A stretch of 64,000 nucleotides of DNA from Zopfochytrium polystomum (taxonomy: Eukaryota; Chytridiomycota; Chytridiomycetes; Chytridiales; Chytridiaceae). How positions within the stretch are numbered: position 1 is the stretch's first letter; each line of letters opens with the position of its first letter. Location of the stretch: NCBI GenBank assembly GCA_025765615.1, contig JAIVFJ010000086.1:197501-261500 (forward strand). Direction: 5' to 3'. The position numbers and the translations under genes were made by a program. Shown piece by piece: positions 1 to 64,000 of the stretch. The notes beneath the pieces are model-generated. The model had not been told where the DNA came from, made no database searches, and worked only from the letters and a program-made list of their open reading frames with translations.

Positions 1-370
1 TCTCCCTCCTCTACGCTTTTACGCCGTTCACCTCGTGTAAACAAACCTGTCTGGATTTCTTTTCTGAGGTACCTCATTTCCTACCACGTAGGAACCTTTT
101 TTCTTTTTCTTTTTTTTTTTTTTTTGGTTTTTGGTGTTATTCGTTTTTCACTTCCACACCCCGTGGTTGGTTTTGCGCTCTCTCAGCCCCTGGTTATCAA
201 GCAGATGCTCTCTTCTATCGTTGCGCGCGTTTTTTTCAATTCATCTCTACTTTGTTTCCGCACCCCACCCCACCAAACCACCACGAAAAAAGAAGAAAAA
301 AAAGAAAAAAAAAGATCTGCGACAATACAGACAGTATATCTCACCATCAATATAGTGCGCGTGGGGTGCT
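1..370. other. Gene-free left edge, T/A homopolymers
   Basis: No supported gene. Contains a T-run near 110-125 and A-runs near 285-315. The short open frames here are homopolymer-driven and have no recognisable domain. The Tc1 relic starts near the right end of this stretch. Confidence 0.6.
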
Positions 371-622
371 ATGACCTGGACTGGAGTGCTGCAAATGGCA
401 TTTGTAGAAGGAATAATGGTCTCAGAACAGTATGTGACAATTCTGGAAAATAGTCTTATCCCAAGCCTCGATGAACTGGGACTTGACCTGCAGGAATTAC
501 CTTTCAGCAAGACAACAATCCCAAGCACAAATCAAAATACACCAATGGATGGCTGGAAGAGCTGAGTGGCCAGCTTAATCTCCAGACCTGAACCTATCAA
601 GCATCTTTGGAGAGATTTTAAA

Positions 623-669
623 CTTGGCTGAATTCCTTGGAAATGGTCTTTCCAAGGAATTCAGCCAAG
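623..669. repeat. Perfect 21-bp hairpin with 5-nt loop
   Basis: Positions 623-643 and 649-669 are exact reverse complements separated by TGGTC. The palindrome lies in the decayed 3' half of the Tc1 transposase, where the second copy (16.9 kb) has no such structure, so it arose after divergence, probably by local inverted duplication. Confidence 0.85.
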
Positions 670-782
670 CTCCAACAGCGCTGCCAGTGGAGGTAAATTT
701 CCCCTGAAGTTTGCCAGAACTTGATTAAAAGTATGCCTTGGGGAATTGCCACTGTGATTGCAGCAGGTGGGGGGTCACACTA

Positions 783-1174
783 TGTTAGGCGGAACTGACT
801 GGTGGACCCGAACCTATTGTGACTGTCAGTTATCATTCTCACGATGCCCATGGGAGAGCGAGCCACTGCCAATGCAGACCTGGGCACTGGCTTGCGCTGA
901 TGACAAATACTCTGAGTATTAAGTGGAACGGAAACCCGGTGTCAACAGTTTTCCTCCTCCTCTGCTCAAGCAGATAATATAGGAGAGGTTTTTACCCTGT
1001 GCCAGTCACGCTTGCCTAGCAACTATTACAGCGTGTATATCATCATCATGTATGTAATTCATAACAGAGTTTTTTTTCTCTTTCTCTCCAAGTTGGGGAG
1101 AAGGACCACCCACAAACACACATCTCCACTTCATTCACTCCTTCCACTCACTCACTCAGAGTAGACTGTTTACA
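783..1174. mobile_element. Solo LTR, family R1, with 5-bp target duplication
   Basis: A 392-bp insertion with TG...CA ends, flanked by the direct repeat CACTA at 778-782 and 1175-1179. It interrupts the Tc1 relic. Its reverse complement matches 23350-23734, and partial copies occur at 12952-13088 and 22953-23127. TG/CA ends plus a 5-bp duplication identify an LTR left by LTR-LTR recombination. The parent element is not in the window. Confidence 0.85.
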
Positions 1175-1240
1175 CACTACATGCTGAATAAAAAATTTCG
1201 TTGCACATCCACAAAATTGGGCCAATGGTGCAGTTCACTT

Positions 1241-1451
1241 CCTTTGCCTCTTTCTGGTGCAATTTAAAAGCTAGGGGAATGAAATTTGTAAGCACTTTAG
1301 TCTAACACAAGGTAACATTTGCTAAATTTCTCAAATTCCTATGATGGTCTTAAGCATGTGTGACAGCCACTGTAAATAAATACTGGTGTGGAAGCACTCC
1401 CTCACATTTGACTGTGTCGACCACGACGCTGATTGGGCAGCAGCCGTTCCC

Positions 1452-1503
<52 letters not shown>

Positions 1504-2374
1504 CTGTCTCTCGCTCTCTATCTCTCTCTCTCTCTCACATTACTATGCGGCACTTGTTTACCCTCCTTTGCTCGTTTTTCCTTTTTGGTTGACACAGCCA
1601 TCCACTGTCTCTCTCTGTCTCTGTCTCTGTCCTTGTCTCTGTCTCTGTCTCTGTCTCTGTTTCTGCAAAAAACTCTGGAGACCTTTCTCCTTCTCAATCA
1701 CTATACCGGCACCTCGGCGCCCGCGGCAACGCAACAACTAACTGCAACTACAACAAGCGGGGGCTTATCCTCCTGCACATCCGACCCCCCCCAGACTACC
1801 TCCCTTCCTTCCTACCTTTCCCCCTCCGATCTCTACTCCGTGGGTAGCCGGCGGTTAACGCCCTTCTCCCGCCGTCCGCCCGAGGCGCCTCCCGCCATCG
1901 CGTTCCCACCATCGCCATCAACATCGCCATCACCATCGCCATCACCATCCACCAAATCGTTGTCATTCCGTCAGGCAGCCTGTGGACGTCGACGACAACA
2001 ACAACAACCACTAGACCTTGATCTCTCGATAGAATGACAGAGGTCGTCTCCTCCTCCCCACTGTCCCCGACTGGCGCCGGGGCACCGAGAGTTTTCGCAA
2101 TCGCCGTCAGGTCCTCTTTGCATTCCCAGGTGTGTGTGTGAGATTGAAAGAGAAAGAGAAAGGGAGTCGGATTCTGCGATCCCGCCCTCCGCAGACATCC
2201 CTCGTCCCATCTCGGAACCTATCTGACCTCGCCGCGTTTCCGTGGATAAATACCTTTGCATCCACCCTCGAATGTATATAGGATCCACATGACGATTCAG
2301 CAGCATTAGGAACGACAAACGAATCTCCAACCCTCACCAACGCCAGCCCCGTCCAGTCTCCCGCCATCAACCGC
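1241..2374. other. Upstream region of the receptor gene with CT microsatellites
   Basis: Contains a (CT)n tract around 1456-1535 and CTGTCT-type repeats around 1605-1665, then GC-rich sequence. A long open frame (1360-2037) is mostly Ser-Leu produced by the microsatellite and is not considered a gene. The sequence probably holds the promoter and 5' UTR of the gene starting at 2375. Confidence 0.5.
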
Positions 2375-5300
2375 ATGGCATCAGATATCTCGCTGCAGCT
2401 CTCCGTGTCTTCAGAGTACGATTCGGACTACGAGTACGACGATCACATAAAGAGCAGCAGCGGGGGAGGAGGCATCGGGGTTTCAGCCGCCGGCTCCTCG
2501 CTGAGAGATTTCTCGGCGGTGGCGGCGTCGGGAGGAGCCACCGCCAAATCGTTCGACGTGGGGTTGACGTCGCCTCTCGCGGCGGGCCGGAATCAGAGCA
2601 TCGCAAGCGGCCTCGGTCCGCTAATGGCCCCGCCTCCGCCGCCGTTAATCGCGCCAAACAAGTCGAGCGTGTCCTTCTTTGAAGGTTTGGAGCAAGATCT
2701 TTTTGTTCGATACTGAACAACCCGATCACAGAGCCCGAGGCGGAAGACGACGACGAATGCGGGAGCGTGGCGTCGTCGCAATCATTGCCGGCAGCAGGAG
2801 AGGAGCCGTTCGAGTACGACGTGTTTCTGCTGCATCAGTAAGCGTCTCCCTTTTTGCAGTTGCAAACGCAAGCGCTCCACTCACATGCCATGACAGCCCA
2901 AGCGATCGCGACATCGTCGACAAACTTCGAGACGGCCTTCTTCACCAAGGCGTGTCCGTGTGGGCACCCGAGTTTGGGTCTGGGGACGATGACGCTGATG
3001 GGGAAAGAATAGCCATGTTTGACGCACACGCTGTCAACGATAGCGCAGTCGTGTGTCCCGTCCTCTCACTATCATTCGAGGTGAGCACCTCCATTTGTAC
3101 CTAGTCCCATGTTCCGCTTCGACTGACAATACCACGCATCCAGTCCCGACAGGCGTGCAAGTCCACGCTATGGTACGCGGATGCGAAAGAGAAGCCTTTC
3201 TTCCCCATTGCCGTCGAACGCCATTTCGTGCCGTCCTGGTCAGGAATGATTCTCTCGGGTCTTCCCAAAGCCGATCTTGTTCCTGTCATCAACGAAGACT
3301 CACTCTCAGACGTTTGGAAGGACGCAATGGCGGAGGTCGCAGCGCGTGTACAGCGTATAAGATCTCCGGACGGCAAAGAAGAAAATCCGTCAGTGAAGGC
3401 CGCCAAGCTGCGTCGTCTGTCCACCCGGTTAGGTTCGTTCAGCATGACCATGGCCACCAGCAGTCCCATTTTCCCAATGCCATTTGGTCGAAGTTCCATG
3501 CTCAATCCATTAGCGTCAATGGAGCCTTTGCGGCCCCAGCGCATTTCTGTCGTCGTGGATCCAGCAGCAACAACCACACCTCGCTGGAGCGCCGAGATTC
3601 GCGGTCGCCCCGATTCCGTTCAAAACCAAACAAATCTTTCACTTCCGCTTCCATCCGGTTTGCCCCTGTTGCAGTCTTGGTTGAAACCCGTCTTGCTGCC
3701 TTCCTTGGACAGCGACTCGAGCTGCAACGATCTTGAAGTAGAACGGCTCGCTTCAAAGTTGCACCCCGGAACGCGAACTTGGCTCGTTGATGACGTGAAA
3801 TCTTGGCTGCTCGACGCTTCGGCGGATAGCCCAAGCGTTCTTTGGATAAGGGGTGATCCTGGCACCGGCAAATCTGTCGCGTTTGCGCACCTGATCCAGG
3901 CATTTCATGGAGAAACCACGGATGACGTTCCTCTTGTCCCGGTCGCGCATGTTTGTCTTCGACCGGATCGCGGTGGCAGCTCCGCCTCCACAACCGCGAC
4001 TTCTGCCATTCACACGCTCGCCTACCGTTTGGCGACCTTGTCCTCACCCCTCGAGGCAGCTCTCTTGTCCGCACGTGCGGCGGCACTGCCAAAGTCGCAG
4101 ACTTCGACAGACGTGACACCCGCCGAATTCGCCGACGACGACGACGCACCGACTGCCCAGCGTTTCCGGCGCCTCATCGCCGACCCTCTAACAGCGGTCT
4201 TGTGCAACGAGGACGATGAGGACTACGACGGCCTCCCTGTCCCACTGTCTTCATCTATGCCCCCCCTGCCGCCACCACCAATCCTCCTCGCCATTGACGG
4301 CGTCGATGCCCTACCCCCCGACGCTCTCCGCGATTTTTGTCTCGCCATCGCGGGCGAGTCAACGCGTGCTCCATTCACTGCTGCGACCCCGGCGGTCGGC
4401 CGCCGCAGAGTGCGGCGACGCGTAAAGTTTCTCATCACTGCGTGCAAGACAACACCAGGCGGCCGCGACATTGAAGCTGAGCTGCGCCCGCTGCTCGTTG
4501 TGCCCACTGCGGGAAGCGGCAGTGGTTCACCCGGAGAGCGGCCCAGCCCGTCGACGGAGGACGCAGAAAAGAACGCGTCCGCAGCGGCGGGGACGGGAGC
4601 CAGTTCACCAACGACTGCGGCGGCTCTTGCCTCACAGCTTGCAAAGACGCGCTCGCTCCTGAAGTGCGTCGACCTCGCCGGCGTCAACCAGCGCAGGGAT
4701 CTGACCTTGTACGCCGGATCGCTTGTTCGCTCTGTCCTCCGCGACCCTGACGTCGCTGACCCAGACGACTGTGACGAGGCGGCGAGAGCTTTGACAGCAA
4801 AGTCTAGCGGCAGGTTCTTGTGGATGCCGCTTGCGTTTGAACCCCTCCTGCACCCTGGCGTTGGCGGAGAAATGGTGCTCGACGAAAACGGGAACGCGAC
4901 GATACCAGGACCGAGGCCACCCATCACTTTCAAAAATATCTCGGAGCTTCTTAGTGCTATTGAAACTTTTCCAGAGGGACTGTCGGCCATCTGCCTGGGT
5001 CTCCTGTCGTATTCATTTCCATTTTCAGCGCCACCGGCAGAGCCAGTGACTACGTCAAAAGGTGCGCCACCGCCGACTCAGTCCGCTGCCGGCTTATACC
5101 AGGATGCGTTACTCCGAAGGCTTCTTGGGCTTTTGGCGAATGTGCGGGAACCAGTTACGATCTCGGTCCTGTCTGATCTCCTGGAAGAAGTCCCCGAGCG
5201 TGACATTCGCCGCACTCTATACCGCGCGTCTTGCTTCTTGCAGATTTTCCCGTCTCCGGCGCCAGTCACCAGCAGTTCTTTCCCAACAACTATTCCAACA

Positions 5301-7895
5301 ACATCATCCAAGCTCACCGCAGCGACTCCAGCCCCAGTAGCAGACAGCATTGCGGTTCAGCTGTCACACCCGGAGGCCTTTGCGGATGTTCTCGCAAACT
5401 GCACGGACAAACGTTTCAAAATCGACGTCTTCCGATCAGAAGCGGACCTCGCGATGCGCTGCGTCGGTCAGCTGGTGCGGCGACTCCGTCCTAACCCACT
5501 GAACATGGAGGATCCCGCCGCCTGGCTGAATACCGAAGTGCCCGAGCTGGACTATCGCGTTGCAGCAAGGGTGCCCGAAGTGCTTCGATACGCTGCTCGC
5601 AACTTTTCGGTTCACCTTGCCCGCGTTGGAGGAGTCGAGTTCGTTCAGGCAGAGGACTCGCCCGAGACTGGAAAACTGGATGGTGCGGCGTCCAGGGCTC
5701 TGCAGGATGTTACAGGACTGTTCTGTTCAGAAAAGTTGTTGGAGTGGCTCGAACTGCTGTCGCTGATGGGACTCTTGGACTCGGTAGCGCTTCCGTCCCT
5801 TCGAGCTACACAGAAATACGTTCAAGCCATCCGGCCTATGAGCACCTGGAAATCGGTCGTAAGCTTTTTCCAGAAAAACGTGCTCCCAGGCAAGCCGTCA
5901 TCCGCTGCTGGGACCGCCTGCCGCAACGAACGGCTCCGCCACTGATGTTGTAGCGACGGCAGCCATGCTTGAGTGACTCAGTGCCGCAGCCGATCCAGCG
6001 CCTGCTTCAAACAGCAGCGACAACCCCTGGAGTCGCGCAGCCCGACCTTGCTCAGACAAAGCAGCTCATCCGCGACGCCCAGCGTTTCGTTACGACTTTC
6101 CGCTACCCGCTCTCGCGGTCCTGCGTTCCACGTCTACATCTCAGCACTCCCCTTCAGCCCCTCCGCGACCGCGCTCCACCGCGCCAACGTGTCCCGCGTC
6201 ATGCGCGCTGCCGCCGTCGCGGCATCCTCCACATCCAGTGGTACCGCGACCACAGCCTTCCGCCGCGTCCCCGAGGTCGTCCGCTCCGGGACCGCGCGGC
6301 AGACCTGGCCGGCAAGCCTCTGGACCTTCCGCGGCGCTTCGCGCTCCGTCACCGCCGTCAGCATCACCCCCGACGGCCGCCACGTGGTCGCAGGCGGCCA
6401 CGACGGCGGCGTGCGAGTTTACGACGCTGACACGGGCAGCTTGGTCCGCTTCCTCGAAGGCCAGCCCGGCGAGGAGGTCTGGCAGGTTTCCAGCAGCCCG
6501 GACGGCCGCTGGGTCATTGGCGGAAGCGCGGACGAAACCGTGCGCACGTGGGATGCGCGAGCGGGGCGGTGCGTGCGGACGGTGCGCGCCCGCACGTGGA
6601 GCGTCAACGCACTCGTCGTCATGCCCGAGGGCGGTCAGGTCGTGTCTGCGTCCTCTGCCGAGCGTGCTGTGCTGGTGAAGGATTCCAAGACGGGCAACGT
6701 CGTCCACACGCTGAAAGGCCACCAAGGCGGTGTCGTTTGCGTCGCGGTCTCGGCCGGTGGCTGAGTGCATCGTGTCGGGCGGCGAGGACAAGACGATCCG
6801 CCTGTGGGACGCGCGCACCGGTCGCGGCATCCGAACCCTCGAGGGCCACCACAACACCGTCAACGCCGTCGCCGTCTCCGCCGACGGCATGTGGATCGTC
6901 TCGGGCTCCAAGGACACCACCGTCCGCGTTTGGGACGTGCAGTCCGGACGCTGCGTCGTAGTTCTGGAAGGCCACACCCTCTCGGTCAACTGTGTCGCCA
7001 TCGCCGCGGACGGCCGTCGCATCGTATCGGGCAGTGACGACCGCACGGTCAAAGTGTGGGAGGTCGACCTCGAAGAGCGGCTCGAGCAGGTTCTCGGCGG
7101 CGTCAAGACCGAGGCCCACGAGGGCCACGGTGACGCCGTCCGCGCCGTCGTCGTCTCCGAGGACGGCCGCTTCGTCGCCAGCGCGGGATCCGACTCGACC
7201 GTCAAGGTCTGGAGCGCGGAAACCGGCCGCCTCGTCCGCACCGTCGAGGCCCGCGCGCTCAATGTCGGCAGCTGGGAGGAGGCCGCGCGACGCGTCGCCA
7301 CTGCGGAGATGAACGGCCAGTCGGACGGCGGCGTGCTGCTCCCCGGCAGCGCCGGCGCGATCCCGGGTGCCCCCGGCGGCAGCAGCTCCAATGGCGTCGG
7401 CGCAGCTTCGCCCGCGGTGGCGGCGCAGGCGGTGGACCGCGCGGCCGTCAAGACCACCGTCGTGTCCGTGAACGGCGTGCCCAAGGACCGGCGGCTGGTC
7501 CTGACGGTCGTCAACGGAAAAGTCGGTGATGATGACGCGGCAGGACGCCGAGGCGTTCCAGCGCGGCGACGGGTCCGTCGTCGCCCCGACGCTGAAGCAG
7601 CTCAACGCGGATGCCGGGTCATCCTCGTCCTTCCCTCCCCGCCGCGTTTTCGTCTGGCCACCAGCACCACCACGGATCCTCCACCATGGTCAACATGTTT
7701 TCGAACGGCGGCATCATCAGCGCGTGGAACGCCGGGTGGTGGCTGGCGGACGACGGGTGGGTGTGGGACAAGAAGGAGGGCGGGTCGCGGAGGTTCTGGG
7801 TGCCGCCGCAGCAGCGGGGCATCCTGACGAGTTTCCAGGGGCGCATCGTCGCGCTGGGAACGCCCTCGGGGCAGGTTGTGATTCTACACGTGTGA
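2375..7895 (+). CDS. TIR-NACHT-WD40 STAND receptor (NLR-like)
   Basis: Five exons fit in phase: 2375-2684, 2732-2837, 2897-3080, 3144-5858 and 5990-7895, about 1740 residues. A Ser/Gly-rich N-terminus is followed by a TIR domain (about residues 130-250, strand YDVFLL, later VCPVLSLSFE). The NACHT ATPase follows, with Walker A GDPGTGKS near residue 437 and Walker B-like LLAIDGVDAL. Then comes a helical linker (DAQRFVTTFRYPLS, typical of fungal NACHT-WD40 proteins), seven WD40 repeats, and the C-terminal tail seen in these fungal receptors (WWLADDGW...FWVPP). STAND proteins bind ligand through the repeats, oligomerise through NACHT and signal through the N-terminal effector. At the usual TIR catalytic Glu position the C-x-x-E-L pattern reads C-K-S-T-L, so NADase activity is doubtful. 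The last exon needs four one-base deletions (near 6120, 6762, 7522, 7650); with them its length is exactly in frame to the stop. It is either decayed in the WD40 half or the consensus contains insertions. Confidence 0.85.
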
Positions 7896-8542
7896 TAGAC
7901 GGTCGTTTGGGCGACGATGAGTGTTGGGGGGTTCGGCGTTGACCCGCGTTTTCCTTTTTCTTTTTTTGTCCGTCCTTTCCCCTGCGTGTCATTTGATTGC
8001 AGCGATGATTCCAGCAACCCGCCACCCATTAGCGATTACTTTTAAAAATTACTTTGGCGGCGGTTTGCTCTGAAGATCAGTTAACAGTTCCTTCTCGTTT
8101 CCTCGACCCACTCTCATCTCGGTCCTTTTTTTCTTTTGCGGCTGTATGTTCCCGGCATCGTTTCCATGTTGTTTAAGTGTGCCGGACAGCCCTTTCCTTC
8201 CTTTTTTCTCTCTACCATCGAGTTCATCTTTTGACTCCTCCCTATCCAAATCCTAGCCTCAGTCCAAAGATCTTTTTTTTTCGTCACGCCCTTTTTTACT
8301 CCTCTCGCGTATCCTCTCAGCCTTCTAACGGACTTTTTCTTTGCTTTCCTGCCTCCTTTTATCCCATTCCCACCCCCCACTCCTATTCTCAGACTGATTC
8401 GGTTTTTCGTTTCTCTGGTTTCTTACAATATGAAAAAGAAAGAACGGCCCCGCGTTTTGAACGGTGAAAAAGCCCCGCCTCCGTTTCTCTCGATCTCTTT
8501 GCCCGCCCTTCATCCATCAAGTATCCCGTTGTAAGGAAGGCG
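7896..8542. other. Convergent 3' intergenic region
   Basis: Gene-free, with T-rich tracts between the receptor (plus strand) and VPS36 (minus strand). It presumably holds both polyadenylation regions. No other feature was seen. Confidence 0.5.
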
Positions 8543-10810
8543 TCAGGAAGCGGCTGCGGCGGCGGTTGTCTGCGGAGCGGCCGCCGCATGGGCCTCCCGC
8601 GCGAGCGGCGCCGTCGCAATGAGGTTCTTGTAAAACCGCAGACCCTCCCAGCTGTCGTCGCGGCAAATCAGCCCGTACCGCTCCGTTACCCTGAAAAAAT
8701 TTCGGGTGGTCGTCAGGTGGAACGCAACAAAAAAAAAAAAACCAAAAAAATTGAAAAAAAATCCAACAAACAAACCAGCAACTGCTCGCTCGCCAGCACG
8801 ACCGGCACGCCCTCCGCCGCCGCCAGCTCGTACGCAGACACGCCCCTCCTCTGCCTCCCCGCTTCCTCCAGCCGCGCCAGCACCCGCGTCGCGATCGCGT
8901 CGTCGCTGTACGCGCTCGACTGCACCACCAGCAGGCCGCTCTTTTCAAAGCGCCGCACGCGGTAGGGCAGTTTCATCGTTTCGAAGAGGGATACGCTGGT
9001 TTGCAGGTCTTTCGGGGAGATGAGGGCTTATTTCGGGGAAGTCAGTCGATGTTTTTTGATGGTTCGAGAACGGAATTCGGGTGACGCGGTTTTTTGCAGC
9101 ACTTTTTTTTTTTTTTTTTTTCTTACCAGAGCCGCGCGCGCGGTTGAAGAGGCAGTACAGATCCGTCAGCGCCATCATGCCGCCGTGCTTTTCAAGGACC
9201 TTGTCCAGGAACTCGGCGAGCTCCTTCGCGAGCTCCTGGCTGTACAGGTCTCCTGTCGTTTCTCTGCCGAACGGGTATCGCGTTTAAAAAAAAAAAAAAA
9301 ACTTTCCAGTTTGCGCAGTCGACACAAGGAAACGTCTCGTTTCACCTCGTCACAGGACTGGGTATGCCCAGCTCCACCAAGTAGCTCCGAAATGCCACGA
9401 GCTCCGGGGAATCGCCCGTCTGCAAGTTTCCCGAGCTTGCGGCGAGCTTCGAGTTGATCGATTCGGCCAGCTTCACCTGCAAAAAAAAAAAAACTCGGTG
9501 ATGAGCAATGCTTCCAAAGTTCAGACGATTGAGGAAAGAAAGGGAGAATGGAGCGGAGCGAACCATCTCGCCCGCTTTAGCCATGAGAGCATCCATGTCT
9601 TTGAACGCCTGGCTCAGCGTCTGGTCCATGGCCTTGTTTGAGGTTTCGACGGTCTTCATGATGCCGGCTGAATCGGATGAAAACAGAGATTAGTGGGGTG
9701 ATATTGTGAGTGGAAGTCGATGGGCGGGTAACAAGAAACTCACAGATGCCGCCGACTCCAAGGTTCTTCACCGGTTGCTGCGAAGCTGCCTCGACGACGT
9801 TTTGAGTTGCCTGGTATTAATGATTGAGGAGAAAGATGTGAGCATAACGAGATTCACAAAAAGGAGGAAAGCATCGTCCCGAAGCCAGCGATTTTCCTCA
9901 CCTCCCACCGACGGCCGGCCACCCCAGACTGGATCGCCTTGAGAAGATCCGCGTGCGACCCGGCCCGGCACGACAGCTTCACCACCGCCGTCGCTGCCGG
10001 TCCTGGAGGTGCAGACAACGCGGGAGGCGGCGTCGACGCAGACGCCGGCGGCGCCGGCGGCGACAGCGGCGAGTCGCACATCTCGCACGCGGTCATCGCT
10101 GGGTGGTTCACAAAGGTGCAGACGGGGCAGGCGCGCGGCTTATTGTTCTGGGGTGCAGTGGCGGCGGGCGCAGCAGCAGCAGCAGCGGCGGCCAGGTTCA
10201 CTGCCGGCCGCTTGACGCCGCACATTTCGCAGGCGGCCGCTGTCGGCGGGTTGATGGAGTCGCAAATGGAGCAGTCCCATGTGTCCTGCTGCGTCGACGC
10301 TGCTGCTGCGGCTGCTGGGGTTCGAGCCGATGCGGAAGGCGGCGTCGGCGAGGAGGAGGACGACGGGGACGGGCCGGAGTCACGCAGGAGGGTGAGTACG
10401 ATTTTGGGTGAAGATCGGAGGAATGTGGAAGGCAGCTGAGATGTGGGTTACGATCGGAGAAGGCGACGGAGGACGATGCGTGAAACCTCACCCCAGGGAA
10501 TCCGCTCAGGCTTGTGATCGAATGGACGCGCTCGAGGTGGATCGCCATGCCCGTATTGTTGGCGTTGTCAACCCATACGATGCGGTGCGTTGTGGCGTAG
10601 ACTATCCCAGAGTCGAACTGAGACTGGCGGACGTTCCTGACGGGCAGAAGAAAACGTGAGACTGCATGGAACGAAGGCTCGGGCCATTGACCAAGGCAGT
10701 GCGTACCCATCGTAAAGGCCAACCTCTTTGAGGGTGGCGAGGATCGTTTCGCCAGGAAGCAGGGCGGGCCGAAAGCTGGCCGTGAGGGGCGCAGCCTCAA
10801 AAAGGTCCAT
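8543..10810 (-). CDS. ESCRT-II subunit VPS36 (GLUE, two NZF fingers, winged helices)
   Basis: Nine exons: 10810-10707, 10636-10492, 10435-9902, 9810-9744, 9667-9564, 9476-9346, 9263-9127, 9026 to about 8780, and about 8700-8543. The phases agree; the last intron boundary is the least certain. The N-terminal GLUE domain (LLPGETIL...ATTHRIVWVD...LRSSPKIVLTLL) binds phosphoinositides and ubiquitin. Two NZF fingers follow (WDCSICDSINPPTAAACEMC and ACPVCTFVNHPAMTACEMC), then GIMKTVETSNKAMDQTL and two winged helices ending near SEQLL and GLICRDDSWEGLRFY. The protein works on endosomes in multivesicular-body sorting with Vps22 and Vps25. Several introns carry long A/T homopolymers. The start Met is 39 bp from the 3' end of the next minus-strand gene. 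Confidence 0.93.
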
Positions 10811-10849
10811 TCACAGTTTTATTCGCTCGTCATCATACAGTTCAGTACA

Positions 10850-11980
10850 TCACGGATACACCTCCTGCTCGTGCCAAACCAACCCGGAAGCACGGCCGTA
10901 GCTGCGCTCGGGCGTGCTCATTCTGTACACGGTCCGCTTCCCCGCTCTGCCGTTCACCGCATATGGCCCAGAACTTGGCGCCGCTCCCGGCTTGAGATCC
11001 AAGTGATCCACTTCCTCCACGTCCAGCAAAACGAGCCCAAACCGCCCGTACGCCTCGTCGTGCAGGGATACCAGCTCGTTTTGAGCTGCAGCCCTTGCAT
11101 CCTCCGTGTGAAGGCTCGGCAACCCACCGCCCGTGGCGCCCAGCAGCGCGGAAGCCTGCCTCTCTGCCTCAGCAAGAGGGCCAGACGTTTCGATCGGCGC
11201 ACCCGGCTGCCCGCGCATCGCAAACGACGCCCGCATCCCGGGCGATAGCGATCCCCACAGCCTCTTCCGCTCCGCCTCGAACCGCGCTGGCCCAACGGGA
11301 GCCCACGGCGGGTACGAGGACGTCTCCTTTTCGCCGCCCACGATGTACATGCGGCCCGAGAGCCGCCACTGCTCTCGCGTCGCGGGTAGATACCAGCACG
11401 CCTCCGCTGGCACGCCCTCCAAGTGCGATGAGACGTGCTCTGCGGGAAGCCGGCACTTTGATGTCCGCATGTCTGTCACGAACGTGAGGAGCGCCGCGAG
11501 CTTGGAGACGGCAAGGTGCGCGTTGGCTGGGTGGTGTGGCGGGTCTGGATCTGCGGTGTTGGTGCTGAATGGGGCAACCGATCCTGATGTGAGTGAAGAG
11601 ACCGAGGACAAAGGCGACGAAGTAGAGGAGAACGGTGATGACGACGAGGATATGCCAGAGGATAGTCCGCCGGGCGAGTCATTGGCATCCCAGAATCCGC
11701 GAAACACGACGGTCCGATTGGCAGGGCGCCCGTCTGGCCGCACTGTGGCAAGCTGAAGATACGCTGAGATTCGACGAGCGGAAAGAGCGGGAGGTCAGCC
11801 ACAAGGGAAAGCACCCTACAATGCGTTCGCTTGACCCGGAAGACCAAGAGAACAAGAGGGAGCACACTGACTGTACACGGGCCCGACGTCTGCGGCCTTG
11901 TTCGCAGCGAGGGCGGCCGCAAGCCGCCTCTTCCAGGCTGGCGCGGCGATCGACAGGTCTGCGGCAGCGGCACTGGCCAT
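10850..11980 (-). CDS. Pyridoxamine-phosphate-oxidase-like flavoprotein (Alr4036/Pyridox_oxase_2 type)
   Basis: Two exons, 11980-11872 and 11763-10850, about 340 residues; the phase-1 junction gives VYTYLQLATVRPDGRPANR. Residues about 15-65 contain P-x-W-K, then QLATVRPDG and RTVVFRGF, the hallmark of the FMN-binding split-barrel family that includes yeast YPR172W/YLR456W-like proteins. An Asp/Ser-rich insert follows (about 70-95), then a WYLPATREQWRLSGRMYIV strand pair. The C-terminus ends LVWHEQEVYP. The family is related to PNP oxidases but its substrate is not established, so vitamin B6 activity should not be assumed. The gene is immediately upstream of VPS36 on the same strand. Confidence 0.85.
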
Positions 11981-12805
11981 GACGATGAGCCGAGTCACGA
12001 CACGACAAGGAAAGGAAGTGTTCTTGTTGGCAGCAATTGTCGCGATGGAAAGTAGGAGCAACACTTTGTGCGGACTCGTTCAACCTGTTAACTGAAGCGA
12101 GATCCCAACTGACACCTTAATTGAGCCAGTGATAAGCATATCTGCCCAGGGACTGGACCGCAGCGCCCTGCACCTGCAGTGTTGTGGAGGCTTGCTTGCC
12201 CGAGAAGTTGTGAGAGCAGAAAGCGGATCAAGCCCTGTCGATGGGGAATTCTGCACTCCAAAGACAAGCTGATCGGGTCAGGGCGGTTGCATAGCTGGAA
12301 TAGATGCTCTGCCTAAATTGACAGAGCACAAATCATTTGTCAGCGGTTTGCGTGTGCTGTATGTATGGGGCAGGCATACTCCACACTGGAGGCCGTAGTG
12401 GCCCCGCACTCTGGAGAGCGTGCCAAGTTTGCACCCCACTCAAAACTGGAGGCTGCAGTGGCTGGGACCAATTTTGTGACAAAGCCTGGCACTCTGGAGA
12501 GTGTGCCAAGGGTTTCCACCCCTCCACAAAGGCGCACACAGAACGCTCCAACTTGAAGTCCTGCATGCTACGCTGCTTTGCCAGGTGGGGCCAAGCCCAG
12601 ATTCTCCCAGCAGCGAGGAGCCTGAGGACATGACTTGCTCAGCGACTTTGACCTGGCCTTTCTGTTTACGGCACAGTGACAGCAATCCTGAATCCCCCCT
12701 AGTACTGTCAGAGTTGTCTGGCTGTGCCTGTGCCGCCGAGGCATAGCACCTACTTTCCGAGAAAATGACCACACAGTTTTGATGTCACACTCCTAAATTC
12801 CTGTC
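11981..12805. other. Intergenic region with an imperfect ~80-bp duplication
   Basis: No gene supported. Around 12380-12520 an imperfect tandem duplication shares the blocks ACTGGAGGC-G-AGTGGC and CACTCTGGAGAG-GTGCCAAG. It produces overlapping short open frames on both strands that are judged non-coding. Confidence 0.45.
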
Positions 12806-12887
12806 GACAACGTGGCTGAGCGGTTAAGGCGACAGACTCGAAATCTGTTACTCTCTGGGTGCGCAGGTTCGAGTCCTGCCGTTGTCG
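12806..12887 (+). tRNA. tRNA-Ser (CGA)
   Basis: An 82-nt cloverleaf with GACAACG/CGTTGTC acceptor stem, anticodon CGA in loop CTCGAAA, a long variable arm typical of tRNA-Ser, T-loop GGTTCGAGTCC and discriminator G. Identical to the copy at 49585-49666 except for one base in the D-arm. No intron. Confidence 0.95.
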
Positions 12888-12951
12888 TTAGAGAGCCAAT
12901 TTAAGAGTGTTTTTCGGAGCCAGAATCTGTGGTTGATGCAGCCAGATAGCA

Positions 12952-13088
12952 CAGGGCAAGCCAGTGCCCAGGTCTGCATTGGCGGTGGCTCACTCTCCCA
13001 TGGGCATCGTGAGGACAATAACTGACAGTCACAATAGGTTCGGTCGGTCTTGTGCCTCTTGCTGCAAACCAGTCAGTTCTGCCTAACA
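12952..13088 (+). repeat. Truncated R1 LTR (3' end)
   Basis: Matches the last ~140 bp of the R1 LTR in the orientation of the 23350 copy and keeps the CTGCCTAACA terminus at 13088. The 5' part is missing. Confidence 0.7.
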
Positions 13089-15490
13089 CCAATTGCCGCT
13101 TTTGGAACCATTTGCAAAAAAGGAAGCCAATCTGGTTGGAATCCTTTTTTGAGTAGTCTGTCTTACCCCCTGTCAGAGACGGCCTCAGCAGCTGGGCGAG
13201 CAGTAGACTGCTCAGGGCATATAGTGAGACAAAAGCTCAGGTGCGTGAGAAAAAACTTCCTTTTTCAAGAACAGGGTGGCTTTGCTTCCTTTGATGGAAG
13301 GAGAACTTTTGGGTCGTGACACGTTTGGAGTTTCTCCAATTCTTTTCTGTCTGACAAGAAGTTTTTGTGTTTTTTCTTTCTTTCCTATCCCACCAACCAC
13401 CAGAATCAAAAGGCAAGTTCTGGGGCCAGACCTGCACCTCACTTCTAATTTCTGTGAAGCTCCACCTCACCTCACCTGGATTGTTTGGAGAGAAACAGGT
13501 GAGGAGCCTCGCACAGGGCAAATCGAGTGGGAAGGCAAAATTCAAAACTTTGTGTGGGATTCAGATTCTAGAATACACTCTATTTAGACCAAATCCGACA
13601 TAGCCAGATTAAGAGGGGTTTGCCACTTGCAGTCAGTCGAGTCATAGTGCCTTGTCATTAACATTCAATGGAGGCCATTCAACTCAGGCTCAATTGATGT
13701 AGAATGACCAACCAGAATCCCTACAAAATCAGCCACATGGGTCTAGCTTGTGGTGCAATTACGTTTTTTGCGTTTGTCCTGCATGACCCATCTGACCCAT
13801 CCGACCCCTGACCACAATTTGAAAGAGTCCCCCAACTCCAGGCAATCCAATCTGACCCAACCGAACCCAATCCAATCCAATCCAATCCAATCTGAAAAAC
13901 AAAATCAAATTGGACCCACACCAAACATTGGCAGAGCTTGTGTTTGGGCCTAAGGCTGTCATCTTCATCCTCTTGGATGTCCGACAACCGCTGCAGAAAA
14001 GAGAAGACAGAAGAGAGCTCGCGCCATGCAAAGCATTTTGATTTTTCCCTTCCAAAGTTCCTTGTCCAGGAATTTTCTGTCACCACAAGGAATTTTCGCC
14101 AAAGGAATTCCCAGTGAGCCACCTGTCACAGGGAACTGTATTCTTGCGAGTTTTCCAAAAAGAAAAGACAGCTTGTCATCTCCCCGTCATTCTGGAAGGG
14201 CAAGGAAGTTTGGTGGTGGCCCTAAGGCCTTTGTCTCCTGCAGTTTGTTCTGCCTTGACAAGGAATGGTGAGACTATACTCACTCCTTTGACCCTGGGAT
14301 CTGGGCCTTGGAGTGAAGGAAAGCAAATAATAGGCTATAACTAACTTTATTGGGCTGTTGTCTGGGGGGTGTTTCAACCCTACACTTGCCTAGTCCACAA
14401 AGTATCCCTACTGATCTGTCTAACAGGTCTCAAACACAAAGAATGAACATTCAGAGGCAGAATCCTCCAAGGATGCTGTTGGGCAAGCACTGCGGATCCT
14501 CATCCAACACAGAGCTGGCAATGTCTCACCGGCGCTGGTGGGGCTATGCATTCCCCACCCACAGCCCCTTAAGAGGAGCCACTAAGTGACCATTTACACA
14601 CCTGGGTGTGTACCATCTCTCACTACCCTCACCTTGGGAGCCAGATGGATTTGAATGGACTCTGTATTGGTGCCAAAGGACAGAAATCAGATTGAAGAAA
14701 AAAGGAAAGGGAGAAATGGCCCAAAAACAGAGAGAGAAAATTGACAAGTCAACCCCCCTGACTTGGAGCATCCACCACAAATGCTCTAAGTCCTCCAACC
14801 CTATGCGTGTATGTACAAGTGCCAAAAATAAATAATAAATTAGGTGGGCGTGGGGAACAGCCTGCCAGGCACCCCATCCCCAGGCAGTCAGGCAGTCTCT
14901 GTTAGGCACCGAAAAAGAAAATATGTTGAGAAAACCCTGGTGCAACAGAACTGTTAAGACGAAAGTAGTAAAAGCAGTCCCAATAATAAAGACTGGTTAG
15001 CCACAAATACACTTTGATAACTCCTTGGAAACCAAAGGACCAGGAATAATACTAGGGTCCTGATCCTTGTGGTTTTGTGACAGGTACACTTGATTTTGCG
15101 AATAAAATCCCTAGACTTTATCACTGAGACCTCAGTGTAGTCTCACAGAGTTGCCAATTTTTTTGTCTGTACTGGAGAGTTTGCACCAGGCAGGGGAAAA
15201 AAAAAAAAATTTTTTTTTCCCTTGTGAGGGAATTCTGACAGAAACAGTCAAAAATGAAACAGAATAAAGCAGACATCTGGGCGAGTACAGATACTGAGCT
15301 GGGGTTCTACCGGGTCGTGCCTGCAGGCTGGCTGTGCCAAAGTGTACAGATTCTGGAGGCATTTGTGCAAGGAAGCGACCGATTTTTGCAGCAAAGTGGA
15401 AATGAAATGGTGGCAAACTGAATCCTGGGCAATGAAACAAAAAGTAATATTGAGGAGTAGTGATATCCGATATCCGGCATTTCACTGATA
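13089..15490. other. Gene-poor region, no supported gene
   Basis: About 2.4 kb of moderately AT-rich sequence with no domain-bearing frame. It includes a short (CCAAT)n-like run at about 13865-13892 and a poly-A/poly-T patch near 15195-15220. Probably old, unrecognisable repeat DNA. Confidence 0.4.
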
Positions 15491-15578
15491 CGCTACCGGG
15501 TGGACTTGAACCACCAACCTTGCGGTGTACTGATCATGTCTAACAGCCGCACGCGCTAACCAGTTGCGCCACGGCAGC
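15491..15578 (-). tRNA. tRNA-Asn (GTT) with intron
   Basis: An 88-nt gene. The D-arm GGCGCAACTGGTTAGCGC and T-arm GGTGGTTCAAGTCCACC fit tRNA-Asn. The anticodon stem TGCGG/CCGCA encloses GTT followed by an intron of about 14 nt at the canonical position after base 37. The 7-bp acceptor stem pairs throughout, with one G-T. Confidence 0.9.
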
Positions 15579-15759
15579 CTGTACTAATGGTATCATAATT
15601 GTTACTCAATGATGGTTTTACGCTTTCACCTCTCGGGAACTGCCTGGTAGATGTGTGATCACCCTATTCTTGTTCAAGAAACTGTTGTGTGCTATGCCGT
15701 GCTCTGTTCACTTCATTTTTTGGAATGCGTAACCACTGCTCGGCTCTGCGGTAAAGTGG

Positions 15760-17297
15760 CTCACAAAATTGTGCCAATATTTTTTTCATTGACTGTCCAA
15801 CCCACTCCCAAGTGAACAAGCAAAGGTCTCTTCCCAAAATTCAGTGTGCTCACCAGGTAATAGTGTGAAAATGTGTTATCGAAGTGGGGAAGCAGCATGC
15901 CCTCAGCAGAGGAAGATTGAGGCATTCAAATGATCTCTTGAGGGTTTGGATCGGAAAATGTTCATCCAGATCGTGATCTCCATTTTATAAATTTTCCACT
16001 AAACTTTTCCCGCAGTTTGAGCAGGTATACAAAGAAGAGTTTGTTGGTGCAAACCCCCACCCTGTTGGATTCATCCAGTTCCAGAAAAAAAACATGAAAC
16101 CCATCCCACTTGAAAAAAAAAAAATCTTAAATCTCCTTGACCAAGGCCACTCAGGCCGCGAAATTGCTGAAAATGTGAAGGAGGGAATGTGTTTACCGCA
16201 TTTGTGCAGTGGAGTGTCCAGACATTGAAAGCATTCCACCTGGACGTCCAAGGAAGCACCCTGCATCAATTCGTTCAGCAAATTGCATCTGGAGAAGCTA
16301 AAACCGCAGTGCAACTGGCCCAGACGCATGAAAAAGACACTGGGGAGACTGTCTCACCTGAGACAATCAGGCGCTCGCTCCGAGAGGTCGGTCTCAAAGA
16401 TTTACAGAAGAAGAAACAGCCAGCCCTGACAACAAAACACAAAAACGCTTGGCTCAAGTTTGCCCTTCAATATCAAAACTGGACAGTTGAGGACTTTAAG
16501 TATGTCATTTGGCCAGACAAGTCAAAGATCAATATGGAGGGATCAGACAGCATGACGTATGCTTGGAGAATTCCTGGAAAGCCACTTCATGATCATCACA
16601 TTCAACCGACGAAAAAGTTTAGTGGTGAATCTCAAATGGTTTGGAGTGCCATTACGTGGTCTGGTGTCTTGCAGTTCGCTTTTGTGGAAGGCACAATGAA
16701 CTCTGAGCAATATGTGACAATTTTGGAGAACAATCTCATCCCCAGTCTCAACAAATGCAATCTCGAAGTGCAGGATGTTATATTCCAGTAGGAAAACAAC
16801 CCTAAGCATACTTCCAAATACACCAACAGCAATAGATTTTGCGTTATGCAATGGCCCTCTCAGTCTCCTGACATCAATCCAATTGAGCACACTTGGAATA
16901 TCTTGAAGCAGATGCTCAATTCCTATGAAGCTGCGCCAAAGTCAAACTTGGAGCTTGTGAACAAATCTGGACGGAATGGAGGAATTTTCTGGCTGAAATG
17001 TGCAATAGTTTGGTTGAAAGTATGCCTAGGAGGATTGCAGCAGTCATTGTGGCAAAGGGAGGGAACACAGATTACTGAATAAAAAATTCACATCAACACA
17101 CAAAATTGTGCCAATGGAGTGGTCGCATGTTCAACTATGCCTCTTGGACAATATGTACAGTACGGCTGGCACTTAAGCAGCTGATAGAGCACATCTCTGA
17201 GAGTAATTGAGCTGAATTTCGTGTCTGTGCTGCAATTATTGAGTGTGTTTGAGCAGAGACTGTCATTGTGGCAAAAACATTGGCACAATTTTTTGGA
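15760..17297 (+). mobile_element. Tc1/mariner element, degraded copy with terminal inverted repeats
   Basis: The left end carries CACAAAATTGTGCCAAT (about 15762-15778) and the right end its inverted form, ATTGGCACAATTTT (about 17279-17292). A further direct copy lies at about 17097-17115, just after the coding region. The interior is a decayed transposase. The total of about 1.5 kb is normal for this superfamily. Confidence 0.75.
16050..17082 (+). pseudogene. Tc1-like transposase pseudogene
   Basis: The N-terminal helix-turn-helix (LDQGHSGREIAENV) lies in a different frame from the main open part (16189-16791). Recognisable blocks are HTH2 (SPETIRRSLREVGL), the first catalytic Asp region (VIWPDKSKIN), W-R-I-P-G-K-P, then a TAG stop immediately before ENNPKHTS, where functional Tc1 proteins have the second Asp (D-N-D/N-P-K-H). 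SPDINPIEHTWNILK follows with the third acidic region. The stop, the altered Asp and frame changes indicate loss of function. Confidence 0.85.
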
Positions 17298-17407
17298 GCG
17301 GTCAAACTACACCAGAAGGAAGGCTTGGCTTTGCGGCGTCATCTTTCCTGTCTTCCACAGGAAAACCCCCGAGCCAAGCCTGCACTTCTCCCTCTCTGGG
17401 GACAAGA

Positions 17408-17497
17408 AGGACCCAGCCGGGGTTGATCCGGCGACCTGTCGATGACTCGTCCCGAGAGACTCTGCAGTCGACCGCTCTACCACTGAGCTATAGGTCC
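17408..17497 (-). tRNA. tRNA-Cys (GCA) with intron
   Basis: A 90-nt gene with acceptor GGACCTA pairing with TGGGTCC, anticodon stem GTCGA/TCGAC and anticodon GCA. An intron of about 18 nt (GTCTCTCGGGACGAGTCA) follows base 37. Nearly identical to the copies at 40655 and 51007. It lies just beyond the Tc1 element. Confidence 0.93.
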
Positions 17498-18068
17498 CTG
17501 TGCTGTTCGATTCACAAAAAAAGCCTTGTCTCATTTTTTGTTTTTTTGGTTTTTTTTTTTTCGGTGTGAGAGAGCACTTTTGTTCCCAGTGATTACAGGG
17601 TCGCCCCTTCTTGTGAGCTCTGCCTCCTCTGTCCTTCATTGAGGAGCCTCATGTTTCCAAATTTCTCCTTTTTTGGAGTGTAGTGTTGCCAGCTGTTGGG
17701 CCGGAATTGCTATGTGACAAAAGATGGGATGGGCAATGTTCTCTGTTTTTCCTTTTTGAGAACTGTCAGCAGTTGGGCTGATCTAGTTTTTGGCTCTTGT
17801 GGCAAAGAACTTTCATTTCTGCCCTTTTTGCACTCCTTGTCTCCCGAGGCGATGGAGGTGGTGCTCAGAACAACTGTGGGCCGTTTGGAGAAGCAGCTGT
17901 TGCAGAAGCAGATCCTACTCATTATTGTATCTGCTCCTTCGGTACACTTACATCACGTTTAACTGGTATTTGGATTCTCCTCCAACCTCGTGCCCATCAC
18001 GGCCAACAGTGCCTTCGTGCATGCCCATTGTGGAATTTTTTTGGAGAACCAAGAGAGATCCAAATTTC
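17498..18068. other. Intergenic, no gene seen
   Basis: Contains a T-run near 17545-17560. Nothing codes recognisably. It forms the 3' flank of the acyl-CoA-binding/ankyrin gene. Confidence 0.45.
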
Positions 18069-19548
18069 CTACGGAGTTGTAAATAGAGCGGGAGCAACGT
18101 CCTGTGGCGTCTCCCCGTCCGCATTCTTTGCTGTGCGGTCGGCACCGCACGCGAGGAGAGCATCGATGGCCTCTCGCGACTCGGCGATGGCAGCTGGGTG
18201 GTAGGGTGGCAACAGGGGGTACGGAACACATCAATGAGAAAGTCTGCAAAGTCGAGGACCGTTGCGTTCAGAGTGCTTTCGCGTCGCGTCTGGCCTTGGA
18301 AGCAATGAAACCGAACGAAGTGAAAACACGCTCACCGTAATGCAGCGGCGTCGCCTCGTCCGCGTCCCGCGCGTCGACCGTCGCCCCTCGTTCCACCAGC
18401 CACCGCACCACCGCCGCGTGCCCACGGTCCGCCGCCCAGTGCAGCGCGCAGAGACCACCGCCGCTCCCGTCGTTCTCTTCGTCACCGGCGTCGCCTTCTC
18501 GCATATTTACCAACGTCGAGAGCGCCGTTTCCGCGTCGCCGCCCTCCCTTCCAACGGCGTCTTCCCGCACCTTACCCGCGATCCGGTCCAGAGCAGAAAC
18601 GTCGCCGGCGCGGACGGCGGTGAAAAACGAAGACAGCTCGGCAACACGGTCTCCGCCGACTTCGCCGTCGTCGTCGTCTTCCGCGTGCGCCAGCGTCGAC
18701 ACCGCGACGCCAAAAACCGACGTTTTCGTCCGACCGCCGGCACCGGCTTCGTCCCTGTCGTCGTCGTCGTCGAGGCGGTCGTAGTCGATGCCGTCGTCTT
18801 CGCCGTCGTCGTCGTTGCCGGCGGCGGCGCGGGAACCGTGCGTTGCGGTGGAGGAGGAGGAAGAGGAAGACGACGACGACGGGGCGGGCACGGCGGATGC
18901 GTCGTCGCCGCCGCGCCGCCACGGGGACAGGCTCTCGACGGCGTCCATGTACATGGCGGCCGCGGCGGCGCGAGATCCGCCCGCAGCCGCGCTCGCCGCT
19001 TTCCACGCATCGTACTGTGTGTTTGCGTCAGCGTGCAAATGGCTCGCGATAGGGTGAAAACGCAACAAACGCAACCTTTGCACGGCCCGCGAAGTCGTGC
19101 CACGCGGGAGCCGACGGCCTCTTTCGCCCCACCTCGCCTTCACCGTCTCCGTCGATGGATCCGACCGTTGCAACCTTGTATAGGCCGTAAAGCTGAAAGT
19201 GTTTCATCGTGGTTTTTTTTTTGGGTTTTGCGGGTAGTGGAGTGGGGAGAATGGGAGGGGGCCAGCGTCAGAGGAGGAGGTGGAGGAGGAGGAGAAGGAG
19301 AAGGGCAAAGTAGAAGACTCCAATTCCGGTGTTCAAGGGCGTTTGCACGACCGCAAGGAACGGGATGAGGAAGGAGGGTGAAGGGCACGATTGCGCACTC
19401 GCAGCATGGTGTCGGTGTCGGATCCAAAGACGGCCTTGTTGGCCGGATCCGAGGCGTACGCGGCGGCGGCGAGAAACTCGGCGTTGTGCGCGGCGGCAAC
19501 ATCAGCAGCAGCATCGGGGCCCCGTGTGCGATCGGGCGAAGCCATCAT
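18069..19548 (-). CDS. Acyl-CoA-binding protein with ankyrin repeats (ACBD6-like)
   Basis: Five in-phase exons: 19548-19399, 19192-19076, 19014-18336 and 18193-18069, the first three encoding the ACBP fold and the third also the ankyrins (four exons in total). About 356 residues. The ACBP domain reads EFLAAAAYASDP...MLRLYGLYKVATVG...WHDFAGRAKYDAWKAA, keeping the LYGLYKxATVG and KYDAW acyl-CoA-contact blocks. An acidic, low-complexity linker follows (about residues 120-200), then two to three ankyrin repeats (LCALHWAADRGHAAVVRWLVERGATVDARD, then ATPLHYAAIAESREAIDALLACGADRTAKN). ACBP-ankyrin proteins carry long-chain acyl-CoA and use the ankyrins for protein contacts. The first two Mets are adjacent (MMASPD), so the start could be one codon later. 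Confidence 0.88.
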
Positions 19549-20000
19549 CGTCGTCGTTCGTTCGTTCGTTCGAACGTCGGTCCACCGATCGCGCGCGGGA
19601 TCTTAGGACTTGTCACGAAAGTGGGGAGAAGAGACTCGGCTGGCTTTGGACAGTTTGCACCACTGGAAGGGCCAACGTGAGATCGAGAAGAGTGTTGGCG
19701 CGGGAGTGCTTATTGTTGCTGCCGCCTTCGCTTCCCTAACCCTTCCACTTCCCGGCCGACCGAAGTTAGGTTGCTCACTTTTCTTTGTCGTCATTAACGA
19801 CTCAGACTATTCTGGTTGGAGTTGGAACCGTCAGAGGTCTTTGTTTGGTGCCATGCGCGTTTGATTCCCATTTTCTCCAAATACAAAGATGACTTCAGTA
19901 AGGCGGGTGCGATCACAAAACTTGTACATCAACCATGAACAATGGAGTTGCCACATTTGCAAGACGTCTCCCCTGGCCCAAGTAAAGACCAAATAGAAGC
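19549..20000. other. Intergenic, promoter side of the ACBP-ankyrin gene
   Basis: Contains a (CGTT)n run near 19553-19575 and no supported gene. Confidence 0.4.
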
Positions 20001-20071
20001 TCCCAGTCCGGGAATTGAACCCGGGTCTACCCCGTGACAGGGGGTGATACTAGCCACTATACTAACTGGGA
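20001..20071 (-). tRNA. tRNA-Asp (GTC)
   Basis: A 71-nt cloverleaf on the minus strand with TCCCAGT/ACTGGGA acceptor stem, anticodon GTC in loop CTGTCAC and T-loop GGTTCAATTCC. No intron. Matches the plus-strand copy at 42507 closely. Confidence 0.94.
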
Positions 20072-20632
20072 CTTGCTTCACCTTCTCTGCATGCTGTATC
20101 GATCCGTATCACTAAGTTTTGCTCTGAGTTTGCGTCGCACACAGACGGAAGCTTTCATGTAAAGAGGTGAGCTAGGGCCTTCAACCACAGCGTCGAGGTA
20201 CTACAGATCACGGCAGCAGCAAATCATACCTCTTTGCCTGTCGATCGAAAAACAGGGCCTACGATCAAATAATAATTGGAATGCACTGGACGGAAGGAAC
20301 CATGTCTCGAGAGAATGAGAAAGTGGTGGAGTATTGGGCCCAGGCGGTTGACTTGGACCATAGACTGGGTAAGGAATCAAAAAAAAAAAAAAAAAAAAAT
20401 CGAGTGGGAGAGGAAGAGAGGCTGGAAACGATCGGCGGGGAGCGGGTGCTCCGACAACGAGGCAGATCGGATCCGCGTGTGAGAGCGTGAGCGATGTGGA
20501 TCTGAGGGCAAGGGACGGGGATGCATCAACACAGCAAAGTGGTTGGATCAGAGGGATCGCGTGAATGGTGGGCTGCGATGAATTCGGGGCGCTGGATCGG
20601 TTGAGTTCGGCGACGAGGATGCGTATCGACGG

Positions 20633-21076
20633 ATGCCTTTCAGGTGTTTGTGCCGGCGGAAGCACTCCCAGCGCGTTGACGAGAAGAGTCTGGCAACTGC
20701 TCGGGAGGCAGGAGGGAGCGCGAGGCCCAAACAACAAACGACAATTCATTCAGGTCGGAGTTTCAAAAACAAATGCCAATCCAAACTTCCCACACCATCA
20801 GCAACCAGAATCGCCACCCACCCGCCCGCGTCCATCACCGCCATCGCCCCGCCATGGTCCTTCCCGCCCGCCGCCCACCTCTGCCGCTGCCATCGCCGCC
20901 GCCGCCACAACGGTCCACTTCTTCATCGTGGGGCTGGGCGCTTGTATCCAGATGCCCGTCCGAAGACGAGCTTAAACAAGGGTCGTCCACGTCGCAAAGC
21001 CTTACTCTTGGCTGACAAGTCGGTCAACGATTTGCGCCGTTATGGGCGGGCAAACGAGATCCAGGAGGAGCGTTGA
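20633..21076 (+). CDS. Possible small basic protein, unrecognised
   Basis: A 147-residue frame. Only the C-terminal ~45 residues (LYPDARPKTSLNKG...LADKSVNDLRRYGRAN, ending EIQEER) look like real protein: charged, helical and free of repeats. The upstream part is Pro/His/Arg-rich and could be non-coding or intron. No family is recognised. If real, the true start or an intron lies inside the current frame. Confidence 0.35.
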   Translation: MPFRCLCRRKHSQRVDEKSLATAREAGGSARPKQQTTIHSGRSFKNKCQSKLPTPSATRIATHPPASITAIAPPWSFPPAAHLCRCHRRRRHNGPLLHRGAGRLYPDARPKTSLNKGRPRRKALLLADKSVNDLRRYGRANEIQEER

Positions 21077-22952
21077 CGGTGAGGGACACAATCATACAAT
21101 ACTTAGTTGCGTATTACACGTGAATCAGCGTGAATGTGATTGCAAGGTGAGTCGTTTGTTTCTTTTCTTTATCTATCATCACAGCTGATTAGATTTAGCG
21201 ATCGGGAAAAGAGTTCGTGGGTGTGCATTTTTTCCCTTCTCATTTGTTTCGTGTTACGCGGGTTTTTTTGAACTGCAAGGAACGGCGCACCGACCATCAT
21301 ATCTCCCCTAGCTTGTGGCCGACAGTTGCTTCCTCATTTGCGTCACTAGGCACCATTTGCAACTTCGCATCTAAAATCTATGGTTGCCTTTTTATTTCTT
21401 TTCTTGTCGATGATGTGTTCATCTCTCTCTCGAACTACATCAGTTTTGTTGGTGAGCGAGTTAAGGAGTGGAGTAGTGTTTACCCCAAGTCTTGTTTTGT
21501 TCCGGTTGAATCCAACATTGGGAGATTGACACCATTTTTTCAAACTTGTTCATCGCTGCTTCCAGCGGTTCTGTTGGAAGGGGCGTTCGAGCAGTTCTGC
21601 CTTCAGAGCACGCTCCACCAAGTGAACCCCAAAGGCGCATTGCGAACGGCTTGAGAGACAATGAACTTGGTACTTCGCTCCGGGCCAGAGCGCCTGCCGA
21701 GGAAGCCGGTTGGAGCCTTCGAAGACAGTCGCAAGGGCCCCGCTCCGCCGCTAGGCCAGGCAGATTAAAAGTTAACTTTCACACCTGCAGACAGTTTGAG
21801 GACGATAGCGACTCGTCGACGACCATCCTGAGTTTGGTTTAACACCGGTGGCTGTGACTCAGACGGCAAACGCCAAGAACTCCAGCACGCACTTGGACGT
21901 GACTGCACTGCACAGATCCGTGACTGCCGCCGCGAGCTCCTTCGCATACTTCACCTGCCATTCGGACTTTTTTGTCAGCCTAGATCCCGACAAACAGCAG
22001 CGGCGCACTCGGGCCTAAATTCCCCAGAGCAATGTTGGAATTTGGAGACAGGATTTGGGTTGATTTGTCTGCAGTGTGGCACCGCACATCCCTCGCACAT
22101 CCCCAGGCCCTGGCTGCTCTCTGCCACCTCATCTGCTGCATCCCAATCTTTGCTTTCGACCTTTCACCCTCTGCCGCTGTGCCTGCCAGATTACAATCAT
22201 CACCCCCCTGATTGCAATTGTCGTGTTAATAATCTCCATCAACACCCTCAAAAAGATCGCAGTTGCGACCACCCTCACCGACACAACCAGAGTCAACTGA
22301 CACTCCAGACTGCTTGCTGCTGCCGCCAGATTGCGATTGCCGCACTGAATCGCAATCATCACCCTCACCATTGCAACTAGATTGTCTTGCCGACTGCTAT
22401 TTTCTATATGTGCTGAATCACAATCACAACCTTTGCTCTCGACCTCTCACCCTCTGTCACTGCACCAACCAGATCGCAATTATCGCCCCTCCCATCAATT
22501 ATTGACTGCTTGCCGCACCCTTTCTACAACTATTATAGCCTGGCGACTTTGCCCCTGTGGGGCCACTGCTCTCACAGCCCTCAACTTGCCACCTCCTATC
22601 CCTTGAAACCTCACTCACTACAACTTATTCATTTACTGGCTTTTCCCCCTCTGACTATAACCCTTGATGCTCCTCCAACCTTCCCTTTTGGGAACTCTGG
22701 CTCAAGCTTTGCCTACTCTTACTACTATCACAACGCATATTTGTTTACCTTTCCTTTTGAACTTCCATTTGGGCTCTTGCCCTTCTGACCACAACTCTTC
22801 TCCTTGATTTCCCCACTGGCTCTTGCCCCTCTGACTATTACTCTTTCTTCTTCTCTTCAACTCTCTCTCGAGAACTTTGCCCCTCTACCTTTCCATTTAC
22901 AACGACAACCTCTCTTCAAAATCCATCCCATTCCCACTACTTTGTTACTATC
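21077..22952. other. Gene-poor region with a possible orphan exon
   Basis: A frame on the minus strand, 21954-21859, is preceded by an AG acceptor and encodes about 31 helical residues (VKYAKELAAAVTDLCSAVTS...) before a TGA. It could be the last exon of a lost gene, but no upstream exon is convincing. From about 22080 to 22900 the strand is C/T-biased with repeated CAATCATCACC-like words and no supported gene. Confidence 0.35.
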
Positions 22953-23127
22953 TGTAACAGTCTACTCTGAGTGAGTGAGTGGAAGGAGTGAATGAAGTGG
23001 AGAAGTGTGCTTGTGGGTGGTCCTTCTCCCAACTTGGAGAGAAAGAGAAAAAACTCTGTTATGAATTATTGATACATAATGATGATATGCATGCTGTTAT
23101 AGTTGCTAGGCAAGTGTGACTGGCACA
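22953..23127 (+). repeat. Truncated R1 LTR (5' half)
   Basis: Begins TGTAACAGTCTACTCTGAGT and follows the R1 consensus through GCTAGGCAAGTGTGACTGGCAC, then diverges into an A-rich run. It lies 220 bp before the next R1 copy in the same orientation. No coding sequence lies between them. Confidence 0.7.
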
Positions 23128-23734
23128 AAAAAAAGAAAAAGGAAATTCTCCCAATCGATTTCCCTGACCTTGAACCACGTTTTCCTGACAGAGCAGGCAG
23201 ACAGACCGCTCCCGCCTGTCAGGCCTAGAAAAGACTGTGGACAGAATAACTGTCGATGCCCTCCAATTTTCAGTGAAAAGCACAATCAACCCACTAAAAA
23301 AACAAAGCTTTGCAGGTAAACCTGTTTCCTAATTGCAATTAGTGAGGGGTGTAAACAGTCTACTCTGAGTGAGTGGAAGGAGTGAATGAAGTGGAGTTCT
23401 CCCCAACTTGGAGAGAAAGAGAAAAACTCTGTTATGAATTATTGATACATGATGATGATATACATGTTGTAATAGTTGCTAGGCAAGCGTGACCGGCACA
23501 GGGTAAAAACCTCTCCTATATTATCTGCTTGAGCAGAGGAGGAGGAAAACTGTTGACACCAGGTTTCCGTTCCACTTAATACTCGGAGTATTTGTCAACA
23601 GCGCAAGCCAGCGACCAGGTCTGCATTGGTGGTGGCTCGCTCTCCCATGGGCATCGTGAGAACGATAACTGACAGTCACAATAGGTTCAGGTCCGTCTTG
23701 TGCCTCTTGCTGCTAACCATTCAGTTCCGCCTAA

Positions 23735-24091
23735 TGTCAGGAACATGGCAGGACAAGGCAAGGCATGGCAGACAAGGAACTGAGAGGAGTGATGATTGTA
23801 TTGGAAACAATAATTCACTTGAGGGATGGGACAGGTCCCCCATCCCCCTTTTATACCTTTTGAGAGTCTTCCTTGTCAAGACTCCAAGAAGTTCCAGAAA
23901 GAGCAATTAGTAATACAATGATACCAATGATACCAATGACAACAAGACAAGTCAGGAAAGCAAAGAAGGTTCCAGAAGGTTCCACCAGGTTCCATGAAGG
24001 AATGTTCTAGAAGGTTCCAGAAGGTTCCAGAAGGTTCCATGAAGGAATGTTCTAGAAGGTTCCAGAGGTTTCCAGAGGGTGATTCATAACA
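23735..24091 (-). repeat. Chromovirus A 3' LTR (sense orientation)
   Basis: 357 bp with TG...CA ends, carrying the HSF-site array, TATA box and R-region start described separately. About 49 bp longer than the copy B LTR because a block of the GAA/TTC array is duplicated. Nearly identical to the partner LTR at 26570. Confidence 0.92.
24000..24037. promoter_or_regulatory. Eight-unit heat-shock element array in the LTR
   Basis: GAA and TTC triplets alternate every five bases with no interruption (GAAnnTTCnnGAAnnTTC repeated twice). This is the consensus for trimeric heat-shock factor. Further units flank it (23965-23979 and 24045-24057). The partner LTR carries the same array at 26837-26874. 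In the sense direction the array lies in U3, upstream of the TATA box. Confidence 0.75.
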
Positions 24092-24139
24092 TCATCTCCC
24101 CCTTTTAGGCCTCTTCTGCAACTTGGTGGGGTACCTGGT

Positions 24140-25689
24140 CTTGAACTTGAGCAGAAGGTCTTGGCAGTGAGTGAGGTTTGACTCAGGTTCCCAGGTGTTG
24201 TCAGCATCTGAGTAACCTTTTCACTTGACAAGGAACTTGAGTGTCCTTCCAAACCACTTGGCATCCAAGATTTGTTCAACCTCAAATTCCTCTTCACCTT
24301 CTACCTCAACTGGAGGAGGAGGAGGAACAACACTCTGCCTGGAATGGAATTGGCCACAACCTTCTCCAAAAGGCTGACATGGAAAACTGGGTGGATCTTC
24401 ATGGATGCAGGGAGATCCAGCTTGAAGGTGACTGGATTGATTTGCTCCAAGATCTTGAAAGGTCCCAACTTGAGGTTGTCTGGCTTGGGACTTGGTCTTT
24501 TGGTCTGCAAGTTCTTCCTCATGCCCGGCCAGTAAAAGTCTCTGGAAACAAGCTCATATGTCTTGTGCTCTCCTGGGTGTCCAGCTGTTGCTGCATCATG
24601 CCTTGTCTTGAGTATCTCAAGTTTTTCCTCTTCTTGGCTGATTTGAATCTTGTGAGGCTTGGGGTCCTTGGAAATAGCATAGGCCCACACACTCTCAGGA
24701 AGCAGTGAAAGGTGTGTCTTGGATGGTGGGGTGAAACCATCTCCCCCTTCAGGTGCAAGGTCTGTCCTTCTGTGCTCATCAGCAGTGGGGCTTGAATTGT
24801 TGACTGGGAACTGTGATTCTTGAATCTTTGACTGAGGGTTCTGTTCTTGGCAAAGACTGTGAGCTGTGGAGCTTGAATCTTGAATTTGGACTGTGAACTG
24901 TGGTACTTGAATCTTTGACTGTGGGTTCTGTGAACTACAGACTTGGCCATGACTGTGAGCTCTATGAGCTGTCCTGGAATCTTGACTATGAACTGTGAAC
25001 TGTGAAACTTGAATCTTGGCTGGGATCTGTGAGCTGCAGGCTGATACTGGAGCTGTCATTTGTCGTTGACCTTGGATACTAGGCTGAGAACCTTGAATCA
25101 GGGACTTGAGAGCATGAGACTTGGAGGCTTGACTTGAGTTTTGGGTGACTGTTCCAATTGGTGGAGGTTGGACTTGACCAGTGACCCAATCAATGGCAGG
25201 GTTCTGGGCTTGCAGCCATGGTAATCCCAGGATGACAGAGAATGTGGGTGAGCCAAGATCCAATACTTCCAGGTTGACCATGGATGGTGGAAAGTCTTGG
25301 ATGTGGAGGTTTAGCTTGGTTTCATGGCTGATTTCCTTGAACAGAGCATGATTGGCAAAGTGGACCTTGAGGGGTGTGGATTTCTTGATGGTGGGAATGG
25401 CACAAGACTTGGCAAGGGTGGCATCAATGATGTTGCAGGATGATCCAGAGTTGATAAGGGCCTTGGTTGTGATGGTTGACTTGGGTGAGAGTTGAATCTT
25501 GACATCCATGGTGAGTTGGTGGGGCTTGGAATCTGAGATGTTTGTGGTGCTGGTGGTGGTGATGAAACAGGGGCAGCTTGGAGGAGGGTCCAGGGAATTG
25601 CCCCTCAGTGAGCCTGGACCTGGGAGTTTGGGTGCTTCTTCCTTGGGCAGTCCTTGACAGCATGCTCCTTGGAGCCACAGTAAAAACAC
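24140..25689 (-). pseudogene. Chromovirus A pol remnant (protease, integrase ends, chromodomain)
   Basis: The protease (IDSG/INSG-type active site [10 protein letters not shown], then [17 protein letters not shown]) is followed by a Ser/Gln-rich spacer. The frame then jumps by deletion to the integrase zinc-binding HHCC region ([24 protein letters not shown]), and again to the integrase C-terminal barrel ([34 protein letters not shown]). A frameshift near 24340 separates the chromodomain. Reverse transcriptase is absent. Confidence 0.85.
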
Positions 25690-25773
25690 AGTCCCTGCTG
25701 GGCCCTCCTTGTTTTCTCCTCTTGGCTCAGAGGACCCTTAGGAAGTGTCTCAACTGCATCCACTTGCATGGGT

Positions 25774-26529
25774 TCAGGAACTGTAAGAGCTTGAGGAACT
25801 GGGGGTAGGTCTTGATGTAGTTCCTACTTGTCTTTGCTTCAGCCTCTTGGAGTAGAGTCTGTTGTCAATCTTGATGGCAAGGAGAATGTACTCTTCCAAG
25901 GTCTCAGGGATGTGCAGAGACTGGGAGAGCATGTCTTGGATAGACTCATGGAGACCATCATGGTACAGCTCCATCAGAGCTGCATCATTGTATCCAGAGT
26001 CTCTGGCTAGTTTCTTGAATTGGTTGGTGTAGGCCACACAAGATTGCTTTCCTTGCTTGATATGCTTGAGCTTGGATCTTGCTGTCCAAGATGCGTAGGG
26101 GTCACCAAAGGTAGCTTCCAGCCTCTCCCAGAGCTCTTGCAGGGTGTTGGGTGTGCTTGGGAGAGATCTGTACCATGATTGAGCTTGACCAGACAGGAGG
26201 GTGCTTGTGAAAAGAACCTTGACTTGCTCACTGGGAAATCTTGAAGGTTGGAGAAGGATGACATTCTCCACAGTGGCCATAAAGTTCCTAAGGTCTTTGG
26301 CCAGCCCAGTGAACTTGTCAGGGCTGGGAACCTTGGGCTCTCTTGCTTGGTTGGCTTGGGGCAGGGGAAGAGCTTGATGTTCTTGTTGGTGAAGTTGTTG
26401 TTGAAGCTGGTGCTGCTGGTGAAGGACTTGTTCTTGAAGTTGGTGTGTCTGTCTTGAAAGGGCTTGTAATTGGTCCATCAAGGCTTGGAAGGCAGTTGCA
26501 TCAGGGAAGGTGTTGTTTGGGTCAGACAT
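25774..26529 (-). pseudogene. Chromovirus A gag, frameshifted
   Basis: 251 residues of the Gag core (FTGLAKDLRNFMATVENV...QSWYRSLP), nearly identical to copy B. A run of five G at about 25800-25805 (four in copy B) shifts the frame just before the CCHC zinc knuckle, which continues in another frame to about 25640. Confidence 0.88.
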
Positions 26530-26556
26530 GATGGCAGAGAGTAGTAGGAGAGGGTG

Positions 26557-26567
26557 AAGTGAATTAT
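26557..26567 (-). promoter_or_regulatory. Self-priming primer-binding site, copy A
   Basis: ATAATTCACTT (sense), 2 nt downstream of the 5' LTR. It is the exact complement of AAGTGAATTAT in the LTR at the predicted transcription start, about 35 nt from the TATA box. No tRNA 3' end is matched, as expected for the Tf1/sushi self-priming lineage. Confidence 0.7.
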
Positions 26568-26569
26568 GA

Positions 26570-26928
26570 TGTCAGGAACATGGCAGGACAAGGCAAGGCA
26601 TGGCAGACAAGGAACTGAGAGGAGTGATGATTGTATTGGAAACAATAATTCACTTGAGGGATGGGACAGGTCCCCCATCCCCCTTTTATACCTTTTGAGA
26701 GTGTTCCTTGTCAAGACTCAAAGAAAGTTCCAGAAAGAGCAATTAGTAATACAATGATACCAATGATACCAATGACAAACAAGACAAGTCAGGAAAGCAA
26801 AGAAGGTTCCAGAAGGTTCCACAAGGTTCCATGAAGGAATGTTCTAGAAGGTTCCAGAAGGTTCCAGAAGGTTCCATGAAGGAATGTTCTAGAAGGTTCC
26901 AGAGGTTTCCAGAGGGTGATTCATAACA
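26570..26928 (-). repeat. Chromovirus A 5' LTR (sense orientation)
   Basis: 359 bp with TATA box (TATAAAAGG in sense) and the HSF array at 26837-26874. It differs from its partner by only a few bases or short indels, implying a fairly recent insertion. Confidence 0.92.
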
Positions 26929-26935
26929 CCTAACA

Positions 26936-27913
26936 AGGGGGGGGCTAAATTTTTTGTCTTTGGTGCCCAATCAAAACTCTGTAGAAGAACTGGAAAAGGA
27001 AGGAGGTAAATGGGTTGTTTCTCTGTCTCTGGGAGTGGCAGTCGGCCATAGAGACCGACAGACAGACTGACAGAGCTCGTCTGTCTCTCTCTGCCTCTCT
27101 GTCTGTCTGTCTGTGTGTCTGTCTATCTCTCTCTCACTCCTCTCTCTCTCTCTCTATCTCTCACTTTCCCTCTCTCCTTCCACTCCAAAACCAGTTTTCT
27201 AATTGTAATAGTGGATTGGCAAGGTGGGGGGGGGGGGGGAGTTTACTTTTTTTCTTTGGCGCCAAATTGAAACGCAGTGGCGAAATTCAAAAAGAAAGTC
27301 AACAGGCTGTCTGTCTATCTGACTGCAAGTCAACAGGTTCTCTGTCTACCCCCTGTCTCTGAGTCTGGGAGTGGTAGTCAACAGGCAGTGGTCTGTCTCG
27401 CTCTCTGTCTCTGACTCTGTTTGTTGGCCGTTGATGGAAGGGAATAATATTGTCTGCAATCTCACTCTCTGTCTCTTTCAAGCGGAGGGGTTGAGGGGGG
27501 GGCAGTAGCCCACCCACCGGGGGGCTCGGGGGGCAGGAGCTTCCTGACTCAAAAAAACAACCCAACCTCTCTCTCTATCTCTCTCACTTTCTCTGTCCAC
27601 TCTGTAAACCCGTTTTCTAATTGCAATAGTGGAGTTGGGGGGGTGGGGTGGGTTTAATGATTTTTCTTTAGTGCCCAATCGAAACGCAGTGGCAAATTTC
27701 AAAAGGGAGTCAACAGGCTGTCTGTTTATCTGAGTGGAAGTCAACAGGTTGTCTGCCTTGCTCTCTGCCTCTGACTCTATGTTGGCTGATGATGGAAAAG
27801 GAATAAAATTGTCTGCAATCTCTCTCTCTCTCTCTCTGTCTCTTTCAAGCTGGGGGGGGGGGTTGAAGGGTTGAGAGGGGGGAAGCAACCCACCGGGGTG
27901 GGTCAGGGGGGCA
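26936..27913. repeat. R2 repeat region, G/CT-rich, partly tandem
   Basis: At least two successive units (about 27175-27575 and 27590-27913) share TTCTAATTG-AATAGTGGA, a G-run, GAAACGCAGTGGC, GTCAACAGGCTGTCTGT and an ending of GGGGGCAGGAGC..CCTGACTC. A partial unit starts at about 26936, and a related one lies at about 32820-33205. No coding capacity; unclassified. Confidence 0.55.
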
Positions 27914-28221
27914 TGTCAGGAACATGGCAGGACAGGACAAGGCAGACATGGAACTGAAAGGAGTGATGATTGTATTGGAAACAATAATTCACTTGAGGGA
28001 TGGGACAGGTCCCCCATCCCCCTTTTATACCTTTTGAGAGCCTTCCTTGTCAAGACTCAAAGAAAATTCCAGAAAGAGCAATTAGTAATACAATGATACC
28101 AATGATACCAATGACAACAAGACAAGTCAGGAAAGCAAAGAAGGTTCCAGAAGGTTCCACAAGGTTCCATGAAGGAATGTTCTAGAACGTTTGAGAGGTG
28201 TCCAGAGAGTGATTCATAACA
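27914..28221 (-). repeat. Chromovirus B 3' LTR (sense orientation)
   Basis: 308 bp, apparently identical to 32139-32446. In sense it starts TGTTATGAATCAC and ends CATGTTCCTGACA. Confidence 0.95.
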
Positions 28222-31200
28222 TCATCTCCCCCTTTGGGCCTTTTCTACAACTTGGTGGGGCACCTTGATAGCTGACATAGCACCTCAAATACTGCACCAG
28301 AGTCTGGTTTGTTCTTTCTGTTTGTCCATCAGTCTGAGGGTGATAAGCAGTTGACAGTTGAGACTTGATTCCAAGGGCTGCTGTGAGTGCCTTCCAAAAT
28401 TGGGATTTGAACTGTGGTCCTCTGTCACTGATGATTGACTGAGGCAGCCCATGGAGCCTGACCATGTGCTGCAAAAACAGGTCTGCTGTTCCTTGTGCAT
28501 CTATATTCTCAGTGCAGGGGATGAAATGGGCCAACTTTGTCCTTCTGCAGATGACAACAAGGATAGAGTCAAATCCTTGGGATAGGGGCAGTTTCACAAT
28601 GAAGTCCATGGATATTGATGACCAAGGGCTGATGGCAATTGGGAGGGGCTCCAGAAGTCCATTGGGCTTGTGTCTGCTGGATTTGTTTCTTTGACAGGTT
28701 TCACAGCTGCTGACATAGTTCTTGATGTACTTCCTCATGCCTGGCCAGTAGAAGTCTCTGGAAACAAGCTCATATGTCTTGTGCTCTCCTGGGTGTCCAG
28801 CTGTTACTGCATCATGCCTTGTCTTGAGTATCTCAAGTTTTTCCTCTTCTTGGCTGATTTGAATCTTGTGAGGCTTGGGGGTCCTTGGAAATAGCATGGG
28901 CCCACACACTGTCAGGAAGCAATGAAAGGTGTGTCTTGGATGGTGGGGTGAAACCATCTCCCCCTTCAGGTGCAAAGGTCTGTTCTTCTTGACAGGGCAT
29001 CAGCCACAGTGTTAAGGTGGCCAGGAGAATAGCACAGCTTAAAGTCATACTCAGAGAGCAGTTCAGCCCACCTGGCATGCCTCTGCTTGAGCAACCTCCT
29101 TGCCCTGAAGAAGGTGAGGTTCTTGTGATCAGAATAGACAGAGATGCCTTTAGAACCAGCCAAGTAGTGTCTCCAGAATTTGAATGCTTCCACAATTGCA
29201 AGCAACTCCTTGTCATGGACTGTGTAGTTACGCTCAGCACTGTTCAGCTTCCTGGAGTAATATGCCACTGGGTGCAGAGGAGCAGAGGGGGTCCTGAGAG
29301 CTTGGCTGGGACAGAACAGCGCCAAGGGCATAGTCTGAGGCATCAGTTTCCAAGGTGAAGGGAAGCAAGGGATCCACATGCTTAAGGAGTGGTGCACTTG
29401 TGGTTGCTGTCTTAAGAGCTAGCCAGGCTTGCTCTGCTGCTGGGGTCCATTCAAACTTGGTGGTCTTCTTGGTGAGATCAGTGAGAGGCTTGGCTATGGC
29501 AGAATAGTTGGCAATGAAGGTTCTGTAGAAGTTTGCAAAATCCAAGGAAGCTTTGAACATCCTTGATGGAATTTGGAGCCTTCCATTCAAGAATAGTTTG
29601 GATCTTGTCTGGTGCCATGGAGATCCCTTTGTCAGACACAATGAACCCCAAAAACTCAATGGAGGTCTTGTGGAATTCACACTTCTCCAGCTTTGCATAG
29701 AGGTGATGCTGTCTGAGTCTCTCCAAGACAGTCTTGACATGTCCCATATGGCTTGCAGTGTCAGATGAAAATACCAGGATATCATCCAGGTAGACAATGA
29801 CAAAAAGGTCCAGAATATCCCTGAAGATGTCATTCATCATGCCTTGGAAAATAGCTGGAGCATTGGTAAGTCCAAAGGGCATAACCAAGTACTCAAAGTG
29901 ACCGTATTTGCATCTGAAGGCAGTCTTCCATTGATCCTGGGGCTTAATTCTGACCAAATTGTAGGCACCTCTGAGGTCAATCTTGGAAAATATCCTTGCA
30001 TGGCTCAGTTTGTCCAGTAATTCAGAGATGAGAGGCAGTGGATAGCGGTTCTTGACTGTCATCTCATTGAGATCTCTGTAGTCCACACAGGGTCTCAGTC
30101 CCCCATCCTTCTTCTTGACAAAAAAGATGGGAGCTCCAGCTGGTGACTTGGAAGGTTGGATGAATCCCTTGTTCAGCATTTCTTCAATGTATTCTTGGAG
30201 GGCCTTGGCTTCTGGTGGAGAGAGGTGGTACAGTGGCTTGAAAGGTGGGCTGCAAGTTTCATCCTTGAGTGGGATTTCACAGTCATAAGGCCTCTGAGCT
30301 GGTAGCAGGTCTGCCTTGGTCTTGGAAAACACATCAGCATAAGGGAGATATTCTTTTGGTAGCTTGGATGCCAGCAAAAGGTCTGATGGGACCAAGTTCC
30401 TGTGCTCTTCAGCAATGGGGCTTGAATTCTTGACTGGGAACTGTGATCCTTGAATCTTTGACTGAGAGTTCTGTTCTTGGCAAAGACTGTGAGCTGTGGA
30501 ACTTGAATCTTGAATGTGGACTGTGAACTGTGGTACTTGAATCATTGACTGTGGGTTCTGTGAACTAGAGTCTTGGCCATGACTGTGAGCTCTATGAGCT
30601 CTACTTGAATCTTGACTGTGAACTGTGAACTGTGGAACTTGAGTCTTGGCTGGGTGTGAATCTTGAATCAAGGGCTTGAGAGCATGAGACTTGGTGGCTT
30701 GACTTGAGCTTTGGGTGACTGTTCCAATTGGTGGAGGTTGGACTTGACCAGTGGCCCAATCAATGGCAGGGTTCTGGGCTTGCAGCCATGGTAATCCCAG
30801 GATGACAGAGAATGTGGGTGAGCCAAGATTCAATCCTTCCAGGTTGACCATGGATGGCGGAAAGTCTTGGATGTGGAGGTTTAGCTTGGTTTCATGGCTG
30901 ATTTCCTTGAACAGAGCATGATTGGCAAAGTGGACCTTGAGGGGTGTGGATTTCTTGATGGTGGGAATGGCACAAGACTTGGCAAGGGTGGCATCAATGA
31001 TGTTGCAGGATGATCCAGAGTCTATAAGGGCCTTGGTTGTGATGGTTGACTTGGGTGAGAGTTGAATCTTGACAACCATGGTGAGTTGGTGGGGCTTGGA
31101 ATCTGAGGTGTTTGTTGTGCTGCTGGTGGTGCTGAAACAGGGGCAGCTTGGAGGAGGGTCCAGGGAATTGCCCCTCAGTGAGCCTTGACCTGGGAGTTTG

Positions 31201-31259
31201 GGTGCTTCTTCCTTGGGCAGTCCTTGACAGCGTGTTCCTTGGAGCCACAGTAGAAACAC
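28214..31259 (-). pseudogene. Chromovirus B pol (PR-RT-RNase H-IN), with frame changes and a 3' deletion
   Basis: The frame overlaps the end of gag by 85 nt. Protease has [11 protein letters not shown]. Reverse transcriptase runs about 30300-29500, with DLRGAYNLVRI, MPFGLTNAP and catalytic YLDD. RNase H follows ([22 protein letters not shown]). Integrase has HHCC (H...H...C-ETC), DFIVKLP and [16 protein letters not shown]. Frame changes are needed near 29540, 29300-29390 and 28970. The integrase is cut after CYVSYQG and joined to the element's 3' tail, removing the chromodomain. Whether the frame changes are real or sequencing errors is open; the deletion is clear. Confidence 0.88.
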
Positions 31260-32098
31260 AGTCCCTGCTGCGCCCTCCTTGTTTTCTCCTCTTGGCTCAG
31301 AGGACCCTTAGGAAGTGTCTCAACTGCATCCACTTGCATGGGTTCAGGAACTGTAAGAGCTTGAGGGACTGGGGTAGGTCTTGATGTAGTTCCTACTTGT
31401 CTTTGCTTCAGCCTCTTGGAGTGGAGTCTGTTGTCAATCTTGATGGCAAGGAGAATGTACTCTTCCAAGGTCTCAGGGATGTGCAGAGACTGGGAGAGCA
31501 TGTCTTGGATGGACTCATGGAGACCATCATGGTACAGCTCCATCAGAGCTGCATCATTGTATCCAGAGTCTCTGGCTAGTTTCTTGAATTGGTTGGTGTA
31601 GGCCACACAAGATTGCTTTCCTTGCTTGATATGCTTGAGCTTGGATCTTGCTGTCCAAGATGCGTAGGGGTCACCAAAGGTAGCTTCAAGCCCCTCCCAG
31701 AGCTCTTGCAGGGTGGTGGGTGTGCTTGGGAGAGATCTGTACCATGATTGAAATTGACCAGACAGGAGGGTGCTTGTGAAAAGAACCTTGACTTGCTCAC
31801 TGGGAAATCTTGAAGGTTGGAGAAGGATGACGTTCTCCACAGTGGCCATAAAGTTCCTGAGGTCTTTGGCCAGCCCAGTGAACTTGTCAGGGCTGGGAAC
31901 CTTGGGCTCTCTTGCTTGGTTGGCTTGGGGCAGGGGAAGAGCTTGATGTTCTTGTTGGTGAAGCTGTTGTTGAAGCTGGTGCTGCTGGTGAAGGACTTGT
32001 TCTTGAAGTTGGTGTGTCTGTCTTGAAAGGGCTTGCAATTGGTCCATCAAGGCTTGGAAGGCAGTTGCATCAGGGAAGGTGTTGTTTGGGTCAGACAT
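31175..32098 (-). CDS. Chromovirus B Gag
   Basis: 307 residues, intact. A Gln-rich coiled N-terminus is followed by the retrotransposon Gag core (PDKFTGLAKDLRNF, SWYRSLP, LWEGLEATFGDP) and a CCHC zinc knuckle, [14 protein letters not shown], near residue 285. It forms the virus-like particle and binds element RNA. It ends inside the pol frame, so Pol is probably made by frameshifting across the 85-nt overlap. Confidence 0.92.
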   Translation of the reverse strand: MSDPNNTFPDATAFQALMDQLQALSRQTHQLQEQVLHQQHQLQQQLHQQEHQALPLPQANQAREPKVPSPDKFTGLAKDLRNFMATVENVILLQPSRFPSEQVKVLFTSTLLSGQFQSWYRSLPSTPTTLQELWEGLEATFGDPYASWTARSKLKHIKQGKQSCVAYTNQFKKLARDSGYNDAALMELYHDGLHESIQDMLSQSLHIPETLEEYILLAIKIDNRLHSKRLKQRQVGTTSRPTPVPQALTVPEPMQVDAVETLPKGPLSQEEKTRRAQQGLCFYCGSKEHAVKDCPRKKHPNSQVKAH

Positions 32099-32125
32099 GA
32101 TGGCAGAGAGTAGTAGGAGAGGGTG

Positions 32126-32136
32126 AAGTGAATTAT
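32126..32136 (-). promoter_or_regulatory. Self-priming primer-binding site, copy B
   Basis: The same 11-nt site as in copy A, 2 nt from the LTR, exactly complementary to LTR positions 32209-32219 at the predicted RNA 5' end. Confidence 0.7.
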
Positions 32137-32138
32137 GA

Positions 32139-32446
32139 TGTCAGGAACATGGCAGGACAGGACAAGGCAGACATGGAACTGAAAGGAGTGATGATTGTAT
32201 TGGAAACAATAATTCACTTGAGGGATGGGACAGGTCCCCCATCCCCCTTTTATACCTTTTGAGAGCCTTCCTTGTCAAGACTCAAAGAAAATTCCAGAAA
32301 GAGCAATTAGTAATACAATGATACCAATGATACCAATGACAACAAGACAAGTCAGGAAAGCAAAGAAGGTTCCAGAAGGTTCCACAAGGTTCCATGAAGG
32401 AATGTTCTAGAACGTTTGAGAGGTGTCCAGAGAGTGATTCATAACA
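32139..32446 (-). repeat. Chromovirus B 5' LTR (sense orientation) with promoter
   Basis: In sense, HSF-type units (32400-32412 and 32365-32382) precede TATAAAA (32254-32248), and the self-complementary RNA start is at 32219. This is the active promoter arrangement expected for an LTR. Confidence 0.93.
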
Positions 32447-32666
32447 GGGCAGGAGCCCCTGACTCAATGAAAAGTTTTCTTCTCCCTCTCTCTTCTCTGT
32501 TTCTCTGACTCTCCCTTTATCTTCTTTCAGGTCTTGGCTGTCTGATTCACTGTTTGTTCTATCTTTCTGCTCTCTGTCTGTCTGTTGCTCTGTTGGTCTT
32601 TTCAGTCCTTTATGACTGTCTCACTGCCAGGGGGAGGTTGACACACACACACACACACACTCTCTC

Positions 32667-32713
<47 letters not shown>

Positions 32714-33440
32714 TGTTTGCGTTACACAACTGCTGTGTTCCACTCAAGTGGACCATAGTGGACATCAGTGTCCTGAACACAGTGTGAATATCGCCACCAA
32801 CCCATACAGAGAAGCGTGGGGTGGCTAAACCCGCCCCCCCCCACCCAACTAAAATACTATTTCTGCATATGATTTTGCAAAGTCAACTGGGCTGTTGTTT
32901 CTATCATTCAATGGTTTGTCCCTCTCTGAAAGGGGCAGTGAATTCAAAAAGGAAGGAAGTCAACAAGCTGTCTGTCTATCTGAGTGGAAGTCAACAGGTG
33001 GTCTATCTACCTCCCTCCCTGTCTCTGAGTCTGGGAGTGGCAGTCAACAGGCAGTCAACAGGTTGTCTGTCTTCCTCTATTCTCTGACTCTGACTATTCG
33101 GCTGTTGGTGGGCAAGTTATCAAATCGTCTGTGACCTCTCTCTTTTGAGTGGGGGGGTTGAGGGGCATCAGCCGGGCTCAGGGGGCTCCTGCCCCCTGAC
33201 TCGAAGCAATTTGGCTCTATCCCCTCTACATGGCCTGCCACGGCATTCATTGTGGACTGCCACACTCTTCAGTATCTTCTTTTTTCTACTTTTTTTTTGG
33301 GAAGGATTGCTTATAAGTCAACAGGCATCCCCTAGTATCAGTATGAAAAAAAAGGAAGAAGAAAATTTCAATGCAGGCTTGACTTGTCACCTAACCACCT
33401 CCCTCCACATCCACACTAGTCCTCTCGCCAAGGGGAGAGT
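32447..33440. repeat. R2-like repeat DNA with CA/CT microsatellite
   Basis: (CA)n then (CT)n at about 32640-32708. An R2-related unit occupies about 32820-33205, ending in a G-rich tract and CTCCTGCCCCCTGACTC. No gene supported. Confidence 0.5.
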
Positions 33441-34852
33441 CCATGGATGGAGGAGGCGAACCCCGCCCAAACGACAGTGAAACAGCTCGACCCACAACTG
33501 CAAGCATCCGGCTACTCGCAACACGATCACTGGTTCAGTCAGTGTTGGGTCACACTCACACACAGCTCGACAACCCCCCAAGACATCTTGCTCGACCACC
33601 GACTGACGACGCCGCCACTCGTGCAAGACTCATCATGGATCAGCATTTGCGGACTGCATGTCCGATCTGATCACAGCCTTCTTTTTTTTTTTCTTTTTTT
33701 TTTTTTTTGGCTTTGCAAGCGACGATTGAACACTGAAAAAAAAAAATCGCCGATGTCCACTGCGGACTGCGGAGCGAGCAGTTGTTTGTTCTCACGAGCC
33801 CCTCCTCCCTATAAATACCCCCGCTGGCTGGGGCAGTGGGTGATCAAGAAGGCCCAATGCCTGTTGGTGCGGCGCTTCCATTGCACAAACGCGGGGCCCG
33901 TGCTGGCACTCTTCGTCTTCGTGGCGAACGAGACGGCATAATTTTTTCCCTGTGGGTCACGGGCGTTCGCGCCTGTCCCACGTTATTGTTATACCTACTG
34001 GAGTTGATGAAACACACAAGGCAGAAGTCCCATATTTTCCGAGGGATGGTGCGGGGAAAGCACAACCACTGCCATTCGCCATCATCCTCTCTCTCTATCG
34101 CAATGTTTCCCGCGGATCGGTCTCGCCGCCGCACATACGGGAGGCCCACAAACTCCGTGTACTTGTCTCGAATTGGCCGCCCGAATCACGTCGTGGCGGG
34201 CGTAGGACGGACGCGACGTCGAGCTCGTTGAACTCGCCTTGGTGGAACGAGCAGTGGCCGCTGAGGAGCAGTGGGATTGTCCCGCTGGTGGTGGGGTGCC
34301 AGAGGGTTTACGGACACAGGTCTTTGTGAGCTGGGTCCTCGAAAAAAAAGGTCAGCAAGTGCTTCCAAGATGGATCGTGCCGGTTCTTTGGTGGAATGTG
34401 AAGGGCTTTCCAAATGTCATATCCAGGAAAGTGTTTCACTCCAAGGCTCATCGCCCCCCTCATCAAGAAAACATTCTTGTCTTTGAGTAGAAAAAGGAAT
34501 ACTTCCTGACTGCAGAAGTTGCTGTTTAAGTCTTTCATAGTCTGTGAGGTGACAGAAACGCTCTCACAGTGGGCAATCATTGGCACAAATGTCTTCAAGT
34601 CCTCTCATTTGACATAACCCTTCCACAATAGAATCAAAGCTGGCTCTCCGAAGCCTTTCATACTCCATTCTTTAGCCAACTGCAGCACACTTAATTACTT
34701 GAATCCATTTCCTCATCTCTGCAGGCCACTGTCATTCATTTGCAGACAATTCTTGCCAGATAATATGACTGATGTAACAGGCTTGAGAGTCTTTTTGTGC
34801 TGCTGAATTAACCCTGCTGTTACTTTCTTGGCTTTCTTCCATACATCTTTCT
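33441..34852. other. Unassigned region, possible gene remnants
   Basis: Host-like composition with T-runs at 33680-33710 and several 60-165-residue open frames on both strands. No frame shows a recognised domain or a convincing exon series. May hold a decayed gene. Confidence 0.3.
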
Positions 34853-35154
34853 TGTTATGAATCACCCTCTGGAAACCTCTGGAACCTTCTAGAACATTCC
34901 TTCATGGAACCTTCTGGAACCTTCTTTGCTTTCCTGACTTGTCTTGTTGTCATTGGTATCATTGGTATCATTGTATTACTAATTGCTCTTTCTGGAACTT
35001 CTTTGAGTCTTGACAAGGAAGACTCTCAAAAGGTATAAAAGGGGGATGGGGGACCTGTCCCATCCCTCAAGTGAATTATTGTTTCCAATACAATCATCAC
35101 TCCTCTCAGTTCCTCTTCTGCCTTGCCTTGCCTTGTCCTGCCATGTTCCTGACA
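34853..35154 (+). mobile_element. Solo chromovirus LTR with target duplication TTTCT
   Basis: 302 bp in plus orientation, TGTTATG...CCTGACA, flanked by TTTCT at 34848-34852 and 35155-35159. It carries two four-unit HSF arrays (34882-34899 and 34907-34924) and TATAAAA at 35034-35040. Same family as copies A and B, left after LTR recombination. Confidence 0.92.
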
Positions 35155-35731
35155 TTTCTTGACTTTTTTGAAGCCATGGAAATGTTTCTCTCGCCTCCTG
35201 TTCTGCAAGACCCTCCTGAGTTTTGTCAGAATGGAGATTCCTTGTTGTTGTTTTTTAAAGATTCTGTGCAGGCTGTAGGAGTGCTGGCTAATATCAGCAG
35301 TGGTTGGGTTTGAGCAGCCTGGGTGACTGCTTGCACAGACACTGAGAAGTGGTCACTCCTCTCCTCTCTCCCTCCCCTCCGTCTTATCCGCAACTATTCG
35401 CCAGAATCGGAACAAACTCCTTCTCGCACCTCCCTGCCCCAACCAAGGAACCCCGAAAACACTATGCGAAGCAATCCCGAATCTTCCTGGACAAAAAAAA
35501 AAAGGTCTGTTCAAGCGTCATTTCGTCAATGGACAGCGCTCGCTCGCCATTTAGTATGGTGCCATCAGGCAGCATGACATTCAACAAAGAAGGTTTGTTC
35601 GTAAATATTAATAACATCTTGGATATTCATAAACCCCTCGAGACTCGAGACAACTGAGCAAAACTGAGCCATGTAGGAATATTACATCCCCACCCCCCAA
35701 GTCCCAAAAACCCACATCCGCATCCCCGACG
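35155..35731. other. Intergenic, no supported gene
   Basis: 3' flank of the F-box/WD40 gene. A 102-residue plus-strand frame (35349-35657) has no recognisable features. Confidence 0.4.
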
Positions 35732-37837
35732 TCACGCCGCATCCGCAAACCAGAACCGCACCCACCCGGTCGCGTCCACCACCGCCATCGCCCCCGCCAC
35801 GGCCCCGACCCACACCACTTTCCTACCCGCCGCCCCGCCCCTTCCGCCGCCCTTGCCATCTTCCCGATGCACGACGTGCCCCGTCGCCACGCCCACGACG
35901 CACACCCCGCCGCCCTTCTTCGCCGTCGCGGGCGCATCTACGCCAACCGCGAGCCGCTCCGCCACGCCGCCGTGATGCCGCCAGCCGAGCAGCGCGGTGC
36001 GCAGCGACGACACTGGGGGTGTCACGTGCGACGCGTCGGCGGGGTGGACCGCGTCGTCGGCGATTGAGATGGTGGCGGCGGTCGTCGTTGGCGCGGGGCC
36101 AGCGACCGACGAGAGTGTCATTGCACCGGCGCCGCTGTTGTCACCGTCTTCGTCGCCGTCTTCGTAGTCGTCGTCGCGCGCGACAGAGTCCGGCACGACC
36201 ATCCGCAGCGGCCGCAGGCCCGGCCCGCCCAGGTGCAGCACGAGGGACCACGGCTCGCCGCTGTTCTCGCTGTCAAAGCGCATCCACGCCGCTCCCTGCA
36301 CCGTCCGCGTGCCCGCGAGCCTTGCCGGAATCGTGAAGGACGCGGAGGGTGCAAACGGGAAAGGCGGGGAGCCGCCGTCAGCCATACTCCGCCGGTGTGT
36401 CATCCGGCCGCGCCGCTGCAACCGCCACAACGTCGCACGCTGCCCGCCGGCGGCTACGTCGTGCCCGGACACCGTCAGCACCGCGTCGCGCGGCAGCGGG
36501 TGGGCGCCGGGCGGGTGCGGGCGCGTGACGACGAGGACCTGCGCGAGGGATGACGTCGGGGCGACTGTTGCGCCGACGACCCCTGCCCGCACGCTGACCG
36601 CAGGGGCGGCGTCGGCAGCCGGGACGGACGACACCGCGATGCGTCTATCGAGGCCGACCGAGACGAGCTCGGCCGGACCGGTGCGGTCGTCCGCGGGAAG
36701 GAATGCGAGGTCCCGCACCGCGTTCAGGTGCGGCGAGAGGACCGCGAGGGTCTCGCATGTGTCGAGGTGCGAGAGCAGGATGCGGCGGTCGTAGGTCCCG
36801 ACGGCGAGCAGGCGTTTTGCACCGTGAGCGTCGATGGCGCTGATGACGGCCCCGGCTTCGTGGCGGCGGACGTCGGATGCGGTGAATTGCGGGGTTTGTG
36901 GAGTTGACAGCGGGGGCGACGAGGAGACGTGGGCGATCCAGACCTCCGAGGCGTCGCGGTGAGATGCAATGACGGTCCACTTTCTCGTGCCGTCGTAGAG
37001 GGCGAGTGAGTCTGGGTGCCCGTCCGAGACGAGTTTGAACAGGGGCCGGTCTGCACGAAAGCTGTGCAGGGGAAATTCCAGTTGGTAGCAGTTGCCGTTC
37101 AGAGTTCTCCTGCGCAAGCGAGAGTGAGCAAGATAGAATCGCGGGTTGAGGCCGCCTCTTCCGCCCACCCATACGCTCACCAGTTGCTGTGCAGTCGCAC
37201 TATGCGCTGCACGCGCGACTTCCAAGATGGTGATTGTTCTGCGTGCACGGGCGGCGGCAAGTCTTGCATCGTTGCGGTGGTGCCGAGCCCCCCTTGTTGG
37301 TGGGGCGACAGTTCCTCATACACAGCCCTCCAGACATCTGGATTGTCGAAGATGCCATGCCAAGCGCGACAAACCTTGTTTCGGTGGGATTTGTCAAAGC
37401 TTGCCTTTCATAATTGCATTTCAACAGCTCACGCAAATGCATCTTGCGAGCGTGGCGAGGCCCGATGGCGACGACGATGAATATGACGAGGATGGTGCAC
37501 ACAAAGACTGGTCACCACCACCACCAGCACGATCCGCGACTACGCCGGCGTCGCGCACCAGGTAGGGCAGGATGATGTCGCGAAGGGCGAGCGGCGGCGG
37601 CAGCGACGCGACGAGGTTGACGGACGCAGAGAGAGCGTCGAGAAGGCGGCGGGCACGATGCAGTGCCGGGAACACCGACGAGGGCGACCCGCTCGCCGCC
37701 GCAGCCGCCGCGGCCGCCTCGACGAGGAGTGCGTCTAGCGACGAGAATGAGGAAGAGGAGGAGGAGGAGGAGGAAGTGGTGGTGCAAGTTGACGCGGTGG
37801 ACGAGGTTGAAGTGCTGGAGGAGGCCGGCGGCTTCAT
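35732..37837 (-). CDS. F-box/WD40-repeat protein
   Basis: Three in-phase exons: 37837-37433, 37374-37181 and 37109-35732, about 658 residues. An N-terminal Ser/Thr run is followed by an F-box split by a low-complexity insert (SLPPPLALRDIILPYLV ... LATLARCICVCRAWHGIFDNPDVWRAVYEEL). Next is WKSRVQRIVRLHSNW, the linker found in Cdc4/Met30-type proteins, and a C-terminal beta-propeller with several weak WD-like repeats (LLAVGTYDRRILLSHLDT, LVSVGLDRRIAVSS). F-box proteins recruit substrates to SCF ubiquitin ligases through Skp1, with the propeller binding the substrate. The exact orthologue is not assigned. Divergent from the WSC gene, 320 bp away. Confidence 0.82.
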
Positions 37838-38157
37838 TTTATTAGTATCTATCTGCCTTGTCAGAAATTGGGTGATTTTTGCCGTTAATTGTTGTGGCTT
37901 GGCGAGGGCTTGACAGGACCATGGCTGGCAGACAGAGAGTCAGACAGACACTGAGACAGACAAGCCTACTCGATGCTGTAATCCGATCGAGCCGAAACAG
38001 GAAGGAAAAACGAAGAGACAAGAAAGCTGCGAACGGCAAGCGACAGACAGACAGACAGACAGACAGACAGAGAGACAGACAGACAGACTTACTGACTGAC
38101 TGACTGACAGACAAACAGAGGAATCAATCAAAAATCAATATAGAGGGGGAGAGAGAG
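37838..38157. other. Divergent promoter region with GACA repeats
   Basis: Shared upstream region of the F-box/WD40 gene (minus) and the WSC gene (plus). Holds (GACA)n at about 38042-38112. Confidence 0.5.
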
Positions 38158-39906
38158 ATGCCCTTCGTGGTCGCCGCCGACGCCGCCGACGCCGCCGTTG
38201 CTGCCGACGCCCCCGCCGCGGACGCCGCCTCCACAACGTCATCGTCGCCGGCCATCGGCTGCTACGGCTTCACGTCGCCGCCGTCCGACCCCGCCGACAT
38301 CGGCAAGGTCGTCACCGTCGTCGGCTACGGCCCGCCGCCGTCCGTCGCCCTGTGCGCCGCCCAGTGCAAGTCGTCTACCTCCTTTGGCGGCGATGCCGGC
38401 GCCATCGCCATCATCGGCAACCTCCTCAACTCGTTCGTGTGCGCATGCGCTCCAGACATGTCCCTCTTCTACCCGATGAATCCAGACTCGGTAAGAGCGG
38501 TGCGCTGCGAGGTTACCCGATGTGTTGCTTGCTTACCGACCCACCCGATGGGGCAATCTCCGCTCTGTGAAGATGCTTGTGCGCTGACTGACTCCCCTTG
38601 CCGCTTCTCTTCAATAGTGCAATTACGTTTGCTCCAGCGACAACGAACCCTGCGGATCAGACTACTTCAGCAACCGCTTTACCCTTTACTCACTCTCCAG
38701 CTCCTCTTACCCAACGCTACCTGCCCCAACAACAACTGCTGCTGCGCCGACTGTTGCCTCTAGTGGATCGACAGTCGGGGCGACCGCCAGCACGGGGTCT
38801 TCATCCATTCCGCTATCATCGTCATCACTGTCCTCGCCAGCGCAATCTGGATCGCCAACCTCGTCGCCATCGTCATCGTCAGGAACGGGCCGCTCCACAT
38901 CGTCATCACCACCGACCAGCGGCTCCTCCGCTGCTGGAACAACCCCAACCTCGACCTCTTCCCCATCGCCCTCCCCCTCCAACTCTGATTTTTTCTCTCA
39001 GAGCTACGCAATCCCCCTTCTCGTCTCCCTCGGCATCCTCATCCTCTTCGCCATCGCTCTCCTCGCCATCTGCATCCGCCGGCGCCGGCGGACCGTCCGC
39101 GATGCCGAGGACGTCCCGCACCTGGGACTCCGGCAGGGTCCCCTGGACCTGTCCTTCTTCTCCAAGCGTCTCAGCCGTGCAACGACGCTTGGCGGGGGGT
39201 CTGCAGGCGGCAGCCGCAACGGCACGCTCAACCGCGAAATGGCCTCCGTCGCCAGCGGCGGGTCGGGCTCCGGCGCCGCAGCCCTCACCGCGGGCGCGGC
39301 GGCGGCGGCGGCTGCCGGAGCCGCGGCCGCCGTCGCCGCGGGCGCAGGGAGGAACAGCCCCCGCGCGGGGGAGCGGTACGGCGAGAACGCGGCGCTCAGC
39401 GGCGCCGCGGCGCGCGGCGTTGACAGCGGCGATGACGACGACGACGACGACGACGAGGAGCCCGATGTCGACGGATACGCCCGCGCCGAGCCGCGCCCGC
39501 CGAACCCGCGCGGCTCGCTCATCTCGGCGTCGCCCGTTGCCGCGGCGGCGGCGGGGGTTCGCTTATCGGCACAGTGCTCGCGCGGACGCCGAACATGGTC
39601 TACGACGCCGTGCGGCCGCACAGGGCGGCGGGGTCGCCGGCCGCGTCGTACAAGGGGGCGAGCGAGCTCAATCTGAGTGTTGGCGATACCGTAAAGGTTT
39701 CGAGGACGTTCGACGATGGGTGGGGGCTTGGAACCAAAGGTGAGTTGTTGGGGGCGTTGGATGAATTGTTAGTTTGCGATTCGGAACCTTCACGCCCGCT
39801 AAATCCTACTCTCTCTATTTTATTTGCCAATACACCAGAATCGACTGGAGAGACGGGCTACTTCCCGCTTTCTTGCCTTGTAACCGACGGAAAGGTCGCC
39901 TTTTGA
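38158..39906 (+). CDS. WSC-like domain, single TM, cytoplasmic SH3 protein
   Basis: Exons 38158-38490, 38618 to about 39739 and 39839-39906. The N-terminal extracellular Cys-rich module (CYGF...ALCAAQC...FVCAC...CNYVCSSDNEPCG) resembles WSC domains of fungal cell-wall sensors. A Ser/Thr/Pro-rich stalk of about 120 residues follows, then one TM helix (YAIPLLVSLGILILFAIALLAI) with a basic stop-transfer RRRRR. The cytosolic tail has a poly-Asp patch and ends in an SH3 domain (VYDAVRPH...ELNLSVGDTVKV...DDGWGLG...GYFPLSCL). It is probably a plasma-membrane sensor or adaptor that binds Pro-rich partners. The SH3 frame is offset by one from the upstream frame near the G-run at 39555, by an indel or an unrecognised intron. 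No clear signal peptide precedes the Cys-rich module. Confidence 0.75.
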
Positions 39907-40230
39907 TCTGCACCCCACTTACGCCTGTTCGTCCAAAACCCTCGCTACCCCCTTGTCTTTATAAAATGGTCTTGTTTTGCCTACAGTCCTTCCTCTTGCG
40001 TTGCGATTTTTTATGTCATTTTTCTCGAATAAGCCCTTGAACTGTTTGTTTTCTTTAAACGCTCGGTGTTCTGCTCCTCCCCTCCGTAATTTCTTTACAG
40101 GTTCGTCAAGATTATCCATTACTTTTTTTCTGTTTCGTTTTCTTCCTCCGGGCAGGTGTCCCTTTTCTTAGCGGCTTCCCGTGCCTGCCATCACCACCCT
40201 TTTTTCGCTCTTCAAAAGGAAAAGTCCTGC

Positions 40231-40264
<34 letters not shown>

Positions 40265-40654
40265 CTTTTCTTTGGAAAGTTTCTTTTCTTTACGTCCCTC
40301 GTTGGTTCCTGGTGTCCATTTTTTTTTTCTTCCTACCCAACCGGTTGTTTGTTGGCCACCCGCCCCCAGTCTCCTTTCTGATAAAGCAAGATGTTGTCGC
40401 GAATCGATGCTATTTTCTTCCTAGGTAATTTTTTTCGTTTACTTACCAGTGCCATGACAACATTTAAACCGGGACTGTAAGCGACTTAAGCGTGGGGCGG
40501 ACATGCAAGCCTGGATAAAAAAAGAGATGAAACCTGATGGACGTCCACGACGCGGAGCTCTCTCTCTCTCTCCCTCTATTACGGGCCACTCCTGGTTGAC
40601 AAGTCAGGTGAACAAAATGGGGACGAAGTTTTTACAAATTCATTTCGATGACAT
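39907..40654. other. Intergenic, T-rich
   Basis: Includes an uninterrupted T-tract at about 40237-40263. No gene seen. Confidence 0.5.
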
Positions 40655-40744
40655 GGACTTATAGCTCAGTGGTAGAGCGGTCGACTGCAGAGTCTCTCGG
40701 GACGAGTCATCGACAGGTCGCCGGATCAACCCCGGCTGGGTCCT
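40655..40744 (+). tRNA. tRNA-Cys (GCA) with intron
   Basis: Acceptor GGACTTA/TGGGTCC, anticodon GCA in CTGCAGA, an 18-nt intron (GTCTCTCGGGACGAGTCA), then TCGAC closing the anticodon stem. Nearly identical to the gene at 17408-17497. Confidence 0.94.
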
Positions 40745-41056
40745 TTTTCTCTTTAGTTTTTCTTTGCTCGAAAGAGCTGTGCGTCCAGCGAGCAAGAGGT
40801 GTGCAACCATCCAACATCGCGCAAAGGTTGGGTATTTGACACAAGCCATTTGTCGGGACACCTCGAACTGTCTGTAAATCTGTCTTGGAAGGGAAAACAT
40901 GGCAGAATCCAACGACGGCTGATTGAAAAGACAGCGGCTGGCGGCGAGTATTTGTGGCATTGAGTCTGCGACTATGCCGTTCATGTACAGAGCGCCGACC
41001 GACGCCGAGGGGATCCGACAGAGAGAGAGAGAGAGCGAGAGAGAGAGAGAGTGAGA

Positions 41057-41126
<70 letters not shown>

Positions 41127-41161
41127 GAATTTTAGCAAACTTGTCACACCGAGAGAGAGGA
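40745..41161. other. Promoter side of the F-box gene with GA microsatellite
   Basis: (GA)n with a few interruptions at about 41021-41124, just upstream of the F-box start. No gene seen. Confidence 0.5.
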
Positions 41162-42277
41162 ATGGCCAACGCTCTCCCCGCCAACGTCCTGGCCCGCATC
41201 TTTGAGCACTTCTCGCCCTCGAACGACTCGCACCTGCTCCTCGCCGTCCTGCGCCGCGTCAACCGGGCCTGGCGCCGCATCCTCGAATCCGACGGCGTCT
41301 GCCGTCGCCTCCTCGGCCCCTGCCTCGGCGACGGCGACTGGCGCAAGGCCCTCGGCGCCGCCCCAAACTCTCCAGCCGCGTTTTGGTGTTCCGGGCAAGG
41401 GCAACCCCCCGCCGGCAACAGCGACAGCAACGACGACGACGACGACGGCGACGCGCAAGACGTCTGGCAGATTCTCGAGGCCATCGGAGACTCGGTCGTA
41501 GCGTCCCCGCGGTGGCTCTGGCGCTGCGGCAAAGTCGGCGCGACGAGAGGCGGACACGCCGAGGCGTGCTGCCCGCCCGGACACTGGTTTGAGCTGCTGC
41601 GCGACGTTGCGTTCGCGTCGCACCTGCACAGGGCGCTGGGAGTGCTCGGCCTGCCCGCACGCGCGTTCGACCCAGAGTACGCAACGGTGTTTACGCCGCT
41701 GTTGCTGGCGAACAACGACGGCGAAAGTATGAGGAAGCTCTTTTTCGAGGAGAACGGGGTAAGAGAACGAGAGGGCACAAACCCCGTGTTGGACGCTTAG
41801 TTTTTGGGGCACGCCCCTGCACCTTCCCCCCAGCAATTCACCCCCGCCATCTTTGAATCTGCCGTCAACAACATCTACCACCGCCGCCTGCCGATCCGCC
41901 TCACCCACCTCTCCGGCTCCGACCTCAACAGGCACATCACCGCAAACCGTCAATCGATGCGAACCCCGGACCGATCCGTCTTTTCCCCCTCTGCCCACGA
42001 CGACGGCGTGTCCCTCGCCGACATCAACGGCGACGGCGTCCGGGCTCTGCAGATGCTCTTCAACTACTGCAAGGCCGGCGGGCGGGTCGACCCGCCCCTC
42101 TGCGTCGTGGAGGTGCCGCCCGCGACGGGGCGGCTGCGGAAAAGGGATGGAACGGAGCGGGACGCGGAGGAGGAGGAGGTGGAGTTTCTCGGGTTGGTGA
42201 GGGACGTGTACTTGCTCAGCGTGAGCGCGAAGTCGGGACGCCTCGTGGGCGTGTTTGGAAGGGCTTTGATGCTTTGA
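41162..42277 (+). CDS. F-box protein
   Basis: Two exons, 41162-41758 and 41834-42277, in phase, about 346 residues. The F-box is at residues 4-50 (LPANVLARIFEHFSPSND...LLAVLRRVNRAWRRI). An Asp-rich loop interrupts the next region (near residue 95). The remainder (RWLWRCGKVGA..., IFESAVNNIYHRRLPIRLTHL, DGVRALQMLFNYCK) matches no repeat family I recognise. Likely an SCF ubiquitin-ligase adaptor. The open frame extends upstream into the GA microsatellite, so ATG 41162 is preferred over 41124. Confidence 0.75.
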
Positions 42278-42506
42278 TTTTTTGGTTCGGCAGCGGGTGG
42301 TACGGATCCAAAGGAGAAATAAAAATAAAATAAAAATAATAAAACAACGGGTAGCCACCAAGTCAGTCACAGAGGCAGACCCAAAAGCCTCCAACCGATC
42401 AATGCGCTTCCTGCATTTCACATCAACAGGGCAAGGCACAACGTAAAATTTCTTGCGCATTTATTTTAAAAGAAATGAATTATTTGATTTTCGAACGTAA
42501 AGTCAG

Positions 42507-42578
42507 TCCCAGTTAGTATAGTTGCTAGTATCACCCCCTGTCACGGGGTAGACCCGGGTTCAATTCCCGGACTGGGAG
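42507..42578 (+). tRNA. tRNA-Asp (GTC)
   Basis: A 72-nt cloverleaf, nearly identical to the minus-strand gene at 20001-20071. TCCCAGT/ACTGGGA acceptor, GTC anticodon, discriminator G. Confidence 0.94.
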
Positions 42579-42649
42579 ATTCCACGAAGAACGAAAAGAA
42601 AAAAGCACTGAATTGATTACAGATTTCGCCATATTGTTTCACATCGTCA

Positions 42650-43165
42650 TACAATCCCTTTTTTCAGCCTGTATCGCGACAGCATATCTAAAGAAAAGAA
42701 TTTAAGGAAGCGATGACGATGTAAAACAGTAATTATACAGATTAGTATCCGTCCACCCAACTGAACTCCCGCCCAGCGCGCGCTCTGTATCTCTATCAGC
42801 TGAACCGCGTCGTGATTCCCGCGATCCTCGGCGTACGCCATCGGCGTCAGCTCCGCCACGCAGGTCGCGTTGACGTCGGCACCCGCCCCCAGGAGCACCG
42901 CGGCGTTTTCGACCTGGCCGGATTCGCCGCACGCAAAGTGCACGAGCACGGCGACGCTGAACCACTGCGCGTACTCCCATCAGCATGTAGACGGTGGCCT
43001 CCAACCCCGAGTCCAGCATGAACTCGACGATCCCCAGGTGCCCCTCCTGGCAGGCCTCGCGATCCGCTCATTCGGCGGCCGACTTGCCGCCGTCGCAGCA
43101 GTAGTACGCCATCAGGAACCGCACCACATCCTTGCGCCCGTGCTTCCGCTTCCCACATCAAACAC
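42650..43165 (-). pseudogene. Ankyrin-repeat gene remnant
   Basis: Ankyrin-like blocks are readable in changing frames: RKDVVRFLMAYYC, then a TGA, GHLGIVEFMLDSGLEATVYML, a frame change, and VENAAVLLGAGADVNATCVAELTPMAYAEDRGNHDAV. One in-frame stop and one shift over ~500 bp suggest a decayed gene or an exon set I cannot resolve. Confidence 0.5.
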
Positions 43166-43456
43166 TACATGTGAATTATCATCGCATGCTTTACACACAT
43201 TGACGGCTTGAATTACGTCGTATAACCTATGCTTGTAAAGTGTAATATTTACATTATTCTAGTAACGTACGGCTCGGAAAACCACTCTCCTTCTTCCTTT
43301 TCGTCGTCGTCGTCGTCGTCGTCATCATCATCATCATCATAATCATCATCATCATCATACTCATCGCCCACCATCGTTCCGCATCCGGCAAATATACGCT
43401 GGTTGGTCATATTTCTCATCACGTTGCTACCCTCCCTCCCTCAAATTCGCCCTAAA

Positions 43457-43491
<35 letters not shown>

Positions 43492-43494
43492 CAT
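43166..43494. other. Microsatellite stretch
   Basis: (CGT)n and (CAT)n at about 43303-43362 and a poly-A run at 43459-43489. No gene. Confidence 0.55.
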
Positions 43495-45353
43495 TCACAC
43501 CCTCCTAGCCGAAGGCCCCGCCGCCGCCTTCGTGAAGCTGCCGACATACGAGGACGCTCCGCGCTCACTCCCGCCGCCGAGCCTCGCGTTCGCCCCGACC
43601 AGCGACCCGACGACCATCTCCCCGCCGCGCGTCACGACCGACCCCGCCGCCGCGCCCTCCGGCAGCCCGTCCGGCCGGTAGCTGAACCCGTCAAACAGCC
43701 GCTGGTCCGCGTCCGTCAGCCGCGACCCGTCCACGTACGAGTCGCGCGCGGGTTCGGAGGTGAACTCGGCGTCGAAGTTGGACGTGTCGGTTGCCGAGGC
43801 CTTGCGTGTTGGATTTTTATTCAAGGGAGTGAGACGGGGGGGGGGGGGGGGGTTGAACGTTTTGAGAGAGGGCGCGGGAGGATCGAAGCGAGTCCTAAAT
43901 AAAGAAAAATGTGCTTACCACGTTGGGACGGAAAGTGGGGTTGTACTTGCGCTGCATGAGTCGCGTCCAGTTGATGTCCTCAAAGAACCTGTGCCGCTTG
44001 ATTTCGTCGGCGCCCTGCGCGCCCAGGCGGCGCGTCGGGTCGCGGTCGAGCATCTGAGGGGGTCATCGATAGTGTTGAGTGGGACATAGGAGATGGAGGG
44101 CGGGAATCGCAGTCCATAAAAAAAAAAAAAAAAAAAAAAACGTCCCGCCTCACCTTCCTCAGCAAATCCCTCGCCGCCTCCCCGACATCCCCCTCGTTAA
44201 ACTCCAGCGGCGCCCCCAAAATCTTTGCGTACATCTCCCTCACGTCCTCGTCGTAAAACGGCGGCAAACCCGTCAGCATCTCGTAAAGCAGTATCCCCAG
44301 CGTCCACCAGTCGACCGCCTTGGTGTACGCCTGCCCCGATAGCAGCTCCGGCGCAAGGTACTCGGGCGTCCCGCAGAACGTCGACGTCTTGGCGTCGTTC
44401 GACGTCATGTCGAGCTTGCAGAGGCCAAAGTCGCAGAGCGCGATGTGCCCCGAGTGGTCGAGGAGGATGTTTTCGGGTTTCAGGTCACTTTTTTTTAATT
44501 TTTTTTTTTTTTTCGGAGGAGGGAGATGAGTCTATACAAGAGGAGGAAACGAGAAATCTTACCGATAAATGATCCCGCACGAGTGTAAGCACTCCAGCGC
44601 GCACACCAGCTCCGCCGCATACAGTCCTCGCCCTCTCCTCCGCAAACCTCCCTTCCTCCTTCAAATGGTAAAACAGCTCCCCGCCGTTCACAAACGCCAG
44701 CACCAGGTACAGCTTCTCCCGCGTCTGAAACGAAAACTTGATCGGCACCACAAACGGGTGTGCCACCTCCGCCAGCACCCGCCGCTCCGCCAGCGTGTGC
44801 GCCACTTCTTCCCGCTCGACGACGTACGTCTTTTTGATGATCTTCATCGCGTAGATCCGGGAGGTGTCCTTTTTCCGCACTTGCATCACTTTGCCGAAGG
44901 AGCCCTTGCCGATTACTTTGAGCAGGTCAAAGTCGTCGACGGTGAGGTGCTTTTTGGCGTTTTGTTGGTAGCTGAGTTGGAGACGGATTTGCCCTGTGGC
45001 GGCCACGCTGCCGTTGCCGCTGGCGTAGTTTGAGGGCGTGAGGTCGCGCCAGGTGTCTTGGATGCGCTGTTTTTGGGGATGGGTGGACGTGCGAAAGCAA
45101 GAGAGACGGTGAGAAAAACCGTGTTTGGCCAAGAAAAGACCACCCAAAAATGCTACTTACCAGGTCCACAAACTCTGGTGTGAACCGCGTCGTTCCCGAC
45201 CAGCACGTCGCCGCTGCTGCCACTGCCGCCGCCTCCACCGCCTCTCCCACTCGCCCTCTGGTAAACGGACACCACCACGTCGCTTTCGCGGCTCACGTCG
45301 CTTTTTGGTGGAGGGTTCCTTCGTCTTTAGTCCTCGTGCAGAAAGAGAAAGGG

Positions 45354-45385
<32 letters not shown>

Positions 45386-45900
45386 AGAAAAGAAACGCGA
45401 AACGCTTACAAGCTCGCCTTGTGATACCACCGCACCGTCCCCGCCGCCGCACCACCACCGCCGTCGCCGTCCCTCGCCGCCGCGACCACCTCGTTCTTGT
45501 CAAACTCCACCACCGCGTAGTAACCCCCGCTGCTGCCGCCGCCGCCGCCGCGGAGCCCGGCGTACACCCGCGCCTCGACGATCCGCACCGTCAGCAGGCC
45601 CGTCAGCGCGCGACCGCTCTCGCCGGTGGTGGACGTGGTGGTGGTGGCGGAGGAGAGGGTGAGGCTGCTGGTAGAGGAGGTCAGCGTGTCGTGCGAGCTG
45701 GCGACGGTGGTTGGGGTGGCGGGTTTGAGGGGTGTGGTGGTGGCCGTGCGGTCCTGGGTGTGGTGAGGGGAAGGGGGTTGCGCGGGGGGGGGGGGGGGGG
45801 GGGGTGTTTAGTTTGGGGTAGTTGAAAAGGGGGAAGAGAACGAGGGAAGTGCGGAACCTTGCTGCGGCTGGGATCCACCGAGGACGGCTCTGCGTTGTTG
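43495..45900 (-). CDS. AGC protein kinase of the Ypk1/Gad8 (SGK-like) type
   Basis: Multi-exon; the 5' end is unresolved (an exon encoding SSVDPSRSK near 45880 appears to be internal). An N-terminal C2-like region ([12 protein letters not shown]...[11 protein letters not shown]) precedes the kinase domain [23 protein letters not shown]. Visible motifs: catalytic Lys in [40 protein letters not shown], the T-loop [15 protein letters not shown] (PDK1 site) and [14 protein letters not shown]. The AGC tail has [10 protein letters not shown] and the hydrophobic motif FDGFSY (TORC2 site). Ypk1/Gad8 kinases act downstream of TORC2 in membrane-stress and sphingolipid control. One extra base at about 44625 breaks the frame between RFAEERAR and [10 protein letters not shown]; a conserved kinase is unlikely to be dead otherwise, so a consensus error is plausible. 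Several introns contain homopolymers. Confidence 0.88.
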
Positions 45901-46466
45901 TTATTTTATGGTTGGTGCCGAGTCGATTGGGTTGAAAGGATAGAATTGTTAGCCGCGACTTGAGTGTGTCCCGATCTGGATCAAGTCACCCTTCGACTCC
46001 CCTCTACTTTCTCTTCACTATCCCGCTTATCGACTCAACTCTTCATTAGCCGAAACAGCGACATTGCGGTGGGTTGGTAACGTGCTCGACTACGGCGTGC
46101 GATGCTTTTTTCTTCTTTTTTTTTTTTCGGTTGCTTTCCGGTCCTCAGCTATCTCTGGAGTCCTGCTACTGTAAACCCTCTCCGTATCAGGTGAAAACGA
46201 GCGATTACTCAAGTGACACCCCCCGACCCCACTCCCTTTTCCAAAACCAGTAACGAAAACAATAAATAAAGGAAGCCCGTTCTGGAACGATCTTAACCCA
46301 GCAAAGCAAAATGCCGCTGCCTTAATAAAGCAAACACCTCCGTGTTTGTGACTCCCACCCAAGCGAGGGGGCCGTCGCTAGATGCAATGATGATGAGGTG
46401 GGGTGTTTGAACGGAAAACGTGTTGTGACTTTGTGCTGGCTCAGACCCACTCACACACACACACTC

Positions 46467-46510
<44 letters not shown>

Positions 46511-46947
46511 GCTCGGCGGTTCGGTTAGGGAATATATCTATCCATCCATCCATCTCTCTCTCTTTCTCTCCCGCTGCCTCTGTTTCCCTTTTCCCTCTTC
46601 TCCTTTCTTTTCCTTTTTCGATCCCCTCTGTTATCGCTTCAAAGCATTGCGTTTGAAAGTGGGAAAAGAGACGGGCGACTGAGAAGGAAGAAAAAGGGAA
46701 CTGGGGGAGAAAGAGAAACAGAAAGGACGTGTGGGATGTCGGGAAGTGGCTTGACCCCCCGAACATACAGTTAGACATTGCCTGGGAGGGAAGGAAGGGT
46801 GATCGCGCGCGCGCGCAGCCACGAGGCGAGAGCGAGAGAGAGCGAGAGAGCACAAGGGAAGAAGAGAGGGGAGGGGTAGAATTATCACATTAAAAGCGGC
46901 GAGCCACACGTTAATAGAAGGGGTTCGCTGCAATTGTTGTAGTTTTC
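45901..46947. other. Divergent intergenic region with CT tract
   Basis: Upstream of the kinase (minus) and the exonuclease (plus). (CT)n at about 46463-46508. May include the undetected first exon of the kinase. Confidence 0.45.
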
Positions 46948-49200
46948 ATGGCCAAGTCAAAACAGCAGCAGCAGACGCCGGCTCCGACCCCGTCTTCGTC
47001 GGCGGCGACGGCGGCGGCGGCGGCGGCGATGCCATCGTTGGCACCAGCACCAGCATCATCATCATCATCATCATCCGCATCGGCATCTGTATCGGCGTCG
47101 GCATTGGCGGCAGCAGCAGCAGCAGCAGCAGACATCGACGCCTCCGCCGCCGCCGCCGCCGCCGAGGTAGAGGTGGGGAATGGCGACTTGAGGATGCCGA
47201 AGACGAAAAACAAGAAAAACAAGAACAAGGACGCAGCCGCCGCAACCGGCGCCGGCGACTCACCACCCTTCGACCCCGAATTTGACGAGCCCGAAGGCAC
47301 CGCCGACGGCGCGGGGCTCGGCGCCCGCCGCAAGCCAACCGTCGCCGACCTCCGCGCCGCGCTCGCCGCGCTGCGCATCTCGTCGCGCGGCACGAAGGAC
47401 TCCCTCGCCAAGCGCCTCCGCAAGGCCGTCAAGGACGAAAAGGCCGCCGTCGAAGCCTGCCTGCGCGCCGTCCGCGCAGACGTCAACACCGAGACCACCC
47501 AGAAAGTGACGGTGCCCGGCGACGCCGTCGTCGCCGCCTTTTGCGTCGTGGACTTCATCGGAGAGGACGACAACTACAAGGACGAAGCTGCTGGAGACGA
47601 CGGCACCCTCGACGAGCCCCCAACCTCCGTCCGCGCCGCCCTGGTGGTCCCCGGCAACCCCGCCGCCCGCGTCGTCGCAACCTTCGAGGGCCCCGCCGGC
47701 TTCGCCAGCTGGCTCCATGCCGCCGCCGCCGCCGCCACAAGCGCCACGGATCCGTCTGCCGCCGTTCAGGTCGTCCCCGTCTCCCCGCTCGCCGCCGCCG
47801 CCCTCGCCGCCCACCTCCTCACCGCCCCGGCCCCGCACCCCGTCCTCGCCTCCACCCTCGCCCCACGTCCCGCCCGCTTCTTCCCCGCCGTCTCCACCGC
47901 CCGCCCCGCCGTCTTGCTACGCTGGATCGCCGCCGCCTGCGCGGGTAAGCACCTGAGAAACTTGGCGGCGACCGAGTCCGCCGTCGGCCTGCCCCTCGGC
48001 GGCAGCGAGCAAGGCGCCGCAATGACAGAGCTCGCCCGCGCCGCGGCCGTCGTCACGAAACTGCTGGACGACCACGGCCCCGCGGCCGTCGCCGCCCACG
48101 CCCGCCGCGTCGCACAGGCCGTCGGCGTCCTGCCGCGACCGATGGAGAACGTGCGACCCCGCGTCGCCGCCGTATCCGCTGCCTCCCCCCCGCCGCCGCA
48201 GCCGTCGTTGGCCGACACCCACCGCGACCCCGCCGCGCGGGTCGCGCGCGCCAAAACCGTCTTCGACGGCGACGACCTCCCGCAGTACTACTGCGTCCTC
48301 GACGTCGAAGCCACCTGCGACGACACGGTCCCGCGCGGCCACTTCCCGAACGAGATCATCGAGTTCCCCGTCGTCCTCGTTTCCCGCGCCGACGCGCGCG
48401 TCGTCACAGAGTTTAGGCGGTTCGTGAGGCCCGTCCTGAACCCCGTGTTGACAAAGTTTTGCGTCGGGTTGACGGGCATTCGGCAGGCGGAAGTGGACGC
48501 TGCGGACACGTGGGTGGAGGTGTTGCGGGAGTTTGAGGAGTGGTTGGAGAGGTGGGTGGGCGCGGGATTTCGGAGGCAGTGGGGGGGTAAGAGGGGGAAG
48601 GCGGGGAAGGGAAGGAGGAGGAGGAGGAGGAGGGGGAGGAATGAAGAGGTGGTGGTGGAGGAGGAGGAAGAGGTTGCGGACGAGGGGGATGTCGGTGAGG
48701 CGGAGGAAGTGGGTGAAGAGGAGGACGGAGAGACTGGAAAGGGTGACGACGGAGGGGAGGAGGAAGCTGCGGAGGACGTGGAGGAGCAGGAGGAGGAGGA
48801 TGAAGGCGACGCGGCGGGATCCAACGACAACACCGACGCCGACGACGACGCCGACGACGGCGACGCGACCTCACCGGACCCCACCGCGCCCATCGTCGTC
48901 CGCTTCGCGACCGACGGACCCTGGGACATCCGCGACTTTGTCGCCAAGCAGTGCAAGCTCTCCGGCCTCCCCGTCCCGCGCTACATGCGCGACTACCTCG
49001 ACGTCCGCAAACGATTCCGCGACGCGTACCCCGCCGCGCGAAGGAAAAAAGCGAGGAGGCGCGTCGGCGGCGGGCTCGCCCATATGTGCGAGGCGATGTT
49101 TCCGGGGGAGGGGTTCCAGGGCAGGCAGCATTCGGGCATTGATGATACGAGGAATGTCGCGAGGGTCGTGTGCAAGATGGTTAGGGATGGGGTGGCGTGA
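46948..49200 (+). CDS. SAP-domain DEDDh 3'-5' exoribonuclease (ERI1-like)
   Basis: A single exon of 750 residues. An Ala-rich N-terminus precedes a SAP motif (about residues 130-165, TVADLRAALAALRISSRGTKDSLAKRL) that contacts nucleic acid. The exonuclease domain starts near residue 448: YYCVLDVEATCDD (DxE), NEIIEFPVVLV, a long acidic insert rich in Glu and Gly (about 540-640), then FATDGPWDIRDFV (third Asp), YLDVRKRFRDAY and HSGIDDTRNVARVV (fourth and fifth catalytic residues, H...D). ERI1 family members trim histone mRNA, 5.8S rRNA and small RNAs. The insert between the second and third motifs is unusually large. No frame break is needed, in contrast to several neighbours. Confidence 0.88.
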   Translation: MAKSKQQQQTPAPTPSSSAATAAAAAAMPSLAPAPASSSSSSSASASVSASALAAAAAAAADIDASAAAAAAEVEVGNGDLRMPKTKNKKNKNKDAAAATGAGDSPPFDPEFDEPEGTADGAGLGARRKPTVADLRAALAALRISSRGTKDSLAKRLRKAVKDEKAAVEACLRAVRADVNTETTQKVTVPGDAVVAAFCVVDFIGEDDNYKDEAAGDDGTLDEPPTSVRAALVVPGNPAARVVATFEGPAGFASWLHAAAAAATSATDPSAAVQVVPVSPLAAAALAAHLLTAPAPHPVLASTLAPRPARFFPAVSTARPAVLLRWIAAACAGKHLRNLAATESAVGLPLGGSEQGAAMTELARAAAVVTKLLDDHGPAAVAAHARRVAQAVGVLPRPMENVRPRVAAVSAASPPPPQPSLADTHRDPAARVARAKTVFDGDDLPQYYCVLDVEATCDDTVPRGHFPNEIIEFPVVLVSRADARVVTEFRRFVRPVLNPVLTKFCVGLTGIRQAEVDAADTWVEVLREFEEWLERWVGAGFRRQWGGKRGKAGKGRRRRRRRGRNEEVVVEEEEEVADEGDVGEAEEVGEEEDGETGKGDDGGEEEAAEDVEEQEEEDEGDAAGSNDNTDADDDADDGDATSPDPTAPIVVRFATDGPWDIRDFVAKQCKLSGLPVPRYMRDYLDVRKRFRDAYPAARRKKARRRVGGGLAHMCEAMFPGEGFQGRQHSGIDDTRNVARVVCKMVRDGVA

Positions 49201-49584
49201 GGGTGGGGTTGGGGAGTGGGGGGCATGTGTGTGCGTGTGAGTGTGAGTGTGTGTGTGTTTTCGTGTTCGCTTTCCGTTCCCTTCTTCCTGTTTCTCTCTT
49301 GCTGCATGCGCAACGCGACCCCTCTCGGTCGGACAGTCGGCCCTGTCTTTTCTTTCGTGGGTTAAACTTGCATAAAACTGTGTTTCCTTCTCCCGAGTAA
49401 AAAACACTACAAACCCTTGGCTATGCAGCAAGTGCACGACCCAGCCGAAGTAAACTAAAGGCGAGCAACGTCGGAAGTCCAAAGTGAGGGAGGGCTCGGC
49501 GTGAGAAGTTGGAGCACAATTCCCAATCCTTGTGTCCAACCCTAGGTATTAAAGTTATTGTCTGAGTTTAAAATTGGTTTGTAA
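49201..49584. other. Intergenic
   Basis: A short GT-rich run near 49225-49260; otherwise nothing seen. Confidence 0.45.
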
Positions 49585-49666
49585 GACAACGTGGCCGAGC
49601 GGTTAAGGCGACAGACTCGAAATCTGTTACTCTCTGGGTGCGCAGGTTCGAGTCCTGCCGTTGTCG
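49585..49666 (+). tRNA. tRNA-Ser (CGA)
   Basis: 82 nt, differing from the 12806-12887 copy at one D-arm base. Long variable arm, CGA anticodon, no intron. Confidence 0.95.
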
Positions 49667-50605
49667 ATTAGTGAGTACCGAAATCATTCATTCGGAGATT
49701 TTGTTTTTCCAATGTTTCTCATGTTCCATGCGAGGCCACACATTCGACAGCACCAGGCTAAAAAAGCTATCAAAAGCGAGGCAATGATAGAGAGAGAGAG
49801 CCGAAAAAAAGCAGGCCAGAGGTGGGCTGGAGTGATAGACTTGCTATTCCTTTCTGAGACACACTACCAAGAAGTATCCGAGCACACTTCCGGTGCGGAG
49901 AACTTTGGCCTGTTCCACGACAAGACTGGACAATAGGGAAGTGCTGAAAGTGAGTCGCGACTCCCATCCCTCCCAAAGCATTCCCGCCATGAGGCAAGGG
50001 TGGAGAACTCGCCGCAATACTTTCCACTGGAACCTCTGCCCACCGATCGCAATCGCGAGCTGACGCAGATCTGGTTCTAAAAAGCACCGGTCCTTCGGCG
50101 GCGCTCTCCCCTGACCTCGCAACACATTTGACCCGAAGCGGTTCAGTGTCGTGGGCAGTGGCGAAAACGGGCGGCGGACGATTGACGGCCCCCGGTCGGA
50201 CCGAAGCGCTACTGGGGCAAACCAAGAAGTGCAGAGCCGTGTGGTGGTTGCAGAGCTGCCAAGCGGCTGAGAGTGCCGAGGTGGGGGGGGGGCTGGCGGG
50301 GACTCGAGGGGCGACGGGAACGGTGGAATGGCGAGGTGGTGAGGCAGAAAAGCAGTTGGGAAAAGCGCTTTTCCCTTTTCCGAGGATTCAGACGGCAATG
50401 GAAGTGGACCGGAACCGGGCCTTGGTTCAGCGCCTGGTGCAGTGTTGGTCGCGCCCACCAAAGACAGCGGCGGCGGGGTGTCGAAAAAAAAAAAGGGGGC
50501 AAAAGAAGGGAAAAAAAAAAAATAGAAAGGAAGGCAAAGTGTCATAGGTACGTGCCCGACGATGCTCAACCATCCACATTCGAACCTTGAGTAGCTATGC
50601 GGCGA
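49667..50605. other. Intergenic, no supported gene
   Basis: A 241-residue minus-strand frame (50569-49844) crosses homopolymers and shows no domain. Left unannotated. Confidence 0.4.
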
Positions 50606-50679
50606 CGGTACCCGACCGGGGTTGATCCGGCGACCTGTCCGTCGAAAGTGGACCGCTCTACCACTGAGCTACAAGTACC
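50606..50679 (-). tRNA. Remoulded tRNA: tRNA-Cys body with UUC (Glu) anticodon, or tRNA pseudogene
   Basis: 74 nt without an intron. The D-arm, variable region and T-arm are the same as in the local tRNA-Cys genes, but the anticodon arm reads GTCCA-CTTTCGA-CGGAC, giving TTC. The acceptor is GGTACTT pairing fully with GGGTACC. The altered acceptor stem remains paired on both strands, which is not expected of random decay. One anticodon-stem mismatch (A31-C39) weakens the case for function. Confidence 0.6.
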
Positions 50680-51006
50680 ACCGACTCCGTTCGGTTGCCA
50701 GATTTACCCTTTTTACCAGAGGACAACAGGGCACGGAAAGAGTCCGTTGATTTCCCCAAAATGGGGTGGGGGCCAATTGTGACTGCACAAATGAGGGAAA
50801 AAAATAGAATGAGGTGCTGTCTCATTTGAGGCGAAATCGAGGGGAAAGATCTTTTGAATTTGGATGAGGAGAAATTTGGGGAATTGAAAAGAGGGCCCAC
50901 AACCATGACAGAACACAAATCAGGAGAGCACCCAAAGATACGATCTGTGGAAACAGCCAAACGGGCACAAGCTGATTTGCGGCGGAAATCGAAAATTTTA
51001 CGAGAA
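50680..51006. other. Spacer between tRNA genes
   Basis: No gene or repeat recognised. Confidence 0.45.
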
Positions 51007-51097
51007 AGGACCCAGCCGGGGTTGATCCGGCGACCTGTCGATGACTGGTCCCTCCGGGACACTGCAGTCGACCGCTCTACCACTGAGCTATAAGTCC
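51007..51097 (-). tRNA. tRNA-Cys (GCA) with intron
   Basis: 91 nt, with GGACTTA acceptor and GCA anticodon. The intron of about 19 nt differs slightly from the other two Cys genes, with TCCCGGAGGGACCAG as its core. Confidence 0.93.
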
Positions 51098-52249
51098 GTG
51101 ATCGAAAAGGACCAGGCAAATATATCAAATACATTTTCGGATCTCGAAGCAAAACAAACAAATGCTGGAAAGAAAAACTAACAGAAAAACCGAAAAAAAA
51201 GAATGTAGTCGCAATGTCCCATACCCACACTCCTCATCCTCCCGTTTCCCCTCCACCCTCCCCAAGTTTGACAAGTCTCAATTGTTTGGCTTGGGGGTTG
51301 GGAGTTAATTTGAATCCAATTTCTCGTTTTCACGCAGTCTTGACGCCACCCCATTTACCCCCAAGTTCCAACTCTCCAACGGGGAGGGGCCGAAGAGACG
51401 CCCGAAGGAGGCTTGTGGCGCCGATTGAGGGTCGTCGTTCGCAATGCGTGCGTGCGCGCGACGTGGGTGGGGGGGGGGGGGGGGGGGTTTTGTTTGTTTG
51501 TTTGCAATCCAATCGATGGATCTGATGCGGCGTGGGTGGTTTGCGGGGGAGTGGAGCGGGGTGCGGGAGATAAGCGGGTCGTGTGTCTCTTTAAATTTTT
51601 CCGTTCGTGTGGGGCGGCGCTTGGGCTGTCTAATCGCTCGTTCCCCTTGTCGTATGGAAAGATTGATGATTGATAAGCGAGGCAAGGCTGTGATGGATCA
51701 GATCAGATGCATTAGTGGTGGTGCTGGGGCGGTCGCGCGAAAAAATCCAAAGAGTGTGTGTGAGAGAGAGAGCGCGCGTGTGTGTGTGTATGTGTGGATG
51801 TGTGTGGGGGGGGCGGGGGCGAGAGACCCAGAGACCAGTTGTGCCCAGTTGACGTGCACTTTTTGCTGCCCCCCCTCTCTCTCTCCCCGCAGCTTGTATT
51901 TGTTTGGACATGTCTCTGTGCGTGTTTGTGTTTGTGTGCTGCCCAAAAACAGTACGTCGCGAACAGCGCGAAGAGAGCTTGTTGTGGCATATGTGTGCTT
52001 GGGCACGCCTTGTCGCAATTTCGTGTGTGTGCTCGCTATGTGCGTGGGTGCGTGTGCCAATGAAGAAAACGCGGAAGGAACAGGGTGTTTGTTTGCCCGC
52101 CGCTTTGTGGGGGGGGGGTTTGCATTTTGCGGCTTTGGTAAGAGAGAGAGAGTGAGAGAGAGAGAGATGTGAGAGATAGATGGATTGAGAGAGAAAGAGC
52201 GGGAGAGGAGGAGAGAGAGAGACAGAAAGAGAGAGAGAGGGTACGTGGC

Positions 52250-52303
<54 letters not shown>

Positions 52304-52402
52304 CTGAAGTCGATGTGTCGGCCACACATGTCACATGCACGCATTCGGCAATTGGACAGTGTTTGGTGTTCAACACCCTGCCTGCTGGATGTCTCTCGCG
52401 CT

Positions 52403-52442
<40 letters not shown>

Positions 52443-54495
52443 TCTCTCTCTTTCAGTAATGCCAGTATTTCACTTCGTTGTTTGCAGGCCATGGGTGTCG
52501 CGAACGCACGATTTGCACGTTTGTCTTGGCGCAGTACGCGCTGTACGTCTGTCTCGCTCCCTGATTTGTCTGCCTCTTTGTCTCCCTTTTGCTCATTCTT
52601 GCGCGCAGCCATGTGGGGTCGTCAAATCCGCAGGAAAACGTGCCATTGCTCACAGCCCGACATAGACAACAGACAGACTGACAGACAAACCTCTCTGTCT
52701 GTTCTGCCAGTGTTGCGTTGTTCTTCTTGGATCTTTCTGTCTTTTGTGGTGCAAATGTTTTTCCGTCAATTTTATTTTGTCTTCTTTTGTTTTCTCTCCA
52801 CATTGGCTCGTTGCATGAGAGTGAAAATCTGTCTCTGTCCATCTACCTGTCTGTCTGTCTCACTATCTGTCTGTCTATCTCTGTCACTGTCGCGTGTGTG
52901 TGGGCGCCCGTCGCCATCGATCCGCCGTTTTTTTCATTTCCCTTTATCGCCAAAAGCGGATGAGTCTGTCTCTCTCTCTCGCTCTCCCTCTCTCTCTCGC
53001 TCTCTTTTTCACTCAATCACTCTCTCTCACTCTCGACCCCTCTCTCTCTCTGTCGATGGCACTGACGCCTCCATATATTTCATCCACTCCTTTCTCCTCT
53101 CCCCTTCAGCTCCGCCCTCCTTCACCCTGCCCTCGTCCGCCGCGCGCTCGCCCCAGCCAGCAGTCGTCGTCGCCGAAAACGAAAGGATACCACTGAACAG
53201 ACCAAAAGACACCCCGGTACCGCACAGATAAAAAAAAATTCCCGATCTGTCGCCACCCGCCTTCGGAAGATATACTCAACCACAACCCGCGCACCCGATC
53301 AGTGCAAACCGGGGACCGGAGACGCCCGACAGCGGGTGAGTGGGGCGTGTACACACGCACAACGAACGGACGCACGCACGCCCGCCACCACGTAAACAAT
53401 ATTGGGGTAGTTGTTAAATCTAAACTCCAACTTTCCTGCTCCCTCCCGCTCACCCATTACGCGCGCATTTTTTTTTTTTTGGGGGACGCCCTCGCCGTGT
53501 GGAAGGAAGGCGAGGTGGGTGGTGGTGGGTGGGTGGGGTGATTGTTTCGTGTGTGGATCCGCCGCCCTCCCTGATTGACGACGGGCTTGGGTGCGTGGGG
53601 GGCGCGAACACGGCGCTACTCCCTGTCTCTGTCGCTGTCTCTCACTCACTCGCTCTCTCTCACTCACTCGCTCTCTCTCCGGCTCTGGCTCTCTGTCTGT
53701 CTGTCTGTCTGTCTGTCTCTGTCTCGAACACACACTCACTCATGCACACGTTCACACACACACACACAAACACACATCGCACAGGTTTGGTTTCGTTTGT
53801 TTTGTTTGTCGTTCGTCGCAAGCTTCGACCAAACAACAACAACCCGAGTTGCGCGCGGTACGTACACACACACACACACACACACACACAAGTTCCCACC
53901 CACATGACCGTCCGTCCCTTTCGTCACCTCCCCCCCCACGGCTTGCTCGTTGTTGCCCCGCGCCCGCCCGCCCGCCCGCCGGCCCGCCCGCCCACCCGTC
54001 GCCACGCGTGCGTGAGTGAGTGTGTGGGGGTTTCTGGGGTGGAAGAACGGCAGAATGCGGGCAGGCCGTGGGAGGGAGGGAGCGAATTCGGGCGAATTCT
54101 TTCTGGGGCTTGCGAATCTCGCGCGTGGTTTGTGGAGGGTTGGGTGCCTTATAGGCAGCAAAAGGGGCGTGGTTGTCTCTCTTTCTCTCTCTCTCTCTCT
54201 CCCTCTCTCTCTCTCTGCTGCTGCTGGTAGCTCCGTGCCTATGCATGCATTGCGTTTCGGGCTGCGTATGCGTGTGCACCGCCCTCGCCGCCCGCTGCGC
54301 GTTACCTTCTTCTTCTTCTTCCTTTTCGTCCTGTCGTCCCATCCCGTCCTCTCCAATTGTTGTTGTTGTGTTGTCTTCTCGGGGTTTGCTGCTGACCAAC
54401 AACGGCCACAAGTCGCCATCTTTCGCTGGGCGCAGGCAGGCAGACTTTGTGTGCGGGGGGGCTGTGGGTGACATCTTTGGATTTTCTGTCTCTCG

Positions 54496-54538
<43 letters not shown>

Positions 54539-54850
54539 GCTCGTTTTTCTCTCTTCGTGTGTCTGTCTCTCGCTCGCCCTGCCTGCCTCCGTCTGTCTGT
54601 CTGCCTGTTCTGACTGCCTCTCTGTCTGTCCGTCTGTCTGTCTGTCTGTCTGCGGCTCTCACGCACACACACACACACACATCTGCCTGCCTGCCTGCCT
54701 CGCTTTCGTCAACTCACTCACTCACTCACTCACTCACTCACTCCCCACTCACAGGCAGCCAGCCAAGCAGCGAGGAAGGCAAATCAAGGAAGAGAACGAA
54801 AGCAAGCGAGCGAACGAGCGCGGGTTATCTTTATTGTAGCTAGTAGTAGC

Positions 54851-54891
<41 letters not shown>

Positions 54892-55117
54892 CAGTGTATT
54901 TGCCCGTCGCGTGTCGCCCGTTACCCTGAACTCCGCCTGCCCACTATCGTTGCTTGCTGCTTGCTGCTGCTGCTGCTGGCTGGCCTTCCCACTCACCCAT
55001 CGAATCCATCCATTGATCCATCCATCCACCCATCCATCCCCCCACCCATCATCCCCCCCCACACACGACTATCCGATCCACACCCACCCACCCCAAACCA
55101 TCGCCCTTTCCCGATCG
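51098..55117. other. Four-kilobase microsatellite-dense region upstream of the CCCH gene
   Basis: Contains G-runs (51470-51487), (GT)n at about 52253-52302, (CT)n at about 52410-52450, (CTGT)n at about 53694-53718, 54495-54532 and 54625-54650, (CA)n at about 53755-53770 and 53866-53890, (CACT)n near 54713-54742 and (AGT)n at 54841-54894. All long frames here are repeat translations (Leu-Ser, Cys-Val, His-Thr). Probably the promoter and long 5' leader of the gene at 55118. Confidence 0.5.
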
Positions 55118-58100
55118 ATGGACGGCGACAGCGTCCTCGTCTCGGCGGCGGCGGCAATGTACTCCTCTTCCTCTTCCTCCCGCGAGCAGCAGCAGCAGCA
55201 GCTGGTGCACCAACAGCTGCACCAACTACAGCAGCAGCAGCAGCAGCAACAACAACAACACCAATACCTGCAACAACTGCAACTACAGCAACACCAACAA
55301 CAACAACAACAGCAGTTACATGAGCATCAGCTGCAGCTGCAGATGCAGATCGCGCATCAGGGCAGCCATCCGGTAAGCAACGTGGGGTTCGACGAGGAGG
55401 ACGGCGGCAGCGACAGGCGCACCAGCGGCGACAGCAATGGGAACGGCATCGGGAACGGCAGCGCCGGTAACTACCCAAACAACAACAACAACAACAACAA
55501 CACCAGAGGTCTGCCCGTCTCCTACGAACCCCTTGCCGGAGGCGACGGTCGGAGCAGAGGAGGCTCGCCTTCGTTGGACGAAGCGCTACAAGGCAAGTAC
55601 GGCTTGCGCTCACCACAACAACCCGGCATCTCCGGGGGCAGCGGCGGCTCGCAGCGCCCGGCGCCGTCGTCCCTCCCCACCTCGTCCAACGGGCCGTCGC
55701 CCCGCTCCTCGTTCGAGCAAGTCCCCGCTCTCTTCCACTCGCGCAGTGTCTCGTCGTCGCCGCGCACCTCGCTCGACGGGCCTGCCGGGTTCTCTAGCGC
55801 CGCCGGCAGCATCTCCGGCTCCGCCTCGTCGTCCGCTCGAAGCCTTGTCAACGCCCACAAGCGCAGCGCGTCCTCCATGGCCGCCATCAGCTCCATGCTC
55901 TCCGTCTCCGCTCCGTCCCTCCCTTCCTCCCCGTCCATGCAGTCGGCCGCCTCCACCGCCGTCAACCCGTACTCGCCAAACTCGGTCCCACTGATGACAC
56001 TCACAGACGCCGGCCCGTCCCACGCGCTGCCCGCGGCTCTGTTCCTCCAACAACAGCAGCAGCAGTACTACCGTGAGGTGGACGACATGGCCGTAAGTTA
56101 CATTGCCCCGCAGGCGGGTCCCGGCCCAGGGCCGAGACGATCGCAAGACCTGCTGCTGCAACAGCAACAACTTTTGCAGCAGCACCTTCAATCGCAACAG
56201 CAGCAACAACAGCAACATCAGCAACAACAGCAGCAACAGCAACAACAACAGCAACAGCAAGAACAGCTGCTGGCTTCGCGCAAGTCAATAGACAACTCGT
56301 ACCTTGTGTCCGCGGCGCCTGTCCCGAGCTCACCTGCCGTGCCGGGACTGCATCACGGATCTCTCCCAGATGTCCGCGCGCTGCTCATCCAACAGCAGCA
56401 GCAGCAACAGCAACAACAGCAGCAACAGCAGCAGCTTCTCCAGACTCCTCTTGTTCAAACCCCACTTACGCAGCCTCAGGTCGGGCCAAAGCTGCAAACA
56501 CCCCTGGCGACGCTGGAGCAACAACAGCAGCAGCTCCAGCAGTTCCAACAGCTCAAGCAGGCTGTCAGTTCGCTCCTCGCCGCCTCCTCCCCGCCCGCCG
56601 TCGTTCCCGCCGGCATGCTGCGCATCGAAGACTACATCCATCTCCAGCAGCAGCAGCAGCAGCTCCAGGCACTCCACCACCAGCAGCAGCTGCAGCTGCA
56701 GCGCCTGCAGATGCAGCTCGAACAGCAGCAGCAGCAGCAACAGTTGGTCGCCATGCATCATCAGTTGCAAGGAACGACGCCTGGCAGCGGTGGTAACGGT
56801 GGCGGCGTCGGTGGTGCGGGTCCCGCCGCCGCCGGCTCGACCAGCGGCGCTGGGGCAGGGGCGAAGAAGCTTGACAAGGACGCCAAAAAGGCCAACCTGT
56901 ACAAGACGGAGCTGTGCCGGTCGTGGGAGGAGACGGGCAACTGCCGCTACGGCGCAAAGTGCCAGTTTGCGCACTCGGAGGCCGAGCTGCGCACCATTGA
57001 TCGGCATCCAAAGTACAAGGTATGAAGGAAGTTGTGGCGGGAGGGGGTAGTAGGAGAGGGAGGGATATAGGGAGTTAGTGAAGCAGCCGGTGTTGTGGCT
57101 GCTGATTGTCTTGTGCGCCACCAACGCCACCACCCAATCACAACGCACACCATTGATTTACTCCGAACCTTCCATTCAACCCATACTCAATCAATGCATT
57201 ACCACACGCACTAAAACACGCTCACATCTCACTTTAGACGCAAATGTGCAAGACGTTTTGGGAGCAGGGCTCCTGCCCCTACGGAAAACGCTGCTGCTTC
57301 ATTCACACCACCCGGCCGGAGGACACACCCGCGTCGACCGTCCCGGCCAACGCCATCCTCACCAACCCGCAGCCCAGGCGAACTTCGTCTCCCGCAACTC
57401 CAATGACGCCGCAAGGCGTCGGCCCTAAGCGCGGCGCAACCCCGGGAGTAGGCGTCAGTGTCGGCGCAGGATCCGTCCCGCTCTCGCCCTTGTCGCCGCA
57501 GAGCGTCCGCTCGGCCGGTCATATGTCGCAGCCGCAGCCGCTGTCGTTCGCCAGCGGCGCCCCGTTGCCACCGCCGTTGCAGATGGGCCGGCAAGCGCTG
57601 CACTCGTCGTCCCAATCGTACTTTCCATCCGTCGACGCACTCGACTTTGGGCCGACCGCCCACCCCGAGACCATCCTCTACAACCCCGCCATCGCCGTCC
57701 CGTCCCCGACGACCCCGCTCCTGGTGGCGACCCCGACCAGCGCAACTACGACCGCAAACTCGATAAAGTCGCCAAACAGCGGGTCCGCCTCGAGTGGCGG
57801 CTTCCCGTTGCTCTCTGCCCTGACGTCGCCCCCACGGCGCGTATCGCTCGAGTCCGGCTCCGCGTTGGCGCGGCGAGGCAGCAGCAGCAGCAGCAGCAAG
57901 CAGCAGCGGCAGCCGCTGCAGCTGCCGGCGTACCCCCGAGCGTGACCCAGGCGTTTATCCACCAGGTCATCGAGGAAGAGTACCACGGCGGCGACGGCGG
58001 CAACGGCGACGACGACGCGCTTCGGATGGCGCATTCGCAGCTCCAGCAGCAGCACCAACACCAGCAGCGCCAGAACCAGCACCTGGCGAGCCAGCTAACG

Positions 58101-58751
58101 CAGATGCAAATCTCGGCGCAGCAGCAGACGGCGGCGTGGGCGGCCGCCCAACAGCAGCAACAGCAACAGCAGCAGTTGTCGTCGTCGGCGCCCGCGGAAG
58201 ACTTTCCGTCTGTCGCCGCGGCGCTGTCAGCTGCGTCTGCGGCGGCGGCGGCGGCGGCCATGAGCGGGAGCGGGACGGGCAGGCGCGCGAACGGCCGGTG
58301 GGCGTCGGTCTCAGGCCCCGTGGCGTCGTCGGGGCCGTCGCCGGCCGAGTGGGACGCCGGCCTGCGCCGGTCGGTCGACGAACTCGGGGGCGCCATGCGC
58401 TCCTCGATGGACGACGGGCTCGGTCTGGGTGTCGGCGACAACCTCGCGACCCGGATGAAGCTCGAGGCCGAGATTGCGGTGCTGCGCGCCGGCATCGCGG
58501 GGCTCTCGGCGAGCGGCAACGGCAATGGCAACGGCGGCGCCGCCGGAGAGGTTGTTGTTCCCGGCTCGGTCACGGCCGCCGCGGCGGCGGTCGGCGCCTC
58601 CGCGTCAGGCCTGCGCCGCTTCCGCAGCAACACCCAGCCCGCCGCCGTCATGTCCTTTGACGCGGGCGCCGGCAACGGCAGGATCGCGGTCGGCCGCGCG
58701 AGCGACGAGGTGCGGCGCCCCGGCGCCGCCGCCGGCGGGCTGCTCTACTGA
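55118..58751 (+). CDS. TIS11/tristetraprolin-type tandem CCCH zinc-finger protein
   Basis: Exons 55118-57019 and 57238-58751; the intron falls between the fingers. About 1140 residues. Long poly-Gln tracts (residues about 25-75, 345-390, 425-445, 510-560) surround Ser-rich disordered segments. Finger 1 is [25 protein letters not shown] (C-x8-C-x5-C-x3-H), with the leading YKTELC and linker of the family, and finger 2 is [22 protein letters not shown]11 proteins bind AU-rich 3' UTRs and recruit deadenylases; fungal relatives include Cth1/2 and Zfs1. The C-terminal part ([12 protein letters not shown]...[14 protein letters not shown]) is joined only if one base is restored at the C5 run at 57932-57936; otherwise the protein stops at 57945. 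The length, far above the usual 200-450 residues, is due to the Gln-rich segments. Confidence 0.88.
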
Positions 58752-60423
58752 AGCACATCAATCCGAGTTTCTCTTTCTTTCTATTTCTGCTACACACACC
58801 TGGCATTATTTTTTTTTTTTTTTTTTTTTTTTTTGGTTGCTTTTTTGTGTGATGTAGACCGTTGGCATGCCCGTCTGTTTATGGGAAACCTTACTTTTGT
58901 GAAGAGGTTGCGGGGGTAAGGTATGGCGTTATTAACTAGGACTGTTCATGGACTGGTGTTTTTTTTCATTTTCACTTTGCCTTCGAGTGTCGGTACTCTT
59001 ATTTTTCAAGCCTTCTATATTTTCCTCCCGGTTTCCCCCCGAGTTACTAGAGCGAGACCGCTCGCTCCGCTATGTCTCCCCCCTATGTCTTCCCTATGTC
59101 TCCCCGCTCCACCCCAAGCTTTTGTCGTGCGTTTTTTTTCTTTTCGCTCTTCCCCCACACCCCTCCTTTTCGCTCTGTAACGGAGCAAGCGAGACGCGGG
59201 CCACCCCTCCATTTCCCCCCAACGTTATTGCCTTGTTTTATTCTTTCTATCTGCTCTTTTTTCATTCTGTGCCGTCTGCCGTCTTACTCTCTACATTTAT
59301 GCACGGTCGCTTTTTCCCTTTTTCTTTTATCCCCCGCTTCCCCTTCATTTATGCTTTATGTTACGGATGGGGCCGGCATTTCTGACTCCTCAACCGAGGG
59401 GCCCCCGACAAGTCCTCCCATGCACTCCCTCCTCTTTTCCCACAACTCCTTCGCGGACAAGTTCCTTTCCCTTTTTTTTTGTGGACCCTTTTTTCCCGTT
59501 TTTGCAGTGCTCATTGACGTCCCCCTTTAAACCCGCCACCCCCCGCGCTCCCCACTTCCCCAACCACCGTAACCCGTTGTGTCTATGCCGGGGACGACTC
59601 GCCAACTCACACTTTCCACGGCCCCTAAACCCTTCTGCGCTTCAAAGGCGGATCCCGAGTTTCACGCGCCCGCCCCTCTCTGACCATACTATCCCATCTC
59701 CCCCACTGTTTCAAGTTTCTTGTGTTTCCTACTTTCGCTGGCTGACACTCCCGCTTGCCACCCCTTCCCCCACCGTCCGCACGGTCTAAGACCCTCCATG
59801 TTCCTCTCTATTTTTTTCTTTCGTCCCCCCCTCTCCCCCGCCCCCGGCAGCTACGACCCGGGGGGGGCTTCTTTCCTCTCTCTTTTTTTTATGGAAGTTT
59901 CATCATTCAAACCCTCCCCCCGCCCCCTTTTATTTGCGAGACCCGCCGAGAGAGGGTAGGTTTGCCTCACCTACTTTCCCCCCGGAGTTCGTCGCTCACC
60001 GCGTCTCACTCTCCCCTTGCCCAAACCAACCCCCTTTTGCGCGGGCACCCCCCTTTGCTTCGCAATCTGTTTCTTTCTTTTTTCCTTTTTTTCGTTTTCT
60101 TTCTTCTTTTTGGGCTGGTTCGTGCAAGGGGCGACTTTGGGCTGTGTTTCGTTTCTCCTCTCTCTCCTTTTTTTTCTTCCTTTTGCAGAAGTATCTATAT
60201 TACATTATCCCCCTCCCCCCTTACAACGTAAAACCGCCCGCGGAACCAACCAACCCCTGTGCCTGGCGTGGAAACGGAAATCGGGGGTTGAGCGCCCGTT
60301 TCGCTGGGATTTGAATGGAACGGATTAGGGGTTTTTCATGTCGACGAAGACGTGCGTTGGGGAAGGGAAACGAAGGCCGTTACCTGGACCCGTCATATTG
60401 TAACAGTTTGCAACTTTCCGCAT
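58752..60423. other. Pyrimidine-rich intergenic region
   Basis: 1.7 kb with strong T/C strand bias, including a T-run at 58809-58834. No domain-bearing frame on either strand. Confidence 0.5.
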
Positions 60424-60516
60424 GCCTGGTTAGCTCAATCGGTAGAGCGTGCGACTCTTAAACCCGCGAGGGAACAAGTAATCGCAAGGCTGTGGGTTCG
60501 ACCCCCACATCGGGCG
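60424..60516 (+). tRNA. tRNA-Lys (CTT) with intron, at the junction with viral DNA
   Basis: 93 nt. Acceptor GCCTGGT pairs with ATCGGGC, the D-arm is AGCTCAATCGGTAGAGC, and anticodon CTT sits in CTCTTAA. An intron of about 19 nt (ACCCGCGAGGGAACAAGTA) precedes TCGCA, which closes the anticodon stem. T-loop GGTTCGACCC. Discriminator G is at 60516. GC-rich host sequence ends here and AT-rich sequence begins at 60517. Confidence 0.93.
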
Positions 60517-61121
60517 CATGCTTCAGGTAAAGAAATATCAGCATTTGTAAATGTTTTTTTAAAGTTTAGAACAATAGAAATAGGAATTGTTGGTCCAGTT
60601 ACAACTAAACTATCATATTGTTTCATTATGTCTGCAACATATTTGCTCGCCATAACGCGATTTTTCCTATACATGCACATTTGTTGTTGAATATCGTGAT
60701 AAAGAGCACTAAATAAAGCACTGGTGTTCATATGTTGTTCACATTTTTTCTCAAATTGTAAAAAGTTTTGAAGAACTGATAAAACAGTGACAATATATGT
60801 GAATAGTTTCATTATAATGTCAAATACAAATGTGCGGGAATCGTTTGAAACAGTTGTTTCTACGGTTAATCCCGTACTAAACATAATAGTTGCAACACTA
60901 ATTATTTGATAATAGAGACGATACGAAGCTGCACTTTTTTCATGCATCCATTTGTAACTAGCTGCGTTTTCACCAATTGAAATAACAATTCTTTCATTCT
61001 TATCGTTCCAACCATTATTAATATCAATAATGTTTATTTTTTCAAGAACATCTTCTTTGCTTGTATCTTTGTCCCTATCTCTTACAATGTTTTGAACAAT
61101 ATTTTCAAGATTATCAGTCAT
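60435..61121 (-). CDS. SLATT-like two-TM membrane protein, C-terminus run into tRNA antisense
   Basis: 228 residues from ATG 61121. An acidic N-terminal region is followed by WMHEKSAASYRLYYQ and two hydrophobic helices (about residues 70-88 and 101-121) separated by a short polar loop. A charged helical tail follows (EKKCEQHMNTSALFSALYHDIQQQM). This layout matches SLATT/2TM proteins common in giant viruses and in bacterial conflict systems, which are predicted pore-formers; the assignment is by architecture only. The last ~27 residues (after NADISLPEA) are encoded by the antisense of the tRNA-Lys gene, so the native C-terminus was lost or replaced at the integration junction. Codons are AT-rich, unlike all host genes here. 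Divergent from the reductase, 74 bp between start codons. Confidence 0.7.
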   Translation of the reverse strand: MTDNLENIVQNIVRDRDKDTSKEDVLEKINIIDINNGWNDKNERIVISIGENAASYKWMHEKSAASYRLYYQIISVATIMFSTGLTVETTVSNDSRTFVFDIIMKLFTYIVTVLSVLQNFLQFEKKCEQHMNTSALFSALYHDIQQQMCMYRKNRVMASKYVADIMKQYDSLVVTGPTIPISIVLNFKKTFTNADISLPEACARCGGRTHSLAITCSLAGLRVARSTD

Positions 61122-61140
61122 TACTGATAGCTATTATAAA

Positions 61141-61148
61141 AAAATTGA
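61141..61148 (+). promoter_or_regulatory. AAAATTGA early-promoter octamer
   Basis: An exact match to the mimivirus early promoter motif, 48 nt upstream of the reductase ATG at 61196, in the correct orientation and within the known distance range. It lies in the 74-bp divergent spacer. No copy in the opposite orientation was found for the SLATT-like gene. Confidence 0.7.
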
Positions 61149-61195
61149 AAATCATATTCGTTGAGACATTAAACAAAATATACTTGTTATTGGAA

Positions 61196-64000
61196 ATGAG
61201 GATCCAAAAAAGAAATGGAACATACGAACAACTTTCATTTGACAAAATCATACGTAGATTGCAAAAGTTATGTCAAGATGAGCCTCTTGGGTTGTTAACA
61301 ACAATTGATCCAGATATTGTTGCTCAAAAAGTAGTATCAGGAATTTATGATGGAGTAACATCAAGTGAACTTGACGAAGAAGCAGCACGTATTGCCGTAT
61401 CCATGAGTGAAAATATGGAATATCAAAAATTAGCATCCAGAATTATCATTAGCAATCATCATAAAAGCACAGATATGTACTTTTCAAATGTAATGAATAG
61501 GCTCTTTAATAATTATGACAAAAATGGAGAACATGCCCCAATTGTTTCTGATGAATTTATTGAAATTACAAGACAAAACAAGTCTGCAATTGAAAAAATG
61601 ATTGATTACAAAAGAGATTACTTATTTGATTATTTTGGGTTTAAAACACTTGAAAAAAGTTATCTTCAAAAAGTATATGACCATTCAGATGGGAAAATGA
61701 AATGTATTGAACGTCCTCAACACTTGTACATGAGAGTTGCTATAGCACTTCACAAAAATGATCTTGAATCAGTAAAGAAAACATATGATTATATTTCCCA
61801 ACACTACTATACACATGCAAGTCCCACTTTGTTTAATGCTGGAACAAGACTTCCAAATTATGCATCATGTTTTTTAATGGGAACAAACGATTCAATTGAA
61901 GGGATATTCAAAACAATTACAGATTGTGGATTAATTTCTAAAGTAGGTGGTGGTATTGGTGTCCATATTTCAAATATACGTGCTAAGGGAAGTATTATTC
62001 GAGGAACTAATGGTGTTAGTGATGGAATTATTCCAATGATTAAAGTTTACAATTCAACTTGTGCATGGGTAAATCAATGTTTCACACCTGATTCCTGGGT
62101 ATATTCAGAAGAAGGACCAAAACAAATGAAAAGTGTAACTACAAATGATAAACTTGTAACTATAGATGGAAGTTTTAAGAAAGTAAATGAAGTAATTGTA
62201 AACAATATTAACAAAGAAATCTTGAAAATAACTGCAAGGTCCATGGCAGAACCCATCAAAGTTACAAAAGAACACGAAATCTATATAAAGAAAGACATTA
62301 ATTCAGCTCCAGAATTTGTACCTGCTGAAACATTAAAGCCTGGATATTACGTTTGTCATAAAATTCCAACAACAATATACGACAATTCTGCAAATAATAT
62401 AGAATACTACATGTTCTATGGAGCATTAATGGCATTCGGAAATATTGTTGGAAATAAATATGAATTCATAATTCCAAAAAGTAATAATAACACTTTAAAT
62501 CTACTTATGAATTGTGCTATTAATTACACAATGACAGATGACATCGAATCACATTTAGTTAACATGACATTTGATTACAATCACAACCAACCAATTTTTG
62601 GAATTACAATAGATGAAATATATAACAACGATGGATTCAAACAAGTCAATGAAAAAATAATCAACTTACCAAAACATAAACTAAATCTAGTACTTAATAA
62701 TATGTTGACAGAATACACGTATATTTATAGTGATTCAGAACAATTATTAAGGGACATTAAGTATATGTACTTAAAGTGTGGAATTTTGGTTGAAATAATG
62801 GATAACAAAGTCTTTCCAGACAATGAAAACTATATATTACAAGATTATACAATTTGGACAAAAGTCACAAGCATTTCTAAAATGAATTATTCTGGTTTGG
62901 TATATGATTTCAACATGGAAGATAACCACAATTACCAAACAGACCTTGGTATTGTTCATAACAGCGGACGAAGGAAAGGATCTTTTGCAATGTATTTGGA
63001 ACCATGGCATGCAGATATTTTTGAATTCTTAGATCTGAAAAAATCACAAGGCCACGACGACCTTCGAGCAAGAGATTTATTTTATGCAATTTGGACACCT
63101 GATTTATTCATGAAACAAGTGAAAAACAATGATGACTGGTATTTGATGTGTCCAGATGAATGTCCTGGACTAACAGATACTTACGGAGAAGATTTTGAAA
63201 AATTATATTGGTCATATGTTGATGCAAAAAAATACAGAAAAGTCGTATCAGCACAAGATTTATGGAAAGCAATTTTAATGTCTATCATCGAAACAGGAAC
63301 ACCATACGTCTCATTCAAGGATCACATTAATAGAAAATGTAATCAAAAAAATTTAGGAACAATTAAATCTTCAAATTTGTGCTCAGAAATATCATTGTAT
63401 TCAGATGACAATAATTATGCAACTTGTAATTTATGTTCAATTGCTTTACCAAAATTTGTTGATTCCGAAAATGGAGTTGATCACACTAAATTATACGAAG
63501 TTGCTTATCATACAGTTAAAGCTATGAATCAAGTTATTGACAATACCTATTATCCAACCGAAGAAACTAAAAAAAACAAACATTGCACATAGACCATTAG
63601 GCATTGGTGTTCAAGGTTTGGCTGATGTATTTTTCAAATTAAAAATACCATTTGAATCAAAAGAGGCTAAAAAAATTAATAGAGAAATTTTTGAAACAAT
63701 ATATTATGCAACATTGAAATCGAGTATAGATGAAGCAAAAAAACATGGACCTTATTCTAGTTATAAAGATAGTCCTTTTAGTCAAGGACTCCTACAAATG
63801 GATCTTGCCAAACATTATGATTCTGTTAACATTGAATTAACAGACAGATGGGACTGGGATGAACTTAAAAGTGATTTGAAAAAATATGGAATAAGAAATA
63901 GCATGTTAACTGCCTTAATGCCAACAGCAAGCACAGCCCAAATCATGGGAAACACTGAAAGCTTTGAGCCCATTGATTCTTGCATTTTCAACGAAGAGTC
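61196..64000 (+). CDS. Ribonucleotide reductase large subunit, class I, with intein; 3' end outside the window
   Basis: Makes deoxyribonucleotides with a small subunit not in view. ATG 61196 is chosen because it follows the promoter octamer and starts MRIQKRNGTYEQLSFDKI, the ATP-cone. Next are the N-terminal barrel parts ASPTLFNAGT and NYASCFLM (redox Cys), GGGIGVHISNIRA, and NSTCAWVNQ. An intein occupies 62078-62962. The C-extein continues GRRKGSFAMYLEPWHADIFEFLDLKK, SSNLCSEI (thiyl-radical Cys) and ATCNLCS (second redox Cys). An eight-A run at 63569-63576 shifts the frame; RPLGIGVQGLADVFFKL continues downstream to the window end (ALMPTASTAQIMGNTESFEP). The frame change may be a homopolymer error. 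Codon use is strongly AT-biased. Confidence 0.92.
62078..62962 (+). other. In-frame intein, 295 residues, in the reductase
   Basis: Begins at Cys1 (CFTPDSWVYSEEGPKQM) directly after VNQ and ends VHN before Ser+1 of the C-extein. Block A, block B (ITARSMAEPIKVTKEHEIYI, with T-x-x-H) and blocks F/G (LVYDFNMEDNHNYQTDLGIVHN, with the penultimate His and last Asn) are all present, so self-splicing chemistry looks intact. The central ~130 residues (YYMFYGALMAFGNIVGNKYEF...) could be a degenerate LAGLIDADG endonuclease, with no clear paired acidic motifs. Inserted just before the conserved G-K/R-R-K-G-S-F-A block. Confidence 0.9.

What the first reader, a model, noticed from the sequence alone, without database searches (positions are those of the whole stretch)
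60424..64000. Giant-virus DNA integrated directly at the 3' end of a host tRNA-Lys gene
Seen: a GC-rich host tRNA-Lys with a eukaryotic intron ends at 60516 and AT-rich, intron-less, tightly packed sequence starts at the next base. That sequence encodes a SLATT-like protein and an intein-bearing RNR large subunit and carries an AAAATTGA promoter. Known: endogenous nucleocytoplasmic large DNA virus segments occur in some early-diverging fungi. Inference: this is the left edge of such an insertion, and the breakpoint at a tRNA 3' end suggests site-directed integration rather than random joining.
Basis: partly seen in the sequence, partly recalled or inferred. Interest (0 to 1): 0.88.

Follow-up and report, generated by a model that had tools for sequence, protein, structure and literature searches.

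The report
Giant-virus fragment beside fungal tRNA gene
The end of this chytrid-like fungal contig carries a short piece of giant-virus DNA joined just after an intact lysine tRNA gene, but the join cuts through a viral gene and shows no sign of targeted insertion, so it looks like an ordinary viral fossil or an assembly join rather than a new integration mechanism.

Summary
The sequence is largely as described. An intron-bearing tRNA-Lys(CTT) lies at 60424-60516, and AT-rich DNA (31% GC against 55%) begins within 8 bases of its end. It carries a SLATT-like gene and, divergently, a eukaryote/virus-type RNR large subunit with an intein. The RNR groups with metagenomic RNRs, not with the fungus's own four RNR loci, and RNR and SLATT appear to be neighbours in related contigs. 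Giant-virus (Nucleocytoviricota) origin is well supported.

The site-directed reading is not supported. The join cuts the SLATT gene after about two thirds of its length. The lost part was not found elsewhere in the 80-Mb assembly. None of 66 copies of the tRNA-Lys 3' end is a lone fragment beside AT-rich DNA. The contig stops 4.8 kb past the join, so the far boundary and hallmark genes are missing, and no reads could be checked. The RNR frame is broken at least twice. Another virus-host join in this genome lies in a dispersed repeat, not at a tRNA.

Best reading: a decaying endogenous giant-virus fragment joined by illegitimate repair. A contig-end chimera remains a serious rival. The AAAATTGA motif is no more frequent than chance. 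New member of a known kind; modest interest.

The parts
60424..60516 (+). tRNA-Lys(CTT) gene with short anticodon-loop intron; appears intact
   Evidence: ARAGORN, Rfam RF00005 55.2 bits; acceptor ends pair by eye
60517..60524 (.). join between host and viral sequence; 8 bases of unassigned origin (some may be the host 3' trailer)
   Evidence: SLATT homology ends at 60525; composition change point 60527, range 60515-60533
60525..61121 (-). SLATT-like (SMODS and SLOG-associating 2TM effector) viral gene, truncated by the join after about 199 codons; the 120 listed relatives have 214-347 residues
61122..61195 (.). short intergenic stretch between divergent genes, holding one AAAATTGA (not above chance)
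61196..64000 (+). Viral-type ribonucleotide reductase large subunit, frame broken near 63.57-63.59 kb; gene continues past the window end
   Evidence: Pfam, PDB relatives, tree, tblastn pieces
62078..62962 (+). Intein inside the RNR gene (Cys first, His-Asn last, Ser as next extein residue)
   Evidence: PF14890; residues read and edges

Best explanation
A fragment of a Nucleocytoviricota (giant virus) genome has been joined to a chytrid-like fungal chromosome a few bases downstream of an intact tRNA-Lys gene by illegitimate (non-homologous) repair, and is decaying. Shown: the host tRNA, the abrupt composition change, the viral-type RNR and the mid-gene cut in SLATT. Inferred: that the join is real DNA, and that it arose by end joining at a chromosome break, for which tRNA genes are known fragile sites (recalled, not from a call). 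The tRNA is probably incidental, or marks the break rather than an integrase target.
For: Part of the RNR first extein (residues 61-294 of the translated piece) is 55.6-75.2% identical to 115 metagenomic homologues (of 119 tried) and 46-50% to the four host RNR loci. In a FastTree of 155 sequences it forms, with all 104 distinct metagenomic ones, a group of 105 with support 0.994, without host or IMG/VR sequences; the four host loci form their own group with support 0.997; tree distance 0.43 to the nearest and about 1.5 to the host. SLATT and RNR homologue lists of 120 each share 19 contig lengths against 0.4 expected, so the genes are often neighbours. SLATT is cut after about two thirds; its C-terminal part was not found in the genome. 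Other giant-virus genes lie in the same assembly: VLTF3 at C340:1080, a D5 piece on C340, with a host dispersed repeat at C340:1-913 and Ty3-type elements further along; an MCP fragment on C206 in host-GC DNA. The primase-fragment/host-repeat join of C340 recurs on C419 and, inside the contig, on C387, so virus-like DNA is part of the genome. RNR frame breaks fit decay.
Against: Only one side of the join exists, and the contig ends 4.8 kb later. No other part of this particular virus was found by its SLATT or RNR. Frame breaks lie beside short homopolymer runs, so they could be sequencing errors. CpG in the tail (0.62) is within the range of seven viral contigs that I picked from the 80 (0.33-0.98; two of the seven gave the same values), while TpG/CpA (1.35) is above theirs (0.98-1.21): inconclusive. 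No reads were available. By chance a break falls within 8 bases after one of the 10 tRNAs of the host part about 0.13% of the time (my arithmetic), so the tRNA position is a little surprising under random joining.
Confidence: 0.58

Rival explanations
1. Assembly or library chimera: the last 4.8 kb of contig C86 come from a free virus or another template and were joined to the host contig in error.
For: The foreign stretch sits at the very end of the contig. RNR has at least two frame breaks while the longest host-part frame stays open over 946 codons. Its SLATT and RNR do not recur elsewhere in the assembly; the other RNR matches are host-like.
Against: No full capsid gene and no A32 gene was found (the A32 model also rings in 2 of 14 control genomes, so it is not blind), as would be expected if free virus had been co-sequenced and kept. 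The genome has other virus-like DNA joined to host repeats inside contigs. The tRNA-Lys upstream flank gave no second place among the 40 matches scored of 71 candidates.
Confidence: 0.32
2. Site-directed integration: a virus-encoded recombinase inserted the giant-virus genome at the 3' end of the tRNA-Lys gene, leaving the tRNA intact, as many phages do.
For: The join lies within 8 bases of the tRNA 3' end and the tRNA is intact. Phaeoviruses are proposed to integrate by a tyrosine recombinase with 2-base homology (PMC13236599, passages), so a long duplication is not obligatory.
Against: The viral side is cut inside a conserved gene whose rest was not found. Of 66 tRNA-Lys 3' ends none is a lone end beside AT-rich DNA (48 viewed; the other 18 align as near full-length tRNAs). 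The host-repeat/primase join on C340 has no tRNA. No integrase was seen in the proteins scanned from the 4.8 kb; five partial tyrosine-recombinase matches over the cut-off (32.5-35 bits) lie on other contigs whose context I could not read.
Confidence: 0.07
3. The join is a later rearrangement (deletion or translocation) between an older, larger viral insertion and the tRNA region, so the present edge says nothing about how the virus entered. (This overlaps with the best explanation; the odds are not exclusive.)
For: C340 mixes viral genes, host repeats and LTR elements, and the repeat/viral join is found on three contigs, showing rearrangement; SLATT is cut mid-gene. tRNA-Lys-headed repeats are dispersed in this genome.
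Against: The window tRNA copy has no repeat body and its flanks matched nowhere else, so repeat-mediated exchange at this copy is not indicated. It cannot be separated from the best explanation without the far side.
Confidence: 0.25

Closest known systems
Endogenous giant-virus DNA in fungi: Gonapodya prolifera, Allomyces macrogynus, Rhizophagus irregularis (PMC5294986, passages; PMC10640383, passages)
   Same: Giant-virus genes in early-diverging fungal genomes, among eukaryotic genes; in R. irregularis also decaying genes and a GC contrast
   Different: Those carry hallmark genes and, for R. irregularis, long reads were mapped over a 1.5-Mb region; here only 4.8 kb at a contig end, with an intein-bearing RNR and a cut SLATT gene
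Ectocarpus phaeovirus elements inserted by a tyrosine recombinase at a CC dinucleotide (PMC13236599, passages)
   Same: Giant-virus DNA joined to host DNA, proposed without long target duplication
   Different: Conserved viral ends and both edges are known there; here the viral edge lies inside a gene and no recombinase was seen
Chlamydomonas punuiviruses with terminal inverted repeats and target-site duplications (as described in PMC13236599, passages)
   Same: Integrated giant virus
   Different: No terminal repeat or duplication could be shown here; right edge absent
Phage or archaeal-virus integration at tRNA 3' ends (recalled, no call)
   Same: Position beside an intact tRNA 3' end
   Different: No attachment-site duplication found, no integrase seen, viral edge inside a gene
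Viral ribonucleotide reductase inteins (PMC5784728, passages)
   Same: Intein in a viral RNR large subunit
   Different: 295 residues; relatives' RNRs of about 1167 residues imply inteins of about 356, so this one is probably reduced (inference)

Membership tests
Giant endogenous viral element (GEVE) | Genes of Nucleocytoviricota origin | tested here: met
   RNR tree and identities, one relative each named viral metagenome for RNR and SLATT, SLATT/RNR neighbourhood; no named Nucleocytoviricota reference was in the tree
Giant endogenous viral element (GEVE) | Flanked by host DNA on both sides | tested here: inconclusive
   Host DNA on the left only; contig ends 4.8 kb past the join
Giant endogenous viral element (GEVE) | Several hallmark genes (MCP, A32, D5, PolB, VLTF3) within the element | tested here: not met
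   None in the 4.8 kb (one frame matches a phycodnavirus minor capsid profile at E 0.022, below its cut-off). In the genome: VLTF3 and D5 on C340, MCP fragment on C206, no A32; PolB not searched
Giant endogenous viral element (GEVE) | Reads crossing the edge | not testable with these tools
   No read data held
tRNA-targeted site-specific integration | Junction at the tRNA 3' end with the tRNA kept intact | tested here: met
   resolution 8 bases
tRNA-targeted site-specific integration | Duplicated tRNA 3' end at the far boundary | tested here: not met
   0 of 66 copies qualifies; a far boundary outside the assembly or a core under 20 bases would be missed
tRNA-targeted site-specific integration | Element ends at a defined, usually intergenic attachment site (recalled) | tested here: not met
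   Join lies inside the SLATT gene; C-terminal part not found
tRNA-targeted site-specific integration | Element encodes an integrase | tested here: inconclusive
   None in the 4.8 kb; five partial PF00589 matches over the cut-off on other contigs, context not read
Intein | Splicing domain with Cys1, terminal His-Asn, Ser/Thr/Cys as next residue, inside a conserved protein | tested here: met
   PF14890 just under the cut-off in the whole frame, over it alone; residues, edges; splicing itself not tested
SLATT 2TM effector family | SLATT profile match | tested here: inconclusive
   SLATT_4 E 0.0013 below cut-off; among the 120 relatives listed, 13 carry PF18160 or PF18186

The most novel reading that the evidence does not exclude
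A giant virus of a chytrid fungus integrates beside tRNA genes, using the region just after the tRNA-Lys 3' end as its target with only a very short attachment core, so that no long tRNA duplication is left; the attachment point on the viral side lies inside the SLATT gene, and the far half of the insertion is missing from the assembly.
Probability: 0.06. Interest if true: 0.82.

Novelty: new member of a known kind. Interest (0 to 1): 0.33.

Why it matters
If the join is real it adds a chytrid-like fungus with an intein-bearing giant-virus RNR to the few fungi with giant-virus DNA, and this genome looks rich in virus-like insertions worth a full survey. If the tRNA were a true target it would be a third mode of giant-virus integration beside the CC-dinucleotide and inverted-repeat modes (PMC13236599, passages); the present evidence speaks against that.

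Tried and rejected
Rejected: (1) tRNA-directed integration, by the cut SLATT gene, the C-terminal part not found, and 0 of 66 lone tRNA 3' ends. (2) A whole free virus co-sequenced and kept in the assembly: no full MCP, no A32; this does not exclude viral contigs filtered out before deposit. (3) Host origin of the RNR. (4) The AAAATTGA promoter as evidence: 1 against 1.7 expected in the tail, 11 against 7.1 in the C340 viral part, 100 first-order random sequences each. (5) An AT-rich stretch before the tRNA-Lys on C234 looked like a second junction, but 1.5 kb of flank rises to host GC. (6) CpG depletion as a clock: inconclusive.

Correction made on checking: re-rooted the tree and thereby shifted support labels by one node and printed the host as not monophyletic; one search counts the splits without rooting, and those numbers are used here. 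Naming the host: one host protein found chytrids (Blyttiomyces, Chytridium, Cladochytrium) as its nearest named relatives at 35-36%; the species is not known. The viral family within Nucleocytoviricota was not determined. Papers, passages only; listings; PMC12210455 was searched for five terms without a match. Giant-virus integration at a tRNA gene was not found in print by the searches, nor in the passages of PMC8204020 and PMC11702301 that those searches listed; the cryptophyte polinton-like virus paper reports no tRNA genes near its integration sites (PMC12220804).
Full report
What is there. The window is C86:197501-261500 of an 80.16-Mb, 761-contig assembly; the contig ends at 262,806, only 1,306 bases beyond the window. 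A tRNA-Lys(CTT) with a short intron occupies 60424-60516. The host part has 55% GC, the DNA after the tRNA 31%, and the best single change point is 60527, with 60515-60533 within 2 lnL units. On the minus strand a SLATT-like frame starts at 61121 and runs without a stop into the tRNA complement. Aligned with 14 relatives, it follows them up to the proline at 60525-60527 and then departs, while the relatives go on, for example for 106 more residues in P0241. So the join lies in 60517-60524, and it cuts a viral gene.

The RNR. From the ATG at 61196 a class Ia RNR large subunit begins, with ATP-cone, all-alpha and barrel domains. In the PDB its first extein is closer to 3hnc and 1zyz (E 2.1e-82 and 4.6e-79) than to 1rlr (E 5.9e-19); that these are human, yeast and E. 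coli R1 is recalled. This is the eukaryote/giant-virus type rather than a bacterial or phage type (inference). An intein occupies 62078-62962 (edges, profile matches). The reading frame breaks near 63.57-63.59 kb and again past the window near L009:6.49-6.50 kb, both close to short homopolymer runs, and the C-terminal tail of relatives is not recognisable. Of 119 metagenomic homologues tried, 115 aligned over more than 215 residues and are 55.6-75.2% identical in that piece; the four host RNR loci give 46-50%. These, the 80 IMG/VR loci and the four host loci leave 155 distinct sequences (104 metagenomic, 46 IMG/VR, 4 host, 1 window). In their FastTree the window and all 104 metagenomic sequences form one side of a split with support 0.994; the host four form a split with support 0.997; inner nodes near the window are poorly supported (0.33-0.51). 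The host RNR on C147 has intron-like gaps by eye and no intein.

Viral neighbourhood. The 120 best RNR homologues and the 120 best SLATT homologues share 19 'longest contig' lengths, against a mean of 0.4 (maximum 4) in 2,000 jittered controls. I could not fetch those contigs, so this is indirect evidence that the two genes are neighbours in the viruses. One RNR relative (P0011) and one SLATT relative (P0258) are named as from a viral metagenome.

Other viral DNA in the genome. VLTF3 is on C340 (0 of 14 control genomes ring), with a D5-type primase piece, a caspase-like frame and a tail-collar frame. C340 starts with a host dispersed repeat (122 matches in the genome, itself included) and holds Ty3-type elements at about 45-53 kb. 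A primase fragment joined to this repeat recurs on C419 and, inside the contig, on C387. A multicopy AT-rich element with a primase-like gene lies on C144, C554, C198, C471, C25, C63 and C428. MCP appears only as a 53-position fragment on C206 (0 of 14 controls) and A32 not at all (2 of 14 controls ring). PolB was not searched. Insertion of virus-like DNA in this genome is therefore credible in general; none of it is shown to belong to the same virus as the window piece.

Is the tRNA a target? For: the join is within 8 bases of the tRNA end; with 10 tRNAs in the host part of the window this happens by chance for about 0.13% of random breakpoints (my arithmetic, after the fact). Against: the viral edge is inside a conserved gene; the rest of that gene was not found; the 20-base tRNA 3' end has 66 copies with up to 2 mismatches, of which I viewed 48 with flanks and the other 18 align over near the full tRNA, and none is a lone 3' end beside AT-rich DNA. 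Eight copies that are 5'-truncated or internally deleted, by eye, have 37-55% GC upstream. The other placeable join is in a dispersed repeat, and the first 10 kb of C340 have no Rfam match. A core shorter than 20 bases, or a far edge outside the assembly, would escape this test.

Real or artefact? Against artefact: virus-like DNA is abundant in the assembly and no complete capsid gene is present. For artefact: the foreign DNA is at the contig end, single-copy, and has at least two frame breaks in about 3 kb of RNR, while the longest host frame stays open over 946 codons. CpG statistics do not decide. I put a real join at roughly two to one.

Comparison. Endogenous giant-virus DNA in fungi is known (PMC5294986 passages; PMC10640383 passages), as are viral RNR inteins (PMC5784728 passages) and two modes of giant-virus integration (PMC13236599 passages). 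Giant viruses themselves can carry intron-bearing tRNA genes (PMC9894930 passages), but here the tRNA is continuous with 60 kb of host DNA and has a relative at 92% on C660 in host-GC DNA, so it is read as the host's. This is a new member of a known kind; what would be new, tRNA targeting, is not supported.

Noticed in passing
L040-L044 (C428, C471, C198, C144, C554), 1.2 kb each: Multicopy AT-rich element with a primase/helicase-like gene (PHROG DNA primase E 3.7e-6), copies on C554, C198, C471, C25, C63, C428 85-97% identical to that on C144, plus a short (about 70-base) piece scattered alone in many places.
   Followed up: partly
L023:1-966, L039:1-973, L045:139-472: The same host-repeat/primase-fragment join on three contigs (C340, C419, C387), 95-97% identical: apparently a duplicated virus-host junction.
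   Followed up: partly
L003-L008, L063-L065, L077-L080, L082-L085: tRNA-Lys-headed dispersed repeats with shared 3' bodies, some 5'-truncated, looking like SINE families.
   Followed up: no
L017:1501-1659 (C206:50226-50384): Fragment of a giant-virus major capsid gene in host-like GC surroundings, probably an older insertion.
   Followed up: no
window 20001-30000: LTR-element region with strong CpG depletion (O/E 0.34) against 0.86-1.17 in the other 10-kb blocks of the host part, suggesting methylation of repeats.
   Followed up: no
window 60419-60425 and 60515-60521: The 7-mer CGCATGC flanks the tRNA on both sides, overlapping its first and last two bases; may be chance.
   Followed up: no
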